The notes under the pieces: model-generated
Seen by the model: the letters and a program-made list of their open reading frames with translations, nothing else
Databases searched by the model: none
Told to the model about the DNA's origin: nothing
Shown: one piece after another, positions 1-64,000 of the stretch
Numbering within the stretch: the first letter of the stretch is position 1
How the letters are laid out: the number at the start of each line of letters is the position of its first letter
Position numbers and translations under genes: made by a program
Assembly: GCF_002028425.1 (NCBI RefSeq)
Contig: NZ_CP020042.1
Span: 1,054,001 to 1,118,000 of the forward strand
Direction: 5' to 3'
DNA: 64,000 nt
From: Streptomyces katrae
GTDB taxonomy: Bacteria; Actinomycetota; Actinomycetes; Streptomycetales; Streptomycetaceae

Positions 1-68
1 GGTCCGGCGGTCCGGCGGTCCGGCGGTCCGGCGGTCCGGCGGTCCGGCGGTCCGGCGGTCCGGCGGTC
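1..68. repeat. 8-bp tandem repeat (GGTCCGGC)n
   Basis: Eight perfect copies of GGTCCGGC plus half a copy run from the first base of the window, so the array probably extends further left. The stop codon of the first minus-strand gene (TGA, bases 67-69) is inside the last partial copy. No spacer structure is present. Confidence 0.95.
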
Positions 69-534
69 ACAGTCTGAACAGCACCCCGCGCCAGGTCCAT
101 CCAGCGCCGAGGACGGCCTTCTGCAGCGGGACGCGCATGTCCCGGGTGCCGAAGCGGAACGTCTCGACCTTCTGCCGGCTGCCGTCCGCCGCCTTCCTGA
201 CCTCCCACTGCCGGTACACCATGTCCGCGGGCCCGCGCCCGTACTGCCGGTTCGCGCCCTCGGAGGTCGGCGCCCACCGCTCTTCGAGGACCCGGACGGC
301 GTGCGCCCCGGCGTCCAGGCGCATCCGGGTCCTGAGGGTGACGTCCAGCGCCGCGATGACGCATTCCGCGACCAGATCCGCGCCGCCGTCCCCCGGGGTG
401 GCCTCGCGCACGGTGAACCGCGCGTCCGGTCCGGCGGCCGCGAGCAGCGCGGCACGGACCTCCTCGGCGGGCTTGCGTGCGACACCGGCGCGCGGGTGGG
501 CCGTGCCGGTCAGCTTGTCCCTGAGCCGCCCCAT
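67..534 (-). CDS. Hypothetical protein of a type VII secretion-associated gene set
   Basis: A 155-residue soluble protein with no signal peptide or membrane segment. I chose the ATG at 534, which follows the stop of the preceding gene (537) by two bases; a longer upstream extension would overlap that gene. The C-terminal stretch PLQKAVLGAGWTWRG resembles the ending of small Streptomyces proteins that sit next to WXG/EspC-like secretion targets, which fits the two genes upstream. The function is unknown. The stop codon lies in an 8-bp tandem repeat, so the 3' end may vary between strains. The family link is from memory and should be treated as tentative. Confidence 0.7.
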   Translation of the reverse strand: MGRLRDKLTGTAHPRAGVARKPAEEVRAALLAAAGPDARFTVREATPGDGGADLVAECVIAALDVTLRTRMRLDAGAHAVRVLEERWAPTSEGANRQYGRGPADMVYRQWEVRKAADGSRQKVETFRFGTRDMRVPLQKAVLGAGWTWRGVLFRL

Positions 535-536
535 CG

Positions 537-881
537 CTAGGCCTCGTTCCCGGTGCCCGGGCGGACCGAACTCACGAAGTCCTGGAAGTCGCCGAGGACT
601 TCGTCGTGCTGGCCCGCTGTGGCGGTGAGGACCAGCCGGACGACCGCACGCCTGCGCGGCTCCGCGACGTCCGCCATGGACAGGTACACCTGGGACTGGA
701 CGAGGGCGCGGCGCACGCCGCCGGCGACCGCCTGGAAGGCCAGCCGCTGGATCAGCGCGGGTGCGGTGTCGCCGTAGCGGGTCGCGGCCTTCTCCAGTTC
801 GGCCGGCATCGCCTCCCACTTCCCGGCGGCCGTCGTCAGCAGGCTCAGGTCCGTGGTCATGACTTCGTGGTAGTTCAGCAC
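537..881 (-). CDS. Small WXG/LXG-like protein, apparently chimeric
   Basis: A 114-residue protein starting at GTG 881, which has GAGGAG about six bases upstream; an internal ATG at 860 (MTTDLSLLTT) is the alternative. The first ~35 residues after that ATG (TTDLSLLTTAAGKWEAM) resemble the N-terminus of helical Streptomyces proteins in type VII secretion loci, but the expected following segment with a W-x-G turn and long helix is absent. Instead a sequence with a beta-strand character (QVYLSMADV, AVVRLVLTATAG) and ending FQDFVSSVRPG follows. This suggests an in-frame deletion joining two neighbouring genes. It starts 10 bases after the frameshifted gene upstream ends, so they are probably co-transcribed. 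Confidence 0.6.
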   Translation of the reverse strand: MLNYHEVMTTDLSLLTTAAGKWEAMPAELEKAATRYGDTAPALIQRLAFQAVAGGVRRALVQSQVYLSMADVAEPRRRAVVRLVLTATAGQHDEVLGDFQDFVSSVRPGTGNEA

Positions 882-891
882 CGCGGGCTCC

Positions 892-1357
892 TCACAGGTC
901 GTTCAGCTTCGACTGCGAGGCACGGAACTGGTTGTGGATGCCCGTGTCGTTGCGCGCGAAGAGGCCGGAGGCGCCGCGCAGGGCGCTCTTCTCCGCCGAG
1001 AGGCGGCACATCAGGACCTTCACCTGCTTGTCCACAGGTCTCCGCCACGGCCTTCAGGCCCGCCGCCGTCTCCCAGCCGTCGAAGCCCTTCTGGGCCGTG
1101 CTGGTGGCGTCGTCCGCGACTTCGGCGGCCTTCTTGGTGTTCGGCTCCAGCTCGGTCTCGATCGTGCCGGCCGCATCCTGCTTCTGCTTCGGCGTCGAGG
1201 CGAAGTCCCCGGGCCCGGAGCCGAGTCCGGGCACCGGCCCGGGCGCGGGACCGCCGGAGGGCTCCGCCGGCAGGTGGTCCAACCGCATGCCGGTCTGCTC
1301 GTCCGTGCCGGCCGCCTGCCCGTCGGCCGCCTGTGCGTGGCCGGAATCATTCGACAT
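892..1357 (-). pseudogene. EspC-like type VII secretion target, frameshifted
   Basis: Starting at ATG 1357, the frame encodes a Pro/Gly-rich N-terminus, then a helical region (GFDGWETAAGLKAVAET). At about base 1034 one extra base shifts the frame. Removing it gives a continuous 154-residue product whose tail reads WDKQVKVLMC ... RNDTGIHNQF and stops at 892-894, just before the next gene's ribosome binding site. The restored helix-turn-helix hairpin with W and a D near the C-terminus is like EspC/WXG100-type secreted proteins. Unshifted translation instead runs into low-complexity sequence and overlaps the next gene. A sequencing error cannot be excluded. Confidence 0.6.
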
Positions 1358-1445
1358 GTTCACGCCTCCCCCGCCGGAAGGCACTGATCATATGCATGGC
1401 CGCTGTCCACGGCGCAAAGAGCCTGGCGCCGGGGGGCGGCCGGAT

Positions 1446-2420
1446 CTAGCCGAGGGCGGCGGCGTAGCCGGTCTGGGCCTGGTATCCCCAAGCGGGCGCC
1501 GTGTCCCAGGGGTTGGGCATCGCCGCGCTGGTCGCGTAGACGTAGCCGGCGCCGCGCGCGAAGGCGGTGGCGAGGGTGGTGCGCATGGCAGCGGGATCCG
1601 GGACGTCGTGGACCAGGTGCCAGAACGCCGTTCCGCTCGGGTCGAGTTCGGCTCCCGGGCGGTAGGCCCCTGCCGCGTCGAAGACGTTGCCGCCGGGCCA
1701 GTCGCCGGAGGTGTAGTCCGCGTACGCGCCCTCGTAGGTGACGAAGACGTCGGCGGTGCGGTGGCCGGGTTCGAGGTAGCAGTCGGCCGTGGCGGTGCCG
1801 GGGTTGTCGACGACCAGCTCGGGGACGTCCGGGGCCACGGAGTGCATGGTGTCCTGGACGTAGCGGCGCAGGGCCGCGTAGTGGTCGCGGGTGGCGTTGC
1901 CGGGGCCGCACTCGCGGCTGACGACGTCGAAGAAGATGCCGTCGACGTGGAGCCCGCCGTCGGGGGTCCTGAGGTAGTTGTCCACGGAGGCCCGGACGGC
2001 GGCGGGGTCGCGGTCGCCGCGGTCGGTGTGGACGTAGCCGAGGACCTTCGGCCGCTCGCCGGTGGCGGTGGTACCGCTGCGCAGGGCGTCAGCGCGGGCA
2101 CGCCAGGAGGAGTCGAACGGGGCGTCGCCGTTCCCGGGGTTCAGGACGACGACGGAGGCGGCGGGGGCGGTGGCCGTGAGCTCGGCCAGCACCGGGTCGT
2201 CGGCCCACACGTAGGCGGGGACGGCGATCTCCAGGCCGCGCACACCGGGGGTCCGGGGCGGGCGGGCCGCCACGGGCGCGGCCGGCCCGGATCCGGCGGA
2301 GGGTCTGGAGGGCGGCGGCGGTTCGGCCGAGGCCGTCACCGCCGGGGCGGGCGCGGCGAGCAATCCGGTCAGCAGGACGGCGCAGAGGGCCTTCAGAGCG
2401 CGGGCGGGGGCCAGGGCCAT
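1446..2420 (-). CDS. Secreted spherulation-specific family 4 protein
   Basis: A 324-residue exported protein. The start is ATG 2420, with GGAGGAAC upstream. Residues 1-32 form a signal peptide (ALKALCAVLLTGLLAAPAPA) followed by a Pro-rich linker, then a TIM-barrel-like domain of the spherulin-4 family: EIAVPAYVWADD, KVLGYVHTDRGDRD, VDGIFFDVVS and ELVVDNPGT are recognisable strands with acidic residues at strand ends, as in glycosidase-like barrels. Length fits the family. The biochemical role of these proteins is not established; a polysaccharide-directed activity is an inference from the fold. Confidence 0.85.
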   Translation of the reverse strand: MALAPARALKALCAVLLTGLLAAPAPAVTASAEPPPPSRPSAGSGPAAPVAARPPRTPGVRGLEIAVPAYVWADDPVLAELTATAPAASVVVLNPGNGDAPFDSSWRARADALRSGTTATGERPKVLGYVHTDRGDRDPAAVRASVDNYLRTPDGGLHVDGIFFDVVSRECGPGNATRDHYAALRRYVQDTMHSVAPDVPELVVDNPGTATADCYLEPGHRTADVFVTYEGAYADYTSGDWPGGNVFDAAGAYRPGAELDPSGTAFWHLVHDVPDPAAMRTTLATAFARGAGYVYATSAAMPNPWDTAPAWGYQAQTGYAAALG

Positions 2421-2591
2421 GACTGTTCCTCCGACGGCGGCAGGGGCGACCCGAGGAACAGTAGGCGCGCGGTCTGGCCGTGAGCGCCGAACCGCCGTCA
2501 TCCGTATGAGGGACAGACAACCGAATCGTCACCTCATCCCGTGAATCCGGCCGTCGGCCGCCGGCGGCCACGCGGGCGCCGCACGGCCGGC

Positions 2592-2689
2592 GGACACCGC
2601 GAGACCACGCGGGCATCGCGAGGGCACGCGGGAATCGCGAGGGCACGCGGCACGGCACGCCCGGCGGCGGGACGCCCGGCGGCGGGACG
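2592..2689. repeat. Two adjacent short tandem repeats (19 bp x3, 15 bp x2)
   Basis: Bases 2611-2629 and 2630-2648 are near-identical 19-bp copies (GGGCATCGCGAGGGCACGC), preceded by a weaker third copy at 2592-2610. Bases 2660-2674 and 2675-2689 are exact copies of CCCGGCGGCGGGACG, ending three bases before the TetR stop. The rest of the 272-base gap 2421-2692 shows only the upstream region of the spherulin-like gene. Confidence 0.85.
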
Positions 2690-2692
2690 CCG

Positions 2693-3391
2693 TCAGAGTG
2701 CGGGCAGGCCTACCGCGTGCGCCAGTTGGCCGGCGGCGTGCGCGAAGAAGGCCTCGCGCTCTTCGACCACGTTCTCGAACTGGCCGAACAGCTCGAAGGA
2801 GACCAGTCCGGCGAGCTGCGCCCAGGCGGCGACGAGGGCGGCCGTGACCTCGGGGGGCAGGCCCTCGGCGAAGTCGGCCGTCATCCGGCCGGCCTCCGCG
2901 CGCAGGGCGGCGGGCAGTGGGGGCAGGGCGAGTCCACGGCCCTCGTGGGCGGAGCGGAGGATGGCGACGAGGACGTTGGCGACGCGGGAGGCGGGGACGA
3001 TCGTGTCCTGGGGGGCGCTGTAGCCGGGGACGGGGGAGCCGTAGATGAGGGCGTACTCGTGCGGGTGCGCGAGCGCCCAGGCGCGGAAAGCCTCACAGAC
3101 GGCCGTCCAGCGGGCACGGGGCGCGGCGCCGGCGGCGAGGGCTGCCGCTCCGGCCGCCTCGGCAGCGGCGCCCACGCTGTCGTACGCGTCGATGATCAGC
3201 GCGGTGAGCAGCTCGTCGCGGCTCGGGAAGTAGCGGTAGAGGGCGGAGGAGACCATGCCCAGCTCGCGGGCGACGGCGCGCAGCGAGAGCTTGGCGGCCC
3301 CCTCTTCCGCGAGCCGGCGGCGCGCCTCGTCCTTGATGGCGGCGGTGACCTCGATACGGGCCCGTTCCCTGGCCCCTCGCACGGTGCTCAT
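2693..3391 (-). CDS. TetR/AcrR family transcriptional regulator
   Basis: A 232-residue regulator. The ATG at 3391 gives the usual length; further upstream in-frame codons run into the operator region. Residues about 10-55 form the TetR helix-turn-helix (LSLRAVARELGMVSSALYRYFPSRDELLTALI). The C-terminal ligand-binding domain (WTAVCEAFRAWALAHPHEYALIYGSPVPGY) matches the WHG-type C-terminal domain common in actinobacterial TetRs. It is divergent from a deazaflavin-type oxidoreductase gene, and the shared 161-base gap carries two AGAGCA-N-TGCTCT palindromes and three GTGCAC hexamers, so it probably represses itself and that gene. Confidence 0.92.
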   Translation of the reverse strand: MSTVRGARERARIEVTAAIKDEARRRLAEEGAAKLSLRAVARELGMVSSALYRYFPSRDELLTALIIDAYDSVGAAAEAAGAAALAAGAAPRARWTAVCEAFRAWALAHPHEYALIYGSPVPGYSAPQDTIVPASRVANVLVAILRSAHEGRGLALPPLPAALRAEAGRMTADFAEGLPPEVTAALVAAWAQLAGLVSFELFGQFENVVEEREAFFAHAAGQLAHAVGLPAL

Positions 3392-3420
3392 GCGGATCAG
3401 TGTGACATACACGTGGAGCA

Positions 3421-3490
3421 GTGCACAAAAATCGGAGCACCGCACTCTTGAGAGAGCACTGCTCTTGCTTTGGTGCACCGATCCGTGCAC
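3421..3490. promoter_or_regulatory. GTGCAC hexamers in the divergent promoter
   Basis: GTGCAC occurs at 3421-3426, 3473-3478 and 3485-3490; the last two form an inverted pair with a six-base spacer. They flank the first AGAGCA-type palindrome, so they could be a second recognition element or part of an extended operator. Confidence 0.4.
3453..3465. promoter_or_regulatory. Probable TetR operator 1 (AGAGCA-N-TGCTCT)
   Basis: A perfect 13-base palindrome, AGAGCA/TGCTCT around one central base, 62 bases upstream of the TetR start. The same sequence recurs at 3505-3517, nearer the divergent gene. Confidence 0.6.
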
Positions 3491-3503
3491 ACTGATCTCA
3501 AGA

Positions 3504-3518
3504 GAGAGCAGTGCTCTC
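3504..3518. promoter_or_regulatory. Probable TetR operator 2 (GAGAGCA-N-TGCTCTC)
   Basis: A perfect 15-base palindrome with seven-base arms, 35 bases before the oxidoreductase start. Its core is identical to the site at 3453-3465. Placement over the likely promoter of the oxidoreductase gene suggests repression. Confidence 0.6.
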
Positions 3519-3552
3519 GCAATCACAGTCCGACATCGCCCCGGAGGCCACC

Positions 3553-4011
3553 GTGAACGCGTCCACCCCGCACTACATCAAGGCCGGCCCGCTGGAGACC
3601 CGCCTCAACTCGCTCCTCGGCAAGCTCGCCCGTCTCGGCATCAGCCTGGCCGGCACCGCGGAACTGTCGGTGCGCGGCCGTACCTCCGGCAAGATGCAGC
3701 GCATCCCGGTCAACCCCCACACGTTCGAGGGCGCCCAGTACCTGGTCTCGGCCCGCGGCCACTCCCAGTGGGTCCGCAACATGCGCGTGGCGGGCGGCGG
3801 CGAGCTCCGCCTGGGCCGCAAGGTCCGCCCGTTCACCGTCACCGAGCTCACCGACCCGGTGGAGAAGGCGGCCGTGCTGCGCGCCTACCTGGAGAAGTGG
3901 GGCTGGGAGGTCAACCGGTTCTTCCAGGGCGTCACGGCCGAGTCCACGGACGCCGAACTGCAGGCCGCCGCCGGGGACCCCCCGGTCTTCCGCATCGCGG
4001 TGACCGGCTGA
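3553..4011 (+). CDS. Nitroreductase-family deazaflavin (F420)-dependent oxidoreductase
   Basis: A 152-residue protein starting at GTG 3553 with GGAGG five bases upstream. It has the Ddn/split beta-barrel pattern: KLARLGISLAGTAELSVRGRTSGKMQRIPVN, then YLVSARGHSQWVRNMRV. In this family the RTSGK...R and W-N motifs bind the F420 phosphate tail and the enzymes transfer hydride from F420H2 to quinones or other electrophiles. Length is typical. The substrate is unknown. It is divergent from a TetR gene with palindromes between them, so it is probably induced by the TetR ligand, plausibly its substrate. Confidence 0.88.
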   Translation: MNASTPHYIKAGPLETRLNSLLGKLARLGISLAGTAELSVRGRTSGKMQRIPVNPHTFEGAQYLVSARGHSQWVRNMRVAGGGELRLGRKVRPFTVTELTDPVEKAAVLRAYLEKWGWEVNRFFQGVTAESTDAELQAAAGDPPVFRIAVTG

Positions 4012-4012
4012 T

Positions 4013-4075
4013 CCCCGCAGCCCTGCCTCGCGGCCCCGCAGCCCTGCCTCGCGGCCCCGCGGCCCGGACGCGCGG
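4013..4075. repeat. 21-bp tandem repeat, three copies
   Basis: Bases 4013-4033 and 4034-4054 are identical 21-base units beginning CCCCGCAGCCC; a diverged third unit follows to 4075. The array starts one base after the stop of the oxidoreductase gene and continues into low-complexity C/G sequence up to 4156. No gene is visible in this 145-base convergent gap. Confidence 0.9.
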
Positions 4076-4156
4076 CCCCGGCCCCCCGGCCCGGCGGCGC
4101 GCTGCTCGCCGTCGCGCCCCCGCCGCCAGCCCCTCCGGCCCCCAGCCCCGCCGGCG

Positions 4157-5464
4157 TCAGCTCCGGCCGCTCCGCGCCAGACGGGCGTCCAGCAGGTGCA
4201 GCGCCTTGCGCGCCATCGGATGCGTGCGGACCAGGTCGGCCAGGTTCGTGGACCCGCGCGTGATCCCGGCGAAGGCCTTCCAGGCGGGCCGCAGCCCCGT
4301 CAGCGCACCGTGCATCAGTCCCGGACGGGACTCGAAGACGGTCAGCATCCGCTTGCCGACGCTCATCTCCACGCCCAGCCCGGCCTTGACCGCGAAGGCG
4401 TAGTTCAGCGCCTGGCGCCGCGCGTCCACGGCGTCCTGCGCCTCGGCGATCTTCGCGGCCCACTCCCCCGCGAGCCGTCCCGAACGCAGCGCGAAGGAGA
4501 TCCCCTCGCGGGTCCACGGCTCCAGCAGACCGGCCGCGTCACCCGCCACCAGCACCCGGCCGCGCGACAACGGGGACCCGGGCTTGCGGCAGCGCGTCAG
4601 GTGCCCGGAGGAGACGGCCGGCTCGAAACCGGCCAGACCCAGCCGCGCGACGAAGTCGTCCAGGTACCGCTTGGTCGCGGCCCCCTCGCCCTTCGCCGAG
4701 ATGACGCCGACGGTGAGTGTGTCGCCCTTGGGGAAGACCCACCCGTAACTGCCCGGCAGCGGACCCCAGTCGATCAGGACGCGGCCCTTCCAGTCCTCGG
4801 CCACGGTCGCCGGGACCGGGATCTCCGCCTCCAGCCCGAGGTCGACCTGGTCCATCTCCACCCCGACGTGGGCGCCGATGCGGCTCGCGCTGCCGTCCGC
4901 GCCGACCACCGCCCGGGCCAGCACGGTCTCCCCGTCCGCGAGCACCACCGCGACCGTGCGCCGGTCGGGCACCGACGCGCCGTGCTGCTCGACCCGGCTC
5001 ACCGCCGTCCCCGTGCGCAGCACCGCGCCGGCCTTCTCGGCCTCCGCGACCAGCGCCGCGTCGAACTCGGGCCGGTTGATCAGCCCGAACAGCATGCGCT
5101 TCGAACGCCGGGTCCGGGTCAGCTTCCCGTCCAGGGAGAAGGTCACCGCATGGATCCGGTCCTTGAACGGCAGGACGAAGCCCGGCGGCAGGGCGTCGCG
5201 CGAGGGACCGATGATGCCGCCGCCGCAGGTCTTGTAGCGGGGCAGTACGGCCTTCTCCAGCAGCAGGACGCGCCGCCCCGCGCTCGCCGCCGCGTACGCG
5301 GCCATCGCCCCGGCCGGGCCGGCGCCGACCACGACGACGTCCCACACCTCGCCGGTGCCGTCGGCCGGGCCGTCGCCCGCCTGCCCGTCCCGGTCCTGGG
5401 CGGCCCCGGCCGCCTGCTCCGCTTCCGTTGCGGATCCGCCGTCAATGCTGTCGTCGCTGGTCAC
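4157..5464 (-). CDS. Geranylgeranyl reductase family FAD-dependent oxidoreductase
   Basis: A 435-residue flavoprotein (GTG start at 5464). An acidic 40-residue N-terminal tail precedes the FAD-binding Rossmann motif (VVVGAGPAGAMAA). The KTCGGG segment at about 78-83 and GDAAGLLEPWTREGISFALRSG at about 312-335 are diagnostic of the geranylgeranyl/menaquinone reductase family, which saturates isoprenoid double bonds. In actinobacteria relatives reduce one isoprene unit of menaquinone, so a role in quinone side-chain reduction is likely but not proven. It is transcribed alone, divergent from the dipeptidase gene. Confidence 0.88.
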   Translation of the reverse strand: MTSDDSIDGGSATEAEQAAGAAQDRDGQAGDGPADGTGEVWDVVVVGAGPAGAMAAYAAASAGRRVLLLEKAVLPRYKTCGGGIIGPSRDALPPGFVLPFKDRIHAVTFSLDGKLTRTRRSKRMLFGLINRPEFDAALVAEAEKAGAVLRTGTAVSRVEQHGASVPDRRTVAVVLADGETVLARAVVGADGSASRIGAHVGVEMDQVDLGLEAEIPVPATVAEDWKGRVLIDWGPLPGSYGWVFPKGDTLTVGVISAKGEGAATKRYLDDFVARLGLAGFEPAVSSGHLTRCRKPGSPLSRGRVLVAGDAAGLLEPWTREGISFALRSGRLAGEWAAKIAEAQDAVDARRQALNYAFAVKAGLGVEMSVGKRMLTVFESRPGLMHGALTGLRPAWKAFAGITRGSTNLADLVRTHPMARKALHLLDARLARSGRS

Positions 5465-5615
5465 GATGGGCTGCTGCTCCTGATCACACGTTGCTCCGAT
5501 GCCGGGAAGATCCTACGGCGCGCATCCCGCTCGTCCTGCTGTGCGAGGATCGAGCGGACCCCGCCGTACCACGGCGTACACACCGCACAACGTCGCACCC
5601 ACGAGGAGCGTGCCC

Positions 5616-6980
5616 ATGTCGCAGAATCCGATCGCCGAGACCGTCGCCTCGCTGATGCCCCGCGCCAAGGCGGAGCTGACCGAGCTGGTGGCGTTCCAGT
5701 CGGTCGCGGACTGGGCGCAGTTCCCCAAGAGCGAGAGCGAGGGCGCCGCGAACTGGGTGGCCGACGCCCTGCGCGCCGAGGGCTTCCAGGACGTGGCCCT
5801 CCTCGACACCCCCGACGGCACCCAGTCGGTGTACGGCTTCCTGCCCGGCCCCGAGGGCGCCCCGACCGTCCTGCTGTACGCGCACTACGACGTGCAGCCG
5901 CCGCTCGACGACGCCGCCTGGATCTCCCCGGCCTTCGAGCTGACCGAGCGCGACGGCCGCTGGTACGGGCGCGGCGCGGCCGACTGCAAGGGCGGCTTCA
6001 TCATGCACCTGCTGGCCCTGCGCGCGCTGAAGGCGAACGGCGGCGTACCGGTCTCCGTGAAGGTGATCGTGGAGGGCTCGGAGGAGCAGGGCACCGGCGG
6101 CCTCCAGCAGTACGCCGAGGCCCACCCCGAGCTGCTGACCGCCGACACGATCGTGATCGGCGACGCGGGCAACTTCCGCCTGGGCCTGCCGACGGTGACG
6201 GCCACCCTGCGCGGCATGACGCTGATCAAGGTCAAGATCGACACCCTGGGCGGGAACCTGCACTCCGGGATGTTCGGCGGCGTCGCCCCCGACGCCCTGG
6301 CCGCCCTGATCCGCCTGCTGGACTCGCTGCGCTCCGAGGACGGCTCGACGACGGTGGACGGCCTGGCCTCCGACGCGGTGTGGGAGGGCCTGCAGTACCC
6401 CGAGGCGGACTTCCGCGCCGACGCGAAGGTGCTGGACGGGGTCGAGCTGATCGGTGAGGGCACCATCGCGGACCGGCTGTGGGCCCGTCCGGCCGTCACC
6501 GTGCTCGGCATCGACTGCCCGCCGGTGGTCGGCGCGACCCCCTCGGTCCACGCGAGCGCCGGCGCGCTGATCAGCCTGCGCGTGCCGCCGGGCGTGGACA
6601 CCGCCGAGGCCATCAAGCTGCTGGAGGCGCACCTGATCGCGCACACCCCGTGGAAGGCGAAGCTGGAGCTGGAGGTCGTCGGCCAGGGCCAGCCGTTCCA
6701 GGCGGACACCTCCAGCCCGGCGTACGCGTCGATGGCCGCCGCCCTGCGCGAGGCCTACGACGGCCAGGAGATGCAGATCAGCGGCATGGGCGGATCGATC
6801 CCGCTGTGCAACACCCTCACCTCCCTCTACCCGCGGGCCGAGATGCTGCTGATCGGCCTGAGCGAGCCGGAGGCGCAGATCCACGCGGTCAACGAGAGCG
6901 TCTCCCCGCAGGAGCTGGAGCGGCTGTCGGTGGCCGAGGCGCTGTTCCTCGTCAACTACGCGGAGTCCAAGCGCGCCTGA
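5616..6980 (+). CDS. M20 family dipeptidase
   Basis: A 454-residue cytosolic metallopeptidase starting at ATG 5616 with GAGGAG upstream. The M20 metal ligands and catalytic residues are intact: H90 in YAHYDVQPP, D123 in GAADCKGG, and the EE pair 156-157 in VEGSEEQGT. A dimerisation (lid) domain follows (LHSGMFGG, about 216-223). M20 family members of this size hydrolyse dipeptides or N-acyl amino acids with two zinc ions. Earlier in-frame codons from 5499 lie in the promoter region and lack a ribosome binding site. Confidence 0.93.
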   Translation: MSQNPIAETVASLMPRAKAELTELVAFQSVADWAQFPKSESEGAANWVADALRAEGFQDVALLDTPDGTQSVYGFLPGPEGAPTVLLYAHYDVQPPLDDAAWISPAFELTERDGRWYGRGAADCKGGFIMHLLALRALKANGGVPVSVKVIVEGSEEQGTGGLQQYAEAHPELLTADTIVIGDAGNFRLGLPTVTATLRGMTLIKVKIDTLGGNLHSGMFGGVAPDALAALIRLLDSLRSEDGSTTVDGLASDAVWEGLQYPEADFRADAKVLDGVELIGEGTIADRLWARPAVTVLGIDCPPVVGATPSVHASAGALISLRVPPGVDTAEAIKLLEAHLIAHTPWKAKLELEVVGQGQPFQADTSSPAYASMAAALREAYDGQEMQISGMGGSIPLCNTLTSLYPRAEMLLIGLSEPEAQIHAVNESVSPQELERLSVAEALFLVNYAESKRA

Positions 6981-7085
6981 CGCCAAGCCCGTTGACGGAC
7001 GCCCGGGGCGCGCTGCGCCCTGGGCGTACTCTGCTACCGGCGAAGTCACGTGCGCAGGACCGGTCATGGCGCATACGTTCGCCCC

Positions 7086-7790
7086 ATGGACAACTTGGAT
7101 CTTGTCGAAGTACTCCCCGGCCGGCTGCACATGCTGCGTTTCCCCATCGGGCAGGCCTACCTCTGGCAGGACCGGGGCGGGGAGGCCCTGACCCTCATCG
7201 ACTCCGGCCCGGCCGGGGCGGCCGACGCGATCGAGGGGGCGATACGTTCCCTCGGGCTCGCGCCGGAGCGGCTGGAGCGGATCGTGCTGACCCACTGCCA
7301 CCGCGATCACGTCGGCTCCGCCGGTGAACTCGCCGCCCGCCGGGGCGCGGAGGTGCTGGCGCACCGGCTGGACGCGCCGGTGGTACGGGGCGAACTGCCG
7401 GTGCCGGAGCCGGTGCTGCTGGACTGGGAGATCCCGTTCTACGAGCACGGCATGACGGTCCCGGAGGCCCCGCCGACCCGGGTCGACCGGGAGCTGGAGG
7501 ACGGCGAGGTACTGCCCTTCGGCGGCGGCGCGGTGGTGGTCCACTCCCCCGGGCACACCCCGGGCAGCATCGGCGTCCACCTCCCGGAACACGGGGTGCT
7601 GTTCACCGGGGACTGCGTGGCGGGCGTGGGCCAGGTGATGCTGGGCGTCTTCAACACCGACCGCGCCGAGGCCATCGCCTCCTTCCGCCGCCTGGCCGCC
7701 CTGTCCCCGTCGGTGGCCTGCTTCGGGCACGGCGACCCGCGTACGCAGGACACGGCGCGGGAACTGAAGGAGGCGGCGGAGGCCGCCTGA
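7086..7790 (+). CDS. MBL-fold metallo-hydrolase
   Basis: A 234-residue metallo-beta-lactamase fold enzyme. The start is ATG 7086, chosen because the metal-site numbering fits the family. The complete di-zinc set is visible: THCHRDH (about 67-73), the HSPGHTPGS loop, the bridging aspartate in FTGDCVAG and a C-terminal His in FGHGDP. Members of this group include glyoxalase II-like and quorum-lactonase-like hydrolases; the substrate cannot be told from sequence. It follows the dipeptidase on the same strand after 105 bases and may have its own promoter. Confidence 0.9.
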   Translation: MDNLDLVEVLPGRLHMLRFPIGQAYLWQDRGGEALTLIDSGPAGAADAIEGAIRSLGLAPERLERIVLTHCHRDHVGSAGELAARRGAEVLAHRLDAPVVRGELPVPEPVLLDWEIPFYEHGMTVPEAPPTRVDRELEDGEVLPFGGGAVVVHSPGHTPGSIGVHLPEHGVLFTGDCVAGVGQVMLGVFNTDRAEAIASFRRLAALSPSVACFGHGDPRTQDTARELKEAAEAA

Positions 7791-8010
7791 CCCCGGCCCC
7801 GCCGCCCGCAGCGGCCCCCTGCCCGCCCTCCCCCGTTCCCGGGGGCTCCGCCCCGGCCCCCGGCACCGGACGCTCCGCGCGCGGTGCGCCCGGACTCCCC
7901 TGGCGGCAACGGGGCGGAGGGAGGGCGGTGCGAGGAGGCGGCCCCAGCGGCAGCCGGCCCGGCCCGCCCGGCATGGCCAAGAGCCGCCCCCGCCCGGCCC
8001 TCCCGGCAGG

Positions 8011-8153
8011 CCTACGGCGTGGGCCGCCCCGCCCCGCAGGGCTACAGCGTGGGCCAGCCCGGCCCGCCCCGCAGGACTACGGCGTGGGCCGCCCCGCCCG
8101 GCAGGGCTAAGGCCCGGCCCGCCCCGCAGGGCTACGGCGTGGGCCGGCCCGCC
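8011..8153. repeat. Imperfect tandem repeat running into the 3' end of the kinase-Nudix gene
   Basis: Five units beginning with a CTACGGCGTGGGCC-like sequence and, except the last, ending GCAGG: 8011-8040 (30 bases), 8041-8075 (35), 8076-8105 (30), 8106-8130 (25) and a partial fifth from 8131. Unit lengths change in steps of five. The last unit contains the stop codon and encodes the final AGRPTP residues of the minus-strand gene. The rest of the gap 7791-8010 is low-complexity C/G sequence without a credible gene. Confidence 0.85.
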
Positions 8154-9163
8154 TCCAGGTACAGGGCCCGCCCCCGCTCACGTGCCCGCAGCGCCCACCG
8201 CAGCCGCTCGTACCGCTGCACCGGCAGCATGTCCGCGGCCTCCGCCTCCGTGACGAACCGCCAGGCCCTCAGCTCCGGCCCCGGCAGCCGCAGCCGCCCG
8301 GCCTCCGCCTCCGACAGCCGGCCCCCGTCGAACAGCAGCCGCAGCCCCCCGTAGGCCGGGGACCGGGGCGCCTCCCAGTCGACCACCAGCAGCTCCGGCA
8401 CCCGGTCCAGCGCCAGGGACAGCTCCTCCGCGACCTCCCGTACGCCCGCCCGCGCCGGCGCCTCCCCCGGCTCGACGACCCCGCCCGGGAACTCCCAGCC
8501 CGGCTTGTACGTCGGATCCACCAGGAGCACCCGGTCCCGGTCGTCGAAGAGCAGGACCCCCGCCGCCACCGTCTCCCGCGTCGGCTCCGGGGTCTGCACG
8601 ATGTCGCAGACCGCCGCCGTGTCCGTGGTCACGGCCTCGGCGATCCGCTGCGCCGTCTCCCGCGCGGTCAGGCGCCCGTTGTCGATGACGTGCGCGTCGG
8701 CGGAAAGCCAGCCCAGCGCCTGCCGGTACTCGGGAAGCCGGTCGCAGGCCCCCTGCCGGGCCCGCTCCTGCCCCTCCCCCACTCCCTTCCCGCGCCGGGC
8801 GATCCGCTCACGCAGGATCGTTTCCGCCGGGGCCAGCAGCACGTGCCGCACGGGGATCCGGCGGGCCGCGAGCGCGCCGAAGATCTCGTCCCGGTGCTCC
8901 TGCCGCAGCAGCGTCATCGGCACGACCAGCACCCCGCCCACCTCCGCCAGCAACGCCGCCGCCGCGTCGACGACGAGCCGCCGCCAGCTCGGCAGGTCCT
9001 GGTGGTCGTCGACCTCCGCGAGGCGTTTTCCCGGCAGGAGGCGGCACAGCGCCTCCCCGATGAGCTCCGGGTCGTACAGGGTGCTGTCCGGCAGCAGTGC
9101 GACCAGTTCGCGGGCCGTACTGGTCTTCCCGGCGCCGACAGCACCGTTGATCCAGACAATCAC
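8132..9163 (-). CDS. AAA-type P-loop kinase fused to a Nudix hydrolase
   Basis: A 343-residue two-domain protein. The GTG at 9163 has AGAGGGG five bases upstream and puts the first beta strand (VIVWING) at the N-terminus. Residues 6-13 are a Walker A loop (NGAVGAGKT), and residues 1-185 look like a small gluconate/shikimate-kinase-like P-loop domain. Residues about 195-330 are a Nudix domain with the box GGVVEPGE...REVAEELSL at about 227-250; the usual glycine near the end of the box is a serine, but the catalytic REVxEE core is intact. Nudix domains cleave nucleoside diphosphate-X bonds. The combination suggests nucleotide or cofactor salvage, an inference. The C-terminal residues are encoded by a tandem repeat. 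Confidence 0.85.
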   Translation of the reverse strand: MIVWINGAVGAGKTSTARELVALLPDSTLYDPELIGEALCRLLPGKRLAEVDDHQDLPSWRRLVVDAAAALLAEVGGVLVVPMTLLRQEHRDEIFGALAARRIPVRHVLLAPAETILRERIARRGKGVGEGQERARQGACDRLPEYRQALGWLSADAHVIDNGRLTARETAQRIAEAVTTDTAAVCDIVQTPEPTRETVAAGVLLFDDRDRVLLVDPTYKPGWEFPGGVVEPGEAPARAGVREVAEELSLALDRVPELLVVDWEAPRSPAYGGLRLLFDGGRLSEAEAGRLRLPGPELRAWRFVTEAEAADMLPVQRYERLRWALRARERGRALYLEAGRPTP

Positions 9164-9306
9164 GTCTACCCCTCTCCCATTGGCTCGCCTCCGAAGCCCC
9201 CAGTGGCTTGCCCTCCTCACCCTGCCACGGAAACCCGCTCTCCGGCCGAGTGCATATCCTCGGGGTCAGAGCGCCCCGCCGCCCCGCCTCCGGAGGTCTT
9301 CCCGCC

Positions 9307-10347
9307 GTGCCGCAGAACCGCCCCCCGTCCGAACCCCGTTACGGCACCCGGCCGACCATGAAGGACGTGGCGGCCCGGGCGGGCGTCGGCCTGAAGACGG
9401 TGTCCCGGGTCGTCAACGGCGAGCCGGGGGTGACCCCGGACACCGAACGGCGGGTCCAGGACGCCATCGACGCCCTCGGCTTCCGGCGCAACGACAGCGC
9501 CCGCGTCCTGCGCAAGGGCCGGACCGCCACCGTCGGCCTGGTCCTGGAGGACCTGGCCGATCCCTTCTACGGTCCCCTCAACCGGGCCGTCGAGGAGGTG
9601 GCGCGCACCCACGGCGCCCTGCTGATCAACGGCTCCAGTGCCGAAGATCCGGACCGGGAACGGGAGTTGGCGCTCGCACTGTGCGCCCGCCGGGTGGACG
9701 GCCTGATCGTGATCCCGGCCGGCGACGACCACCGCTACCTGGAGCCGGAGATCCGGGCCGGGGTGGCCACGGTGTTCGTGGACCGCCCGGCGGGCGGGAT
9801 CGAGGCGGACGTGGTGATGTCGGACAGCTTCGGCGGCGCCCGGGACGGGGTGGCCCACCTGATCGCCGCCGGGCACCGGCGGATCGGCTTCATCGGGGAC
9901 CACCCCCGCATCCACACCGCCACGGAACGCCTGCGCGGCTACCGCGAGGCGATGGCGGGTGCGGGCCTGCCGGTGTCCGGATCCTGGGTCTCCCTCGGCT
10001 CGACGGCCCCGGAACGGGTGGCGGCGGCGGCCGGGGCGATGCTGTCGGGCCCGGAGCCGGTGACGGCCGTCTTCGCCGGCAACAACCGGGTCACCGTCAC
10101 CGTCGTACGGGTCCTCGCGGCCCTCCCCCGGCCCGTGGCGCTGGTCGGCTTCGACGACTTCGAACTGGCCGACCTGCTGCGCCCCGGGGTCACGGTGATC
10201 GCCCAGGACCCGGCGGCCCTGGGCCGGGTGGCCACGGACCGCCTCTTCCAACGCCTGTCGGGCACCGCCCTCCCCCCGACCCGCACCGTCCTGCCGACCC
10301 GCCTGATCCCCCGCGGCTCGGGCGAACTCCCCCCGTTCACCGGATGA
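9307..10347 (+). CDS. LacI family transcriptional regulator
   Basis: A 346-residue repressor starting at GTG 9307, with GGAGG 10 bases upstream. After a basic, Pro-rich tail the LacI helix-turn-helix and hinge are clear at about 17-65 (TMKDVAARAGVGLKTVSRVVNGE, with the hinge helix near FRRNDSARVLR). The rest is a periplasmic-binding-protein-like sensor (VGLVLEDLADPFYGPL, GHRRIGFIGD, VALVGFDDFELADLL). It probably senses a sugar or related small molecule. No sugar transporter is adjacent, so the target is likely elsewhere; it is divergent from the kinase-Nudix gene, which is a possible local target. Confidence 0.93.
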   Translation: MPQNRPPSEPRYGTRPTMKDVAARAGVGLKTVSRVVNGEPGVTPDTERRVQDAIDALGFRRNDSARVLRKGRTATVGLVLEDLADPFYGPLNRAVEEVARTHGALLINGSSAEDPDRERELALALCARRVDGLIVIPAGDDHRYLEPEIRAGVATVFVDRPAGGIEADVVMSDSFGGARDGVAHLIAAGHRRIGFIGDHPRIHTATERLRGYREAMAGAGLPVSGSWVSLGSTAPERVAAAAGAMLSGPEPVTAVFAGNNRVTVTVVRVLAALPRPVALVGFDDFELADLLRPGVTVIAQDPAALGRVATDRLFQRLSGTALPPTRTVLPTRLIPRGSGELPPFTG

Positions 10348-10531
10348 CCCCCCGCAACCCGGGCACGGCCCCGCAGGCGGCGGTGAGTCCGGCGAGAACG
10401 GCCAGAGCGGGCGGCATCCCGCCCAGGTAGCTCAGCCCGCCGGTGACGAGCCCGGCGAACAGGGCGCAGAGGAGCACGACGGCGGCGTGCAGGGTCAGGA
10501 AGGGTGGATCTGTGTCCGGGGGTGTGGTCAT
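10337..10531 (-). CDS. Small two-helix membrane protein
   Basis: A 64-residue protein with two predicted membrane helices (LHAAVVLLCALFAGLVTGGL and ALAVLAGLTAACGAV) and a short cytosolic or external Pro/Asp-rich N-terminus. The ATG at 10531 gives a compact product; longer in-frame extensions overlap the promoter of the WD40 gene. Its 3' end overlaps the LacI stop by 11 bases on the opposite strand. Similar short proteins are frequent in Streptomyces, and no function is known. Confidence 0.6.
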   Translation of the reverse strand: MTTPPDTDPPFLTLHAAVVLLCALFAGLVTGGLSYLGGMPPALAVLAGLTAACGAVPGLRGVIR

Positions 10532-10664
10532 GCCCCGATTCCACCGCCCCGCACGCCGGCACGCCGCCCCCACCGGACGATCCCGGACCGCCTCCGGACA
10601 CCGCCGGACACCGGTGCTGACCGGCACTGTCCGGGATCGTCCGGCGACGCGCGCAGCCCGGCCG

Positions 10665-10670
10665 TAACCT
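10665..10670 (+). promoter_or_regulatory. Likely -10 element of a leaderless promoter
   Basis: TAACCT lies nine bases before ATG 10679, and GTG 10676 lies in between, so transcription probably begins at or very near the start codon of the HTH-WD40 gene. Confidence 0.5.
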
Positions 10671-10678
10671 GTGCGGTG

Positions 10679-12703
10679 ATGGACAGCGTGCGTGCATTCA
10701 GCGAAGAACTGGAGTCGTTCGCGGCGGACTTGCGGCGGCTGCGGCTCGACCGGGGCAACCGGTCGTACCGCGAACTCACCGCCCGTGCGGCGAAGTCCAA
10801 GACCGGGATCCGGCTTCCGGTGTCCACCCAGAGCGACGCTTTCCGCGGGGACGGCCTTCCGAGGCTGGACAGCCTGATGGGCCTGGTCCGGATCCTCCTC
10901 TCCTACGACGAGTTCGGCCAGGAGCGGCCCGTCCCGCCCCACAACTCCCCCGAGTTGGAGCACTGGCGCCGCCGCTGGCGCGACCTGGCCGCCCTGGCAC
11001 CGCTGCGGCGCTCACCGGCACCCGCAGCGGTCGTGACGCAGGAGCGCGCACCCGTCCCCGCCTACAGGAGCAGGTTCACGCTGGCGCACGTGCTCACCAC
11101 GCGGGCGGACAACAACTGGTGCGCGGCCTTCTCTCCCGACGGCCGGCTCCTCGCCGTGTCCGGATCACACGAGGACGAGGCAGTGGTCCAACTGTGGGAT
11201 CCCGTCCGGGGAGTGGCCGTCGGTGAGCTCGCGGACAGACCCCTTGCCTTCTCGCTGGCGTTCTCCCCCGGCGGCCACCTCCTGGCCGTTGGAGACTGCG
11301 AGGGCGCGGTGACCTTGTGGGACACCGCGACCTTCGCACGGGTAGGAGCGCCCCTGCTCGGCCACGGCCGCTCCGTCGACGTGGTCGTCTTCGCGGCGGA
11401 CGGCCGGACCCTGGTCACTGCCGACGACGAGATCGTCCACCGATGGGACATCACGACCGGAGAGCCTGCCGAATCACCTCTGTTCGGCGAGATCGAGGCG
11501 ATGTTCTGCCGCCCCGATGGCAGCATCCTGGCCGCGCTCAGGACCAAGCACACACTGCGTCTGTGGGATCTCGCGAGCGCTGCGAGTGCCGGCAGACCTC
11601 TCATCGACAACATCGACGGACCCGTCGAGGCCACGTTCTCCCCTGACGGCGCCCTGTTGGCCACGACCTACGACCACGAGACCCTGCTGTGGTCCACCTC
11701 GACCAGCACCCTCGCGCGCAGGCTGCCCGAGGCAGCCGACAGTGGGGCCACCATGGCGTTCTCCCGGGACAGCCGCCTACTGGCCACCACGAGCGACCAC
11801 GGCACCGTACGGCTCTGGGACCCTTCGACCGGGGCGCTCCTGGGCCCGCCCCTGGCGGAGTACAAGGGTCCGTTCGACCGGTTGGCCATGTCCCCCGACG
11901 GCCGCATGCTCGCTCTCTGCGGCGAGGCCGACACCCTCGTGGTGTACCGCGCGAAACCGGACGAGGAACCCCCGACTCCCCTGCCGCTGGCGGCACGGGC
12001 CCTCGACAGCGCCCTGCGCAAGCACCGGGCCGTGGCCCTGCCTCCCCTGGCGTCGGAAACCGGGGTTGCCCTGCGCCGGCTGGCGTTCTCGCCCGACGGC
12101 AGCCGTCTCCGGGTCCGCACCGAGGACGGCCTGATCCTCACCTGGGACCCGGCGGCGCGCGTCCGGCTGCCCGAAACCCTGGCCTCGCCATCGGGGCCGG
12201 ACCTCTCCGCAGACGGCGTCCCGGCCAGGAGCGGGCTGGCCGCCGCGATCGGCGAGCGGGCGGCGCGGTGGGATCCGGCGGCCCCGGAAAGCGGCGGCCT
12301 GGAGCTGGAGGCCCACCTCAGCAGCGCCGGCGCCGTGGCCTTCTCCCCGGACGGCCGGCTGCTGGCGACCGGCGACGCCGGCGGACACATCGTGCTGTGG
12401 GACATGAGCACCCCCGAGGGCCCCGGCCGCCACCTCTCCGGGCACACCGGAGCAGTGTGCGACCTGGCGTTCTCCCCGCAGGGGCACCGGCTCGCCAGTG
12501 CGGGCTCGGACGGCACCGTGCAGCTCTGGGACACCGCCACGGGTGAGGCCGCCACCGACCTGCCGCTGACCGGACACACCGGTGCGGTCCGGGGTGTCGC
12601 CTTCGCCCCCGACGCGAGCCTGCTGGCCTCCGCCGGGGACGACGGCACCCTGCGCTGCTGGCTCCTGCCGGCCCCGCACACGCCGACGGCCCGCCCCCGG
12701 TGA
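10679..12703 (+). CDS. HTH domain fused to WD40 beta-propellers
   Basis: A 674-residue protein. The N-terminal ~95 residues (FAADLRRLRLDRGNRSYRELTARA ... DAFRGDGLPRLDSL) are a helix-turn-helix domain of the kind seen at the N-terminus of large Streptomyces NTPase and WD40 proteins. From about residue 135 onward there are some twelve WD40-type repeats recognisable by FSPDG...LA and LWD motifs (LWDPVRG, LWDTATF, RWDITTG, LWDLASA, LWDPSTG, LWDMSTP, LWDTATG), enough for two seven-bladed propellers when degenerate blades are counted. The NTPase domain often found between the HTH and propellers is absent. It is probably a DNA- or protein-binding scaffold. The stop codon sits in the loop of a terminator hairpin. 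Confidence 0.88.
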   Translation: MDSVRAFSEELESFAADLRRLRLDRGNRSYRELTARAAKSKTGIRLPVSTQSDAFRGDGLPRLDSLMGLVRILLSYDEFGQERPVPPHNSPELEHWRRRWRDLAALAPLRRSPAPAAVVTQERAPVPAYRSRFTLAHVLTTRADNNWCAAFSPDGRLLAVSGSHEDEAVVQLWDPVRGVAVGELADRPLAFSLAFSPGGHLLAVGDCEGAVTLWDTATFARVGAPLLGHGRSVDVVVFAADGRTLVTADDEIVHRWDITTGEPAESPLFGEIEAMFCRPDGSILAALRTKHTLRLWDLASAASAGRPLIDNIDGPVEATFSPDGALLATTYDHETLLWSTSTSTLARRLPEAADSGATMAFSRDSRLLATTSDHGTVRLWDPSTGALLGPPLAEYKGPFDRLAMSPDGRMLALCGEADTLVVYRAKPDEEPPTPLPLAARALDSALRKHRAVALPPLASETGVALRRLAFSPDGSRLRVRTEDGLILTWDPAARVRLPETLASPSGPDLSADGVPARSGLAAAIGERAARWDPAAPESGGLELEAHLSSAGAVAFSPDGRLLATGDAGGHIVLWDMSTPEGPGRHLSGHTGAVCDLAFSPQGHRLASAGSDGTVQLWDTATGEAATDLPLTGHTGAVRGVAFAPDASLLASAGDDGTLRCWLLPAPHTPTARPR

Positions 12704-12723
12704 TCCGGGGGCGGGCCGTCGGC
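12682..12723. terminator. Bidirectional terminator hairpin with the stop codon in its loop
   Basis: A perfect 19-bp stem (12682-12700 with 12705-12723) closes a four-base loop TGAT. The TGA of the loop is the stop codon of the HTH-WD40 gene. The hairpin also ends 10 bases from the stop of the convergent DUF6986 gene, so it can serve both. Confidence 0.85.
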
Positions 12724-12732
12724 ACGGGTGGG

Positions 12733-14031
12733 TCAGGCGGTTGCCGTCAGGGTGGCCGAGCGGCGGGGGATGGCGAAGGCGTCCAGTTCGGAGCGGGTCA
12801 GACCGGTCAGGGCGGTGACCTCCTCGGGGCCCACCGCGCCGCAGTCGAGGCCGCGGACCAGGTAGCCGGCCAGGGCCTTGGCGGTGGCGGGTTCGTCCAT
12901 CACGTCGCCCTCGATCTTCGCCACGTACGCCTTCAGGCGCGCCGCCGCGGCCTCAAGGCCCTCGCGGTAGAAGGTGAAGACCGCCGCGTAGCGGGTCGGC
13001 AGGTGGGCCGGGTGCATGTCCCAGCCCTGGTAGTAGGCGCGGGCCAGGGCGCGGCGGGTCAGGCCGTAGTGGAGCCGCCAGGCCTCGTGGACCTGCTCGG
13101 TGGTGCCGACGGGCTTGACGTTCGTCGAGCCGTCGGAGACGCGTACGCCGGTGCCGGCGGCCGCGACCTGCATGATCGCCTTCGCGTGGTCGGCGGCGGG
13201 GTGGTCGCTGGCCTGGTAGGCGGCGGAGACGCCGACGCAGGCGCTGTAGTCGAAGGTGCCGTAGTGCAGGCCGGTGGCGCGGCCCTTGGCGGCCTCGATC
13301 ATCCGGGCGACGGTGGCGGTGCCGTCGGAGGCCAGGATGGACTGGCTGGTCTCGATCTGGATCTCGAAGCCGATCCGGCCGGGGCGCAGGCCGCGGGTGG
13401 TCTCGAAGGCCTCCAGCAGCTTGACGAAGGCGCTGACCTGCTCGGCGTAGGTGACCTTGGGCAGGGTCAGGACAAGACCCTCGGGCAGGCCGCCGTGCTC
13501 AAGCAGGCCGGAGAGGAAGACGTCGGTGGTGCGGATGCCGCGGTCGCGGACGTTGGACTCCATGCACTTCATGCGGATGCCCATGTAGGGGGCGTTCATG
13601 CCGTTGGCGAAGGCCTCCGAGACGAGGCGGGCGGCGCGGGCCGCGGCCTGGTCCTCCTCCTCGTCGGAGCGGACGCCGAAGCCGTCCTCGAAGTCCACGC
13701 GGAGGTCCTCGATGGGCTCGGAGGCGAGCTTGGCGCGGACGCGGTCGTAGACCGGGACGGCCAGTTCGTCGGAGATGCCGAGCACCTTCGCGAAGGTGGC
13801 CGCGTCGGGGGCGTGCTCGTCCAGGGCCGCGAGGGCCTGGTCGCCCCAGGAGCGGATGGTGTCGGCGGCGAAGACGTCGCCGGGTACGTAGACCGTGTGG
13901 ATCGGCTGGCGGGTGCCGGGGTCGCCCGGGTAGTGGCGCGCGAGTTCCGCGTCCACCGGCGCGAGGGAGGCGCTGATGCCCTCGCTGACCGCGCCTGCGA
14001 GGCTCGTCGCCACCTTCTCCTGCTGACCCAT
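12733..14031 (-). CDS. DUF6986 family, HpcH/HpaI aldolase-citrate lyase-like enzyme
   Basis: A 432-residue TIM-barrel enzyme starting at ATG 14031, with GAGGAG upstream. Features of the PEP/pyruvate-binding superfamily are visible: VDFEDGFGVR (acidic metal ligands), GIRMKCME, RIGFEIQIETSQSIL (metal-binding Glu) and GLHYGTFDYSA. The whole length matches DUF6986 proteins, which in Streptomyces are often linked with purine/allantoin degradation and glyoxylate use; that link is from memory. No such genes are next to it here, so the substrate remains open. It is transcribed alone. Confidence 0.82.
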   Translation of the reverse strand: MGQQEKVATSLAGAVSEGISASLAPVDAELARHYPGDPGTRQPIHTVYVPGDVFAADTIRSWGDQALAALDEHAPDAATFAKVLGISDELAVPVYDRVRAKLASEPIEDLRVDFEDGFGVRSDEEEDQAAARAARLVSEAFANGMNAPYMGIRMKCMESNVRDRGIRTTDVFLSGLLEHGGLPEGLVLTLPKVTYAEQVSAFVKLLEAFETTRGLRPGRIGFEIQIETSQSILASDGTATVARMIEAAKGRATGLHYGTFDYSACVGVSAAYQASDHPAADHAKAIMQVAAAGTGVRVSDGSTNVKPVGTTEQVHEAWRLHYGLTRRALARAYYQGWDMHPAHLPTRYAAVFTFYREGLEAAAARLKAYVAKIEGDVMDEPATAKALAGYLVRGLDCGAVGPEEVTALTGLTRSELDAFAIPRRSATLTATA

Positions 14032-14140
14032 CGTGCACTCTCCTCTTTTCCGCTTCACGGAAGCCTAGATCCGCATAGCAGAATTTAGTCACGGGGTTCC
14101 GCTCAGTCAATGGTCCCTCCGCCGCCTGGGACGAACGACT

Positions 14141-14175
14141 CGGGGCCGTGCGGTGACAATCACCACACGGCCCCG
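14141..14175. terminator. Terminator after etfA
   Basis: An inverted repeat of CGGGGCCGTG-type arms, 10 bp, one mismatch, then 5 bp (GGTGA/TCACC) with a three-base loop. It lies 27 bases beyond the etfA stop. Confidence 0.7.
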
Positions 14176-14201
14176 GAGGCAGCGGAAACGGCAGGTCGGG
14201 A

Positions 14202-15176
14202 TTAGCCCTTGCGCGCCTTGATCTCGCCCGTCAGCTGCGGGACGACCTCGAAGAGGTCGCCGACCACGCCGTAGTCGACCAGGTCGAAGATCGGGGCCTC
14301 GGCGTCCTTGTTGACGGCCACGATGGTCTTCGACGTCTGCATGCCGGCCCGGTGCTGGATCGCGCCGGAGATGCCGGCGGCGATGTACAGCTGCGGGGAG
14401 ACCGACTTGCCGGTCTGGCCGACCTGGTTGGTGTGCGGGTACCAGCCGGCGTCGACGGCGGCGCGGGAGGCGCCGACCGCCGCACCGAGGGAGTCCGCCA
14501 GCTCCTCGATGAGGTGGAAGTTCTCCGCGCCGTTGACGCCGCGGCCGCCGGAGACGACGATCGCGGCCTCGGTCAGCTCCGGGCGGCCCGTGGACTCGCG
14601 CGGGGTGCGGGAGACGACCTTGGTACCGGTGGCCAGGGCGCCGAAGGTGACGGCGAGCGCCTCGACGGCACCGGCGGCCGGGGCGGCCTCGACCGGGGCC
14701 GAGTTCGGCTTCACGGTGATGACCGGGGTGCCCTTGGACACGCGGGACTTGGTGGTGAACGACGCGGCGAAGGCGGCCTGCGTCGCGACCGGACCCTCGT
14801 CACCGGCCTCCAGGTCGATGGCGTCGGTGATGATGCCGGAGCCGATGCGCACGGCGAGGCGCGCGGCGATCTCCTTGCCCTCGGCGGAGGACGGGACGAG
14901 CACGGCGGCCAGGGAGCCCCCGGCGGACGCCGCGTCGTAGGCGGCCTGCAGGGCGTCGACCTTGGGGACGACCAGGTAGTCGGCGAACTCCGGGGCGTCG
15001 GCGGTGAGGACCTTGACGGCACCGTGCTCGGCGAGCACGGCGGCGGTGGCCTCGGCACCGGCGCCCAGGGCGACGGCGACGGGCTCGCCGACGCGGCGGG
15101 CCAGCGTCAGCAGCTCGAGGGTGGGCTTGCGGACGGCACCGTCCACGTGGTCGACGTAGACGAGAACTTCAGCCAT
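14202..15176 (-). CDS. etfA: Electron transfer flavoprotein subunit alpha
   Basis: A 324-residue FAD-binding subunit. The N-terminal alpha/beta domain ([13 protein letters not shown]) is followed by the conserved C-terminal FAD domain with [43 protein letters not shown] and [27 protein letters not shown] takes electrons from acyl-CoA and other flavin dehydrogenases to the quinone pool. It follows etfB by 56 bases on the same strand and forms a heterodimer with its product. Length is normal. Confidence 0.97.
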
Positions 15177-15232
15177 GGGACTGCTCTCCTGCTTTACGAG
15201 GTGTCTGGGGGCTACTGGTGAGGCCGGAGCCC

Positions 15233-16018
15233 CTAGATGAACTTCTGGCCGGCCAGGAACTCGGCCAGCTGCTTGCCGCCCTCGCCCTCGTCCTTGACGA
15301 CGGTGCCGGCGGTGCGGGCCGGGCGCTGTGCCGCGGACTCGACCACGGTGTAGGCACCCTGGAGGCCCACCTCTTCGGCGTCCAGGTCCAGGTCGGACAG
15401 GTCCCAGGACTCCACCGGCTTCTTCTTGGCCGCCATGATGCCCTTGAAGGACGGGTAGCGGGCCTCGCCCGACTGGTCCGTCACGGAGACGAGCGCCGGG
15501 AGGGAGGCGACCAGCTGCTCGCTCGCGGAGTCGCCGTCGCGGCGGCCCGTGACGGTGCCGTCCTCGACCTTGACCTCGGAGAGCAGGGTGACCTGCGGGA
15601 CGCCCAGGCGCTCGGCCAGGATCGCCGGGAGGACGCCCATGGTGCCGTCGGTCGAGGCCATGCCCGTGATGACCAGGTCGTAGCCGGCCTTCTCGACGGC
15701 CTTCGCCAGCACCAGCGAGGTGCCGATGACGTCGGTGCCGTGCAGGTCGTCGTCCTCGACGTGGATGGCCTTGTCGGCGCCCATCGACAGCGCCTTGCGC
15801 AGCGCGTCCTTGGCGTCCTCCGGGCCCACCGTCAGGACGGTGATCTCGGCGTCGTCGGCCTCGTCGGCGATCTGCAGCGCCTGCTCGACGGCGTACTCGT
15901 CGAGCTCCGACAGCAGACCGTCGACGTCGTCGCGGTCGACCGTCAGGTCATCGGCGAAGTGCCGGTCGCCGGTGGCGTCGGGCACGTACTTCACACAGAC
16001 AACGATCCTCAGGCTCAC
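15233..16018 (-). CDS. etfB: Electron transfer flavoprotein subunit beta
   Basis: A 261-residue subunit starting at GTG 16018 with AGGAG seven bases upstream. It opens with SLRIVVCVKYVPDATG and contains the AMP-binding ETF-beta pattern (VTGMASTDGTMGVLPAILAERLGVPQ). The loop DLDAEEVG near the C-terminus corresponds to the partner-docking region. It is the first gene of the etfBA unit. A tandem 12-base repeat lies in its 5' region. Confidence 0.97.
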   Translation of the reverse strand: MSLRIVVCVKYVPDATGDRHFADDLTVDRDDVDGLLSELDEYAVEQALQIADEADDAEITVLTVGPEDAKDALRKALSMGADKAIHVEDDDLHGTDVIGTSLVLAKAVEKAGYDLVITGMASTDGTMGVLPAILAERLGVPQVTLLSEVKVEDGTVTGRRDGDSASEQLVASLPALVSVTDQSGEARYPSFKGIMAAKKKPVESWDLSDLDLDAEEVGLQGAYTVVESAAQRPARTAGTVVKDEGEGGKQLAEFLAGQKFI

Positions 16019-16044
16019 GCCGGCTCTCCTACCGCATCGTCTTT

Positions 16045-16068
16045 TACTGATACCGCTACTGATACCGC
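16045..16068. repeat. Tandem 12-bp repeat in the etfB 5' region
   Basis: Two exactly adjacent copies of TACTGATACCGC lie 27-50 bases upstream of the etfB start, between the start and a TATGCT-like -10 sequence on the minus strand (about 16080-16085), hence probably in the untranslated leader. It could be a regulator site or simple slippage. Confidence 0.8.
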
Positions 16069-16232
16069 CTTGTGGAGGCAGCATAGGCGCCTTCCGGCGC
16101 GGATCCCGGTCGGGGCGGGCCCCGCTCCGAAGGGAATGTTACTCGTCAGTACACAGTGGGTCTTCCCCGGTTGCAAGGCCACTGAACTGTGATCTGGCCA
16201 ACGCCGCCCGAACCGGTCCCAGCAGGGACGAT

Positions 16233-16781
16233 TCAGTCGCGCAGCGCGTTGAAGCGGCCCTGGTGGTACAGCAGGGGCCGGCCCTCGCCGGCGGGGTCCC
16301 CCGCCACGGCCTCCGCGATGATCACACGATGCTCCCCTGCGGGCACCCTCGCCACCACGCGGCACACCAGCCACGCCAGCACCCCGTCGAGCAGCGGCAC
16401 GCCGTGCGGACCGGTCACCCAGTCGGTGCCCGGCCCGAAACGGTCCGCCCCGCTGCGCGCGAAGAGCCCGGCGAGCTCGCGCTGGTGCTCCCCGAGTATG
16501 TGGACGCCCAGGTGGTCGGTGTCCCGAACGGCCGGCCAGCTGGAGGACCCGGTGCCGATGGTGAACGAGAGCATCGGCGGGTCGGCGGAGACGGAGTTGA
16601 GCGAGGTCGCGGTGAAGCCGGCCGGGCGGCCCCCGCTCTGCGCCGTGATCACGGCGACCCCGGCGGCGTGCCGGCGGAAGACGGAGCGCAGCAGTTCGGG
16701 CGAACCTGGCAGCGGGTCGCGGCCGGGATCGCCGAAGGGGGCGGCGGTGAGGGGCGCGGGCGGGGCCGTCGGGGCCGTCAT
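16233..16781 (-). CDS. Flavin reductase family protein
   Basis: A 182-residue FMN-binding split-barrel protein starting at ATG 16781, with AAGGAAGG upstream. After a Pro/Ala-rich tail, the conserved flavin reductase core reads LRSVFRRHAAGVAVITA, GFTATSLNSVSADPPMLSF, and HILGEHQRELAGLFA. Such enzymes supply reduced FMN/FAD to two-component monooxygenases. A short cysteine-containing leader peptide with its own promoter precedes it (16846-16926); this type of leader is associated with sulfur and cysteine genes, so a desulfonation or other sulfur role is a reasonable inference. Confidence 0.9.
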   Translation of the reverse strand: MTAPTAPPAPLTAAPFGDPGRDPLPGSPELLRSVFRRHAAGVAVITAQSGGRPAGFTATSLNSVSADPPMLSFTIGTGSSSWPAVRDTDHLGVHILGEHQRELAGLFARSGADRFGPGTDWVTGPHGVPLLDGVLAWLVCRVVARVPAGEHRVIIAEAVAGDPAGEGRPLLYHQGRFNALRD

Positions 16782-16845
16782 GGGGGGCCTTCCTTGTGCC
16801 GCGGGGGTCGCGGGAGGGCGTTCGGGGATCGGGGGTCGGGGGCGT

Positions 16846-16926
16846 TCAGCGATCCCAACAGCGCGCGCTCGCGCATCGGCCGAGGTCCACATGGACCCGC
16901 CCGTGGAGCAGGAGTTCGTACCGCAT
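16846..16926 (-). CDS. HVDL-type cysteine-containing leader peptide
   Basis: A 26-residue peptide (MRYELLLHGRVHVDLGR, then CASARCWDR). It matches the actinobacterial putative leader peptides with the pattern R-x-HVDL-x-R-x-x-S-x-x-C, usually located upstream of sulfur metabolism genes and thought to sense cysteine or Cys-tRNA supply through attenuation. There is no good ribosome binding site, but the predicted transcription start falls on the ATG itself, so it is probably leaderless. It ends 64 bases before the flavin reductase start. Confidence 0.75.
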   Translation of the reverse strand: MRYELLLHGRVHVDLGRCASARCWDR

Positions 16927-16932
16927 GCCGCC

Positions 16933-16962
16933 AGCCTGGCGATCTCCCGTGTACACAGTCAA
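16933..16962 (-). promoter_or_regulatory. Promoter of the leader peptide and flavin reductase
   Basis: On the minus strand TTGACT (16957-16962) is a near-consensus -35 box; 18 bases further CAGGCT (16933-16938) is a weak -10. Initiation seven bases later would coincide with the leader peptide ATG. Confidence 0.55.
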
Positions 16963-17024
16963 GCCGCAGCGGGCAGATGTCAGGCGCGTCACGCTGCGTG
17001 CGGGCGCGCGTACCGGCGCGGGCC

Positions 17025-17372
17025 TCACACCGCCGCCCCCAGGGCGGCGATCACATCCGCCTTGCGCGGCATCCCGACGGCCCGCCGCACGATCCGGCCC
17101 GCGCCGTCCAGGACGAGCACGGTCGGGGTCTTCTCCACGCCCAGGGCGCGCACGAGCGCGAGGTTGCGTTCGGCGTCGATCTCGATGTGCTCGACCCCGT
17201 CGACCATGGCGGCGATCTCGGCGAGGATCCTGCGGGTGGCCCGGCAGGGCTGGCAGAAGGCGGTGGAGAACTGCACCAGGCTGGCCCGCCGCCCCGGCTC
17301 CCGGCCCAGCTCGGCGGCGCCGAGGCGGGCCGCTCCGGCCGCCGCCCCGGCGGCCTCCTCGTGTTCGGGCAC
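17025..17372 (-). CDS. Thioredoxin-like protein
   Basis: A 115-residue protein starting at GTG 17372 with AGGAG seven bases upstream. After an Ala-rich N-terminal tail of 30 residues comes a thioredoxin fold with the redox motif FCQPC (C40, C43), a cis-proline region VEKTPTVLVLDGAG and a C-terminal helix. The CQPC dipeptide differs from the CGPC of classical thioredoxins, so its redox potential and partner are probably different. No transmembrane segment, hence cytosolic. It lies upstream of the leader-peptide promoter and is divergent from the acyltransferase. Confidence 0.88.
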   Translation of the reverse strand: MPEHEEAAGAAAGAARLGAAELGREPGRRASLVQFSTAFCQPCRATRRILAEIAAMVDGVEHIEIDAERNLALVRALGVEKTPTVLVLDGAGRIVRRAVGMPRKADVIAALGAAV

Positions 17373-17553
17373 GCCCGCTCCTGTCTACCCTGTCCCCATG
17401 TACGCACCACCCCGGCCGCGGCCGGGAGGCTCTCCCTGTCCGAGCGCCGCCGTCACGCCGCGCATTCCCCGCGTGACGAGGATCTCCCCGTCCGCGGCCG
17501 TCCGGACTGGCCAGCGCGCCGCGTTTCGGGCACGATCCCCATGGTCGCGTACC

Positions 17554-17565
17554 TACGCTTCCGTA
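17554..17565. promoter_or_regulatory. Inverted repeat TACG-N4-CGTA upstream of the acyltransferase
   Basis: TACG and CGTA flank a four-base CTTC centre, 46 bases before the acyltransferase start, near the expected promoter. Possible operator of a lipid-related regulator; the rest of the 239-base divergent gap shows nothing else clear. Confidence 0.35.
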
Positions 17566-17611
17566 ACTTCCGGCCGGGAGCACCTCCCCAGGCAGAAAGC
17601 GGGGTCTCCCC

Positions 17612-18334
17612 ATGGCTGAGCTCGTCTACCCCCCGGTGATCGGCGCCGCGCACATGCTGTTCCGCGCGCTGGACATCCGTATCGACATGAAGGGCACCGA
17701 GAACATCCCGCGCAAGGGCGGGGCGGTCCTGGTGTCGAACCACATCGGCTACCTCGACTTCATCTTCGCCGGTCTGACGGCGCGGCCGCAGAAGCGCCTC
17801 GTGCGCTTCATGGCCAAGGAGTCGGTCTTCCGGCACAAGGTGTCGGGTCCGCTGATGCGCGCGATGAAGCACATCCCGGTGGACCGGCAGCAGGGCGAGT
17901 CCGCCTACCAGCACGCGCTGGACTCGCTGCGCTCCGGCGAGATCATCGGCGTGTTCCCGGAGGCGACGATCTCCCAGTCGTTCACCCTCAAGAGCTTCAA
18001 GTCGGGCGCCGCGCGGATGGCGCAGGAGGCCGGGGTGCCGCTGATCCCGGTGGCGCTGTGGGGCACCCAGCGCCTGTGGACCAAGGGCCGCCCGAAGAAC
18101 CTCAAGCGCAGCCACATCCCGGTGACCATGCGGGTCGGCGAGCCGATCGAGGCCCCCAAGGACCAGTACGCGGGGGCCATCACCCGCCGGCTGCGCGGGC
18201 GCGTGCAGGAGCTGCTGGAGGCGGCGCAGGCCGCCTACCCGGCCAAGCCGCAGGGCACCGAGGACTCCTGGTGGCTGCCGGCCCACCTCGGCGGGACCGC
18301 GCCCACGGCCGCACAGGTCAAGGAAGCGGGCTGA
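17612..18334 (+). CDS. PlsC-like 1-acyl-glycerol-3-phosphate acyltransferase family protein
   Basis: A 240-residue membrane-associated acyltransferase starting at ATG 17612. The two catalytic blocks are present: the NH-x4-D motif in SNHIGYLDF (about 43-51) and the FPEATIS motif (about 114-120). KSGAARMA and VPLIPVALWGTQ follow as in the family. It likely transfers acyl groups to lysophosphatidic acid or a related acceptor on the inner face of the membrane. It is transcribed alone. The stop codon lies at the end of the first unit of a 21-base duplication. Confidence 0.92.
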   Translation: MAELVYPPVIGAAHMLFRALDIRIDMKGTENIPRKGGAVLVSNHIGYLDFIFAGLTARPQKRLVRFMAKESVFRHKVSGPLMRAMKHIPVDRQQGESAYQHALDSLRSGEIIGVFPEATISQSFTLKSFKSGAARMAQEAGVPLIPVALWGTQRLWTKGRPKNLKRSHIPVTMRVGEPIEAPKDQYAGAITRRLRGRVQELLEAAQAAYPAKPQGTEDSWWLPAHLGGTAPTAAQVKEAG

Positions 18335-18354
18335 CAGGTCAAGGAAGCGGGCCG
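18313..18354. repeat. 21-bp tandem duplication across two convergent stop codons
   Basis: ACAGGTCAAGGAAGCGGGC plus two bases occurs at 18313-18333 and again at 18334-18354 with one mismatch. The plus-strand acyltransferase stop (TGA, 18332-18334) is at the junction and the minus-strand CGNR stop (18339-18341) is inside the second copy, so both C-termini are shaped by the duplication. Confidence 0.92.
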
Positions 18355-18953
18355 GTCGCGGCCCCGGGCCCCCGCCCCGGCGCGGCCGCTTCGCGTCTGC
18401 GCCGCCGGTGGGCGGCGACCCGGCCGCGGGTGGCGCAGGTGGGCGTGCAGTAGCGGCGGGCGCTGCCGGGGCCGGTACCGAGGAAGAGCCGCCCGCAGCC
18501 CGGCGCGGCGCAGGCGCCCCAGGCGATGCGGCCGTACTCCGTGAGCAGCTGGGCCAGGGCGAGGGCGCCGGAGGCGAGGAGCCAGTCGCCCCAGCGGGCT
18601 CCGTCGCCCCGGTCCACGTGCAGGTGCCAGGGGTGGCCGTCGTGCCGGGTCAGCCGGGGCCGGGTGCCGCACTCCTCCAGCAGCCCGTTGAGGGCTTCGG
18701 CCATCCGGTCCTCGTCGGTCTCGGCGATGACGAGCGCCATCCGGCGGGCCGCGGCGCGCAGTTCCGCCGCTTCCGGCTCCCCGAAGGCCTCCGGGGCCAG
18801 GTCGGCCGGGTGCTCCCCGTGCCGGGCGAGCAGGGCGGCGAGCTCGTCGCGGGGCAGGGCGGGGTCCGCGCGGACCGCCTCGGCCAGCTCGATCAGGCGG
18901 CCTGCCGCCGAGAACCCCGCGGCTGCCGCACCCGTCGTGGGCGGATCCCCCAT
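18339..18953 (-). CDS. CGNR zinc finger regulator (ABATE domain)
   Basis: A 204-residue protein starting at ATG 18953, with AAAGGAG six bases upstream. The N-terminal helical region corresponds to the stress-associated ABATE domain; the C-terminal zinc finger is CAAPGCGRLFLGTGPGSARRYC, giving four ligands (C-x4-C ... C-x3-C) and a CATRGRVAAHRRRR basic tail, a CGNR variant in which the eponymous motif reads CATRGR. These proteins are presumed DNA-binding regulators. It is divergent from an MFS exporter with a compound palindrome between them, which suggests it controls the exporter. Confidence 0.82.
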   Translation of the reverse strand: MGDPPTTGAAAAGFSAAGRLIELAEAVRADPALPRDELAALLARHGEHPADLAPEAFGEPEAAELRAAARRMALVIAETDEDRMAEALNGLLEECGTRPRLTRHDGHPWHLHVDRGDGARWGDWLLASGALALAQLLTEYGRIAWGACAAPGCGRLFLGTGPGSARRYCTPTCATRGRVAAHRRRRREAAAPGRGPGAATGPLP

Positions 18954-18973
18954 CGCGGACTCCTTTCCCCTTA

Positions 18974-19000
18974 CATCCATCTGACGTAACGTCTTGGATG
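18974..19000. promoter_or_regulatory. Nested palindrome between CGNR regulator and MFS gene
   Basis: An 11-base palindrome GACGTAACGTC (18983-18993) sits inside an outer inverted repeat CATCCA (18974-18979)/TGGATG (18995-19000). It is 21 bases upstream of the CGNR start and 36 upstream of the MFS start, ideal for controlling both. Confidence 0.55.
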
Positions 19001-19035
19001 CACAACACGTTACCGAACGGGGAGGGGGTCCGCCG

Positions 19036-20304
19036 ATGGGCGGGTTCGGGCGGTACCTTGCGGCGGCGCTGGCCGGGCGGTTCGCGTCCGAGGGAATGGG
19101 GATGGCGGTGGTGCTGCTCGCGCTGGAGCGGACGGGCAGCGCCGCGCACGGGGCGTTCGTGCTGACCGCCTGGATGGCCCCGCACGTACTGGCCGCGCCG
19201 CTGGCGGGGGCCGCCGCGGCGCGGGCTCGCAGGCCCCGCCTGTTCTACGCGGGCGCGCTGGCGGGGTTCACGGTCGCGGTGGCCGCGCTGGCGGCGCTGC
19301 TCGGGCGGGCCCCGATGGCGGTGGTGCTGGCGGTGGCGGTGCTGGGCGGGTCGTGCGGCCCGGTGGTGACGGGCGGGCTGTCGAGCCTGGTCGCGGGGCT
19401 GGTGCCGGAGGGGCCGCGGCGGGACCGGGCGTACGGCTGGGACGCCTCGACGTACAACGCGGCCGCGGTGACGGCCCCCGCGGTGGTCAGCCTGGCGGGG
19501 GCGGCGGTCTCGGCGGGGCCCGCGATGGGGGTGCTGGCGCTGTCGGCGGCACTGGCCGCCACCCTGGCCGCCTCCCTGCCGTACGGGAACGGAACCCCTC
19601 ACGAGGCCCCGCACGAGGACCCGGGCGCGGGTACCCGGCCACAGGCGCCCCGCGCCGGGCTCGGGGCGGGGCTGGCCGCGCTGTGGCGGGTCCGGGACCT
19701 GCGGGCGATCACCTCGGCGACGACGCTGGCTTTCGTCGGCGTCGGGGCGCTGACGACCACCTCCGTGCTGCTGGCCCGCGCCCTGGGCAGCCCCGGCGCG
19801 GGCGGGGTGCTGATGACGGCCTTCGCCCTCGGCGCGCTGGCCGGGTCCCTCACACTGGGCCGGATGACCTCGGTGGCGCCGGGCCGGCTGGCCCGCTGGG
19901 CGATGGCGGGGACGGGTGCGGCGCTCGCGGTGGCGGCGTTCGCCCCGTCGGTCGCGCCGGCCGCGGCCGCGTTCGCGGCGGCGGGGGTGTGCGACGGGCC
20001 GCTGCTGACGGCCACGCTGCGGATCCGCTCGGAGCACGCGCCGGGCGCGGTGCGGGCGCAGGTGTTCACCCTGGGGGCCGGGCTGAAGGTGACGGCGGCT
20101 TCCACGGGGGCCGCCCTGGTGGGTCTGGCGGCCGCCGCACCGCCGTGGACGCTGCTGCTCGGGATCGCCGTGCTGCAACTCGCGGCCGCCGCGCTGCACC
20201 TGCTGGTGGCGGGGGGCGGGCGGAGGGCGCCGGTACCGGCTACAGGGAGGTCGGAAGGTTCCGCCACAGCGCCGGCCGGTCGGCGGACTCCTGGAGGGCC
20301 TTGA
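19036..20304 (+). CDS. MFS transporter
   Basis: A 422-residue integral membrane protein. The ATG at 19036 has GGAGGGGG upstream; a TTG at 18994 would start inside the palindrome. About 10-12 hydrophobic helices are visible (for example LAAALAGRFASEGMGMAVVLLAL, FTVAVAALAALLG, LLLGIAVLQLAAAALHLLVA) with a central hydrophilic loop (ERNPSR-region, about residues 180-210). It is a drug-efflux-like member with unknown substrate. Its last 65 bases overlap the convergent transglutaminase gene. Divergence from the CGNR regulator suggests ligand-dependent control. Confidence 0.87.
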   Translation: MGGFGRYLAAALAGRFASEGMGMAVVLLALERTGSAAHGAFVLTAWMAPHVLAAPLAGAAAARARRPRLFYAGALAGFTVAVAALAALLGRAPMAVVLAVAVLGGSCGPVVTGGLSSLVAGLVPEGPRRDRAYGWDASTYNAAAVTAPAVVSLAGAAVSAGPAMGVLALSAALAATLAASLPYGNGTPHEAPHEDPGAGTRPQAPRAGLGAGLAALWRVRDLRAITSATTLAFVGVGALTTTSVLLARALGSPGAGGVLMTAFALGALAGSLTLGRMTSVAPGRLARWAMAGTGAALAVAAFAPSVAPAAAAFAAAGVCDGPLLTATLRIRSEHAPGAVRAQVFTLGAGLKVTAASTGAALVGLAAAAPPWTLLLGIAVLQLAAAALHLLVAGGGRRAPVPATGRSEGSATAPAGRRTPGGP

Positions 20305-20884
20305 GCGCGGCGGGGTGCGGGGTGTCGTACAGCTCGGGGTAGTCGATCTCGCCGAGCTCCGGGCGTACGGGGAAGGCCAGTTGCTCCACGTCGAGGCTGA
20401 ACCGGGCGTCGACGCCCGGCTTGTTGCCGCGCGGGTCGACCCGGGACCAGTCCTCCCGGCCGGGCAGCCTCAGGGCGACGAGGCCGTGGACGGCCAGGTC
20501 GAACCCCCCGGGGCAGGCCCCGGCCGCACTGGAGCAGCTGTCGCCGCACGCATGCGGGTCGCCGAGCAGCTGGTAGCACAGGCCCGCGGGGATGCCCTGG
20601 GCGCGCAGCAGGGCGACGAGGGCGTGGGACTTCGCGTAGCAGATGCCGTTGCGGGTGCTCAGGACGTCGGAGGCGCGCCAGGAGACCCGCAGGTCGCCGG
20701 AGTCGGCGGAGTGCGGGATGGTGTCGCGGACGAACTCGAAGGCCGCCTCGGCGTATGAATATGCATCGCCAGTGGAGGTCCAGAGGGCGTCTGCGGTCTC
20801 CTGTACCAGGGGATGCCAGTGGTCGATGGCCTCACTGGAGGCCAGATAGGCATGAATATCCGGGTTCTGTTGGATCAGTTGCAT
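20240..20884 (-). CDS. Transglutaminase-like domain protein
   Basis: A protein of about 214 residues with the papain-like transglutaminase core: catalytic C82 in STRNGICYAKS, H133 in LAVHGLVAL and D150 in SRVDPRGNK. Such domains act as cysteine proteases or amidases. I prefer ATG 20884 because the other candidate, ATG 20902, lies in a 15-bp hairpin; neither has a good ribosome binding site. An inserted Cys-rich loop (HACGDSCSSAAGAC) could bind metal or form disulfides. There is no signal peptide. It overlaps the end of the convergent MFS gene. Confidence 0.83.
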   Translation of the reverse strand: MQLIQQNPDIHAYLASSEAIDHWHPLVQETADALWTSTGDAYSYAEAAFEFVRDTIPHSADSGDLRVSWRASDVLSTRNGICYAKSHALVALLRAQGIPAGLCYQLLGDPHACGDSCSSAAGACPGGFDLAVHGLVALRLPGREDWSRVDPRGNKPGVDARFSLDVEQLAFPVRPELGEIDYPELYDTPHPAALKALQESADRPALWRNLPTSL

Positions 20885-20900
20885 GATCCGCAGCTTAGGC

Positions 20901-20942
20901 ATGCCACCGACCGCAGATCAATAGATTTGCGGTCGGTGGCAT
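20901..20942. terminator. Perfect 15-bp inverted repeat (terminator or operator)
   Basis: ATGCCACCGACCGCA (20901-20915) is matched exactly by its complement at 20928-20942 across a 12-base AT-rich loop. It stands between the aldolase stop (20971) and the transglutaminase start. A factor-independent terminator without a U-tract is the simplest reading. Confidence 0.65.
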
Positions 20943-20970
20943 AGATATTCAGCTCTTTGCGGAGTGGCGC

Positions 20971-22047
20971 CTACCGGGCCAGCTCCTCCTTCAGGGCCTG
21001 GAGGAAGCCGTCGACGTCCTCCTCCTGCGTGTCGAAGCTGCACATCCAGCGGACGTCGCCGGCGGCCTCGTCCCAGAAGTAGAAGCGGTACCGCTCCTGG
21101 AGCCGGCGCGTGACGTCGTGCGGCAGCCGCGCGAACACCGCGTTCGCCTGCACCGGGTAGAGGATCTCCACCCCGTCGGTCTCGCGCACGCCCGCGGCGA
21201 GCCGCCGGGCCATCGCGTTGCCGTGGCGGGCGTTGCGCAGCCACAGGTCCTTGGCGAGGAGCGCTTCGAGCTGCACCGAGACGAAACGCATCTTGGAGGC
21301 CAGCTGCATGGACATCTTGCGGATGTGCTTCATCTGCCGGACCGCGTCCGGGTTGAGCACCACCACGGCCTCGCCGAACATCATGCCGTTCTTGGTGCCG
21401 CCGTACGACAGCACGTCCACCCCGACCGTGTTGGTGAAGGTGCGCATGGGAACGTCGAGCGAGGCCGCGGCGTTGGCTATCCGGGCGCCGTCGAGGTGCA
21501 CCTTCATGCCCAGGGAGTGGGCGTGCTCGCAGATGGCCCTGATCTCGTCCGGGGTGTAGACGGTGCCGAGCTCGGTGTTCTGGGTGATCGAGACGACCTG
21601 GGGCATCGCCCGGTGCTCGTCCTCGAAGCCCCAGGCCTCCTGGTCGATCAGCTCGGGGGTGAGCTTCCCGTCCGGGGTGGGCACGGCCAGCAGCTTGATG
21701 CCGGCCATCCGCTCGGGCGCGCCGCCCTCGTCCACGTTGATGTGGGCGGTCTTGGCGCAGATCACCGCGCCCCACCGGTCGGTCATGGCCTGGAGGGCGA
21801 CGACGTTGGCGCCCGTGCCGTTGAAGACCGGGAAGGCTTCGGCGTAGGGACCGAAGTGGCTGCGGAACACCTTCTGGAGGTGCTCGGTGTAGTCGTCCTC
21901 GCCGTAGGAGACCTGGTGGCCTTCGTTGGCGAGGGCGATGGCCGCGAGCACCTCCGGGTGGACCCCGGCGTAGTTGTCGCTGGCGAAACCGCGCACCGCC
22001 GGGTCGTGGTGGCGGCGGGCGTCGGTCTTGCCGTTGTCGGTTCTCAC
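20971..22047 (-). CDS. Low-specificity L-threonine aldolase family protein
   Basis: A 358-residue PLP enzyme of fold type I. Start GTG 22047 overlaps the SDR stop by four bases (GTGA), so translation is coupled. The beta-eliminating lyase pattern is clear: FASDNYAGVHPEV, FPVFNGTGANV, HLDGARIANAA and the PLP lysine K219 in LSYGGTKNGM. The reaction is cleavage of beta-hydroxy amino acids such as threonine to glycine and an aldehyde. It is the third gene of the DUF6421-SDR-aldolase operon, hinting at a shared substrate not yet defined. Confidence 0.92.
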   Translation of the reverse strand: MRTDNGKTDARRHHDPAVRGFASDNYAGVHPEVLAAIALANEGHQVSYGEDDYTEHLQKVFRSHFGPYAEAFPVFNGTGANVVALQAMTDRWGAVICAKTAHINVDEGGAPERMAGIKLLAVPTPDGKLTPELIDQEAWGFEDEHRAMPQVVSITQNTELGTVYTPDEIRAICEHAHSLGMKVHLDGARIANAAASLDVPMRTFTNTVGVDVLSYGGTKNGMMFGEAVVVLNPDAVRQMKHIRKMSMQLASKMRFVSVQLEALLAKDLWLRNARHGNAMARRLAAGVRETDGVEILYPVQANAVFARLPHDVTRRLQERYRFYFWDEAAGDVRWMCSFDTQEEDVDGFLQALKEELAR

Positions 22048-22799
22048 GGTTGCGGAGTGAGCCACAGACGCTGTCCGTTCACATCGGAGGCGGGCCGCTC
22101 CCAAACGCCGGCGATGGCCTCGGCCAGCTCCTTGACGTCGGTGAAGCCCGCGAACTTCGCATTGGGGCGCTCGGCGCGCATCGCGTCGTGCACCAGTGCC
22201 TTGATCACCAGGATCGCAGCCGCGGCGGCCGGACCCTCTTCGCCCCCGACCTTGCGGAAGGAGTCCGCCATGGCCAGGGTCCAGGCCTCGGCGGCCGCCT
22301 TGCCCGCGTTGTACGCGGCGTTGTTGGCGACCGGCTTGTGCGCGCCGGACTGGCTGATCAGGACGTAGCGGCCCTGGCCGCTGCGCACGAGGGCGTCGTG
22401 GAAGGCGAGCGAAGTGTGCTGGACGGTGCGGATCAGCAGCTTCTCCAGGAGTTCCCAGTCCGCGAGGTCCACGTCGGTGAAGGTCTTGCTGCCGCGCCAG
22501 CCGCCGACGAGGTGGACCAGGCCGTCGACGCGGCCGAACTCCTTCTCGGTGCGCTCGGCCCAGGCCTTGGTGGCCTCCAGGTCGAGCAGGTCGACGGTGT
22601 CGCCGATGACGGTGGCGCCGCCGTGGGCGTAGCGGGCCGCGTCCACCGACTCGGCCAGGCGCGCGGCGTCGGCGTCGGACGCCACGACGGTGGCGCCCGC
22701 CTCGGCAAGGCGGAGCAGGGCGGCGCGGCCGGCGGGGCCGCCGGCCCCGGCCACAGCTACCACCGCTCCCTGGAGCGGGCCGTTCCCGGAGCCGTTCAT
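22044..22799 (-). CDS. SDR family oxidoreductase
   Basis: A 251-residue short-chain dehydrogenase starting at ATG 22799 with GGAGG upstream. The dinucleotide-binding loop is VAVAGAGGPAGRAAL, the Asp-rich site VASDAD suggests NAD preference, and the active site has a serine in VLISQSGAH with Y-x-x-x-K in AAYNAGKAAAE. It lies 26 bases after the DUF6421 gene and overlaps the aldolase gene by four bases, so the three are co-translated. Substrate unknown. Confidence 0.92.
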   Translation of the reverse strand: MNGSGNGPLQGAVVAVAGAGGPAGRAALLRLAEAGATVVASDADAARLAESVDAARYAHGGATVIGDTVDLLDLEATKAWAERTEKEFGRVDGLVHLVGGWRGSKTFTDVDLADWELLEKLLIRTVQHTSLAFHDALVRSGQGRYVLISQSGAHKPVANNAAYNAGKAAAEAWTLAMADSFRKVGGEEGPAAAAAILVIKALVHDAMRAERPNAKFAGFTDVKELAEAIAGVWERPASDVNGQRLWLTPQP

Positions 22800-22825
22800 C
22801 TGTGCAGCCTCCTGAGGGCGAGTGC

Positions 22826-24232
22826 TCACGCGGCGGTCCGCGAGGCGTCGTCGGCGTTCTGGGGAGTGATGCCCTTCGTCGAGGCGATCACGCCCTTGAG
22901 CTTCTTGGCGAGGGCCTCGTAGAACATGCTGAGCGGAAACTCGTCCGGAAGCACGTCGTCCACGAGCTTGCGCGGGGGCTGCGTCAGGTCGAGGGCGTCG
23001 GGACCCTTGGCCCACTTGGAGCCCGGGTGCGGGGCCAGGTAGGTGGAGACCAGCTCGTAGGCCTTGAACCAGTGGACCAGCTTGGGGCGGTCGATGCCCG
23101 CGCGGTACAGGTCCTCGATCTCGGCGCAGAGCTGGTTGGTGACCTGCGGGGCCCGCATCCAGTCGATCTTCAGCTTGTTGTCCGTCCAGCGCACGACGTC
23201 GTGCTTGTGGAGGTAGGCGAAGAGCAGCTGGCCGCCGAGGCCGTCGTAGTTGCGGTTGCGGTCGCCGGAGACCGGGAAGCGGAACATCCGGTCGAAGAGG
23301 ACGGCGTACTGCACGTCGCGGCCGTGCTCGTTGCCCTCGGACTCGAGCTTCACGGCCTCCTTGAAGGCGGTGAGGTCGCAGCGCAGCTCCTCCAGGCCGT
23401 ACATCCAGAACGGCTGGCGCTGCTTGATCATGAAGGGGTCGAACGGCAGGTCGCCGTGGCTGTGGGTGCGGTCGTGGACCATGTCCCACAGGACGAAGGC
23501 CTTCTCGCAGCGCTCCTGGTCCTCGACCATGCGGGCGATGTCCTCGGGCAGCTCGATGCCCAGGATGTCCACGGCCGCGCCGGTGACCTTGCGGTAGCGG
23601 GCCGCCTCGCGGTCGCAGAAGATGCCGCCCCAGGTGAAGCGCTCGGGGGCCTCGCGGACGGCGATGGTCTCCGGGAAGAGCACCGCGGAGTGGGTGTCGT
23701 AACCCGGGGTGAAGTCCTCGAGGGTGATGCCGAGGAAGAGCGGGTTGTCGTACCGGGTGCGCTCCAGCTCGGAGAGCCATTCGGGCCACACCATCTTCAG
23801 GACGACGGCCTCGAAGTTGCGGTCCGGGTTGCCGTTCTGGGTGTACATCGGGAAGACGACGAGGTGCTGGAGGCCGTCCTCGCGCTGCGCGGCCGGGTGG
23901 AAGGCCAGCAGGGAGTCGAGGAAGTCCGGCACGCCGAAGCCCTCGGCGACCCACTTGCGCAGGTCGGCGACGAGCGCCTTGTGGTAGTCGGCGGCGTGCG
24001 GCAGCAGCGGGGACAGGACCTCGACCGCCGCGACGACGCGCTCGACGGCGGCCTCGACCTCGGCGCGGGCGGGAGCGCCCTCGGCGTCGAAGTCGATCGA
24101 ACCGTCCTTGGCCTGCCAGGGGCGGATCTCCTCCACGGCGGCCTTGAGCTCGGGCCACGCCGGGTGGTCCACCACCCGCGCCCCGGCGGTTATCACGGCC
24201 CCGCCGATGCCCGGCACAAGAGTTTCCGTCAT
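22826..24232 (-). CDS. DUF6421 family protein
   Basis: A 468-residue soluble protein, starting at ATG 24232 with GGAGGAAG. It is recognised as the DUF6421 family by its overall sequence (VVFPMYTQNGNPDRNFEAVVLKMVWPEW, FVLWDMVHDRTHSHGDLPFDPFMIKQRQPFWMYGLEELRCD). The HD..H-rich stretch MVHDRTHSHGD and conserved GGIFCDREA look like a possible metal site, but no activity is known. It is the first gene of a coupled operon with an SDR and a threonine aldolase. A sigma-70-type promoter is visible upstream. Confidence 0.85.
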   Translation of the reverse strand: MTETLVPGIGGAVITAGARVVDHPAWPELKAAVEEIRPWQAKDGSIDFDAEGAPARAEVEAAVERVVAAVEVLSPLLPHAADYHKALVADLRKWVAEGFGVPDFLDSLLAFHPAAQREDGLQHLVVFPMYTQNGNPDRNFEAVVLKMVWPEWLSELERTRYDNPLFLGITLEDFTPGYDTHSAVLFPETIAVREAPERFTWGGIFCDREAARYRKVTGAAVDILGIELPEDIARMVEDQERCEKAFVLWDMVHDRTHSHGDLPFDPFMIKQRQPFWMYGLEELRCDLTAFKEAVKLESEGNEHGRDVQYAVLFDRMFRFPVSGDRNRNYDGLGGQLLFAYLHKHDVVRWTDNKLKIDWMRAPQVTNQLCAEIEDLYRAGIDRPKLVHWFKAYELVSTYLAPHPGSKWAKGPDALDLTQPPRKLVDDVLPDEFPLSMFYEALAKKLKGVIASTKGITPQNADDASRTAA

Positions 24233-24267
24233 GTCACTTCCTCCACAGGAGAACCTCGCGTTAAGAC

Positions 24268-24297
24268 AGCGTATGCATGCGAGGCTCCCCCACTCAA
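24268..24297 (-). promoter_or_regulatory. Promoter of the DUF6421 operon
   Basis: On the minus strand TTGAGT (24292-24297) and TACGCT (24268-24273) are separated by 18 bases, a good housekeeping-sigma match 36 bases before the DUF6421 start. The flanking 24298-24405 gap is unusually AT-rich for this genome. Confidence 0.6.
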
Positions 24298-24405
24298 GAG
24301 GAAACTCGGGAAATTTTTCTGTAATACCCCCCACTCCACCGGAAGTCTTCCCGTTACTCACGGTGGAATCCACCACTCCGCCTAGTAACCGGCGTAGCGT
24401 TCGGG

Positions 24406-25548
24406 CTAATCGCCGGACCGGGGGTTCACCCCTGCCCGGAAGTGCGGGATGACCTTCTCGCCCCACTGGCGCAGGGTCTCCAGGCAGGCCTCCTGCGGCA
24501 CGGTGCCCATCTGGACCAGGCACATCACCTCGTCCGCGCCGGCCTCCCGCAGCCGCTCCACGTACGCGATGGCCTCGTCCGCGCTCCCGTAGGCGTGGCC
24601 GGCGTTGAAGGTGGCCGTGGAGGCGGGCCGTACGGGGATGTCCTGCTCGTGGAGGCGGGCCACCACCTGCTCGGCGGCCCGGCGCAGCTCCGCCGCCTCG
24701 TCGGCGCCCGCCACCACGGCCTCGTCCGGGACGCCCGCGCCGCCGTACCAGTGCCCGATGGCCTGGGCGAAGAAGCGCTGCCCGCGGATGCCGATCCGGC
24801 GGGCCTCCCCCGGGTCGTCCAGCACGATGGTGGGGCAGAGCACGGAAAAGTGGTCGTTGACGACGCCGGACACGAAGCGGCTGCCGTCGCGCTCCGCGCG
24901 CGCCGTGTCGTAGACGGCCCGCATCCCCGCGATGGACTCCGGCCCGGCGAAGCCCATGACCAGGGCCCCGACGCCCAGCTCGGCGGCCTTCACCAGGGTC
25001 TCGGCGCGGCTGCACGCCAGGAACAGCGGCGGGTGCGGGGCCTGCGCGGGGCGCGGCAGGACCGGGTGGGGGCCGATGTCGATCAGCTCGCCGTGGTACT
25101 CCAGTTCCTCCTCCCGCCAGGCGCTGCCGATGATCCGCAGCGCCTCCTCCACCTCGGCCTCGGTCCGGTCGCGGTCGACCCCGCACAGGGAGGTCTCCTG
25201 GAGAGTGCCGCCGCGTCCGGCGCCGAGGTCCACCCGGCCGCCGGAGAGCAGGTCGAGCATGGCGGCGCGTTCCGCCACGCGCACCGGGTGGTTGAAGCCG
25301 AAGGGCATGCACACGACGCCGTGCCCGATGCGTATGGTGTTCGTCCTGGCCGCGACCCAGCTCAGGAAGACCTCGGGGGCGCTCATGTGGGCGTACCACT
25401 TCAGCGAGTGGTGCTCGACGGCCCAGATCCGGTCGAATCCCATGCGTTCGGCGAACACCGCCTGCTCGACGCAGTCGCGGATGACCTGGTGCTCCCGCTC
25501 CACGGTGGGGTCGGCCAGCTGAGCCTCGAAGATCACGGAGAATTTCAC
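24406..25548 (-). CDS. LLM class flavin-dependent oxidoreductase
   Basis: A 380-residue luciferase-like monooxygenase (GTG start 25548, GGAGG five bases upstream). The TIM-barrel signatures are visible: FDRIWAVEHHSLKW, RTNTIRIGHGVVCMPFGFNHPVRVAERAAMLDLLSGGRVDLGAGRG and ADEVMCLVQMG. Members use FMNH2 or F420 to oxidise small organic substrates. It is divergent from a PadR regulator gene whose start region contains a perfect palindrome, so it is probably PadR-controlled. Confidence 0.92.
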   Translation of the reverse strand: MKFSVIFEAQLADPTVEREHQVIRDCVEQAVFAERMGFDRIWAVEHHSLKWYAHMSAPEVFLSWVAARTNTIRIGHGVVCMPFGFNHPVRVAERAAMLDLLSGGRVDLGAGRGGTLQETSLCGVDRDRTEAEVEEALRIIGSAWREEELEYHGELIDIGPHPVLPRPAQAPHPPLFLACSRAETLVKAAELGVGALVMGFAGPESIAGMRAVYDTARAERDGSRFVSGVVNDHFSVLCPTIVLDDPGEARRIGIRGQRFFAQAIGHWYGGAGVPDEAVVAGADEAAELRRAAEQVVARLHEQDIPVRPASTATFNAGHAYGSADEAIAYVERLREAGADEVMCLVQMGTVPQEACLETLRQWGEKVIPHFRAGVNPRSGD

Positions 25549-25594
25549 GATGCCTCCAGAGATGCGTCCCGTGCCCGGTCTTGCTTCGATTAGG

Positions 25595-25615
25595 AATATG
25601 ACTAGTAGTCATATT
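25595..25615. promoter_or_regulatory. PadR operator overlapping the padR start codon
   Basis: A perfect palindrome with 10-base arms AATATGACTA and TAGTCATATT around one G. The padR ATG (25598-25600) lies inside the left arm. The ATGACT/AGTCAT core resembles PadR-type ATG-N-CAT operators. Binding here would block padR expression and, 47 bases away, the LLM gene. Confidence 0.75.
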
Positions 25616-26236
25616 GCGAAGAAGCAAGACCTTCCGCCGACCGCATGGGCGGTTCTCGGCCTGCTGTCCTTCCCCGGCGAACGCACCGGGTACGAGCTGA
25701 AGAAGTGGGCGGACTCCTCGCTGCGCTTCTTCTACTGGTCGCCCGCCATCAGCCAGATCTACGCCGAACTGCGGCGGCTGGAGGAACTCGGGTACGCCTC
25801 CTCCGCGCGCTCGGGGCCGGAAGAGGTCCGCGCCAAGCGCCGCTACGCCATCACGGACGCGGGCCGCGCGGCCCTGGCGGGCTGGGCCGCGGACACCGCC
25901 GAGGCGGGGCCTCCGGTGCTCAAGCACGGGCTGCTGCTGCGGATCTGGCTCGGGCACCTGTCGGAGCCGGAGCGGCTGCGCGCCATGGTGGCGGACCACC
26001 TGGAGCGCACCCGGGCCGAACTGGCGGCGGTGCGGGAGGCGATGGGGCACGCGGCGGACGTGCCGGAGTGGGCCTTCCCCGCCCTCACCCTGCGCTGGGC
26101 CGAACGCCGGCACCTGGCCGAACTCGAGCTGGGCGAGGCCCTGCTGGCGGACCTGGCGCAGGCGCGGCGGCGGGCCGGATCCCGCCCCGCGCAGGCGGAG
26201 CGTCAAGCCGGCGGGGACGCGCCCACCCCCGGGTGA
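25598..26236 (+). CDS. PadR family transcriptional regulator
   Basis: A 212-residue regulator starting at ATG 25598 (AGGA just upstream). The PadR winged helix is clear at about 12-90: AWAVLGLLSFPGERTGYELKKW, PAISQIYAELRRLEELGY and KRRYAITDAGRAAL. A C-terminal helical dimerisation domain with many Arg/Glu residues follows (residues 110-190), then a Pro/Gly tail. The operator-like palindrome over its own start argues for autoregulation and control of the divergent LLM oxidoreductase. Confidence 0.92.
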   Translation: MTSSHIAKKQDLPPTAWAVLGLLSFPGERTGYELKKWADSSLRFFYWSPAISQIYAELRRLEELGYASSARSGPEEVRAKRRYAITDAGRAALAGWAADTAEAGPPVLKHGLLLRIWLGHLSEPERLRAMVADHLERTRAELAAVREAMGHAADVPEWAFPALTLRWAERRHLAELELGEALLADLAQARRRAGSRPAQAERQAGGDAPTPG

Positions 26237-26426
26237 CGCGACGGGGCGGCCCGGGCCCGCCGCCGGTCCCACACCCCTGACGAGAAGCGGCCGGAAGGCT
26301 TCCGCACGCCCCTGCACGCCCGGTCCCAACGCGCGCGGTGCGCACTAGCATGCGTCCTCACCGGGCGCGGCCGGTCGGGACACCGCGACCGCGCCGGGAG
26401 CCGCCGTCGACGGAAGCGAGAGAACC

Positions 26427-27119
26427 TTGACTTTCCTCACCATCGGTCACCGCGGGGTCATGGGTGTGGAACCGGAGAACACCCTTCGGTCGTTCATCCG
26501 GGCGGAACGCTGCGGGATGGACGCCATCGCGCTGGACGTACGCCTCAGCAAGGACGGCGTCCTCGTCGTCCTGCACGACGCCGAGGTGGACCGCACCACG
26601 GACGGCGCGGGCGCCGTCGCCGACCTGACCCTCGCCGAGCTGCGCGAACTGGACGCCGGCCAGGGAGAACGGGTGCCGGTCCTGGAGGAGGTCCTGGACG
26701 CCGTCCGGGTCCCGCTCCAGGTGTCGGTGCAGGATCCGGCCGCCGCCGGGGCGCTCGTGGAACTGCTCCTGCGGGACGACCTGGCCGCCCGGGTGGAGGT
26801 GGCCTCGGGCGACGCGCAGGTGCTGGCCGAGGTCGCCCGGCGGGTCCCGGGGGTGCGGACGGCGCTGCGCGTGGAGCGGCCCGGGACCGACCCCGGCGAA
26901 CTGGTGGGGCTCGCCCGGGCGGCGGGTGCGGCGGCCGTCGCGGTCGACGTCCGCCGGCTGAGCCTGGAGGCGGTGGAGGCGGCGCACGGGGCGGGGCTGC
27001 GGGTGACGGGCTGGACGGTCAACAGCCTGGACCTGCTGCGGCTCGCGCGGGCCCTCCAACTGGACGGCGCCGCCACGGACTTCCCGGAGGTCCGCAGCAC
27101 GGGCCGGTTCACGGCCTGA
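26427..27119 (+). CDS. GDPD-like protein with degenerate metal site
   Basis: A 230-residue TIM-barrel protein of the glycerophosphodiester phosphodiesterase family, starting at TTG 26427. The catalytic histidines H8 (GHRG) and H50 (VVLHD) and the PENT motif are present. However, the two glutamates that normally bind the divalent metal are missing: the IExD segment reads IALDV (A35), and the LxIEIK segment reads LQVSVQD. The protein is therefore probably inactive or uses another site. Normal enzymes release glycerol 3-phosphate from phospholipid head groups. It is transcribed alone. Confidence 0.85.
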   Translation: MTFLTIGHRGVMGVEPENTLRSFIRAERCGMDAIALDVRLSKDGVLVVLHDAEVDRTTDGAGAVADLTLAELRELDAGQGERVPVLEEVLDAVRVPLQVSVQDPAAAGALVELLLRDDLAARVEVASGDAQVLAEVARRVPGVRTALRVERPGTDPGELVGLARAAGAAAVAVDVRRLSLEAVEAAHGAGLRVTGWTVNSLDLLRLARALQLDGAATDFPEVRSTGRFTA

Positions 27120-27141
27120 GGTCCCCCCGGCGCCCCTTGAA

Positions 27142-27169
27142 GGCCGCGGCCGCTCTCGCGGGCGCGGCC
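27142..27169. terminator. GC-rich inverted repeat between convergent genes
   Basis: GGCCGCG (27142-27148) pairs with CGCGGCC (27163-27169) across a 14-base loop in the 51-base gap between the GDPD-like gene and the GNAT gene. Confidence 0.45.
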
Positions 27170-27170
27170 G

Positions 27171-27710
27171 TCAGAGCGCCTTGACCAGCAGCTCGAAGGC
27201 CAGGTCGTCGCGGAGCGGGATGCCGAAGCGCTCGTCGCCGTACGGGAAGGGGCTCAGCTCGCCGGTGCGCCGGTAGCCGCGGCGCACGTAGTAGGCGATG
27301 AGCTCCTCCCGTACGCTCACCACGGTCATCCGCATCTCCGCGACCTTCCAGTCCTCGCGGGCCCGGCGCTCGGCCTCGGCCATGACCTCCTTGCCGAGGC
27401 CGGCTCCCTGGAGCCCGGGCCGTACGGCGAACATGCCGAAGTAGGCGTGGTCCCCCCGGTGTTCGAGCTGGCAGCAGGCGACGAGCTCGCCGGCGCGCTC
27501 GACGACGAGGAGCGTGCTGTCCGGGTCCGCGATGATCGCGCCGACCCCGCTCGGGTCGGTGCGCTGCCCGTCCAGGAAGTCGGCCTCGGTCGTCCAGCCG
27601 GCCCGGCTGGCGTCCCCGCGGTAGGCGGACTCGACGAGGGCCACCAGGGCCGGCACGTCCTCCTCCACGGCGCTGCGGAAGCTCAGGGCGGCGGGCTGGG
27701 CGGTGGACAT
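27171..27710 (-). CDS. GNAT family N-acetyltransferase
   Basis: A 179-residue acetyltransferase starting at ATG 27710. The acetyl-CoA loop is visible in FGMFAVRPGLQGAGLGKEVMAEAERRA (Q/R-x-x-G-x-G/A, about 93-118), preceded by the strand LLVVERAGELVACCQLEH and followed by YYVRRGYRRTGE. The acceptor is unknown; the architecture is that of small-molecule or amino-terminal acetylases. It is convergent with the GDPD-like gene and divergent from DUF5134. Confidence 0.9.
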   Translation of the reverse strand: MSTAQPAALSFRSAVEEDVPALVALVESAYRGDASRAGWTTEADFLDGQRTDPSGVGAIIADPDSTLLVVERAGELVACCQLEHRGDHAYFGMFAVRPGLQGAGLGKEVMAEAERRAREDWKVAEMRMTVVSVREELIAYYVRRGYRRTGELSPFPYGDERFGIPLRDDLAFELLVKAL

Positions 27711-27851
27711 CGGGCGCTCCGTTCGGTGCGGCGGCAGCTCATCGGCATATGACATGACGCGGGGTCGCAGAGAGCGTAACCCGGTCCCGCGTGAAGGGGG
27801 TGTGAGCAGGGCATCCCTTCCGGTGACGCCGACGAACCGGGAGGTTCCGCC

Positions 27852-28430
27852 GTGCACGGATCCGCGACGCCCCTCTCCGCCTCCGCCGCCTCCGCCTGGC
27901 TGCTGGTCCTGCTCTGCGCCGTGAGCGGTGCGTACTGCCTGCTGCGGGCCCGCAGAGCGGACCGGCGGGCGCGGGGCATGGCCGCCGGCGAGGCGGTGAT
28001 GGGCCTGGGGATGGCGGCGATGGCCGTGCCCTCGGGCACCGGTCCGTGGGGTCCGCAGGTCCTCCTGGCCGTCTGCTGCGGGGCCGCGGTGCACGCACTG
28101 TGGCTGCTGCGGGGCGGGGTGCACCACGCGCACCACCTGGTCGGCACGCTGGCGATGGCGTACATGGCGCTCTCGATGACCGCCGGGGGCGGACACGTGC
28201 ACGGCCGGGCCGGGCTGCCGGTGGTGACCGGGGTACTGCTCCTGTATTACGCCGGCTACGTACTGCTGGGCGGGGCCCGGCTGGTGACGTCCGGCGGCGT
28301 GCTGTCCGTGACGGCGGGCGACGGCGGGGCGGGGGCCGGCGCGGCGGGGGCCGGCGGGGCGGGGGAACTCGTCCGGGCCTGCCGACTGGCCATGGGGACG
28401 GGGATGTTGGCGATGCTGCTGACCATGTGA
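27852..28430 (+). CDS. DUF5134 domain-containing membrane protein
   Basis: A 192-residue protein with GTG start 27852 and GGGAGG upstream. Five or six membrane helices are apparent (AWLLVLLCAVSGAYCLL, AVMGLGMAAMAV, QVLLAVCCGAAVHALWLL, LVGTLAMAYMALSM, VVTGVLLLYYAGYVLLGGARL, CRLAMGTGMLAMLL). Several histidines (VHHAHHLV, GGHVHG) could bind copper or another metal. In Streptomyces DUF5134 genes are commonly next to an M56 peptidase gene, as here. Function unknown. Confidence 0.82.
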   Translation: MHGSATPLSASAASAWLLVLLCAVSGAYCLLRARRADRRARGMAAGEAVMGLGMAAMAVPSGTGPWGPQVLLAVCCGAAVHALWLLRGGVHHAHHLVGTLAMAYMALSMTAGGGHVHGRAGLPVVTGVLLLYYAGYVLLGGARLVTSGGVLSVTAGDGGAGAGAAGAGGAGELVRACRLAMGTGMLAMLLTM

Positions 28431-28542
28431 CGGGCCGCCGGAGGGGGCCCGGCGGGCTCCCGGCGGGCGCCGGAACGTGTCCTGCGTCACCAATGCTCCC
28501 GCCCCTACCCGTAGGTAGCCCGGCGCTCATAGGCTGGCGGAC

Positions 28543-29478
28543 ATGATGGTCCCCGCCGCCCTTCTGCTGCTCGGCGCACTGACCGCGTTCCTCGCGCCCC
28601 GGCTGCTGGCCCGCGCCCAGTGGCCCGAGCGGGAACCCGTGGTGGCCTTGTGGGTGTGGCAGTGCGTGGTGGGCGCGACGTTGCTGTGCCTGGGGCTGTC
28701 GATGCTGCTGAGCGCGGCCGCCGCCTGGCAGGAGGTGCGGGGGCGCCTGTTCGCCGCGGCCCCGCACGGGGTGGTGGACGCGTACGGGCTGGGCCCGGAG
28801 GGCGGGCCCTGGGCCGCCGGGACCGCCCTGGTCCTGGCCTGCGGGGGGCTGTGGACCGCGGCGATGCTGACCCGGGAGGTGCTGCGGGCGCGCGCCCGGC
28901 GGCGCGCCCGGGGGGCCGAACTGCGGCTGCGCGCCCCGCTGCTGCCCGGCGAGGACCCGGCGGCGGCGCGCCTGGTGGTGCTGGAGGGCCCGCGTCCGGA
29001 GGCCTGGTGGCAGCCGGGGCCGGCGCCGCGGCTGGTGGTGACGACGGCGGCGCTCGGGCGGCTCAAGGGAAGCCAGCTGGACGCGGTGCTGGCGCACGAG
29101 CAGGGGCACGTGGCGGCCCGGCACGACTGGCTGCTGCACTGTTCGCGGGCGCTGTCGCGGGGGTTCCCGCAGGTGCCGGTGTTCGCGGCGTTCGAGGCGG
29201 AGATGGACCGGCTGGTGGAGCTGGCCGCCGACGACGTGGCCTCGCGCCGCTACGGCCGGCTGACGATCGCCCTCGCGCTGGTCGGTCTGAACGAGGACCG
29301 GGGCGTCTTCGGCCCCGCCTCCGCACAGGCGCACGTGCCGGAGCGGGTGAGGCGTCTTCTGTCGGCCACCCCGCGGCTGTCGGCGGGACGGCGGCTGCGG
29401 CTCACCGCGCTGGCCACCCTGCTGCCCGCGGTACCGCTGGCGGTGGCGTTCGTACCGGGACTCAGCGCGCTGGCCTGA
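28543..29478 (+). CDS. M56 family metallopeptidase (BlaR1-like, peptidase domain only)
   Basis: A 311-residue integral membrane zinc peptidase. Helices near residues 3-20, 35-60 and 90-110 anchor it; the HEQGH motif (H185, E186, H189) supplies zinc ligands and the general base, and VELAADDVASRR provides the third ligand region. The extracytoplasmic sensor domain of BlaR1 is missing, as is usual for these short actinobacterial members. No BlaI-type repressor is adjacent. It follows DUF5134 on the same strand after 112 bases and probably cleaves a membrane-proximal substrate. Confidence 0.88.
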   Translation: MMVPAALLLLGALTAFLAPRLLARAQWPEREPVVALWVWQCVVGATLLCLGLSMLLSAAAAWQEVRGRLFAAAPHGVVDAYGLGPEGGPWAAGTALVLACGGLWTAAMLTREVLRARARRRARGAELRLRAPLLPGEDPAAARLVVLEGPRPEAWWQPGPAPRLVVTTAALGRLKGSQLDAVLAHEQGHVAARHDWLLHCSRALSRGFPQVPVFAAFEAEMDRLVELAADDVASRRYGRLTIALALVGLNEDRGVFGPASAQAHVPERVRRLLSATPRLSAGRRLRLTALATLLPAVPLAVAFVPGLSALA

Positions 29479-29553
29479 TCCGGTCCGCCGCGCGCGCCCG
29501 CCCGAGGCGATCCCCCGCGTCGCCTCGGGCCGACGGCTTCGCGCTGAGTATAT

Positions 29554-29566
29554 TGGCTCGAAGCCA
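29554..29566. promoter_or_regulatory. Possible TetR operator (TGGCT-N3-AGCCA)
   Basis: A perfect inverted repeat with five-base arms, 18 bases upstream of the TetR start and next to a TATATT-like sequence. Likely autoregulatory. Confidence 0.45.
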
Positions 29567-29584
29567 GTCAACGCAGGAGTAAGC

Positions 29585-30208
29585 ATGTCCCCGCGCAGCG
29601 CCTCGGTCAATGAAGAATTGCGCAGACGTTCCCGGGAGCGGCTGCTGCAGGCCACGGTCGAACTGGTTGCCGAGCGCGGCTACGAGGCCACCACGCTCGG
29701 CGACATCGCCGACCGGGCGGGCGCCGCCCGCGGCCTGGTGTCGTACTACTTCCCCGGCAAGCGGCAGCTGCTCCAGTCGGCCGTGCACCGGCTGATGCAC
29801 CTGACGCTGGAAGAGGCCCTGGAGCGGGAGCCGCGCACGGACGACGGCCGGGAGCGGCTGGCCCGGGCGGTCGACGCGATCCTGGGACTGGCCCGGGACC
29901 AGCCCCGGCTGATGCGCACGCACATGGCGGGGATCCTCCAGGCGGAGGGCTTCATCCAGTGCCCGGAGCAGCAGCGGCTCGCGCAGCTGCTCCGGGAGAC
30001 CGTCACCCGGTACGGCTCGGCGGACGTGGACACCGACTACCCGATGCTGCGCGCGCTGCTGATGGGGGCGGTGGTGGCGGTCCTGCTGCCGGGGGCGCCG
30101 ATGCCGGCGGCACGGCTGCGGGCCGAGCTGTTCCAGCGGTACGGACTGGAGTGGGAACGGGGGTTCCCGCCGGACGGCGGACCGCCCGGCGGAACGATTC
30201 CTCCGTGA
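29585..30208 (+). CDS. TetR family transcriptional regulator
   Basis: A 207-residue regulator starting at ATG 29585, with AGGAG upstream. Residues about 10-60 form the helix-turn-helix (LLQATVELVAERGYEATTLGDIADRAGAARGLVSYYFPGKRQLL). The C-terminal ligand domain begins at about 70 (EEALEREPRTDDGRERLARAVDAIL). A short palindrome lies just upstream. The target is unclear: it neighbours the M56 gene on the same strand and is convergent with the LVIVD gene. Confidence 0.92.
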   Translation: MSPRSASVNEELRRRSRERLLQATVELVAERGYEATTLGDIADRAGAARGLVSYYFPGKRQLLQSAVHRLMHLTLEEALEREPRTDDGRERLARAVDAILGLARDQPRLMRTHMAGILQAEGFIQCPEQQRLAQLLRETVTRYGSADVDTDYPMLRALLMGAVVAVLLPGAPMPAARLRAELFQRYGLEWERGFPPDGGPPGGTIPP

Positions 30209-30223
30209 GCCTCCCGACTGCGG

Positions 30224-31711
30224 TCAGTGGTACTCGGGCTGGCTCTGGACGTTGAGCCGGTCCATCCGCACCCGCTTGGCGCTGTCGGTCCGCCGGTCGT
30301 CGAGCCGGAGCACGTCGAGGCCCTTGACGATGTCGTTCGAGTAGATGTGCCCGTTGTAGTAGTACGCCGACCAGGAGCCGCCCAGGCCCAGCCGGTCGGT
30401 GGTCAGCGGGCCGCGCTCGAAGTAGCCGATCTCCTTGGGCCGGGCCGAGTCGGTGAAGTCCCAGACCGAGACCCCGCCCTGGTACCAGGCCTGGACCATG
30501 ATGTCGCGGCCGCCACCGACCGGGACCAGCGAGCCGTTGTGGGCCACGCAGTTCTCGGTGTCGGCCTGGTGGCGCGGGATCTTGAAGTAGCCCCGGAAGA
30601 CCAGTTTGCGCTGGTCGCCGCGGCCGGTGATGTCGTAGATCCCGTCGGCGCCCCGGTTGGGCCCGGTGGCCTCGTTGCAGGTGGCGGCGCCGCCGCCGCC
30701 GAGCTCGTCGGTGAACACCACCTTGTCCGCGCTCTCGTTGAAGGTCGCCGAGTGCCAGAACGCGAAGTTCACGTTGTCCTGGACCCGGTCGATGACCCTC
30801 GGGTGCTCGGGCTCGCTGATGTCGAAGAGGATGCCGTCGCCCATGCAGGCGCCCGCGGCCAGGTCCTCGGACGGCAGCACGGTGATGTCGTGGCAGCCGG
30901 TGGTCTTGGAGACCCCGGGGTTGGTGGGCGCACCCGGGTTGCCGCCGTCGGGGAAGAGCACCGGGAAGCCGACCACGGCGGCCTTGGTCGGGTCCTTCTT
31001 CGGGACCTTGACCACGGAGATGCCGTCGTGCGGGGGCTGGCAGTCCGGGAAGGCCTCGCTGGGCGAGTACGAGGAGACGTAGAGGTAGATGTCGCGGCCG
31101 CCCGGCACCAGGGTGTGGGTGTGCGATCCGCAGGCCGTCTCCACGGACTTGATGTACTTGGGGTTCTTCTTGTCCTTGATGTCGAAGATCTTGATGCCCT
31201 CCCAGGAGGACTTCTCCGTGGCCGGCTGCGAGACGCTGTTGCAGGAGTCGTCGCTGCGCGAGGAGTCGGTGGACAGGAAGAGCAGGTCGCCGGAGACCGA
31301 GACGTCGTTCTGGCCGCCGGGGCAGAGCACCTGGGTGACGGTCTTCGGGGCGCCGGGGTCGGCGATGTCGTAGATCGTGAAGCCGTCGTAGTTCCCGGCG
31401 TAGGCGTAGTCGCCCTGGAACGCCAGGTCGGAGTTGATGCCCTTGAGATTGGCGTCGGGGATGTTGGCCAGGGGTTTGACGTTGGCGCTGTGCACGATCT
31501 CGTCCTGGCCGGGGATCTCCCCGGGGGCGAGTTCGCGGCCCGGCGCGAGGTCCGCGCCCTGCCGGGAGCCGGCGCCCGGGGACGCGTCGCCGGGGTCGGG
31601 GCTGGCGGCCGCCGGTCCGGCGGCGGCGAGGAGCGTAGTGAGGAGTCCGGCGGCCGCCAGGGCCGCCCCCAGACTCCGGTGGCGCACTCTGACGGTGTGC
31701 AGCAAGGTCAC
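30224..31711 (-). CDS. Secreted LVIVD-repeat beta-propeller protein
   Basis: A 495-residue exported protein. Start GTG 31711 with GGGAGG five bases upstream. Signal peptide residues 1-36 (LGAALAAAGLLTTLLAAAGPAAA) then repeated propeller units of the LVIVD type (YAGNYDGFTIYDIADPGAPKTVTQV, GIKIFDIKDKKNPKYIKSV, GILFDISEPEHPRVIDRV, GGVSVWDFTDSARPKEIGYF, GLDVLRLDDRR). The cysteines may form disulfides outside the cell. The molecular role is not known; the family is widespread in secretomes. It is divergent from the DUF305 gene with a short shared promoter. Confidence 0.88.
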   Translation of the reverse strand: MTLLHTVRVRHRSLGAALAAAGLLTTLLAAAGPAAASPDPGDASPGAGSRQGADLAPGRELAPGEIPGQDEIVHSANVKPLANIPDANLKGINSDLAFQGDYAYAGNYDGFTIYDIADPGAPKTVTQVLCPGGQNDVSVSGDLLFLSTDSSRSDDSCNSVSQPATEKSSWEGIKIFDIKDKKNPKYIKSVETACGSHTHTLVPGGRDIYLYVSSYSPSEAFPDCQPPHDGISVVKVPKKDPTKAAVVGFPVLFPDGGNPGAPTNPGVSKTTGCHDITVLPSEDLAAGACMGDGILFDISEPEHPRVIDRVQDNVNFAFWHSATFNESADKVVFTDELGGGGAATCNEATGPNRGADGIYDITGRGDQRKLVFRGYFKIPRHQADTENCVAHNGSLVPVGGGRDIMVQAWYQGGVSVWDFTDSARPKEIGYFERGPLTTDRLGLGGSWSAYYYNGHIYSNDIVKGLDVLRLDDRRTDSAKRVRMDRLNVQSQPEYH

Positions 31712-31788
31712 TGTGCCTCCCGTGGGGGCCCTGCGCTCCGTTCCCGGTGGGGAAGCGGAACCTGGACCCCGGCAGTATCGTCCTTTCC

Positions 31789-32445
31789 ATGGACATGGCA
31801 AACGCGTTACTCGGCCGATTCCTGGGGGCGGCGCTGGCCGCCTCATTCCTCCTCCCCCTCGCCGGCTGCACCGCGGGTGACGGCGCCCCGCGCGGCGCCG
31901 GCGACGGCTCGCCCGTGGTGGTCGCCCCGGGCAGACCGGGCGAGGACGCCCGGACCCTCTCCCCCGAGCAGGCGGCGAAGCAGCGGCCCGACGACAGCCC
32001 CAACGCCGCCGACCGGTCCTACGTCCGGCGCATGATCGAGCACCACCGGCAGGCCCTGACCATGAGCGCGCTGGCCCCCGAACGCGCCTCGGCGGACGGG
32101 GTCAAACGGCTCGCCGAGCGGATCGCGGCCGCGCAGGGGCCCGAGATCGGGGCCATGGAGCGGTGGCAGGCCCGCTACCCGGCCCCGGCCGGCGACCCCG
32201 GCGGACACGACCACGGCGCGATGCCGGGCATGGCCACCGAACAGCAGCTGCGGGAGCTGACGGACGCCCGCGGCGCCGACTTCGACCGGCTCTTCCTCAG
32301 GCTGATGACCGCCCACCACGAGGGGGCGCTGACGATGGCGGGCCAGGCCCTGGCCCAGGGGAACAACGGCGCCGTCGAGGAGATGGCGAACGAGGTGGTG
32401 GCCGTCCAGAGCGCGGAGATACACCGGATGCGCGCGTTGGGCTGA
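31789..32445 (+). CDS. DUF305 family lipoprotein
   Basis: A 218-residue lipoprotein. ATG 31789 follows a TATCGT -10-like sequence by only a few bases, so leaderless expression is likely. The lipobox LLPLAGC places the acylated cysteine at residue 27. Two copies of the DUF305 signature, a four-helix ferritin-like bundle, are visible: YVRRMIEHHRQALTMS and LRLMTAHHEGALTMA, with a His/Met-rich linker (GGHDHGAMPGM) that could bind copper. It is paired with the divergent LVIVD protein, suggesting a shared extracytoplasmic process. Confidence 0.9.
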   Translation: MDMANALLGRFLGAALAASFLLPLAGCTAGDGAPRGAGDGSPVVVAPGRPGEDARTLSPEQAAKQRPDDSPNAADRSYVRRMIEHHRQALTMSALAPERASADGVKRLAERIAAAQGPEIGAMERWQARYPAPAGDPGGHDHGAMPGMATEQQLRELTDARGADFDRLFLRLMTAHHEGALTMAGQALAQGNNGAVEEMANEVVAVQSAEIHRMRALG

Positions 32446-32499
32446 CGGCTGCGGGGGCCGGTGGCATGCTGGGGAGCACCTGCGGGAGGGAGTTCCGCC

Positions 32500-33870
32500 G
32501 TGCTTCGTGTCGCCGTCGTCGGCTCGGGCCCCAGCGGGGTCTACGCCGCCCAGACACTGGTCGGGCAACGTGAGGTCCCGGGCGTCCGGGTCGACGTGCT
32601 GGACCGGCTGCCGGCCCCGTACGGCCTCGTCCGGTACGGGGTGGCCCCCGACCACGAGAAGATCAAGTCGCTGACCGGAAACCTGCGCTCGGTACTGGAG
32701 GACGAACGGATCCGCTTCCTCGGCAACGTGGAGGTCGGCGGCGCACCGCTGACCACCGCCCGGATGCTCGAGCTGTACCACGCGGTGGTGTACTGCGTCG
32801 GCGCGGCGCGGGACCGGCTGCTGGGGATCCCCGGCGAGGAGCTGGCCGGGGTGCACTCCGCGACGGCCTTCGTGTCCTGGTACAGCGGGCACCCGGACGC
32901 CGGCTCCTTCGACCTGGGCGGGGTCCGCTCCGCGGTGGTCGTGGGGGCGGGCAACGTCGCGGTGGACGTGACCCGGATCCTGGCCCGGGGTGCACCCGAG
33001 CTGGAGCCCACCGACATGCCCCAGCCGGCGCTGGGGGCGCTGGCCGACAGCGGGGTGCGGACGGTGGCGATGGTGGCCCGGCGCGGCCCCTCGCAGGCCA
33101 AGTTCACCACCAAGGAGCTCCGCGAACTGGGCACCCTGCCCGGGGTGGACGTCCGCACGGACCCCGCCGAACTGGCCCTGGACCCGGCGTACGCCGACCC
33201 GGCCGCGGCACAGGCCCTGCCGGCGGTGGCCCGGCGCAACCTGGAGGCGCTGCGCGGCTGGGCCGCGGCGGCGCAGCCGGGCGGGGAGGCCGGGCGGGAC
33301 ATCGCGCTGCGCTTCTACCTGCGCCCGGTGGAGGTGCTGGGCGGCCCGGACGGCCGGGTCCGCGGGATGCGCTTCGAACGGACCGCGCCGGACGGCAGGG
33401 GCGGGGTGAGCGGTACGGGCGCCTACGAGGACGTGGAGGCCCAGCTGGTGCTGCGCTCGGTGGGCTACCGGGGCGTCGCCCTCCCCGGCCTGCCCTTCGA
33501 CCCGGCCACCGGCACCGTCCCGCACGCGGCGGGCCGGGTGGTCCGCGCGGGCCGGGCCTCGGTCGGCGAGTACGTGGCGGGCTGGATCAAGCGCGGCCCG
33601 ACCGGGGTGATCGGCACCAACCGCCCCTGCGCCAAGGAAACGGTCTCCTCCCTGCTCCAGGACGCGGGCGCCCTGGCCCGCCGCGAGCTGCCCGGCGACC
33701 CCCTGGACGCCCTGCGGGCGGCGGGCCTGCGCCCGGTGGAATGGCACGGCTGGCTGGCCATCGAGGCGGCGGAGGAGGCGCTGGGCCGCTCCCTGGGCCG
33801 CCGCTCGGTGAAGATCCCAGACTGGGCGGGCCTGCAGGCCGCGGCGGGCCTACGGGACGGCGGCTCTTAG
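32500..33870 (+). CDS. FprA-type ferredoxin/adrenodoxin-NADP+ reductase
   Basis: A 456-residue FAD/NAD(P)-binding reductase starting at GTG 32500 with GGGAGGG upstream. It has the adrenodoxin-reductase pattern: RVAVVGSGPSGVYAA (FAD), RLPAPYGLVRYGVAPDHEKIK (diagnostic), VVVGAGNVAVDVTRIL (NADPH), RRGPSQAKFTTKELREL and the C-terminal WIKRGPTGVIGTNRPCAKETV. It passes electrons between NADPH and ferredoxin, typically for cytochrome P450s or other redox enzymes. No P450 or ferredoxin gene is adjacent. Its stop overlaps the convergent ArsR stop by four bases. Confidence 0.95.
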   Translation: MLRVAVVGSGPSGVYAAQTLVGQREVPGVRVDVLDRLPAPYGLVRYGVAPDHEKIKSLTGNLRSVLEDERIRFLGNVEVGGAPLTTARMLELYHAVVYCVGAARDRLLGIPGEELAGVHSATAFVSWYSGHPDAGSFDLGGVRSAVVVGAGNVAVDVTRILARGAPELEPTDMPQPALGALADSGVRTVAMVARRGPSQAKFTTKELRELGTLPGVDVRTDPAELALDPAYADPAAAQALPAVARRNLEALRGWAAAAQPGGEAGRDIALRFYLRPVEVLGGPDGRVRGMRFERTAPDGRGGVSGTGAYEDVEAQLVLRSVGYRGVALPGLPFDPATGTVPHAAGRVVRAGRASVGEYVAGWIKRGPTGVIGTNRPCAKETVSSLLQDAGALARRELPGDPLDALRAAGLRPVEWHGWLAIEAAEEALGRSLGRRSVKIPDWAGLQAAAGLRDGGS

Positions 33871-34223
33871 GCCCGCGGCTGCCCCAGTCGCGACTCCTGG
33901 GCGGCCGCGGCCGCCAGGAGGGTGTCGAGGAGGCCGGGGAAGAGGGACTGGAGCTCCTCGCGGCGGAGGCCGTTCATCTTGGCGGTGCCGCGGTAGGTCT
34001 GGCGCACGACGCCGCTCTCGCGCAGGACGCGGAAGTGGTGGGTGGTCGTGGACTTGGTGACCGGCAGGACGAAGTCCGAGCAGGCCAGCTCGACCTCCCG
34101 GTCGGCCAGCTCGCGCACGATGGAGAACCGGAGCGGGTCGGAGAGGGCGTGCAGCACCCCCTCCAGGCGGATCTCCTCCGGTCCCGGGTGGGCGAGGGCA
34201 CGGGGCGCGTCACGTTCCGTCAT
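33867..34223 (-). CDS. ArsR family (winged helix) regulator
   Basis: A 118-residue repressor starting at ATG 34223. The winged helix is clear: LEGVLHALSDPLRFSIVRELADREVELACSDF, TKSTTTHHFRVLRESGVVRQTYRGTAKMNGL. The metal-binding CxC motif of classical ArsR proteins is absent, so it probably senses an organic or redox signal. Palindromes of the form TACGA-N6-TCGTA lie upstream of this gene and of the next-upstream Old Yellow Enzyme gene, giving a small predicted regulon. Confidence 0.9.
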   Translation of the reverse strand: MTERDAPRALAHPGPEEIRLEGVLHALSDPLRFSIVRELADREVELACSDFVLPVTKSTTTHHFRVLRESGVVRQTYRGTAKMNGLRREELQSLFPGLLDTLLAAAAAQESRLGQPRA

Positions 34224-34276
34224 GTCCTGCTCCGCTCCTCGGGGTTCCGGCCGGGTCTTCGGGCCGGGGTTCCATG

Positions 34277-34294
34277 GTACGAGAACCTTCGTAC
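34277..34294. promoter_or_regulatory. Probable ArsR operator (GTACGA-N6-TCGTAC)
   Basis: A perfect six-base-arm inverted repeat with a six-base spacer, 54 bases upstream of the arsR-type gene. It has the same TACGA-N6-TCGTA core as the sites upstream of the Old Yellow Enzyme gene. Confidence 0.7.
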
Positions 34295-34348
34295 GACCGG
34301 CTCCCGTGTGCGGCGCGGGGCCCGGGTGCGCCCCGCGCCGCACACGGG

Positions 34349-35449
34349 TCACCAGGAGCGCCGGTACTGGCCGGGCACCGGGATCTCCGCTCCCAGCTCG
34401 GCGGCCGCGCGGCGGGCCCAGTAGGGGTCGCGCAGCAGTTCCCGGCCGAGGAGGACGGCGTCGGCCTCGCCGTTGGCCAGGATCTTCTCGGCCTGCTCCG
34501 GCTCGGTGATCAGCCCGACCGCCGCGACGGGCAGGGCGGTCTCGTTCTTGACGCGGGCGGCGAAGGGCACCTGGTAGCCGGGGCCCGTCGGGATCTTCAC
34601 GTGCGGGGCGAGGCCGCCGGTGGAGACGTCGAGGAGGTCCACGCCGTGCTCCCGCAGCAGGGCGGCCAGCCGGACCGTGTCGTCGGCGGTCCAGCCGTTC
34701 TCCTCCAGCCAGTCGGTGGCGGAGATGCGGAAGAACAGCGGGAGTTCCTCGGGCCACACCGCCCGGACGGCGTCGACGACCTCGACGGCGAAGCGGGTGC
34801 GGTTCTCGAAGGAGCCGCCGTAGGAGTCGGTGCGGCGGTTGCTGTGCGGGGAGAGGAACTCGCCGATGAGGTAGCCGTGGGCGCCGTGGATCTCCAGCAC
34901 CTCGTAGCCCGCGGCGAGGGCGCGCCCGGCGGCGGCCGCGAACAGGCCGGTGATCTCGTGGATCTCCTCGGTGGTGAGCGCGTGCGGCACGGGGTGGCCC
35001 TCGTCGAACGCCACGGCGCTGGGGGCGCTGGGCCGCCAGCCGTGGGCCTCGGGGCCGACCGGGCCGCCGCCGTTCCAGGGCTGGTCGGTGGAGGCCTTGC
35101 GGCCGGCGTGCCCGATCTGGATGCCGGGGACCGCTCCCTGGGACTTGACGAAGGCGGTGATCCGGCGGAGGGCCGCCACCTGGGTGTCGTTCCAGATGCC
35201 GAGGTCGTAGGGGCTGATCCGGCCCTCCGGGGAGACGGCGGTGGCCTCCTGGATGATCAGGCCGGTGCCGCCGGTGGCGCGGGCCGCGTAGTGGGCGAAG
35301 TGCCATTCGAGGGCCACGCCCGCGTTCGGGCCGAAGGCCTCGGCGCTGTACTGGCACATCGGCGCCATCCAGATCCGGTTCGGGATGGTCACCGAGCGGA
35401 GGGTGTAGGGCTGGAAGAGGGCGGCGAAGGCAGCGGGTGCGGCACTCAT
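34349..35449 (-). CDS. NADH:flavin oxidoreductase (Old Yellow Enzyme, YqjM-like)
   Basis: A 366-residue FMN-dependent ene-reductase starting at ATG 35449, with GGAGAA upstream. It has the YqjM class features: IWMAPMCQYSAEAF with the redox-tuning cysteine, IQIGHAGRKAS with the substrate-binding histidine, EIHGAHGYLIGEFLSPHSNRRTDSYGGSFENR and the C-terminal VAAVGLITEPEQAEKILANGEADAVLLGRELL FMN site. It reduces activated C=C bonds using NAD(P)H. Three inverted repeats upstream match the one in front of the ArsR gene, so ArsR probably represses it until an electrophile is present. Confidence 0.94.
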   Translation of the reverse strand: MSAAPAAFAALFQPYTLRSVTIPNRIWMAPMCQYSAEAFGPNAGVALEWHFAHYAARATGGTGLIIQEATAVSPEGRISPYDLGIWNDTQVAALRRITAFVKSQGAVPGIQIGHAGRKASTDQPWNGGGPVGPEAHGWRPSAPSAVAFDEGHPVPHALTTEEIHEITGLFAAAAGRALAAGYEVLEIHGAHGYLIGEFLSPHSNRRTDSYGGSFENRTRFAVEVVDAVRAVWPEELPLFFRISATDWLEENGWTADDTVRLAALLREHGVDLLDVSTGGLAPHVKIPTGPGYQVPFAARVKNETALPVAAVGLITEPEQAEKILANGEADAVLLGRELLRDPYWARRAAAELGAEIPVPGQYRRSW

Positions 35450-35496
35450 GGGGTTCTCCAGATGTCACCGGACGCGCACCGGTCGGTGCGGCGCTA

Positions 35497-35549
35497 AGTA
35501 CGAGAAACACCGTACTACGAAATCTCTCGTAGTACGAGACCTTACGTAC
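35497..35549. promoter_or_regulatory. Cluster of ArsR boxes upstream of the Old Yellow Enzyme gene
   Basis: Three overlapping inverted repeats: AGTACG-N8-CGTACT (35497-35516), TACTACGA-N6-TCGTAGTA (35513-35534) and GTACG-N8-CGTAC (35532-35549). AGTACGAGA is also directly repeated at 35497 and 35531. The central site has the same spacing as the site before the ArsR gene. Confidence 0.7.
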
Positions 35550-35670
35550 AAAGGGTGTCCGGCTCCGTCTCAGGGGTCCCGGCCCCGCCTCGCCGGGCAA
35601 TGTCGGTGGGCGGGTGCAGACTGGCGGGAAAGCACCCGCAACAGGACAAGGACGTCCGGAGGTGTCGGCC

Positions 35671-36759
35671 ATGACCGACGTGATGCTGCTCGCCGGGACC
35701 CGCAAGGGGCTGTTCATCGGCCGCCGCCGGGGCGCCGGCCCCTGGAGCTGGGAGGGGCCGCAGTTCAACGCCCAGGCCGTCTCGGCGGTGGCCATCGACG
35801 CGCGGGGCCCGGTCCCCCGGCTGCTGGCGGCCGGGGACAGCGCGCACTGGGGGCCGTCGGTGTTCCGCTCCGACGACCTGGGGGCGAGCTGGCAGGAGCC
35901 GGCCGCGCCCGCCGTGAAGTTCCCCAAGGACACCGGCGCCTCCCTGGAGCGGATCTGGCAGCTGCACCCGGCCGGCCCGGAGGCCCCCGGGGTGGTCTAC
36001 GCGGGCACGGAACCGGCCGCGCTGTTCCGCTCGTCCGACCGGGGCGAGTCCTTCGAGCTGGTCCGGCCCCTGTGGGAGCATCCGACCCGCTCCGCGTGGG
36101 TCCCGGGCGGCGGCGGGGAGGGCCTGCACACGGTGATCACCTACCCGGCGGACCCGGCGGCGGTGACGGTGGCGGTCTCCACGGCCGGCGTGTTCCGCAC
36201 CCGGGACGGCGGCGCGAGCTGGACCCCGGCCAACCACGGGGTCTCGGCGGTTTTCCTGCCCGATCCGCACCCGGAGTTCGGCCAGTGCGTCCACAAGATC
36301 GCCCAGGACGCCGGGGACCCGGCCCGGCTCTACCTCCAGAACCACTGGGGCGTCTACCGCAGCGACGACGCGGGCACCGAGTGGACCGACATCGGCTCCG
36401 GCCTGCCCTCCGACTTCGGCTTCGCCGTCGCCGCCCACCCCCACCGGGCGGACACGGCCTACCTGTTCCCGCTCAACGCCGACTCCGACCGGGTCCCGGC
36501 CGGACACCGCTGCCGCGTCTTCCGCACCCGCGACGCCGGCGCCACCTGGGAACCCCTGGTCAAGGGCCTGCCCGACGGGGACCACTACGGCACGGTGCTG
36601 CGGGACGCCCTGTGCACGGACGACGCCGACCCGGCCGGCATCTACTTCGGCAACCGCAACGGCGAGCTGTACGCCAGCGACGACGACGGCGACAGCTGGC
36701 GGCTGCTGGCCGAACACCTCCCGGACGTGCTCTGCGTCCGGGCCGCCGTGCTGCCCTGA
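35671..36759 (+). CDS. Sialidase-like Asp-box beta-propeller protein
   Basis: A 362-residue protein starting at ATG 35671, with GGAGG 10 bases upstream. Six Asp-box repeats (S/T-x-D-x-G-x-x-W/F) are regularly spaced: RSDDLGASW, RSSDRGESF, RTRDGGASW, RSDDAGTEW, RTRDAGATW and ASDDDGDSW, typical of BNR/VPS10-like or photosystem assembly-like propellers. The catalytic Arg triad and Tyr of true sialidases is not evident, and there is no signal peptide, so a glycosidase function is doubtful. Such cytosolic proteins are common in Streptomyces with unknown role. Confidence 0.85.
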   Translation: MTDVMLLAGTRKGLFIGRRRGAGPWSWEGPQFNAQAVSAVAIDARGPVPRLLAAGDSAHWGPSVFRSDDLGASWQEPAAPAVKFPKDTGASLERIWQLHPAGPEAPGVVYAGTEPAALFRSSDRGESFELVRPLWEHPTRSAWVPGGGGEGLHTVITYPADPAAVTVAVSTAGVFRTRDGGASWTPANHGVSAVFLPDPHPEFGQCVHKIAQDAGDPARLYLQNHWGVYRSDDAGTEWTDIGSGLPSDFGFAVAAHPHRADTAYLFPLNADSDRVPAGHRCRVFRTRDAGATWEPLVKGLPDGDHYGTVLRDALCTDDADPAGIYFGNRNGELYASDDDGDSWRLLAEHLPDVLCVRAAVLP

Positions 36760-36799
36760 CCTCCCGCCCCGGGGCCGGGCATCTGGGAGGCTGACGGGC

Positions 36800-37351
36800 A
36801 TGCACGCGTACACGCCCCTGGAACTGCGCCAGTTGACCCGGCCCGAGGAGGTCACCCCGGAGCTCCGCAAGGAGCTCGCCGGCTGCTGGGAGGAGGTGGT
36901 CAACTCCGGCGGCGCCGTCATCGCCGCCGGGTTCCCGCTGCCTCCCGTGGACCGCTCCCACGTCGCCCCCGTGGTCGACGGGCTCGTCCGCGCCCTCGAC
37001 CCCGCTCTCGCCAGGATGCTCGTCGCGGTCTCCGGCGGAGCGCTCGCCGGCTGGCTGGTCGTCCGCCGCGAACGCCACCCGCTCATCGCCCACCGGGGCA
37101 CCGTCAACCACGTCCAGACCCTCCCCCGGCTGCGCGGGCAGGGGATCGCCACCGCCCTGATGCACCGGGTCGCGGAGGTCGCCCGCGCCGAAATGGGCCT
37201 GGAACGCCTGGAGATCGCCGTCCGGGGCGGCCTCGGGCTGGAGGGGTTCTACCGGGGGCTGGGCTGGGCGGAGGTGGGCCGCTGGCCGGGCGCGCTGCGG
37301 GTCGCGCCCGGCGACGACCGGGACGAGATCCTGATGACCCTCGTCCTCTGA
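36800..37351 (+). CDS. GNAT family N-acetyltransferase
   Basis: A 183-residue acetyltransferase starting at ATG 36800, 40 bases after the Asp-box gene on the same strand, possibly in one transcript. The acetyl-CoA motif is VQTLPRLRGQGIATALMHRVAEVARAEMGLERLEI (about 113-148), with the fold's final strands in EGFYRGLGWAEVGRWPGALRV. Substrate unknown. Confidence 0.9.
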   Translation: MHAYTPLELRQLTRPEEVTPELRKELAGCWEEVVNSGGAVIAAGFPLPPVDRSHVAPVVDGLVRALDPALARMLVAVSGGALAGWLVVRRERHPLIAHRGTVNHVQTLPRLRGQGIATALMHRVAEVARAEMGLERLEIAVRGGLGLEGFYRGLGWAEVGRWPGALRVAPGDDRDEILMTLVL

Positions 37352-37372
37352 CAAAAAAGCCCAGCGGGGGTT

Positions 37373-37388
37373 ACGGTCTTATGACCGT
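37373..37388. promoter_or_regulatory. Inverted repeat before the PLP operon (ACGGTC-N4-GACCGT)
   Basis: Perfect six-base arms around TTAT, 46 bases before the first gene of the PLP-enzyme operon and 22 after the GNAT stop. Position fits an operator over the promoter; a terminator for the GNAT gene is the alternative. Confidence 0.5.
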
Positions 37389-37433
37389 TTGCCGACACCG
37401 GTACGCATTCCTCGGCGGAGAGGAACAGCTGGG

Positions 37434-38948
37434 ATGAGCAACGACCCCATGAACGGCGGCCCTTCGCACAGCGGCTCCTTGTCCCCTCCCTTGTACCTGG
37501 AACCGAGGCTCGCACCGCGCACGGCGGCCCTGCTGGAGTCGCCGGCGTTCCTGCACGGCCTCGTCGACGCCCTCGGATCGCCCCTCAACGTGATCCTGCC
37601 CGACCAGATCGCCGACAACGTCCGGGGCTTTCACGAGGTGTTCGCCCGCCACCGGCTCAGCGGGCGGATCTTCTTCGCGCACAAGGCTAACCGCTCCAGC
37701 GCCCTCGTCCGCCGGCTGACCACCACCGGCGCGGCCCTCGACGCCGCCTCCCTCGGGGAGTTGCGGCACGCCCTGGGCTCCGGGTTCGCCGGAGCCGAGG
37801 TCATGGCCACCGGCCCCAAGGACCCCGACTTCCTCTGGCTCGCCGCCCGCAGCGGGACCCTGGTCAACGCCGACGGCGCGGACGAGCTGGAGCGGGCGGC
37901 GGCCCTGGTGCGGGCACACGGGCTGCCCCGCCTGCGCGTGCTGGTACGGCTGTCCGGGTTCGAGGCGCCCGGGGCCCGGCGGCTCTCGCGCCGCAGCCGC
38001 TTCGGCACCCCCGTGAAGTCCCTGCACCGGCTGCTCGACGTCCTCGACCGCCACCGCGGCGAGCTGGAGCCCGTCGGGGTCGGCTACCACCTCGACACCA
38101 CCAGCGTGGAGGAGAAGGCCGCGGCGCTGGAGGGCTGCCTGCACGCCATGGAGGAGTTGCGCCTCCGCCGCTTCCAGCCGCGGGCCATCGACGTCGGCGG
38201 CGGCTTCGGCGTCGGCTACCTGGCCCACGCCGCCCAGTGGGAGCGCTACACCACCGAGCTGACCCGCGCCGTGCTGGGCGCCCGTCCGCCCCTGACCTGG
38301 GGCGGGCACGGCTACGGCCTGCGCGCCGAGAACGGCACCCTCCGCGGCGCCCTCGGCCTCTACCCGGCCCATCGCACCACCGCGGGCCCCGGCTACCTCG
38401 ACGAACTCCTCTCCCTCCCGGCCCCGGGCCTGGGCCGCCCCCTGGGCACCCTGCTCCTGGAGGGCCTTTACGAGCTCTACGCAGAACCGGGCCGCGCCCT
38501 GGCCGACCAGTGCGGGCTCACCCTGGGCAGGGTCCTGGAGGTGCGGTCCTCCGGCGGCGGGGAGAGCCTGGTCCGGCTGGCGATGAACGCCGGCGACGTC
38601 AGCCTGGAGGACCACGGCGTCCTCGTGGACCCGGTGCTCCTGCCCCGCGCGCCCTCCCCGCCCGGCGGTCCGGTCCCGGTCGCGGTGCACCTCATGGGCA
38701 ACCTCTGCCTGGAGTCGGACCTGATCACCCGCCGGACCGTGTTCCTGCCCCGGCAGCCGCACCCCGGCGACCTCCTCGCCTTCGCCAACACCGCCGGGTA
38801 CTGCATGGACTTCGGCGCGACCCGCGCCCAGGGGCAGGCCCTCGCGCGCAAGGTCGCCGTCCACCGGGAGGGGGCGGACGGCGACTGGCAGTGGTGCCTG
38901 GACGAGCAGTACTGGCCTTTCACACGTACGGGGGAAGCGCAGGGATGA
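37434..38948 (+). CDS. Y4yA family PLP-dependent (fold type III) decarboxylase-like enzyme
   Basis: A 504-residue enzyme starting at ATG 37434, with GAGAGGAAC upstream. It belongs to the ornithine/diaminopimelate decarboxylase superfamily: PLP lysine K84 in IFFAHKANRSS, the glycine-rich phosphate site DVGGGFGVGYL, and the C-terminal CLESD motif at about 425 supplying the active-site cysteine and aspartate from the dimer partner. It matches the family named after rhizobial Y4yA, whose substrate is not established. It probably decarboxylates an amino acid. Its stop overlaps the next start (ATGA), the first of several coupled junctions. Confidence 0.88.
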   Translation: MSNDPMNGGPSHSGSLSPPLYLEPRLAPRTAALLESPAFLHGLVDALGSPLNVILPDQIADNVRGFHEVFARHRLSGRIFFAHKANRSSALVRRLTTTGAALDAASLGELRHALGSGFAGAEVMATGPKDPDFLWLAARSGTLVNADGADELERAAALVRAHGLPRLRVLVRLSGFEAPGARRLSRRSRFGTPVKSLHRLLDVLDRHRGELEPVGVGYHLDTTSVEEKAAALEGCLHAMEELRLRRFQPRAIDVGGGFGVGYLAHAAQWERYTTELTRAVLGARPPLTWGGHGYGLRAENGTLRGALGLYPAHRTTAGPGYLDELLSLPAPGLGRPLGTLLLEGLYELYAEPGRALADQCGLTLGRVLEVRSSGGGESLVRLAMNAGDVSLEDHGVLVDPVLLPRAPSPPGGPVPVAVHLMGNLCLESDLITRRTVFLPRQPHPGDLLAFANTAGYCMDFGATRAQGQALARKVAVHREGADGDWQWCLDEQYWPFTRTGEAQG

Positions 38949-40264
38949 GGTACGACAGCATCACCGAAGCCATCGGCGGGACACCGCTGGTCCGCATCGA
39001 CCCGGCCGTACACGGCCTGCGCCACATCGACCTCTACGCCAAGCTGGAGATGCTCAACCCCTTCGGCTCGCTCAAGGACCGGGCCGCCTGGAACATGACC
39101 CGTGACGAGCTCGCCGGCGCCGCGGAGCGCGGCGAGACGGTCGTGGAACTGTCCAGCGGGAACACCGCCAAGGCCCTGGCCCTGATCGCCGGACTGCACG
39201 GGCTGGCGTTCAAGAGCGTCACCAACCGGATGCGGATCCCCGAGGTCAAGGACCTGCTCCTGCTGCTCGGCGCCGAGATCGAGGAGCTGCCCGGGCGCAG
39301 CGAATGCCTCGACCCGACCGACGAGGACGATCCGCTGACCCTCTTCCACCGGCAGCTGAACCTCCCTGGCAGCGCGCACCTGCACACCGACCAGTACTTC
39401 AACGTCCTCAACACCGAGGCCCACGCCTCCGGGACCGGCCCGGAGATCATCGCCGATCTGGACGGCCGGGCCCCCGACTGGTTCGTGGCCTGCGTGGGCA
39501 CGGCCGGTTCCTCCACCGGGGTGGCGCGGGCGCTGCGCGCTCACGATCCGGCGGTGCGCGTCGTGGGCCTGGTCGGGGAGAAGTCGGACTTCATCCCGGG
39601 CATCCGCACCATCGACGAGGTGCAGGAGGTCGGGATCTTCGACCCGGCGACGTACGACACCCTGGAGCCGGTGGGCTCCGACGAGGCCATCGAGGGGATG
39701 CTGACGCTGCTGCGCCGCTGCGGGCTGCTCTCCGGGCCGACCGGCGGGGCCGCGTACTTCGGCGCGGTCCGCCATCTGCGGGAGGTGGACGCCGGGCTGA
39801 CGGAGCGCAGGACGGCGGTGTTCATCGTCTGCGACCGGGTGGAGAGCTACGTCGGCTATGTACGGCGGCGCCGCCCGGACCTGATGGGGCTGCCTCCCGT
39901 GCGGAACTCGGTGGCCACGCTGACCGAGGCGGAGGTGGCCTCGGCCGCCGTGATCGGGGTGGACGAGGCCCGCAAGTGGATCGCGGAGCGCCAGCCGCTG
40001 GTCGTGGACCTGCGCGGGCCCTTCGCGTACGCCGCGCTGCACATCGAGGGGTCGGTGAACATCGTGGACGGGCTCTTCGAGGAACTCCTGCGGGGCGGGC
40101 TGCCGTTCGGCCGGAGCCGGCCGGTCCTGCTGGCCTGCCCGGTGGGTGAGAAGTCGGCCCGGTACGCGGCCCTGCTGACCCGGATGGGACATCCCGACGT
40201 CCGCAGCCTGGCCGGCGGGATCATCGCCTGGCGGGACGCCGGCGCTCCCCTGGTGCGTGACTGA
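38945..40264 (+). CDS. Cysteine synthase-like PLP enzyme fused to a rhodanese domain
   Basis: A 439-residue fusion starting at ATG 38945 (ATGA overlap with the gene before). Residues 1-310 are a fold type II PLP enzyme: K44 in NPFGSLKDRAA, the substrate loop SSGNTAKAL and the phosphate site VGTAGSSTG. Residues about 335-439 are a rhodanese domain with VVDLRGPFAYAALHIEGSVNI and an active-site loop CPVGEK (C398). The pairing suggests that sulfur carried as a rhodanese persulfide is used by, or taken from, the PLP domain to make or break a C-S bond. The exact reaction is unknown. Confidence 0.88.
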   Translation: MRYDSITEAIGGTPLVRIDPAVHGLRHIDLYAKLEMLNPFGSLKDRAAWNMTRDELAGAAERGETVVELSSGNTAKALALIAGLHGLAFKSVTNRMRIPEVKDLLLLLGAEIEELPGRSECLDPTDEDDPLTLFHRQLNLPGSAHLHTDQYFNVLNTEAHASGTGPEIIADLDGRAPDWFVACVGTAGSSTGVARALRAHDPAVRVVGLVGEKSDFIPGIRTIDEVQEVGIFDPATYDTLEPVGSDEAIEGMLTLLRRCGLLSGPTGGAAYFGAVRHLREVDAGLTERRTAVFIVCDRVESYVGYVRRRRPDLMGLPPVRNSVATLTEAEVASAAVIGVDEARKWIAERQPLVVDLRGPFAYAALHIEGSVNIVDGLFEELLRGGLPFGRSRPVLLACPVGEKSARYAALLTRMGHPDVRSLAGGIIAWRDAGAPLVRD

Positions 40265-41465
40265 CGTGGCCGCCCCCGCCGCCGAGCTGGCGGCCCTCGC
40301 CGACTGGCAGCGGCCGCTGCGCGCCCAGTTCCCGATCCTCGCGGGGCAACCGGACCTGGTCTACCTGGACAGCGCCGCGACCTCCCAGAAGCCCCAGCCC
40401 GTCCTGGACGCCGTGCAGAGGTACCTGACCACCTCCAACGCCAACGCGGCACGCGGCTCCTACCCGTGGGCCAACACCACGACGGCGCTGGTGGAGGGCG
40501 CCCGGGAGCGGGTCAAGCGCTTCCTGGGCGATCCGGATCCGCAGCGTTCCTCGGTCCACTTCACCAGCGGGACCACGGAGGGGCTGAGGGTCGTCGCCCG
40601 GGACTGGCTGCCGTCCCTGCTCGTCGACGGGGACGAGATCGTCGTCCCGTTCGCCGACCACCAGGCGAACCTGTCGCCCTGGCTGGAGGCCCGGGACCTG
40701 CTGGCCCGCCAGGGGGTGCGGGTCCGGGTCCGGGAGCTGCCGTACCAGGCGGCTTCCGGGGACTACGACCCTCGGGCGCTGGCGGCGGTCACCGGGCCCC
40801 GGACCCGTTTCGTGGCCGTCACCCACGTCCACCACGTCTACGGCGCCGACATGAACGTGCACCGGATCCGGCAGGTGGTCGGGCCGCAGGTGCCGATCTG
40901 TCTGGACGCGGCGCAGAGCATCGGGCACCTGCCGGTCTCGGTGGCCGGTCTGGACGTGGACTTCGTGGTGTTCTCCGGGCACAAGGCGATGGCCCTGCCG
41001 GGGACGGGGGCGGTCTGGGCCCGGGGACTGCGCGGCCCGCGGCTGAGGCCCGGCGGCTGGAGCGGGACCCCCAACACGGCCGGGATCGCGAGCCTGACCG
41101 CTGCCCTGGACTGGCTGGACGCCGCCGGTCTCGGGCGGATCGAGCGCTGGACGGTCGCCCTGACGGCGCTGCTGACCGACGGGCTGGCCCGGATGGACGC
41201 CTACGAGGTGCTCGGCTGCCGGACCAGTCTGGCGGCGGGGTCCCGGGTCCAGCGGCGCCGCAGCCTGGTCACCTTCCGGCACCGGGGGATCGACTCCCGC
41301 GACCTCGGGTTCATCCTCTTCAGCCGCGGGTTCATGGTGCGCACCGACGGCCACTGCCAGGCGGGGCGGGGCGCGGAGGAGGGCTCCGTGCGCGTCAGCC
41401 TGCACGTGCACAACACCCCCGGGGAGGTGGAGGAGCTCCTCGCCACCCTCGCCAGTCTGCAATGA
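40257..41465 (+). CDS. Aminotransferase class V / cysteine desulfurase-like enzyme
   Basis: A 402-residue fold type I PLP enzyme starting at GTG 40257, overlapping the preceding gene by eight bases. SufS-like motifs are present: YLDSAATSQKPQPVLDAV, THVHHVYGADMNVH, the PLP lysine K243 in VVFSGHKAMALPGTG and a cysteine (C367) in RTDGHCQAG at the place of the persulfide-carrying cysteine of cysteine desulfurases. No SufU/SufE or Fe-S assembly gene is nearby, so sulfur probably goes to the rhodanese-fused partner. A selenocysteine lyase or transaminase role is an alternative. Confidence 0.88.
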   Translation: MTDVAAPAAELAALADWQRPLRAQFPILAGQPDLVYLDSAATSQKPQPVLDAVQRYLTTSNANAARGSYPWANTTTALVEGARERVKRFLGDPDPQRSSVHFTSGTTEGLRVVARDWLPSLLVDGDEIVVPFADHQANLSPWLEARDLLARQGVRVRVRELPYQAASGDYDPRALAAVTGPRTRFVAVTHVHHVYGADMNVHRIRQVVGPQVPICLDAAQSIGHLPVSVAGLDVDFVVFSGHKAMALPGTGAVWARGLRGPRLRPGGWSGTPNTAGIASLTAALDWLDAAGLGRIERWTVALTALLTDGLARMDAYEVLGCRTSLAAGSRVQRRRSLVTFRHRGIDSRDLGFILFSRGFMVRTDGHCQAGRGAEEGSVRVSLHVHNTPGEVEELLATLASLQ

Positions 41466-41511
41466 TTTCCATGAGCGGATCGGCTTCGGTGGCGGAGGCA
41501 GTGCGAACGGC

Positions 41512-42309
41512 ATGGGCGCGGGCATGGGTGCGGGCACGGATGCGGGCACGGGCGGCGTGAGTACGGGGACGGCGGCGCGCTGGGTGGAGCGCTGGGAGCG
41601 CCAGCAGCAGCGGTACGCGGTGGACCGCGAGGAGAGGTTCGCGGTCATCGCCGACCTGGTCGAGCACGTGGCGGGCGGCCGGCCCGCGCCGCTGGTGCTC
41701 GACCTGGGCAGCGGGCCCGGCTGCCTGGCCGCCCGGCTGGCCGCCCGGCTGCCGGGCGCGGAGGTGCTGGCGGTCGACGCGGACCCGCTGCTGCTGGAAC
41801 TCGGCAGCGCCCATTACGGCCGCTCCCTGCGCTACGTCAACACGCTGATCGGCGAGCCGGGCTGGGTGGGCCGGCTGGGCCTGGACCGCCCCGCGGACGC
41901 GGTGGTGTCGACGACCGCCCTGCACTACCTCGGCGAGCGGACCCTGCGTCAGGTGTACGGGGAACTCGCCGGGCTGCTGCGGCCCGGCGGGATCCTGGTC
42001 AACGGCGACCACATCAGCCCGGACTCGGTCCGGATGTCCGAACTCGCGCGGGACGTCGGGCGCCGCCACGCCGAACGCAACGCGGCCTGCGGCCACGAGG
42101 AGGACTGGGAGTCCTGGTGGGCGGGCGCGGCCGGCGATCCGGAGCTGGCCCCGCTGCTCCACCGCGGGGGCGAGGGCGGCCGGGCCCCGTGCGAGGGCAA
42201 CGACCTCACCGTCTCCGGCCATGTCGCGCTGCTGCGCGAGGCGGGGTTCGCGGACGTGGGGGTCGTCTGGCAGGTCGGCCCGAGCCATGTGCTGGCCGCC
42301 GTCCGCTGA
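41512..42309 (+). CDS. Class I SAM-dependent methyltransferase
   Basis: A 265-residue methyltransferase. The SAM motif I is LVLDLGSGPGCLAARLA (about 61-77), the acidic residue after strand 2 is in VLAVDADPLLL, and the post-motif ADAVVSTTALHYLGE and LLRPGGILVNGDH follow. The start is uncertain: ATG 41512 has GGAGG 13 bases upstream and a GC-rich third position; GTG 41557 has a four-base overlap with a tiny upstream frame. The N-terminal MGAG/GTDAG repeats are low complexity. As the last gene of the PLP operon it probably methylates its product. Confidence 0.88.
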   Translation: MGAGMGAGTDAGTGGVSTGTAARWVERWERQQQRYAVDREERFAVIADLVEHVAGGRPAPLVLDLGSGPGCLAARLAARLPGAEVLAVDADPLLLELGSAHYGRSLRYVNTLIGEPGWVGRLGLDRPADAVVSTTALHYLGERTLRQVYGELAGLLRPGGILVNGDHISPDSVRMSELARDVGRRHAERNAACGHEEDWESWWAGAAGDPELAPLLHRGGEGGRAPCEGNDLTVSGHVALLREAGFADVGVVWQVGPSHVLAAVR

Positions 42310-42339
42310 CCGGCGGCGAGCCGGCCGGCCGGCGCGGGG

Positions 42340-43008
42340 TCAGACGCGGCTGCACACGTGGATCGACATGGTGCCGTTGCGGGGCAGGTGCCGGATGCGC
42401 AGTTCCTTGCCGTTGTAGGCGGCCTCCAGCTGTCCGGTCCTGTCGTTGGCGCCCAGGGGGTACCAAGGCAGCATGGCCGAACCGGGGCCGTCCATCCCGT
42501 CGGGGACCGGCTGGGCGAAGGACACGTCGGTGCCCTCGCCGTCCCCCTTGGGGCCGGCGACGACCTGGATCTCCAGGCGGCCGGCCTGGTGGCTCCAGCG
42601 GCCGTTCCAGGTGGCCTTGGTGTCACCGGTCCAGACGATGGTCCAGGTGCCGTCCGCCCCGATGGTGGCCCTGCCGTCGCTCTTGCGGCCGCCGTCCGTG
42701 CCGGGGAGGGTCGAGCGGATCGCCCAGGTGCCCGTGACGAACGCGGCGAACGCCCGGCCCGCGACCCCGGTGGCGGCCGGGGAGGCGGAGACGGAGGGGG
42801 ACGGGGAGACCGGAGCCGGGGCTGAGGGCGACGCCGGGGCCGAGGGAGTTCCCGGCGGCGAGGACGACGGGGCCGGGCTCTGCGCGGCCGGCTTCTCCTT
42901 GCCGGTGCAGGCCGCGAGCAGGGCGGACCCCGCTCCCACCGCCAGGTAGCGCAGCGCGTTGCGCCGGCCGATGATCTTCGCCGCCGTGCGGATGTCTCTC
43001 ACCGTCAT
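42340..43008 (-). CDS. Hypothetical lipoprotein with a Tat-type signal
   Basis: A 222-residue exported protein starting at ATG 43008. A twin-arginine signal (RRNALRYLAVGAGSALLAAC) ends in a lipobox with C34. A long Pro/Ser/Ala linker (residues 38-80) leads to a beta-rich C-terminal domain (FVTGTWAIRSTL, TWTIVWTGDTKATWNGRW, RIRHLPRNGTMSIHVC) that looks like a small beta-sandwich or lipocalin-type binding fold. It is convergent with the methyltransferase. Function unknown. Confidence 0.83.
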   Translation of the reverse strand: MTVRDIRTAAKIIGRRNALRYLAVGAGSALLAACTGKEKPAAQSPAPSSSPPGTPSAPASPSAPAPVSPSPSVSASPAATGVAGRAFAAFVTGTWAIRSTLPGTDGGRKSDGRATIGADGTWTIVWTGDTKATWNGRWSHQAGRLEIQVVAGPKGDGEGTDVSFAQPVPDGMDGPGSAMLPWYPLGANDRTGQLEAAYNGKELRIRHLPRNGTMSIHVCSRV

Positions 43009-43077
43009 CGGGTCCCCCGTGGTCCGTCTTCCGATCTTGTGGATCTTGGAACGGAGTCTAAGGGGCGCCGGGAGGTG

Positions 43078-43755
43078 CTACGGAAGGCGCCATTCGACGG
43101 GCTGGGCGCCGGCGCCGACGAGCAGGTCGTTGGCCCGGCTGAAGGGGCGGGAGCCGAAGAAGCCCCGGTCCGCCGACATGGGCGAGGGGTGCGCCGATTC
43201 GATCGCCGGGAGGCTGCCGAGCAGCGGCCGGCAGTTGCGGGCGTCGCGGCCCCAGAGGATGGACACCAGCGGCTTGCCGCGGGCGGCCAGCGCCCGGATG
43301 GCCTGCTCGGTGACCTCCTCCCAGCCCTTGCCCCGGTGCGAGCCGGGCTTGCGCGGCGCGGTGGTCAGGGCCCTGTTGAGCAGCAGCACGCCCTGCCTCG
43401 TCCACGGCGTCAGGTCACCGTTGGAGGGCCTGGGCAGCCCCAGGTCGGTGTGCATCTCCCGGAAGATGTTCTCCAGGCTGCCCGGCACCGGGCTGACCTC
43501 GGGGGCGACCGCGAAGCTCAGGCCGATGGCGTGCCCCGGCGTCGGATAGGGGTCCTGTCCGACGATCAGGACGCGGACGTCGTCGAAGGGCTGCTGGAAC
43601 GCGCGCAGGACGTTCGCCCCGGACGGCAGGTAGGTCCGGCCGGCCGCTATCTCGGTGCGGAGGAAGTTCCCCATGCCGGCGATGCGGTCCGCGACGGGTT
43701 CCAGGGCCTTCGCCCAGCCCGCCTCGACAAGTTCGTTCAAGGGTCGTGGTGCCAC
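43078..43755 (-). CDS. ung: Uracil-DNA glycosylase
   Basis: A 225-residue base-excision repair enzyme starting at GTG 43755. The family-1 motifs are intact: water-activating motif GQDPYP with D68, FAVAP, the uracil-binding N in LLLNRALT, and HPSPMS with H189. It removes uracil from DNA. A TAGAGT -10 element (43764-43769) is only eight bases from the start codon, so the transcript is probably leaderless. Length is normal. Confidence 0.97.
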
Positions 43756-43763
43756 GCTGCGTC

Positions 43764-43769
43764 ACTCTA
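43764..43769 (-). promoter_or_regulatory. -10 element of the ung promoter
   Basis: TAGAGT on the minus strand, eight bases before the GTG start, with no ribosome binding site in between; leaderless expression is implied. No convincing -35 box at the standard distance. Confidence 0.45.
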
Positions 43770-43941
43770 CTGGGTCACACTGACAGACCGTTACCGGCAC
43801 GTTCCGTCGACTGGTGCTCGCCGTCCGTCAGTTGATCCGGCGGAACGGTGTATCACCTTCAACGGATAAAAGAGGACAGATGCCACCTGGACGGGCCCTG
43901 CCCGAACACCTGGTTCCGATAAGCCAGTAGCATGCGGCGCC

Positions 43942-44862
43942 ATGAGCTCCCCCACTGGGCCCGCCAACGGCCTGCCCGTACGAATGCCGCGACCCCGCCA
44001 GACCGGACGGCACCGCCGGCCCGAGCCCGCGGTGGCGCCCGAGGGCGCGCCCGCGCTGGTGCTCGCCGTGCCCGGTGTCCCCTCGGCCGCCTCCCGGGGG
44101 CTCGCCGAGGAGATCATCAGCATCGGCCGCTCCGAGCTGCCCGGCCTGGAGGCCCGGATCGGTTACCTGGAGGGCGAGGACGGCGAGGGGAGCGAGTTCC
44201 CGTCGCTGTCCGGTGTGCTGACCGCCGTGGCCGACGAGCGGAACGTGCGCGCGGAGTTCGCCCGCGCCGCCGGTCACGAGGTGCCCGCGCCGACCGGTCC
44301 GGACGCCGTGGTCGTGCCGCTGCTGGCCGGCCCGGACGCCGACCTGCTGCGCCGGGTGCGCCAGGCGCTGATGGACTCCTCGGCCGCCGCCGAGCTGGCC
44401 GACGTCCTCGGCCCCCACCCGCTGCTGGCCGAGGGTCTGCACGTGCGCCTCTCGGAGGCCGGCCTGGCCCGCGCCGACCGGGCCCGGCTGTTCACCGTGG
44501 CCACCGCCGCCGACGGCATCATCCTGGCCACCACCGGCGGCGAGGAGGCGGTCCAGGCCGCCGGGATCACCGGCATGCTGCTGGCCGCCCGCCTCGCGGT
44601 GCCCGTGATGGCCGCCGCCCTGGACCAGGAGGGCTCGGTGGCCGCCGTCGCCGCCGAGCTGCGCGGCGCGGGTGCGGTCCAGCTGGCGCTGGCGCCCTAC
44701 CTGATCGGCCCGGAGGCGGCCGAGGGGCTGCTGGACACGGCCTGCAAGGAGGCCGACTGCGCCACCGCCGAGGTGCTCGGCGCCTACCCGGCGCTCGGCA
44801 AGCTGGCCGTCGCCCAGTACAGCGCGGCCCTGGGCCTCCAGCTGGGCGCACCGGCCCAGTAG
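43942..44862 (+). CDS. CbiX/sirohydrochlorin chelatase-like protein lacking metal ligands
   Basis: A 306-residue protein starting at ATG 43942. Two tandem alpha/beta half-domains typical of class II chelatases are visible (ALVLAVPGVPSAASRGLAEEI from residue 38; VVVPLLAGPDADLLRRV from 126; then ADVLGPHPLLAEGLHVRLSEAG and DGIILATTGGEEAVQAAG). In active CbiX the first motif reads HGSR and a second His lies near the second: here they are VPGVPS and AGPDAD, so both metal-binding histidines are gone. It is probably a non-catalytic paralogue kept in streptomycetes. Not linked to cobalamin or siroheme genes here. Confidence 0.82.
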   Translation: MSSPTGPANGLPVRMPRPRQTGRHRRPEPAVAPEGAPALVLAVPGVPSAASRGLAEEIISIGRSELPGLEARIGYLEGEDGEGSEFPSLSGVLTAVADERNVRAEFARAAGHEVPAPTGPDAVVVPLLAGPDADLLRRVRQALMDSSAAAELADVLGPHPLLAEGLHVRLSEAGLARADRARLFTVATAADGIILATTGGEEAVQAAGITGMLLAARLAVPVMAAALDQEGSVAAVAAELRGAGAVQLALAPYLIGPEAAEGLLDTACKEADCATAEVLGAYPALGKLAVAQYSAALGLQLGAPAQ

Positions 44863-44873
44863 GACGCACGGGA

Positions 44874-44907
44874 AGGGCCCGCCCGGGACGGTTCCCGGGC
44901 GGGCCCT
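44874..44907. terminator. Strong terminator after the CbiX-like gene
   Basis: A perfect 15-bp stem (AGGGCCCGCCCGGGA with its complement) with a CGGT loop, followed by a pyrimidine-rich CTCTCCCCTTTTC tract. It also faces the convergent lactonase gene. Confidence 0.85.
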
Positions 44908-44966
44908 CTCCCCTTTTCGGGCCCCGGTCCGCCGCCGGGAGCGCCGCCGCCGGCTCCGGGCGGGCG

Positions 44967-46034
44967 TCAGCCGAAGACCACGCAGGAGGCCGCGGGGACG
45001 GGCAGGGAGCCGGTGCGGACCGGGTGGCCCGTGCGGGGGTCCACGTCGAACCAGGTGACGTCCCCGGAGCGTTCGTTGGCCGCGTAGAGGCGGCGGCCCG
45101 AGGGGTCCGCCGTGAGGTCGCGCGGCCAGTGGCCCCCGCAGCCGACGGCGCTCGCGGGCCTCGGGCTCTCGGGGCCGGCGGCGAGCGAGAACGTGACCAG
45201 GGTGTCGGTGCCGCGCACCGCCGCCCAGAGGAAGCGGCCGTCGGGCGAGGCGGTGATCGCCGAAGGGTAGGCCCGTACGCCCTCCTGGGCGCCCGCGGCG
45301 GCGACGGGGACCTCCCGGAACGGTCCGAGCCGCCCCGCGTCCGCGTTCCAGCGGCAGACGGTCAGCAGCGGCTCCAGCTCGTGCAGTACGTAGACCAGCT
45401 CGCCGGCCGGGTGGAAGGCGAGGTGGCGCGGGCCGCTCCCGGGGCGCAGGGCGGCCTGCGCGTGGACGCGGAGTCCGCCGGTGGCCGGGTCGGGCGCGCA
45501 GACCCGTACCGCGTCGGTGCCGAGGTCCACGCCGAGGACCCAGCGGCCGGTGGGGTCGGGCAGGACCTGGTGGGCGTGCGGGCCCGCCTGGCGGTCGGGG
45601 TCGGGGCCGGAGCCCTCGTACTCCAGGACGGCGGGGGGTCCCGTGGGGCTGCCGTCGGCGGCGAGCGGCAGGCTGCTGACGCTGCCGGAGGTGTAGTTGG
45701 CGGTCAGCAGCCGCCGCCCGGCCAGGGCGAGGTGGGTGGGGCCCGAGCCGCCGACCGGGGCGGGGGCGCCGAGCGGCGCGAGCCCTGCGGCGGTGGGGCG
45801 GAAGGCGCCCGCCGCACCCCGCTCGGTCTCGCTGACCGCGTAGAGCACGCCGGCGGCCGGGTCGAGCACGAGGTACGAGGGGTCCGGCAGGGAGCCTTCC
45901 GCCGAGAGCGGGGTCAGCGCTCCGGTGGCCGGATCCACGGCCGCGGTGAGGACACCGCGGCCGCCCCCCGAGGTGAACGAGCCGATGTAGGCCCGGTGTC
46001 CGCCGCCGTGGTCCGTGCTGCGCACGCCGTCCAC
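44967..46034 (-). CDS. Lactonase family beta-propeller (6-phosphogluconolactonase-like)
   Basis: A protein of about 355 residues. GTG 46034 has GGAGAGGGG five bases upstream; ATG 46064 is a possible longer start. The seven-bladed propeller repeats are typical of the lactonase family (AYIGSFTSGGGRGVLTAAVD, SYLVLDPAAGVLYAVSE, THLALAGRRLLTANYTSGSVSSL, GPHAHQVLPDPTGRWVLGVDLGTDAVRV, RHLAFHPAGELVYVLHELE, AITASPDGRFLWAAVR, RDLTADPSGRRLYAANERSGDV). No signal peptide. Some members hydrolyse 6-phosphogluconolactone; the true substrate is not certain. Confidence 0.88.
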   Translation of the reverse strand: MDGVRSTDHGGGHRAYIGSFTSGGGRGVLTAAVDPATGALTPLSAEGSLPDPSYLVLDPAAGVLYAVSETERGAAGAFRPTAAGLAPLGAPAPVGGSGPTHLALAGRRLLTANYTSGSVSSLPLAADGSPTGPPAVLEYEGSGPDPDRQAGPHAHQVLPDPTGRWVLGVDLGTDAVRVCAPDPATGGLRVHAQAALRPGSGPRHLAFHPAGELVYVLHELEPLLTVCRWNADAGRLGPFREVPVAAAGAQEGVRAYPSAITASPDGRFLWAAVRGTDTLVTFSLAAGPESPRPASAVGCGGHWPRDLTADPSGRRLYAANERSGDVTWFDVDPRTGHPVRTGSLPVPAASCVVFG

Positions 46035-46088
46035 CGGTGCCCCTCTCCGCCGTCCCGGATCCATTCCGAGCCGACCGTAACAGAAGGT

Positions 46089-47228
46089 CTAGACCAAGTC
46101 CCGTCCCCAGGCCCGTTCCTGCGCGCCGTCGTGGTGGACGTAGGCGGTCGCGCTCGGCCGGTCCTCATAAGTCCGGTGGAAGACGGGGGTGGCGGCGCCG
46201 GAGATCGGCGGGACGATCCAGGACCAGTCGGCCCCCACCTCACGGCCCTTGCGCTCCTCGCGCTCCAGGTGCGAGAGGAACCGCCGGGACTCGGTGTGGT
46301 GGTCGGCGATGGTGACCCCGGCCCGGTCGAAGGAGTCCAGCACGGCCCGGTTGAGCTCGACCAGGGCACGGTCCTTCCACAGCGAGCGGTCGCTGGAGAC
46401 GTCGAGGCCGAGCCGGCGGGCGACGGCCGGGAGGAGGTTGTAGCGGTCGGTGTCGGCGAGGTTGCGGGCGCCGATCTCGGTGCCCATGTACCAGCCGTTG
46501 AACGGGGCGGCCGGGTAGTGGATGCCGCCGATCTCCAGGCACATGTTCGAGATGGCCGGTACCGCGTGCCAGCGCAGTCCCCAGTCCGACCAGTCGTCCT
46601 GCCCGTCGGGGTGGCGGATCGGCACTTCCAGCACGGCGTCGGCGGGGGTGTCGAACCAGCGGGGCTTGTCGTCGACGCCCTGGACCACCAGCGGGAGGAG
46701 GTCGAACGGGGTTCCCGCGCCGCCTGCCCAGCCGAGCCTCAGCAGGGCTTCGGTGAGGGGTCTGTTGCGGGCGTCCCCGACGGTTATCGACGGGTGGTCC
46801 CCGTAGCCGGCGTAACGCACCAGCTGCTCGCTCCAGATGAGCGGGCCGGGCCGGTCAGGGGCGTCCGGGGCGAAGACGGTGATCGTGGGCCGGACCCGGC
46901 CGCCGTTGGTGGCCTCGCGCAGGTGCTCGAAGCACTCGGCGGCGATGTCCTCGGCGGCGGTCAGCCCGCGGCGGTCGCGGACCCGCAGCGAGTTCCAGTA
47001 GAGCCGGCCTATGCAGCGGTTGCTGTTGCGCCAGGCGACCCGGGCCCCGTGGACCAGTTCCTCGGGAGTGTGGCGGTAGGTGCCGGTGTCCGCGAGCTCG
47101 GCCCGGACGGCGGCCAGCCGGGCGCGCGGATCACCGGTGTGCGGATTCTCCCGGTGGAAGAGCCGGATGAACTCCTCGGCTTCCTCCCACACCTGAGCGT
47201 CGCTCGAGTGCTTCTGCAGAATTTCCAT
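46089..47228 (-). CDS. nos: Bacterial nitric oxide synthase oxygenase
   Basis: A 379-residue oxygenase-only NOS starting at ATG 47228. The heme-thiolate site is WRNSNRCIGRLYW (C72), the arginine-binding glutamate is E251 in FNGWYMGTEIG, and the pterin-site WSWIVPP and aromatic GLRWHAVPAISNMCLEIGG are present. It oxidises L-arginine to citrulline and nitric oxide using electrons from a generic reductase, as no reductase domain or gene is attached. In Streptomyces NOS can serve nitration (thaxtomin) or signalling; no P450 or NRPS is adjacent, so a signalling or stress role is more likely. A 12-base palindrome lies just upstream. Confidence 0.96.
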   Translation of the reverse strand: MEILQKHSSDAQVWEEAEEFIRLFHRENPHTGDPRARLAAVRAELADTGTYRHTPEELVHGARVAWRNSNRCIGRLYWNSLRVRDRRGLTAAEDIAAECFEHLREATNGGRVRPTITVFAPDAPDRPGPLIWSEQLVRYAGYGDHPSITVGDARNRPLTEALLRLGWAGGAGTPFDLLPLVVQGVDDKPRWFDTPADAVLEVPIRHPDGQDDWSDWGLRWHAVPAISNMCLEIGGIHYPAAPFNGWYMGTEIGARNLADTDRYNLLPAVARRLGLDVSSDRSLWKDRALVELNRAVLDSFDRAGVTIADHHTESRRFLSHLEREERKGREVGADWSWIVPPISGAATPVFHRTYEDRPSATAYVHHDGAQERAWGRDLV

Positions 47229-47244
47229 TCCGGGCGGTTACCCC

Positions 47245-47256
47245 CTGTCCGGACAG
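47245..47256. promoter_or_regulatory. Palindrome CTGTCCGGACAG upstream of nos
   Basis: A perfect 12-base palindrome 17 bases before the nos start. A second, looser repeat ACAAC-N5-GTTGT lies at 47292-47306. Together they mark the likely control region in the 254-base gap to the FUSC gene; no further gene is seen there. Confidence 0.5.
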
Positions 47257-47482
47257 ATCCACCCTGCGCATGCCGGATGAATGTGCAATGAACAACCACC
47301 CGTTGTACATGCCGCAGGTCAGCGCCGGGCTCCCGGAGCCGACGGAACACTCCTCCGAGTGATCTTCGAGCGTTGGCCTGCGGTTGGGGTGCGTGCACGC
47401 GTACCATCCCCGGCATTCCGGGAGTTGGGCCGTCAGGCCCCGACCGTACTCCGGTCCGCCCGCGTGCGGGGGCGGTTCGCCG

Positions 47483-48988
47483 TCAGGCGGTGACGACCAG
47501 GGGGGCGCGGGGGTCGGTGCGCAGCGGGGTGGCCAGGGCGGCCAGGGCCGTCTCCAGGCCGTGCAGGTGCGCCAGGGCCGGTTCGGCCCCGGCGGGGCCG
47601 GCCGGGGTGGCGGGGGCGCCGGCAGCCGCCGGGGCGTCCGGGGCGGTGAGCGCCTCCACCGCGGCCTCGACCCGCCAGCAGGCGGCGGCGAGCCGGGCGT
47701 CGTGGGAGGCCTGGGGGTCGGCGGCGACGGCGACGAGCCCGCGCACCTCGCGGGCGCAGTCGTCGAGCAGGCCCAGGACCTGGCGCGCACGGGCCTTGCG
47801 GGCGCGCAGCGGGCTGAGCGGGTGGACCAGGGGCGCGAGCGCCATCCGGACCCGGGCCAGGAGCAGTTCCAGTTCGGCGGCGTGCGGGGCCGGGTCGGCG
47901 TCGGGGTCGCCGGCGAGGCGGTCGAGGGAGGCCGCGGTGGAAGCCCGTACGCAGTGCAGGGCGCGCTGGATCCAGGCGTCGTTGGCGGCGTGCGTGGTGA
48001 CCGGCAGGATCAGGGTGACGCCGAGGGCCGCGCCGAGCGCCCCGGCGGCGGTCTCCTCGAAGCGCAGGAGCAGCAGCCCGGGGTGGAGCACGCCGAGGAG
48101 CCCGTAGAGCAGCCCGGCCATGACGGTGACGAAGAACATCATCCAGGAGTAGGAGGGGGCGGCCGTGTAGAAGATGCCGAAGACGCAGACGGCGACCAGG
48201 GCGGCGGTGGGCGCGGGGGCGCCGTGCAGCGGTACGGCGATCAGCAGGCCGGCGGCGATGCCGGTGACGGTGCCCAGGACCCGGCGGAAGCCGCGGACCA
48301 GGGTCTCGCCCCGCGAGGCGGTGTTGACGAAGATCCACCAGGCGGTGCCGACGGCCCAGTACCAGCGGTCCTGGGACAGCACCTGGCCGACGGCGAGGGC
48401 GAAGGCGCAGGCGGCGGTGGCCTGGAAGGCCTGGCGGGTGGTGGGCCGGGCGAGGCCGGTGCCCGGCAGCGGCGGCGGGGCGGCGGCCGGGGGCGTCCGG
48501 CGCTCCAGGGGCCACAGCACGAACCGCACGGCCCCGGCCGACACGAGGGCCAGGGCGACGGCCGCGAACAGCTCGGGCAGCTGCGCGGGCCGGGCGTGCA
48601 GGAACTGGGTGACGAAGAACATCATGAAGGCGAAGATGCCGAGGGCGTGCCCGCGCGGCCCCCAGCGGCGGGCGTAGACCCCGGCGAAGACGACGGCGAG
48701 CCAGGCCGCGTCGCGCACGGGCGCCATGCCGTGCAGGGAGGTGGCCAGGACCAGGACCGGGAAACCGGCGACGGGCAGCAGGGCGGTGGTCACCCGCTGG
48801 GCGCGGACGTCCGCGTCGAGGACGGTGAAGAGCGCGAGCAGGGCCGCGAGCCCGCCGGTGATGGACGCGGTGAGCGAGAGCCCCGCCAGCTCGGCCACGG
48901 CGACCGCCAGTCCGGTGCCGATGACCGCGCGCGTGGAGTTCCTGAGTCTGGCGCGCCCCGGATCCGGAGCCGTGAACATCCTCTTCAT
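47483..48988 (-). CDS. FUSC family membrane protein
   Basis: A 501-residue protein (ATG 48988) with two blocks of membrane helices, about residues 20-165 and 190-320 (AVIGTGLAVAVAELAGLSLTAS, FMMFFVTQFLHARPAQL, WYWAVGTAWWIFVNTASRGETLVRGFRRVLGTVTGIAAGLL, MMFFVTVMAGLLYGLLGVLHPGLLLLRFEETAAGALGAALG). The repeated R-x-x-G-T-x-x-G motif is diagnostic of fusaric acid/aromatic-acid efflux-like proteins. The C-terminal 150 residues are cytosolic and helical. It may export weak aromatic acids; the substrate is unknown. It lies upstream of nos on the same strand. Confidence 0.88.
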   Translation of the reverse strand: MKRMFTAPDPGRARLRNSTRAVIGTGLAVAVAELAGLSLTASITGGLAALLALFTVLDADVRAQRVTTALLPVAGFPVLVLATSLHGMAPVRDAAWLAVVFAGVYARRWGPRGHALGIFAFMMFFVTQFLHARPAQLPELFAAVALALVSAGAVRFVLWPLERRTPPAAAPPPLPGTGLARPTTRQAFQATAACAFALAVGQVLSQDRWYWAVGTAWWIFVNTASRGETLVRGFRRVLGTVTGIAAGLLIAVPLHGAPAPTAALVAVCVFGIFYTAAPSYSWMMFFVTVMAGLLYGLLGVLHPGLLLLRFEETAAGALGAALGVTLILPVTTHAANDAWIQRALHCVRASTAASLDRLAGDPDADPAPHAAELELLLARVRMALAPLVHPLSPLRARKARARQVLGLLDDCAREVRGLVAVAADPQASHDARLAAACWRVEAAVEALTAPDAPAAAGAPATPAGPAGAEPALAHLHGLETALAALATPLRTDPRAPLVVTA

Positions 48989-49326
48989 GGCGGTGTGCCG
49001 CCCCCCTCGGTGTGCTGCCCGCCGGGCCGGTGTCCGCCCGGGGGTGGTGGGCGGCTTACGGGCACGGCGAAGGCGCCGCGCTCCGGTCCGGCGTCGTTGC
49101 CGGCCGGCGCTGCGCGGCGCCGAAAGTACATGGATACGACACAGATAAGCATCCGCAGGGGCATTGGCTCAAGGCGACCTCGCCGCGCTGGGCCATTGGC
49201 ACCCCCGAACGGGGATGTTTCCGGCCACGGGCGGGCCAACGGATCGGCTGCACACCCAGGTGCCCGCGCCGCTCCCCGCGACACGCCCGGTGGCGGGGGC
49301 GCGGGGCCGGTGGACACGATGGACGC
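48989..49326. other. 338-base divergent gap
   Basis: This stretch separates the FUSC gene from the monooxygenase gene, transcribed in opposite directions. I see no convincing gene or RNA in it. A less GC-rich patch at about 49130-49215 with TTGGCTCA and two ATTGGC elements (49167, 49195) is the likely promoter area. Confidence 0.5.
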
Positions 49327-50958
49327 ATGCGACGCGGAGCGGTGGACGTGCTGGTCGTGGGCGCGGGCCCGGTGGGGCTGACGGCGGCGGTGGAACTGAG
49401 ACGGCGCGGGGTGTCCTGCCGGATCGTGGACCGGCTGCCGGCCCGGCTGCCGTACGCGAAGGCCGTCGGGATCCAGCCACGCACGCTGGAGCTGTGGGAC
49501 CGGGCGGGGATGATCGGGGACGTCCTGGACGCGGCGGTCCCGCTGCGCGGCCAGCTGGTCCACGTCGACGGGGAGGAGCGGGAGCCGCTGCGGCTGGCAC
49601 TGCCGCCCGAGGTGCCGTACGGGTTCGCCGCGCTGCCGCAGTACGAGACGGAGCGGATCCTGGAGGCCCGCCTGGCCCGGTTCGGCACCGGCATCGAGCG
49701 GGAGACCGAACTGGTGTCCTTCACCCAGGACGCGGACGGGGTGAGCGTCCTGCTGACGGGACGGGGCGGCGGCGAGGAGCTGCGGACCCGGTATCTGGTG
49801 GGGTGTGACGGGGCTCACAGCACGGTCCGCAAGCAGCTGGGGCTGGGCTTCGAGGGCGGGGCCTTCCCCGAGGAGTACATGCTGGCCGACGTGGAGGCCG
49901 ACTGGGACCTCCCGTACGGGTACACCCTGCGGGCCGTGCACCACGGCACCGACGGGAAGGTCGACGACCTGCTGGTCGCCATCCCGCTGCCCGGCCCCGG
50001 CCGGTACCGGATGTCCATGCTGGTGCCGCCGGAGCTCTCCGTTTCCGCCGCGCCGGCGGCCGGCGACGGGGTGGCGCACGGGCTGGAGGGCTCCCGGGCC
50101 CCCGCCCTCGCCGACATCCAGGCGGTCCTGGACCGGATGGCGCCCCGCCCGGTGACGGTGTCGGCCATGCGCTGGTCCTCGGTGTTCCGGATCAGCCACC
50201 GGATCGTGGACCGGTACGCGGCGGGCCGGGTCTTCGTCGCCGGGGACGCGGCGCACATCCATCCGCCGACCGGCGCGCAGGGGATGAACACCGGTATCCA
50301 GGACGCCTGGAACCTGGCCTGGAAGCTCGCGCTCGCCGTCGGCGGCTCCGCGCACCCCGGGCTGCCGGCCAGCTACGACGCCGAGCGGCGCCCGGTCGGC
50401 GAGGAGGTCGTCGGCCGGACGGTGCGCCACGCCCGGCAGGACCTCGGGGCCGGCGACCGGCAGACCACGGCGCTGCTGCGCGAGGCCCAGCTGCTGGTGG
50501 GCTATCCCGACAGCCCGGTCGTCGTGCGGCCGTCCCCCGGGGAGGCCGACGGCACCGGGCCGGGGCCCGGGGAACGGGCCCCCGACTGCGGCGGTCTGGC
50601 CGGGGAGGTCCCCGCCTATCCGCTGCGGCTCTTCGACCTGCTGAGGGACCGCGAGCACGTGCTGCTGGTGTACACCGACGGCGCGTGGGACGCGTACGTT
50701 CCCGGACTCGCCGCACTGACGGGCGGGTCGCCGGCGGGGCGGCTCACGGCGTACGCGGTCCTCACCGAGGGCGGGACCGCGCCCGCCGGGGCCACGCCGA
50801 TGCCGGTGTACCGCGACGCGCGCGGGGAGTTCGCCCTGCGCTACGGGGTGCGGGCGCCGACGGCCTTCGTGGTGCGCCCGGACGGATACCTGGGCGCGCG
50901 GCTGTGCCCGCCGGCCGCCGAGGGGCTGGCCGGGTACCTCGCGGGGGTCTTCGCCTGA
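49327..50958 (+). CDS. FAD-dependent aromatic monooxygenase (group A)
   Basis: A 543-residue flavoprotein starting at ATG 49327; no ribosome binding site is visible. The group A hydroxylase motifs are intact: VLVVGAGPVGLTAAVEL (FAD), the DG motif LVGCDGAHSTVRKQLG, and the GD motif VFVAGDAAHIHPPTGAQGMNTGIQDAWNLAWKL. The C-terminal 120 residues (AYPLRLFDLLRDREHVLLVYTDG ... AFVVRPDGYLGAR) form the thioredoxin-like domain of PheA/polyketide hydroxylases. It hydroxylates an aromatic or polyketide compound using NAD(P)H and O2. With no biosynthetic genes around, a catabolic or detoxifying role is likely. Confidence 0.93.
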   Translation: MRRGAVDVLVVGAGPVGLTAAVELRRRGVSCRIVDRLPARLPYAKAVGIQPRTLELWDRAGMIGDVLDAAVPLRGQLVHVDGEEREPLRLALPPEVPYGFAALPQYETERILEARLARFGTGIERETELVSFTQDADGVSVLLTGRGGGEELRTRYLVGCDGAHSTVRKQLGLGFEGGAFPEEYMLADVEADWDLPYGYTLRAVHHGTDGKVDDLLVAIPLPGPGRYRMSMLVPPELSVSAAPAAGDGVAHGLEGSRAPALADIQAVLDRMAPRPVTVSAMRWSSVFRISHRIVDRYAAGRVFVAGDAAHIHPPTGAQGMNTGIQDAWNLAWKLALAVGGSAHPGLPASYDAERRPVGEEVVGRTVRHARQDLGAGDRQTTALLREAQLLVGYPDSPVVVRPSPGEADGTGPGPGERAPDCGGLAGEVPAYPLRLFDLLRDREHVLLVYTDGAWDAYVPGLAALTGGSPAGRLTAYAVLTEGGTAPAGATPMPVYRDARGEFALRYGVRAPTAFVVRPDGYLGARLCPPAAEGLAGYLAGVFA

Positions 50959-50961
50959 CGG

Positions 50962-51378
50962 CTACGGCTCGGTCGGGACGCAGAGCACCGGGACCGGGGA
51001 GAGGTGCAGGAGCTTGTGCGGGGTCGAGCCGAGCAGGGCGCCCCGGATCGGGCTGTCGCCCCAGGTACCGACGATGATGACCCGGGCGTCGTGGAGTTCG
51101 GCGGCCGCGAGCAGGGCCTGGGCCGGCTTGTCGTCCATGACCTCGACCGTCGAGGGGACCCCGGCCTCGTCGGCGGCCTCCACGGCCCGCGCGAGGGCGC
51201 TGCGGCCGGCCTGGAGGACGGCCTCGCGGTGGGCCCGGTACTCCTCCCCCGCGGAACCGGGCGCGGCGGCCCCGTAGACGAGGACCAGGGGCTCCCCGAA
51301 GGCGGTGGCCACCTCCAGGGCGACGCGCAGGGCGCGTTCGGCGCCGGGGGACTCGTCGTAACCGAGGACTACGGACAT
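50962..51378 (-). CDS. Universal stress protein
   Basis: A 138-residue UspA-domain protein starting at ATG 51378. The N-terminal strand with the nucleotide-site Asp is VVLGYDESPGAERAL, and the ATP-binding G-x2-G-x9-G-S motif is complete in GTWGDSPIRGALLGST (about 104-119). It starts nine bases after the end of the APC permease gene and is therefore in the same operon; UspA-type proteins often bind to or regulate transporters. Confidence 0.94.
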   Translation of the reverse strand: MSVVLGYDESPGAERALRVALEVATAFGEPLVLVYGAAAPGSAGEEYRAHREAVLQAGRSALARAVEAADEAGVPSTVEVMDDKPAQALLAAAELHDARVIIVGTWGDSPIRGALLGSTPHKLLHLSPVPVLCVPTEP

Positions 51379-51387
51379 CGGGCCTCC

Positions 51388-52908
51388 TCAGGTCCTGCGG
51401 CCGTGGACGAGGGCCGGGTCGACCACGCCCCGGCGCTCCTGCCAGAACCTTCCGTCGCGGATCCGCCAGAAGCACATGAGGAGCACGCCGACGACCGCGA
51501 TGCCGATCCCGATGACCAGCGGCGGGCCGAGGCCGAACCAGGAGACCCCGCTGGCCGAGTTCTGCGGGTTGGACATGTCCTCGATCGACTCGACCAGCAG
51601 CCAGGCCAGCAGTCCGGCGCCGACCAGCGGGCCTACGCCGATGAGGAGGAGGTTGTGGGCGTTCTCCAGCAGGTGGCGGCGGTAGTAGACGGCGCAGGCC
51701 AGGCCGGTGAGCGCGTAGTAGAAGGCGATGAGCAGCGAGAGCGCGGTGAGGGAGTCGAGGAGGGCGTTCTCGCTGATCTGGTTGACGGCGAGGTACCAGG
51801 CGATGGCGATGGCGGCCACCCACCAGGTGCTGACGTCCGGGGTGTGGAAGCGGTGGTGGATGTGCGCGAGGTGCGGGGGCAGGGCGTGCCGGCGGGCCAT
51901 GGACAGGGCGGTGCGGGAGGCCGGGATGATCGTGGTCTGGGTGGAGGCGAGGGCGGAGGTGCAGACGGCGAGGAGCACCATCCAGTCCCAGCCGCCCATC
52001 ACCTCGTGGGCGAGGACGGCGAAGATGGCCTCCTCCTGCCCGGCGTTCTCGGCGAGGAACTTGGTCCCGGCGTAGGCGACGATGGCGAAGCCGACGGACA
52101 GGTAGGTGACGAGCAGCACCAGCGTGGACCAGATGCCGGCCTTGCCGGGCGCCGTGGCGGAGTCCTCGACCTCCTCGGTGAGGTTCACGGCCGACTCCCA
52201 GCCCCAGTAGATGAACACGCCGAGCAGCAGGCCGCCGGTGAGGGCGCCGCCTCCCGCGCCGAAGGGGTTGAGCCAGGCGACGGAGGGGTGGACGGCGTCG
52301 AGGGTGCTGGTGCCGGCGTAGACCCGGTAGATGGCGACGACGGCGAAGACCAGGAGGAAGAGGACCTGGGCGAGGATGAGGATGTCCTGGAAGTGCGCGG
52401 ACAGCTCGGTGCCGATGACGCAGATCGCGGTCATCGCAAGGATCACCACGACGGTGAGGGTCTGACGGAGCACGGCGTTGGCGGCCAGGCCGTCGAGGCC
52501 GGCGGCGAGCAGCCCGAAGTGGACGGCGACGTCGGCGAGGGAGCCGATGACGAGGACGCCGGTCATGGTGATGGCCCAGCCGCCGAGCCAGCCCGCCCAG
52601 GGGCCCATGGCGCGGGTCACCCAGGAGAAGGTGGTTCCGCAGTCCTGGTCGACCTTGTTGAGGTAGTAGAACGCCGCGGCGATGAGCAGCATCGGCACGA
52701 ACGAGGCCAGCATCACGCCCGGTGCGTAGATCCCGGCGATGGCGACGATCGGGCCGATGACGGCGGCCAGGGAGTAGGCGGGCGAGGTCGAGTTCAGGCC
52801 GATGACCAGCGCGTCCAGGAAGCCGATCGCGCCGGCCTGGAGGGTGTCCTCGTCGGAGTCGGCGCCGGGGAGGGGGTCCTCCGGCCGGCCGCGGTCGCCC
52901 TGGTCCAT
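51388..52908 (-). CDS. APC superfamily amino acid permease
   Basis: A 506-residue membrane protein starting at ATG 52908, with about 12 predicted helices. The first helix region has the APC signature LNSTSPAYSLAAVIGPIVAIAG, followed by FSWVTRAMGPWAGWLGGWAI, IYWGWESAVNLTEEVEDSATAPGKA (helix 6) and STQTTIIPASRTALSMARRHALPPHLAHIHHRFHTPDVSTWW. It imports or exchanges amino acids or amines. The adjacent uspA-like gene on the same transcript suggests stress- or energy-dependent control. Confidence 0.93.
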   Translation of the reverse strand: MDQGDRGRPEDPLPGADSDEDTLQAGAIGFLDALVIGLNSTSPAYSLAAVIGPIVAIAGIYAPGVMLASFVPMLLIAAAFYYLNKVDQDCGTTFSWVTRAMGPWAGWLGGWAITMTGVLVIGSLADVAVHFGLLAAGLDGLAANAVLRQTLTVVVILAMTAICVIGTELSAHFQDILILAQVLFLLVFAVVAIYRVYAGTSTLDAVHPSVAWLNPFGAGGGALTGGLLLGVFIYWGWESAVNLTEEVEDSATAPGKAGIWSTLVLLVTYLSVGFAIVAYAGTKFLAENAGQEEAIFAVLAHEVMGGWDWMVLLAVCTSALASTQTTIIPASRTALSMARRHALPPHLAHIHHRFHTPDVSTWWVAAIAIAWYLAVNQISENALLDSLTALSLLIAFYYALTGLACAVYYRRHLLENAHNLLLIGVGPLVGAGLLAWLLVESIEDMSNPQNSASGVSWFGLGPPLVIGIGIAVVGVLLMCFWRIRDGRFWQERRGVVDPALVHGRRT

Positions 52909-53022
52909 GTACGCATCGTCACGTGCGCGGCGGGGCCGCGCGAGGCGGCGCGGGTCGTCCGGGTGGCGGAGGGCCCGCGCCGCGGGCCGGGCGGGCCGGG
53001 CGGGTCGAGGGGGTCGGGCGGG

Positions 53023-53616
53023 TCAGGGGCGGGTGTTCCAGCCCGCGATCACCGGGAGGCCGTGTTCGGTGGAGAGTTCGCTGACGGTGCCGGTGCGCAG
53101 CAGGAAGAGCCGGCCCGCCTCGGGGGGCAGGCCGAGGTAGCGGGCGGTCAGGACGCGCAGGAAGTGGCCGTGGGCGACGAGGACGACGTCCCCCTTGCCG
53201 GCGCGCAGCACCTCCGTGGCCCGGGCCAGGACCCGGTCCGCGCGGGCGCCGACCTGGGCGGCGCTCTCGCCGGGGTGCGCGGCGTCGCCCGGCGGGACCC
53301 CGTCGGTCCACAGCGACCAGTCGGGGCGGGTCCGCCGGATCTCGGCGGTGGTGATGCCCTCGTAGCCTCCGTAGTCCCACTCGTGGAGGTCGGGGTCGGG
53401 GACCCCGTCGGTCAGTCCGGCCAGTTCGGCCGTGGCGACGGCCCGGCTCAGGGGGCTGGTCAGGACCAGGGCGGGGTGCCGGTCGCGGAAGTAGGGGGCC
53501 AGCGAGAGGGCTTCGTCGGCCCCGCGGGCGGTCAGTGGGACGTCGGTGAGTCCGGTGTGCCGGCCGTTGGCGCTCCACGCCGTCTCCCCGTGCCTCACCA
53601 GCAGCAGTTCACTCAT
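53023..53616 (-). CDS. Histidine phosphatase family protein
   Basis: A 197-residue phosphoglycerate-mutase-like phosphatase starting at ATG 53616. The phosphohistidine motif is LLLVRHGETAWSANGRHTGLTDVPLT, the second Arg is in TSPLSRAVATAEL, the acid is in HEWDYGGYEG and the second His is in VLVAHGHFLRVL. The resemblance to 2-carboxy-arabinitol or acid phosphatases does not define a substrate. It is 114 bases downstream of no co-directional gene and probably stands alone; the gap 52909-53022 is low-complexity G-rich sequence. Confidence 0.93.
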   Translation of the reverse strand: MSELLLVRHGETAWSANGRHTGLTDVPLTARGADEALSLAPYFRDRHPALVLTSPLSRAVATAELAGLTDGVPDPDLHEWDYGGYEGITTAEIRRTRPDWSLWTDGVPPGDAAHPGESAAQVGARADRVLARATEVLRAGKGDVVLVAHGHFLRVLTARYLGLPPEAGRLFLLRTGTVSELSTEHGLPVIAGWNTRP

Positions 53617-53679
53617 ACCCCCGGACCCTATGGGGCGGCGCTCGCGCCCGGCATGTCGGGGCGGTGGAGCGGGGCGGAC

Positions 53680-54399
53680 ATGTCACTGTCGGGCGTCATG
53701 GACGTGCGTGCGTGCCGGCGGCTGACCGTGCTGCTGCTGGTGCTGACCTGGGTGACGGGGCTGATCGAGGCGGTCAGTCTGCTGGCGCTGGGACCGGTGT
53801 TCACCGCGATGCAGACCGGCAATGTGCTGTTCCTGTCCTTCGGACCGGCGCATCAGGGGCACTTGCCGGCCCTGGCGCCCGGGGTGTCCCTGCTGTCGTT
53901 CGCCGTCGGGGCGGTGTGTGCGGCCCGGCTGGAGGGGGCTGCGGAGTCCCGGGGGCGGCACTGGTTCGTGCTGGGGCTGTCGGTCGAGGCGGCGCTGATC
54001 ACGGTGGCCGCGGGGATCGGCTGGGAGCTGGCGCCCCGTTACGGCTCCCCGGCCGCCCGGCACCTGCTGACGGCTTCCGCCCTCGCGGTGGCGATGGGGT
54101 TCCGCAACGTCACGAGCATGCGGGTCAACCTGCCGGGGGTGCCCACCACCCTGGTCACCCGGTCGATGACGGCCCTGCTCGGCGGATCGCCGCTGGGGCA
54201 CGACAGCGCGTTCGGGTACGGGACGGCGGTGTGGGGGCGGCGGGCGCATGCCGTGGCGGCCATGTTCACGGGCGGGCTGACCGGCGGGCTGCTGGTGCGG
54301 GCCGGGTGCCCGGTGAACTGGCTGCTGCTGCCGGCGGCCGTGGTGGTGCTGGCGGTGGCCGTGGCGTACGTGAAACAGCCGGCCCTGCACCGGGTCTGA
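53680..54399 (+). CDS. DUF1275 (YoaK) family membrane protein
   Basis: A protein of about 239 residues. ATG 53680 has GGAGCGGGG upstream; ATGs at 53653 and 53698 are alternatives. Six membrane helices are apparent, and the family signature lies in helix 2: VTGLIEAVSLLALGPVFTAMQTGNVLFL, with a matching MGFRNVTSMRVNLPGVPTTLVTRSMTAL half later (about 135-165), as in the pseudo-symmetric YoaK fold. The family is thought to be transport-related but is not characterised. Confidence 0.9.
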   Translation: MSLSGVMDVRACRRLTVLLLVLTWVTGLIEAVSLLALGPVFTAMQTGNVLFLSFGPAHQGHLPALAPGVSLLSFAVGAVCAARLEGAAESRGRHWFVLGLSVEAALITVAAGIGWELAPRYGSPAARHLLTASALAVAMGFRNVTSMRVNLPGVPTTLVTRSMTALLGGSPLGHDSAFGYGTAVWGRRAHAVAAMFTGGLTGGLLVRAGCPVNWLLLPAAVVVLAVAVAYVKQPALHRV

Positions 54400-54423
54400 C
54401 GCGGGGCCGGGTGCGCCGTGCGG

Positions 54424-55803
54424 TCAGTCCCGCTGCCGGGCTTCGCGGAAGCGGGCCTGGGCCTCGGCGAGGTCCACCAGCGGCCCGGGGTAGTCGAGGC
54501 AGGCCCGTTCGGCGGCGGGCAGCTTCCAGGGCTCGTGGACGCGGGGCGCGGGCAGGCCGGCGAGTTCGGGCACCCAGCGGTGGACGTAGCGGCCGTCGGG
54601 GTCGTGGCGCAGGCCCTGGCGGACGGGGTTGAGGACCCGGTTGGGGCGCGTGTCGGTGCCGGTGCCGGCCACCCACTGCCAGTTGAGCTGGTTGTTGGCC
54701 ACGTCCCCGTCCACGAGGAGGTCGAGGAAGTGGCGGGCTCCGGTGCGCCAGTCCGCGTAGAGGGTCTTGGCGAGGAAGCCGGCCGCCAGCAGCCGGCCCC
54801 GGTTGTGCATCCAGCCCTCGTGGCGCAGCTGGCGCATGGCCGCGTCGACGACCGGGTAGCCGGTGCGGCCGTCCTTCCAGGCCTGGACCTCCTCCTCGGC
54901 GTCGCGGCCGGTGCGCCAGCGGTCGTGGCGGGTGCGGTAGTCCTGGGCGGCGGCCTCGGGGCGGGCGGCGAGGACCTGGTGGTGGAAGTCGCGCCAGCAC
55001 AGCTGCCGGACGAAGGCCTCGGCGCCGGGCCCGCCTGCGGTGCGGGCGCGCACGGCGGCCTCGACGGGCGAGAGGGTGCCGAAGTGCAGGTGCGGGGAGA
55101 GCCGGGAGGTGGCGTCGGCGGCGAGGTCGTCGTGGGTGTCCTCGTACCGGGCGATGCCCGAGCGCAGCCAGCGGGTCAGCAGCCGGCGGGCCTCGCCCTC
55201 GCCGCCGCGCGCCAGGCCCGGGGAGGTCCCGGTGACGGCGGACCGGTGCGGGAGCTCCTCGGACCCGATGTCCTCGGGAACGCGGACGGCGCGCGGTGCG
55301 GCGGCCACCGGGCGCGGCGGCAGTTCGCTCCAGCGGCGCAGGTACGGGGTGAAGACGGCGAAGTGGTCGGAGCCCTTGCCGCTGGGGAGCACCGCGCCGG
55401 GGGCGACCGCCGTGATCACCGCGTCGTGCGCGTGCAGGGCGCAGCCCTGGGACCGCAGGGCCTCGCGCAGCCGCCGTTCGCGGGTCTGGGCGTAGCCGCT
55501 GGCCCCGGCGGCGAGGTGCACCTGGTCGGCGCCGGCCTCCCGGACGAGGGCGCAGACCTCTTCCACCACGTCCCCGGAGCGCAGGACGAGGCGGCCGCCG
55601 CGGTCGCGCAGTGCGGCATCGAGGTCGGCGAGGCAGTCGGCGAGGAAGGCCAGCCGGTTGGGCGCGGCGAAGCCGGCGCGCTCGACGGCCCGGTCGCGGA
55701 CGAAGAGCGGGACCACCTGCTCGCAGGCGGCCAGGGCGGCGCGCAACGGCGGGTGGTCGTGCAGGCGCAGGTCGCTGGTGTACAGGACCACGGCGGTCTT
55801 CAC
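54424..55803 (-). CDS. phr: Deoxyribodipyrimidine photolyase
   Basis: A 459-residue light-dependent DNA repair enzyme starting at GTG 55803, with GGGGGAG upstream. The N-terminal antenna domain begins AVVLYTSDLRLHDHPPL; the C-terminal FAD domain contains ATSRLSPHLHFGTLSP, FVRQLCWRDFHHQVL, TGYPVVDAAMRQLRHEGWMHNR and LDGDVANNQLNWQWVAGTGTD, whose ANNQLNWQW motif is typical of class I CPD photolyases. It splits cyclobutane pyrimidine dimers. It is divergent from an Lrp-type gene with only 65 bases between. Confidence 0.95.
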   Translation of the reverse strand: MKTAVVLYTSDLRLHDHPPLRAALAACEQVVPLFVRDRAVERAGFAAPNRLAFLADCLADLDAALRDRGGRLVLRSGDVVEEVCALVREAGADQVHLAAGASGYAQTRERRLREALRSQGCALHAHDAVITAVAPGAVLPSGKGSDHFAVFTPYLRRWSELPPRPVAAAPRAVRVPEDIGSEELPHRSAVTGTSPGLARGGEGEARRLLTRWLRSGIARYEDTHDDLAADATSRLSPHLHFGTLSPVEAAVRARTAGGPGAEAFVRQLCWRDFHHQVLAARPEAAAQDYRTRHDRWRTGRDAEEEVQAWKDGRTGYPVVDAAMRQLRHEGWMHNRGRLLAAGFLAKTLYADWRTGARHFLDLLVDGDVANNQLNWQWVAGTGTDTRPNRVLNPVRQGLRHDPDGRYVHRWVPELAGLPAPRVHEPWKLPAAERACLDYPGPLVDLAEAQARFREARQRD

Positions 55804-55868
55804 GGTGCTGTCTCCCCCGTCCGATTCAGGGCGATCCGGGCTTGACGGACCATTGGTACAGTCCTGTC

Positions 55869-56348
55869 ATGGCGGTGGACGAGCTCGACACCCGGATCCT
55901 GCGTCTGCTGATCGAGCAGCCGCGTACCAGTGTCCGCGAGTACGCCCGGATCCTCGGCGTGGCACGCGGGACCCTCCAGGCCCGGCTGGACCGGCTGGAA
56001 CGCACGGGGGTGATCACCGGCACCGGTCCGGTGCTCTCCCCCGCCGCCCTCGGGCACCCGGTGCTGGCCTTCGTGCACATCGAGGTGACCCAGGGCCACC
56101 TGGACGACGTGGGCGACGCCCTGGCCGCCGTGCCGGAGATCATCGAGGCCTTCTCGATCACCGGCGGCGGGGACCTGCTGACGCGGGTGGCCGCCCGGGA
56201 CAACGCCCACCTGGAGGACGTGATCCAGCGGCTGATCCGACTGCCGGGGGTGGTCCGCACCCGGACCGAGGTGGCGCTGCGGGAGCGGGTCGCGCACCGG
56301 CTGCTGCCGCTGGTCGAAGCCGTGGGACGGGCGGCGGCCAAACCCTGA
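55869..56348 (+). CDS. Lrp/AsnC family transcriptional regulator
   Basis: A 159-residue regulator starting at ATG 55869. The AsnC helix-turn-helix is ELDTRILRLLIEQPRTSVREYARILGVARGTLQARLDRLERTGVI (about 4-48), followed by the RAM/ligand-binding domain with the Gly-rich turn SITGGGDLLTRVAARDNAHLEDV. TACAGT eight bases before the start may be the -10 box of a short-leader promoter. The close downstream HAD gene suggests a bicistronic unit. The effector is probably an amino acid. Confidence 0.92.
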   Translation: MAVDELDTRILRLLIEQPRTSVREYARILGVARGTLQARLDRLERTGVITGTGPVLSPAALGHPVLAFVHIEVTQGHLDDVGDALAAVPEIIEAFSITGGGDLLTRVAARDNAHLEDVIQRLIRLPGVVRTRTEVALRERVAHRLLPLVEAVGRAAAKP

Positions 56349-56394
56349 CAGGATGGATCACACAGCAATACGGGCGGCAGAACAGGCACAACGG

Positions 56395-57087
56395 ATGATC
56401 TCCGTCATATTCGATCTCGACGGCACCCTCGTGGACAGCGAGCCGAACTACTACGAGTCCGGACGCCGCACGCTCGCGCGTCACGGCGTCCCCGGCTTCA
56501 CCTGGGAGGAGCACTCCCGGTTCATCGGCATCGGGACCCTGGAGACGCTGGAGCTCCTCAGGGAGCGGTACGGGCTCCGGGCGCCGGTGGAGCAGCTGCT
56601 GGCCGAGCAGAACGCCGCCTACCTGGAGCTGGCCCGCACCCGTACGGAGGCCTTCCCCGAGATGCGGGGGCTCGTGGAGCGGCTGCACGCGCGGGGCGTG
56701 CCGATGGCGGTGGCGTCCGGGTCCTCCCGGGAGGCGATCGACGCCGTGCTGGAGGGGACGGGGCTGGCCTCGCTGCTGACCACGGTGGTCTCCGCCGAGG
56801 AGGTCGAACGGGGCAAGCCCGCCCCGGACGTGTTCCTGGAGGCCGCGCGCCGGCTGGGCGCCGCCCCGGCCTCCTGCGTGGTGGTCGAGGACGCGGCGCC
56901 GGGGGCCCTGGCGGCCCGCGCCGCCGGGATGCACTGCCTGGCGGTCCCCTATGTGCCACGGAGCGCCGGTGAGCCCGCCTTCGCCGGGGCGGGGCTGCTC
57001 TTCGCGGGCGGCCAGGCGGAGTTCAGCGCGGCGCGGGCCGAGGAGTGGCTGAGCTCGCTCGGGGGCGGGTGGGCCGGGGGCCGATGA
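56395..57087 (+). CDS. HAD family hydrolase (CbbY/phosphoglucomutase-like)
   Basis: A 230-residue enzyme. ATG 56395 places the HAD motif I at the N-terminus (ISVIFDLDGTLVDSE, D7 and D9); ATG 56353 would add 14 residues with no ribosome binding site. Motif II is AVASGSSRE, motif III lysine is in VERGKPAPDVF and motif IV is VVVEDAAPG. The helical cap after motif I is of the C1 type. It is likely a sugar-phosphate phosphatase or beta-phosphoglucomutase-like enzyme. It is 46 bases downstream of the Lrp gene. Confidence 0.92.
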   Translation: MISVIFDLDGTLVDSEPNYYESGRRTLARHGVPGFTWEEHSRFIGIGTLETLELLRERYGLRAPVEQLLAEQNAAYLELARTRTEAFPEMRGLVERLHARGVPMAVASGSSREAIDAVLEGTGLASLLTTVVSAEEVERGKPAPDVFLEAARRLGAAPASCVVVEDAAPGALAARAAGMHCLAVPYVPRSAGEPAFAGAGLLFAGGQAEFSAARAEEWLSSLGGGWAGGR

Positions 57088-57123
57088 CCGGGCGGCCGTC
57101 CGGCGGTGGCCCGGAGACGTTGC

Positions 57124-58584
57124 TCAGCCCATGACGCGCGGCAGGCGGAGGCTGAGCAGCGCGGTCAGGGCGATCAGCCCGAGCTGGACCAGCAGGGTCG
57201 TGGCGAGGGCGTCCCGCAGGCCGGCCGAGGCGGCCAGTGCGAGGAAGAGGCTGCCGACGGTCGCCACGCCCAGGGCGAGCGAGGACTGCTGGGTGGTGAC
57301 CATGACCCCGCTGCCGACTCCGGCCCGGTCCGCCGGGACGTCCGAGAGCATCAGCCGCATCAGCACCGGCAGCTGGAGGCCCTGGCCCACGCCGGCGACG
57401 GCCATCCCGGGGGCGAGGGCCGCGAGCCCGAGGCCGGGCCAGCCGCGCCAGACGGTCACCAGCAGCAGGCCGATCCCGGCGGCCTGGATCAGCGCCCCGG
57501 CGGTGACGACCCGGCTGCCGAAGCGCCCGACCAGCCGGGGGCCGGCGAGCGAGGCCGCGAAGAAGCCGAGGGCCAGCGGCACCAGGGCGAGCCCGGCCGA
57601 CACCGGGCCCAGGCGCAGTCCCTGCTGGAGCGCGACGGCGAAGGCGAACATGAACCCGCTGAAGCCGATCGAGAACGGCAGCAGCATCACCAGTCCGCGC
57701 CGCAGCGACACCAGGCGCAGCAGGCTCGGCGGCACGAGCGGGGTCCGCCCGAGGCGGTCGGCGCGGCGCTCGGTCAGGTAGAAGGCCACGGCGGCCAGCG
57801 GGGAGACGCCCAGCGACACCCAGGTCCACAGCGGCCATCCGGCCGCGCGGCCCTCCGTCAGCGGGAGCAGCACGGACACGAGCGTCAGGCCCAGCAGCAG
57901 CGTTCCGGGCACGTCCACCGAGGCCGGGCGGTCGGAACGGGTCTCGGGTACGGCCCGGACGGTGAGGACCAGCCCGACCAGCACGACCGGCACGTTGACC
58001 AGGAACACCGAACGCCACCCGGAGCCGGCGACGTCCGCGGCGACCAGGATCCCGCCGAGGATCTGCCCGGCGACCATCGACAGTCCGGCGGTGGCCCCGT
58101 ACAGGCTCATCGCCCGGGCCCGGCGCGGGCCCTGGGTGGTGGCCTGGATGGTGGCGAGCACCTGCGGCAGCATCAGTGCGGCCGCGGCGCCCTGGGCCAC
58201 CCGGGCGCCGACCAGCGTCCAGGCGGTGGGGGCCAGGCCGCAGGCGAGGGAGGTGACGCCGAAGGCGGCCATGCCGGCGAGGAACAGCCGGCGCCGGCCG
58301 GCCGTGTCGCCGAGGCGGCCGCCCAGTACCAGCAGCACGGAGTAGGCGACGCCGTAGCCGCCGACGACCAGCTCCAGCATGGCCGGACCGGCGGCGAGGT
58401 CGGAGTCGATGGCGGGCAGCGCCACGTTGACGATGAAGAAGTCGATCAGCGGCAGGGCCGCGCCGAGCAGCACGGTGAACAGCCCGAGCGGCGAGATCCC
58501 CCCGGACTCGCGGGCCGGGGCGGGGGCGGAGGCGGAGGTCGTCAGGGACGGACGGTGCGGCGTTCGTATGGTCGTTTCGGTCAC
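57124..58584 (-). CDS. MFS drug exporter, DHA2 (EmrB/QacA) type
   Basis: A 486-residue exporter starting at GTG 58584, with about 14 predicted helices. The DHA2 motifs are visible: LPLIDFFIVNVALPAIDSDL (motif D1), GGRLGDTAGRRRLFLAG (motif A), ALMLPQVLATI and GATAGLSMVAGQILGGILV (motif C). It probably exports a hydrophobic drug or metabolite by proton antiport. It is divergent from an MmyB-like regulator whose likely operators lie in the shared 101-base gap. Confidence 0.93.
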   Translation of the reverse strand: MTETTIRTPHRPSLTTSASAPAPARESGGISPLGLFTVLLGAALPLIDFFIVNVALPAIDSDLAAGPAMLELVVGGYGVAYSVLLVLGGRLGDTAGRRRLFLAGMAAFGVTSLACGLAPTAWTLVGARVAQGAAAALMLPQVLATIQATTQGPRRARAMSLYGATAGLSMVAGQILGGILVAADVAGSGWRSVFLVNVPVVLVGLVLTVRAVPETRSDRPASVDVPGTLLLGLTLVSVLLPLTEGRAAGWPLWTWVSLGVSPLAAVAFYLTERRADRLGRTPLVPPSLLRLVSLRRGLVMLLPFSIGFSGFMFAFAVALQQGLRLGPVSAGLALVPLALGFFAASLAGPRLVGRFGSRVVTAGALIQAAGIGLLLVTVWRGWPGLGLAALAPGMAVAGVGQGLQLPVLMRLMLSDVPADRAGVGSGVMVTTQQSSLALGVATVGSLFLALAASAGLRDALATTLLVQLGLIALTALLSLRLPRVMG

Positions 58585-58612
58585 GGAAGAGACGATCCTC
58601 CACCGCTCAGCC

Positions 58613-58650
58613 TGGTACCAGAGTCTGCTTATCCTGGTACTCGCAGTACC
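58613..58650. promoter_or_regulatory. Probable MmyB-type operators between exporter and regulator
   Basis: Two related sites: TGGTACCA (58613-58620, palindromic) and GGTAC-N5-GTACC (58636-58650). The second is 35 bases upstream of the regulator start. Both share CTGGTAC and lie in the divergent promoter. Confidence 0.65.
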
Positions 58651-58685
58651 TGGAAGCCGGCTGCGCGATGCGGCACGCTGGACCC

Positions 58686-59543
58686 ATGACCACTGTGGCC
58701 CCCCAGAGCGACCTGCGCCGGCACGAGCTGGCCGACTTCCTGCGCAGCCGCCGCGAGCGGATCACCCCCGAGCAGGTGGGGCTGGTCCGCGGCCGCCGCA
58801 GGCGCACGCCCGGGCTGCGCCGCGAGGAGGTCGCCCAGCTCTCCGCCGTGGGCGTCACCTGGTACACCTGGCTGGAGCAGGCCCGCGAGATCCAGGTGTC
58901 CCCGCAGGTCCTGGACGCTCTGGCGCGCGCCCTGCTGCTGGACTCCACCGAGCGGGCACACCTGTTCGCCCTGGCGGACAGCACCGACCCGGCGCCGGAC
59001 ACCCGGTGCCCGAGCGTGACCCCGGCGCTGCGGGCCATGCTCGACCAGCTGGACCCGATCCCGGCGTGCGTGCAGAACAGCCGCTACGACATCCTCGCCT
59101 ACAACGCCACCTACGCCCGGCTCCTGTGCGACCTGGACCGGCTCCCGCGCGAGGACCGCAACTGCCTGTGGCTGGCCTTCACCAACCCCGAGTGGCGTGC
59201 CTCGCTGGCCGACATGCCGGACGTGAACCGGATGCTGGCCGCCAAGTTCCGCGCCTCGATGGCCGGCCACCTGGCCGAACCGGCCTGGAAGGCCCTGCTG
59301 GCCCGGCTGGAGGCGGCCTCGCCGGAGTTCCGGGAGATCTGGGCGCGCCACGAGGTGGTCGGACTGGGCAGCAACAAGAAGTACATCCGCAACGCCCATG
59401 TGGGCCTGCTCCGGCTGGAACACACCAGCCTCTGGCTGGGCCCGGCGGCCGGCCCCCGCCTGACGACCTTCGTCCCGCTGGACGAGGAGACCCGGCTCCG
59501 GCTGGCGCAGCTGCGCTCCCTGTCGTCGCCGGCCGCGGCCTGA
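58686..59543 (+). CDS. MmyB-like helix-turn-helix regulator
   Basis: A 285-residue regulator starting at ATG 58686. The N-terminal XRE-type domain is HELADFLRSRRERITPEQVGLVRGRRRRTPGLRREEVAQLSAVGVTWYTWLEQAREIQVSPQVLDALARAL, the hallmark of this actinobacterial family; the C-terminal MmyB/PAS-like domain (SRYDILAYNATYARLLCDLDRL, LGSNKKYIRNAHVGLLRLEHTSLWL) probably binds a fatty acid or other small ligand. Neighbouring dehydrogenases or exporters are the usual targets, here the divergent MFS gene. Confidence 0.93.
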   Translation: MTTVAPQSDLRRHELADFLRSRRERITPEQVGLVRGRRRRTPGLRREEVAQLSAVGVTWYTWLEQAREIQVSPQVLDALARALLLDSTERAHLFALADSTDPAPDTRCPSVTPALRAMLDQLDPIPACVQNSRYDILAYNATYARLLCDLDRLPREDRNCLWLAFTNPEWRASLADMPDVNRMLAAKFRASMAGHLAEPAWKALLARLEAASPEFREIWARHEVVGLGSNKKYIRNAHVGLLRLEHTSLWLGPAAGPRLTTFVPLDEETRLRLAQLRSLSSPAAA

Positions 59544-59589
59544 GCTCCCTGGGGGGAAGATCCCGCACCCCCCGCGAGTTGGTAGAACC

Positions 59590-60675
59590 GTGAACGAAAT
59601 GGTGCGGGACGCGGTGGACGTGGACGTGGTGGTCGTCGGGGCCGGGCAGGCCGGGCTGTCCAGTGCCCACCACCTGGCCCGGGCCGGGATCGGGCACGTG
59701 GTGCTCGACCACTCCCCGCGGCCGGGCGGGGCCTGGCAGTTCCGGTGGCCCTCGCTCACCTACGGCAAGGTGCACGGGATGCACGCGCTGCCCGGCATGG
59801 AGCTCACGGGTGCCGATCCGCTGCGCCCCTCCTCCGAGGTGATCGGGGAGTACTTCGCGGCCTACGAGGAGCGGTTCGGGCTGCGCGTGCGGCGGCCCGT
59901 GGACGTGAAGGCCGTGCGCGAGGGCGGCGGCGGGCGGCTGCTGGTGGAGTCGGCGTCCGGGAACTGGTCGGCGCGGGCGCTGGTCAACGCCACCGGGACC
60001 TGGGACCGGCCGTTCTGGCCGCGCTACCCGGGCCAGGAGCTGTTCCGGGGGCGGCAGCTGCACACCGCGAACTACCCGGGGCCGCAGGAGTTCGCCGGGG
60101 CCCGGGTGATCGTGGTCGGCGGGGGCACGTCGGCGGTGCAGCACCTGCTGGAGGTCTCCGAGGTGGCGGCGGAGACCACCTGGGTGACCCGCAGGCCCCC
60201 GGTGTTCCGCGACGGCGGGTTCGGGGAGGCCGAGGGCCGGGCGGCGGTGGCGCTGGTGGAGCAGCGGGTGCGCCGGGGACTGCCGCCGCAGAGCGTGGTC
60301 AGCGTGACCGGGCTGCCTCTGAACGAGGCCGTACGGGCCGGGCTGGACTCCGGGGTCCTGGACCGGCTGCCCGTCTTCGACCGCATCACCGCGTCCGGGG
60401 CCCTCTGGGCGGACGGGCGGCGGGTGGAGGCGGACGTGATCCTGTGGGCCACCGGCTTCCGGCCCGCCGTGGACCACCTGGCCCCGCTGGGGCTGCGCGA
60501 ACGGGGCGGCGGGATACGGCTCGACGGGACGAGGGCGGTGCGCGACGAGCGCGTCCACCTGGTCGGCTACGGCCCCTCGGCGTCGACCATCGGCGCCAAC
60601 CGGGCGGGCGGGGCCGCCGTCCGGGAGATCCGCCGTCTGCTGGCCCGGGGGCCGGCGGTGCCGGCCGTGCTGTGA
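59590..60675 (+). CDS. FMO-like NAD(P)-binding flavoprotein monooxygenase
   Basis: A 361-residue flavoprotein starting at GTG 59590. FAD-binding GAGQAGLSSAHHLA is at about 15-30, the NADPH-binding VIVVGGGTSAVQHLLE at about 172-187, and the linker ATGFRP-type motif WATGFRPAVDHL at about 287-298. The length is short for a classical FMO or Baeyer-Villiger enzyme and matches the small Streptomyces/CzcO-like group. It follows the MmyB gene by 46 bases and might be co-transcribed with it. Substrate unknown. Confidence 0.9.
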   Translation: MNEMVRDAVDVDVVVVGAGQAGLSSAHHLARAGIGHVVLDHSPRPGGAWQFRWPSLTYGKVHGMHALPGMELTGADPLRPSSEVIGEYFAAYEERFGLRVRRPVDVKAVREGGGGRLLVESASGNWSARALVNATGTWDRPFWPRYPGQELFRGRQLHTANYPGPQEFAGARVIVVGGGTSAVQHLLEVSEVAAETTWVTRRPPVFRDGGFGEAEGRAAVALVEQRVRRGLPPQSVVSVTGLPLNEAVRAGLDSGVLDRLPVFDRITASGALWADGRRVEADVILWATGFRPAVDHLAPLGLRERGGGIRLDGTRAVRDERVHLVGYGPSASTIGANRAGGAAVREIRRLLARGPAVPAVL

Positions 60676-60736
60676 CCACCCGGCGGCGGGCGCCGTCAGG
60701 CCCGGCGCGTCCCCCGGCTCGGGGCCGGGGCGCCTC

Positions 60737-61663
60737 CTATTTCACGGGGGCGGCCGGGGAGGCGGCCTTGGGCGGGGGGCCGGCCTGGGCGCGGGCCTGC
60801 TTCCCGGGTGCCGGGGCGGTGGGGGTGGCGGCCGCCGCCGCCCGGAGACGGTTGAACTCAGCCACGTGCTTGCGGTGTTCCTCGTAGGTGGCCGAGAAGC
60901 GGGTGTCGCCGGGCTTCACGGTGACGAAGAACAGCCAGTCCCCGGGGGTCGGCGCGACCGCCGCCGCCATCGCCTGGAGGCCGGGGCTGTCGATGGGCGT
61001 GGGCGGCAGGCCCTGGCGCTCGTAGGTGTTGAAGGGGTGGTCGATCCGGGTGTCGCCGGCCTTGGTGTCCACGGTGTTGCGGTTCAGGGCGTAGTTGAGG
61101 GTGGAGTCCATCTGGAGCGGCATCGACTTCGCGAGCCGGTTGTGGACCACCCGGGCGACCTTGCCCATGTCCGCCGGATTGTCGGCCTCGGCCTCGATGA
61201 TGCTGGCGAGGGTGGCCGTCTGGTACGGGGTCATGCCGTGGGCCCGGCCGCCGTCGGCGACCGCCTTGGTGGCGAGCTTCTGGTTCGCCGTCTGCACCAT
61301 GGTCGCGAGCAGGGCGCCCGGGGTGGACTTCGAGGTCACCGGGTACGTGGCCGGGAACAGGTAGCCCTCCGGGTTGCCGTGGGCCTCGGGGGGCAGGGGC
61401 AGTCCGGCCGTGGCGACGGAGGACGCGGTGGTCCCCGCGGGGAGGCGGAGCTCCTTGTCGATGGCCGCGTAGACCTGCGGGGCACGCCAGCCCTCGGGGA
61501 TCAGCAGGTGGCGCGGCTTCTCGGGGGTTTCCGTACGGGACAGCAGGGGGCCGAGGAACGTCACCCCGAGCCCGATTCCGAGCAGGGCGGTGAACAGGAG
61601 CAGCAGGCGGCCTCGGCGGGTGAGCCGGGAGCGGCGCTGCGGCGGCTGGTACGCATGAGGCAT
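60737..61663 (-). CDS. MltG-like endolytic transglycosylase
   Basis: A 308-residue inner-membrane protein starting at ATG 61663. A single membrane anchor (about 19-43, LLLLFTALLGIGLGVTFLGPLL) precedes the YceG/MltG domain with PEGYLFPATYPV, TLASIIEAEADNPADMGKVARVVHNRL (catalytic Glu in IIEAEA), LQMDSTLNYALN, FNTYERQGLPPTPI and SPGLQAMAAAVAP. The C-terminus is an Ala/Pro-rich tail. It cuts nascent glycan strands. It is shorter than the main MltG of streptomycetes and lacks the aroE/ruvX neighbourhood, so it is probably a second paralogue. Confidence 0.9.
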   Translation of the reverse strand: MPHAYQPPQRRSRLTRRGRLLLLFTALLGIGLGVTFLGPLLSRTETPEKPRHLLIPEGWRAPQVYAAIDKELRLPAGTTASSVATAGLPLPPEAHGNPEGYLFPATYPVTSKSTPGALLATMVQTANQKLATKAVADGGRAHGMTPYQTATLASIIEAEADNPADMGKVARVVHNRLAKSMPLQMDSTLNYALNRNTVDTKAGDTRIDHPFNTYERQGLPPTPIDSPGLQAMAAAVAPTPGDWLFFVTVKPGDTRFSATYEEHRKHVAEFNRLRAAAAATPTAPAPGKQARAQAGPPPKAASPAAPVK

Positions 61664-61725
61664 ACCGGCACGCTAGCGCTCATCTCATGAGGTTCCCGGC
61701 ATTCCACCCCGTTCCGGTCATACGA

Positions 61726-63621
<1,896 letters not shown>

Positions 63622-63658
63622 GGGCCTCCTTTCGCCGGGGACTCCACTGAGCCTAGCT

Positions 63659-63681
63659 CATTGTTACCTATGCTCACAATG
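63659..63681. promoter_or_regulatory. Probable MarR operator (CATTGT-N11-ACAATG)
   Basis: A perfect six-base-arm inverted repeat 38 bases from the exporter start and 28 from the MarR start. It covers the place expected for the -35 region of the MarR promoter (-10 TAGTGT at 63695-63700). Confidence 0.65.
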
Positions 63682-63708
63682 AATCCGGTCCTGCTAGTGT
63701 TTCCCAGT

Positions 63709-64000
63709 ATGAGCACCGGTTCCGAGACCGACACCCGCGATTCGACCGACGGCGTCCTCGCCGAGCAGCTGCTGCGCCTCACGCGCCGGCTCCACCGGAT
63801 CCAGAAGCGGTACATGGAGCCGCTCGGGATCACCCCGGCCCAGGGCCGGCTGCTGCGGATCGTGGCGCACTACGCGGACGGCGCACCGCCCCGAATGGCC
63901 GATCTGGCCACGCGCCTTGAGGTGGTGCCCCGTGCCGTGACGACCCTGGTCGACGCTCTGGAGGCGGCCGGCTGCGTGCGCCGCGCGCCCGACCCCGCGA
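63709..64000 (+). CDS. MarR family transcriptional regulator (partial, cut by window end)
   Basis: The first 97 residues of a MarR regulator starting at ATG 63709. TAGTGT at 63695-63700 is eight bases before the ATG, so it is probably leaderless. The winged helix begins at LGITPAQGRLLRIVAHYADGAPPRMADLATRLEVVPRAVTTLVDALEAAGCVRRAPDP, as expected for the family. The C-terminus lies beyond the window. It most likely represses itself and the divergent ABC exporter. Confidence 0.93.
   Translation, partial: MSTGSETDTRDSTDGVLAEQLLRLTRRLHRIQKRYMEPLGITPAQGRLLRIVAHYADGAPPRMADLATRLEVVPRAVTTLVDALEAAGCVRRAPDPA

Follow-up and report, generated by a model that had tools for sequence, protein, structure and literature searches.

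The window, which is the whole stretch of 64,000 nucleotides that was analysed, carries three overlapping genes for PLP enzymes followed by a methyltransferase gene. The features of this cassette are listed by position.

37373..37388, no strand: palindrome ACGGTC-TTAT-GACCGT upstream of the Y4yA gene, also at locus L030
37434..38948, + strand: Y4yA-type fold-III PLP decarboxylase, 504 aa (Pfam Orn_Arg_deC_N 75 bits; closest to LysA)
37683-37685, + strand: Schiff-base lysine K84 of the Y4yA-type decarboxylase (K in 103/106 aligned loci)
38945..40264, + strand: PALP-rhodanese fusion (PALP-Rhd), 439 aa (Pfam PALP 174.5, Rhodanese 55.5)
39074..39076, + strand: K44, PLP Schiff-base lysine of the PALP domain (K in 106/106)
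39305..39307, + strand: C121 in the PALP domain (C in 104/106)
39962-40237, + strand: rhodanese domain, residues about 340-431 of PALP-Rhd, following a PALP domain of residues about 1-304 (Pfam)
40136..40138, + strand: C398, rhodanese active-site cysteine in the loop CPVGEKS (C in 105/105, one row cut)
40257..41465, + strand: SufS-like class-V PLP enzyme, predicted cysteine desulfurase, GTG start (Pfam Aminotran_5 244)
40983-40985, + strand: K243 of the SufS-like enzyme (K in 93/93, one row cut)
41355-41357, + strand: C367 of the SufS-like enzyme (C in 93/93, one row cut)
41457..41471, no strand: degenerate Zur-box-like 15-mer CTGCAATGATTTCCA overlapping the desulfurase stop (9/14 scored positions)
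41512..42309, + strand: class-I SAM methyltransferase (Pfam Methyltransf_25 47.7; 14/14 Streptomyces loci)

The Y4yA and PALP-Rhd genes overlap by ATGA and the PALP-Rhd and SufS-like genes by 8 bases. The coupled cassette of the first-pass annotation was confirmed in its genes, overlaps and domains by Pfam and the open reading frames, and the residues named there (K84, K44, C398, K243 and C367) were present and conserved across an alignment of 106 loci. Its start at 37373 was corrected, as this position lies upstream of the Y4yA gene and the ATG at 37434 is what gives K84. The methyltransferase is conserved only from about codon 15-16, and GTG 41557 is therefore its likelier start. The 106-row alignment holds five genomes twice (L107/L164, L108/L165, L106/L167, L113/L204, L115/L205) and counts rows L104, L186 and L062, which end at a contig end or a stop, as gaps. 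Among its three rows without K84 is L181, where Y4yA was found in two BLAST pieces. The upstream palindrome reads ACGGTC-GTAT-GACCGT in L030 and had no counterpart in the 22 other loci compared. A stretch resembling GGGCGTAAAG...TATACGG stands before Y4yA in several Streptomyces loci.

A survey of co-occurrence found the set recurring. Within a sample of 61 genomes, all four genes were in unchanged order in 14/14 Streptomyces carriers, and 14/37 sampled genomes of the window's genus held the cassette. Outside it, no ORF was common to more than three other loci when the 14 Streptomyces loci were compared; this comparison overlooked some methyltransferases through spurious overlapping ORFs, and the 14/14 count comes from a separate one. 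No transporter was common to the 14 neighbourhoods, which shared only the cassette. With the order kept in 14/14 loci and the flanking ORFs not shared, the gene grouping is therefore not due to chance. Y4yA lay upstream of PALP-Rhd in 90/90 further loci (85 distinct) spanning Actinomycetota, Melainabacteria and other metagenome-assembled genomes, and the carriers include Actinoplanes, Nocardia, Hoyosella, Kitasatospora and Melainabacteria. A phage collection contained no record covering 80% of the fusion. No desulfurase was found near 4/28 and 4/62 loci, with one genome in both sets and some loci ending at contig ends, and some loci of the same 28 and 62 neighbourhoods had no methyltransferase detected next to them. 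As these two genes were not always found, Y4yA and PALP-Rhd form the core.

The Schiff-base lysine and the cysteine and glutamate of the CES-type motif have roles in Y4yA and LysA-like fold-III decarboxylases. The motif cysteine was kept in 103/106 rows and the glutamate in 98/106, with Ser or Thr in seven distant loci and one gap. Elsewhere, Y4yA relatives have SbnA-like, ornithine-cyclodeaminase, IucA/IucC or MATE genes as neighbours, which is a metallophore context. Operons of Y4yA with SbnA-like, ornithine cyclodeaminase and MATE genes, presumably linked to the EDDS genes, look related to the [S,S]-EDDS pathway. Searches with SbnB-like ornithine cyclodeaminase and IucA/IucC proteins found neither beside the 28 or the 62 loci; the 62-locus tally left out MATE and ArsR matches.

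The PALP domain groups with CysM (support 94/91, just below the star threshold of the tool) and is separated (99/93) from the SbnA-like proteins that accompany other Y4yA enzymes, in a tree that is midpoint-rooted only, has some long-branched SbnA-like rows and does not include aspergillomarasmine A (AMA) synthetase. A sister position to actinobacterial CysM received only 85/62. The window's PALP domain scored 152.1 bits with NCBIfam CysM TIGR01138, below the cut-off of 394.2 bits. An identity as SbnA (2,3-diaminopropionate synthase) was rejected, with 129.6 bits against a cut-off of 349.95 for TIGR03945 and separation in the tree. K76, R95 and C121 are cassette-specific, and the C121 loop is missing from CysM and CysK. 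Both rows lacking C121 come from the same Lolliginicoccus genome, which has no nearby desulfurase. C121 is a candidate second sulfur or metal site.

H123, D200, Q203, K226, R359, C364 and R379 (E. coli numbering) are substrate-binding and catalytic residues of SufS, and each was kept in 40/40 cassette enzymes; positions H55 and N175 were replaced. The window desulfurase reached 244.2 bits, below the NCBIfam SufS cut-off TIGR01979 of 475.1 bits. The cassette enzymes may work like SufS, yet form a separate subgroup. In four Micavibrio/Melainabacteria loci, Y4yA and PALP-Rhd are adjoined by an IscS/DndA-type desulfurase with a cysteine in its GxACxxG-type loop. Because C367 and C398 are invariant and an IscS-type enzyme replaces the SufS-like one in these four distant loci, a sulfur relay from the desulfurase to the rhodanese domain is likely. 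The first-pass annotation had proposed that C367 takes sulfur from cysteine, C398 accepts it and the PLP domain builds a sulfur-containing amino acid that is decarboxylated and methylated. The recurring set, the SufS residues and the two invariant sulfur-carrying cysteines speak for this relay, whereas its plain form, from cysteine through the rhodanese to new cysteine, would be a futile cycle. Nothing would be gained by moving cysteine sulfur into a cysteine-like amino acid, unless the product or the substrate differs. The simple sulfur amino acid product of that annotation is therefore retained just as one element of the pathway proposed below.

A link to zinc starvation was absent from the earlier reading. 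In the roughly 200 nt preceding Y4yA, 12/50 actinobacterial loci (0.40 expected) and 4/12 other loci (0.46 expected) carried a Zur-type box matching at least 11/14 positions; these loci are related, and binomial values overstate the independence of all such box counts. Before the methyltransferase, counted in the 39 of 50 loci with a methyltransferase match, boxes of at least 10/14 occurred in 12/39 (0.82 expected) and boxes of at least 11/14 were rare (2/39, 0.31 expected). Three genomes from the genus of Hoyosella had a single occurrence each of the strict Zur pattern, and in all three it precedes the cassette. All six Nocardia-type loci had one to three boxes of 11-14, and none of 16 HMA-type loci had a box reaching 11. 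A scan of three Streptomyces genomes for the pattern TGRNAAYSRTTNYCA gave nine sites: three at znuA, one at L28, one at an L33/S14 stretch, two at cassette methyltransferases and two unassigned. ZnuA-family genes were near 5/62 loci and zinc-free ribosomal paralogues near 4/62, with a further 3/44 sources in a separate set. The Fur-family gene in L215 received its best scores from iron Fur models.

All 16 Streptomyces loci had a box of 9-12 before the methyltransferase. The window's CTGCAATGATTTCCA matches 9 positions where the other 15 loci reach 9-12/14, most relatives having the better box, and 2.5% of 6,400 background windows also reach 9/14. Upstream of Y4yA, the best match in the window was 8/14, and only 5/16 Streptomyces loci reached 9/14 there. 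Neither strict-pattern site of the window's genome lies at the cassette, and a search with the seeds used found no zinc gene within the window. CTGCAATGATTTCCA thus hints only weakly that the copy in the window is under zinc control.

Genes for a dapdiamide-synthase-like ATP-grasp ligase and an MFS exporter are part of the cassette gene run in Hoyosella, Millisia and Cellulomonas, likewise in three named Streptomyces and two Kitasatospora loci, and ABC importer genes adjoin L106 and L113. The model of the HMA protein of Nocardia-type loci had no PDB match at E ≤0.001. Atx1-like copper chaperones were among the weaker structural matches of its C-terminal part.

From what the sequences show, namely the gene set, the residues, the lineage of the PALP domain, and the Zur-type operators and zinc-gene neighbours of relatives, we lean, with little more than even confidence, towards a zinc-starvation metallophore (zincophore) or a zinc-buffering thiol pathway, with a sulfur relay into an O-phosphoserine-like substrate. 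The SufS-like enzyme would draw sulfur from cysteine, hold it as a C367 persulfide and hand it to C398. The rhodanese domain would then feed the fused CysM-type PLP domain, which would substitute sulfur at the beta-carbon of the O-phosphoserine-like substrate. Decarboxylation by Y4yA would turn the alpha-amino acid unit formed in this way into an aminoethyl group, and the methyltransferase would cap the product, probably a zinc-binding small molecule from a serine-derived unit. In other actinomycetes and some Streptomyces and Kitasatospora, the ATP-grasp ligase would couple it to a further acid, and the MFS exporter, in loci that have it, would secrete it. No described pathway with this gene set was found among the matches listed from the open-licence literature, in line with the earlier annotation.

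Actinobacterial CysM, which works with CysO and the MoeZ rhodanese and receives its sulfur from the protein carrier CysO, shares the O-phosphoserine-type PALP fold and the tree group of the cassette PALP. The cassette differs in its fused rhodanese, K76/R95/C121 and partner decarboxylase. In Sinorhizobium fredii NGR234, the cluster y4yB-y4yA-y4xP-y4xO-y4xN-y4xM also places a PALP protein immediately after Y4yA (PMC3973906). Unlike that of the cassette, this PALP protein lacks a rhodanese and falls among SbnA-like proteins, and opine-dehydrogenase and IucA/IucC genes take the place of the desulfurase. The [S,S]-EDDS of Amycolatopsis japonicum is described in PMC4993170 and PMC6103462 as a small zinc chelator that is under Zur control and lies outside NRPS/NIS logic; in the cassette, a CysM-type PALP-Rhd and a desulfurase stand in place of SbnA/SbnB-like enzymes.

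The AlphaFold model of PALP-Rhd (pLDDT 83.8) had AMA synthetase (PDB 8h4h, 8h4q) as its best full-length structural match, by a narrow margin. This enzyme shares the architecture of PALP and C-terminal rhodanese (Pfam, structure match), as does Fda4 of Fusarium poae in having both domains. AMA sequesters zinc according to the title of PMC8319579, and the entry title of 8h4q names a complex with O-phosphoserine. Those characterised enzymes with both domains that were found use O-phosphoserine to make C-N bonds (PMC12751119; PDB 8h4h/8h4q), unlike the sulfur route proposed here, and the available text on AMA synthetase and Fda4 mentions no Y4yA or desulfurase partner. Because the fungal AMA synthetase, with the same domains, forms such bonds, some weight goes to a nitrogen-coupling metallophore, in which PALP-Rhd would join O-phosphoserine to an amino acid in the manner of AMA synthetase or Fda4, and Y4yA would decarboxylate the conjugate on the way to an EDDS-like chelator. 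The desulfurase and the rhodanese would then act at another step or in regulation. We consider this rather unlikely. In the tree, the PALP domain of the cassette falls with CysM and not with the SbnA-like partners of Y4yA enzymes, an rmsd of 20 reflects a domain arrangement unlike that of the PALP-Rhd model, and AMA synthetase was absent from the 29 sequence matches of the cassette rhodanese part, to which the fungal rhodanese parts had no sequence match. The invariant persulfide-type cysteines and recurrent desulfurases would also be left unexplained.

An intracellular thiol or cysteine pool, buffering zinc or replacing a zinc-dependent sulfur route without secretion, would suit the CysM lineage, the 14 Streptomyces neighbourhoods with no common transporter, and the adjoining zinc-free ribosomal paralogues, which suggest zinc sparing. 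It is improbable, given the ligase, exporter and importer genes noted above and given that cysteine supply needs no decarboxylase. Rhodanese and beta-cyanoalanine synthase activities both detoxify cyanide, and beta-cyanoalanine synthases were among the PALP matches. Cyanide detoxification with persulfide from the desulfurase nevertheless deserves scarcely any credence, as the PALP domain is CysM-like and Y4yA, the ligase, the methyltransferase and the Zur boxes would go unexplained.

The cassette points to a widespread pathway tied to zinc starvation. It is conceivable, at somewhat less than even confidence, that no earlier metallophore pathway rests on a persulfide relay of this kind, in which a rhodanese loaded by a desulfurase and fused to a CysM-type synthase would feed sulfur directly into beta-substitution. 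The fold-III decarboxylase would then convert the product into an aminoethyl-sulfur ligand, which would be methylated or amidated and serve to scavenge zinc in actinomycetes and beyond. If the sulfur relay is true, it would be a new route to metal ligands, with a rhodanese domain feeding a fused PLP synthase.

The cassette occupied four genes on the forward strand of the window, whose Streptomyces-like genome has a size of 8.06 Mb:

37434-38948, + strand, Y4yA-kind fold-III decarboxylase
38945-40264, + strand, PALP-rhodanese fusion (PALP-Rhd)
40257-41465, + strand, SufS-like class-V PLP enzyme
41512-42309, + strand, class-I methyltransferase

The first three genes overlapped, by a 4-base ATGA and then by eight bases. 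With ATG 37434 as the Y4yA start, K84, K44, C398, K243 and C367 were all located where the first-pass annotation had placed them.

The gene set is real and conserved. The first sample comprised 61 genomes, 37 of them from the window's genus, its own included. Full-length PALP-Rhd was present in 14 genomes, all of this genus, and all 14 loci kept the four genes in identical order. No ORF outside the cassette was common to more than three of the other loci among these 14. Since flanking ORFs were hardly shared, the cassette is self-contained and placed at differing sites. PALP-Rhd was matched in 22 of 201 genomes of another actinobacterial family; the 28 loci fetched had Y4yA upstream in every case and a desulfurase in 24. 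A scan of named genomes yielded 62 loci, overlapping the set of 28 by five genomes. Y4yA was upstream of PALP-Rhd in 62/62. The desulfurase was SufS-like at 54 loci and IscS-like at four; none was found at four, three of them on contigs below 10 kb. Hosts included Streptomyces, Kitasatospora, Actinoplanes, Micromonospora, Nocardia, Hoyosella, Millisia, Rhodococcus and Cellulomonas. Distant hosts, with 40-48% identity, were Melainabacteria/Obscuribacterales, Micavibrio, Rhodospirillaceae and a Cryomorphaceae MAG. The earlier statement that no described pathway holds this set stood: among the matches listed from open-licence literature, it is undescribed.

Residues for sulfur chemistry were retained. 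Cysteine was found at desulfurase C367 in 93/93 and at rhodanese C398 in 105/105 readable rows. By E. coli SufS numbering, the SufS-like enzyme kept H123, D200, Q203, K226, R359, C364 and R379 at 40/40 loci; the H55 position held Gly or Ala at 39 of these and Arg at one, and the N175 position held His at 39. At four Micavibrio/Melainabacteria loci an IscS/DndA-type desulfurase, located upstream, replaced the SufS-like one, a substitution which suggests that the cassette needs desulfurase activity itself. The PALP domain clustered with CysM (support 94/91, slightly below the tool's threshold) and was separated from the PALP partners of other Y4yA enzymes (99/93). It was marked by K76 (106/106 rows), R95 (99/106) and C121 (104/106), the last in a loop absent from CysM and CysK. 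Both C121 exceptions came from one Lolliginicoccus genome fetched twice. In this Lolliginicoccus suaedae copy (L115/L205), PALP-Rhd was kept with C121 replaced by Ser, Y4yA had lost K84 and no desulfurase was nearby; the copy is decaying or repurposed. Loci L101-L103, also without a nearby desulfurase, still have C121.

Zinc control was assessed with Zur-type boxes. For S. coelicolor, the published motif reads tGaNNatSatNNtCa (PMC5472717). In three Streptomyces genomes, pattern TGRNAAYSRTTNYCA gave nine sites (2, 4 and 3) and its reversed control none. All three genomes had a znuA site (Pfam was used to check one). The window's own genome also had a site at L28, G019 one at an L33/S14 stretch adjoining the cassette, and G019 and G036 one each at the cassette methyltransferase; two were unassigned. 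Neither of the strict sites in the window's own genome was at the cassette. Boxes were scored against the 15-mer TGAAAATNATTTTCA, counting 14 positions. Across 16 Streptomyces cassettes, window included, the best 15-mer upstream of the methyltransferase scored 9-12 (mean 10.0), against a mean of 6.6 in 6,400 background windows, 2.5% of which reached at least 9. Only five of the 16 scored at least 9 before Y4yA. A TAGRNT stretch, which we read as a putative -10 element, was located 3' of the methyltransferase box in 11/16. The window and its two nearest relatives retain no more than a degenerate CTGCAATGATTTYCA upstream of this gene.

Boxes of at least 11 lay within about 200 nt 5' of Y4yA at 12/50 actinobacterial loci (0.40 expected, binomial 5.7e-15) and 4/12 other loci (0.46 expected, 8e-4), and before the methyltransferase at only 2/39 (0.31 expected, 0.04; at least 10: 12/39, 0.82 expected), with expectations derived from the same loci and statistics inflated by kinship among them. 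The strict pattern TGAAAANSRTTWTCA had one site each in genomes G398, G414 and G373, always 5' of the cassette; all three carry the same genus label, and two of them bear the name Hoyosella. It had no site in G426. The single site in G377 was elsewhere, 5' of a gene read as zinc-free S14; two further boxes there preceded an L28 gene, followed by a confirmed S18. All six Nocardia-type loci (L062, L109-L112 and L114) had one to three boxes of 11-14. No box of at least 11 was found at 16 HMA-type loci or beside the genes of 12 other Y4yA operons. By eye, a stretch resembling GGGCGTAAAG...TATACGGCGAA...GCGGGGAG was seen immediately 5' of Y4yA in L031, L032, L033, L034, L040, L060 and L069. It is not a Zur box and is possibly a promoter or another operator.

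ZnuA-family genes were near 5/62 loci and zinc-free ribosomal paralogues near 4/62. Among 44 sources compared, three more had such paralogues (L035 five, L037 five, L030 one); the 64-kb window had none. In L215 the methyltransferase was followed by one gene each of the Fur and ZnuA families, the Fur-family one scoring best with iron Fur models, all under cut-off. In L223 a ZnuA-family gene and an ABC-3 gene came after it, and the substrate-binding protein scored alike with manganese and zinc models. In L214 (Micavibrio MAG), a Fur-family gene overlapped the PALP-Rhd end; its best model was Zur, with 102.5 bits under a cut-off of 167. L208 (Obscuribacterales) carried, in addition, genes of the amine-oxidoreductase, GNAT and methyltransferase kinds together with two Fur-family regulators. 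Directly 5' of Y4yA, a MinD/CooC-like P-loop ATPase gene was seen in L214, L218, L220 and L225 (Micavibrio, Melainabacteria, Rhodospirillaceae), with Pfam run on L214 alone and the CooC likeness judged by eye.

Hoyosella-type loci had the order Y4yA, PALP-Rhd, desulfurase, ATP-grasp ligase, MFS, methyltransferase, with the additional genes located in L105 at:

10016-12573, dapdiamide-synthase-like ATP-grasp ligase and MFS exporter, in the desulfurase-methyltransferase interval

The ligase exceeded the PRK07206 cut-off (337 vs 302 bits) and reached 215 bits with the dapdiamide A synthase model, far below cut-off. It was present at 16/62 loci, including S. zagrosensis, S. bikiniensis, S. poonensis and two Kitasatospora, and in none of a further compared set of Streptomyces loci. 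Upstream in L106 were divergently oriented genes for FecCD and a periplasmic binding protein, and in L113 an oligopeptide/nickel-type ABC set. A Nocardia-type variant had the order desulfurase, 429-residue protein with a C-terminal heavy-metal-associated (HMA) domain, Y4yA, PALP-Rhd. The HMA protein (L063:5022-6311; relatives in L064, L091-L102 and L104) carries DMTCKHC in this domain. Its N-terminal part matched nothing in Pfam, and no PDB entry matched the protein's model at E <= 0.001. The Nocardia-type Y4yA at L062:9246-10691 had one in-frame stop, with neighbouring genes open; unlike L062, L109 and L114 had an open Y4yA frame.

Other Y4yA relatives adjoined SbnA-like PALPs, accompanied by ornithine cyclodeaminase and often a MATE exporter, by opine dehydrogenase with IucA/IucC (in NGR234 and S. 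meliloti), or by an FAD/NAD-binding protein (in Sulfitobacter and Tsukamurella). Such operons resemble those for 2,3-diaminopropionate or EDDS-type chelators. According to PMC4993170 and PMC6103462, Zur controls EDDS synthesis. Y4yA, PALP and MATE exporter genes were also found on M. intracellulare and M. avium plasmids (L053, L061), near ArsR/SmtB-type or other metal-sensitive regulators and, in L061, with ornithine cyclodeaminase. On an Agrobacterium Ti plasmid (L056, CP048488.1), Y4yA, PALP and ornithine cyclodeaminase lay beside a phosphoenolpyruvate-mutase/phosphonate-type gene group. Compared with the SbnA-like context, the cassette keeps the decarboxylase and swaps the nitrogen-type PALP and oxidase for a CysM-type PALP-Rhd and a desulfurase. 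The cassette would most likely make a zinc-related small molecule via a sulfur relay.
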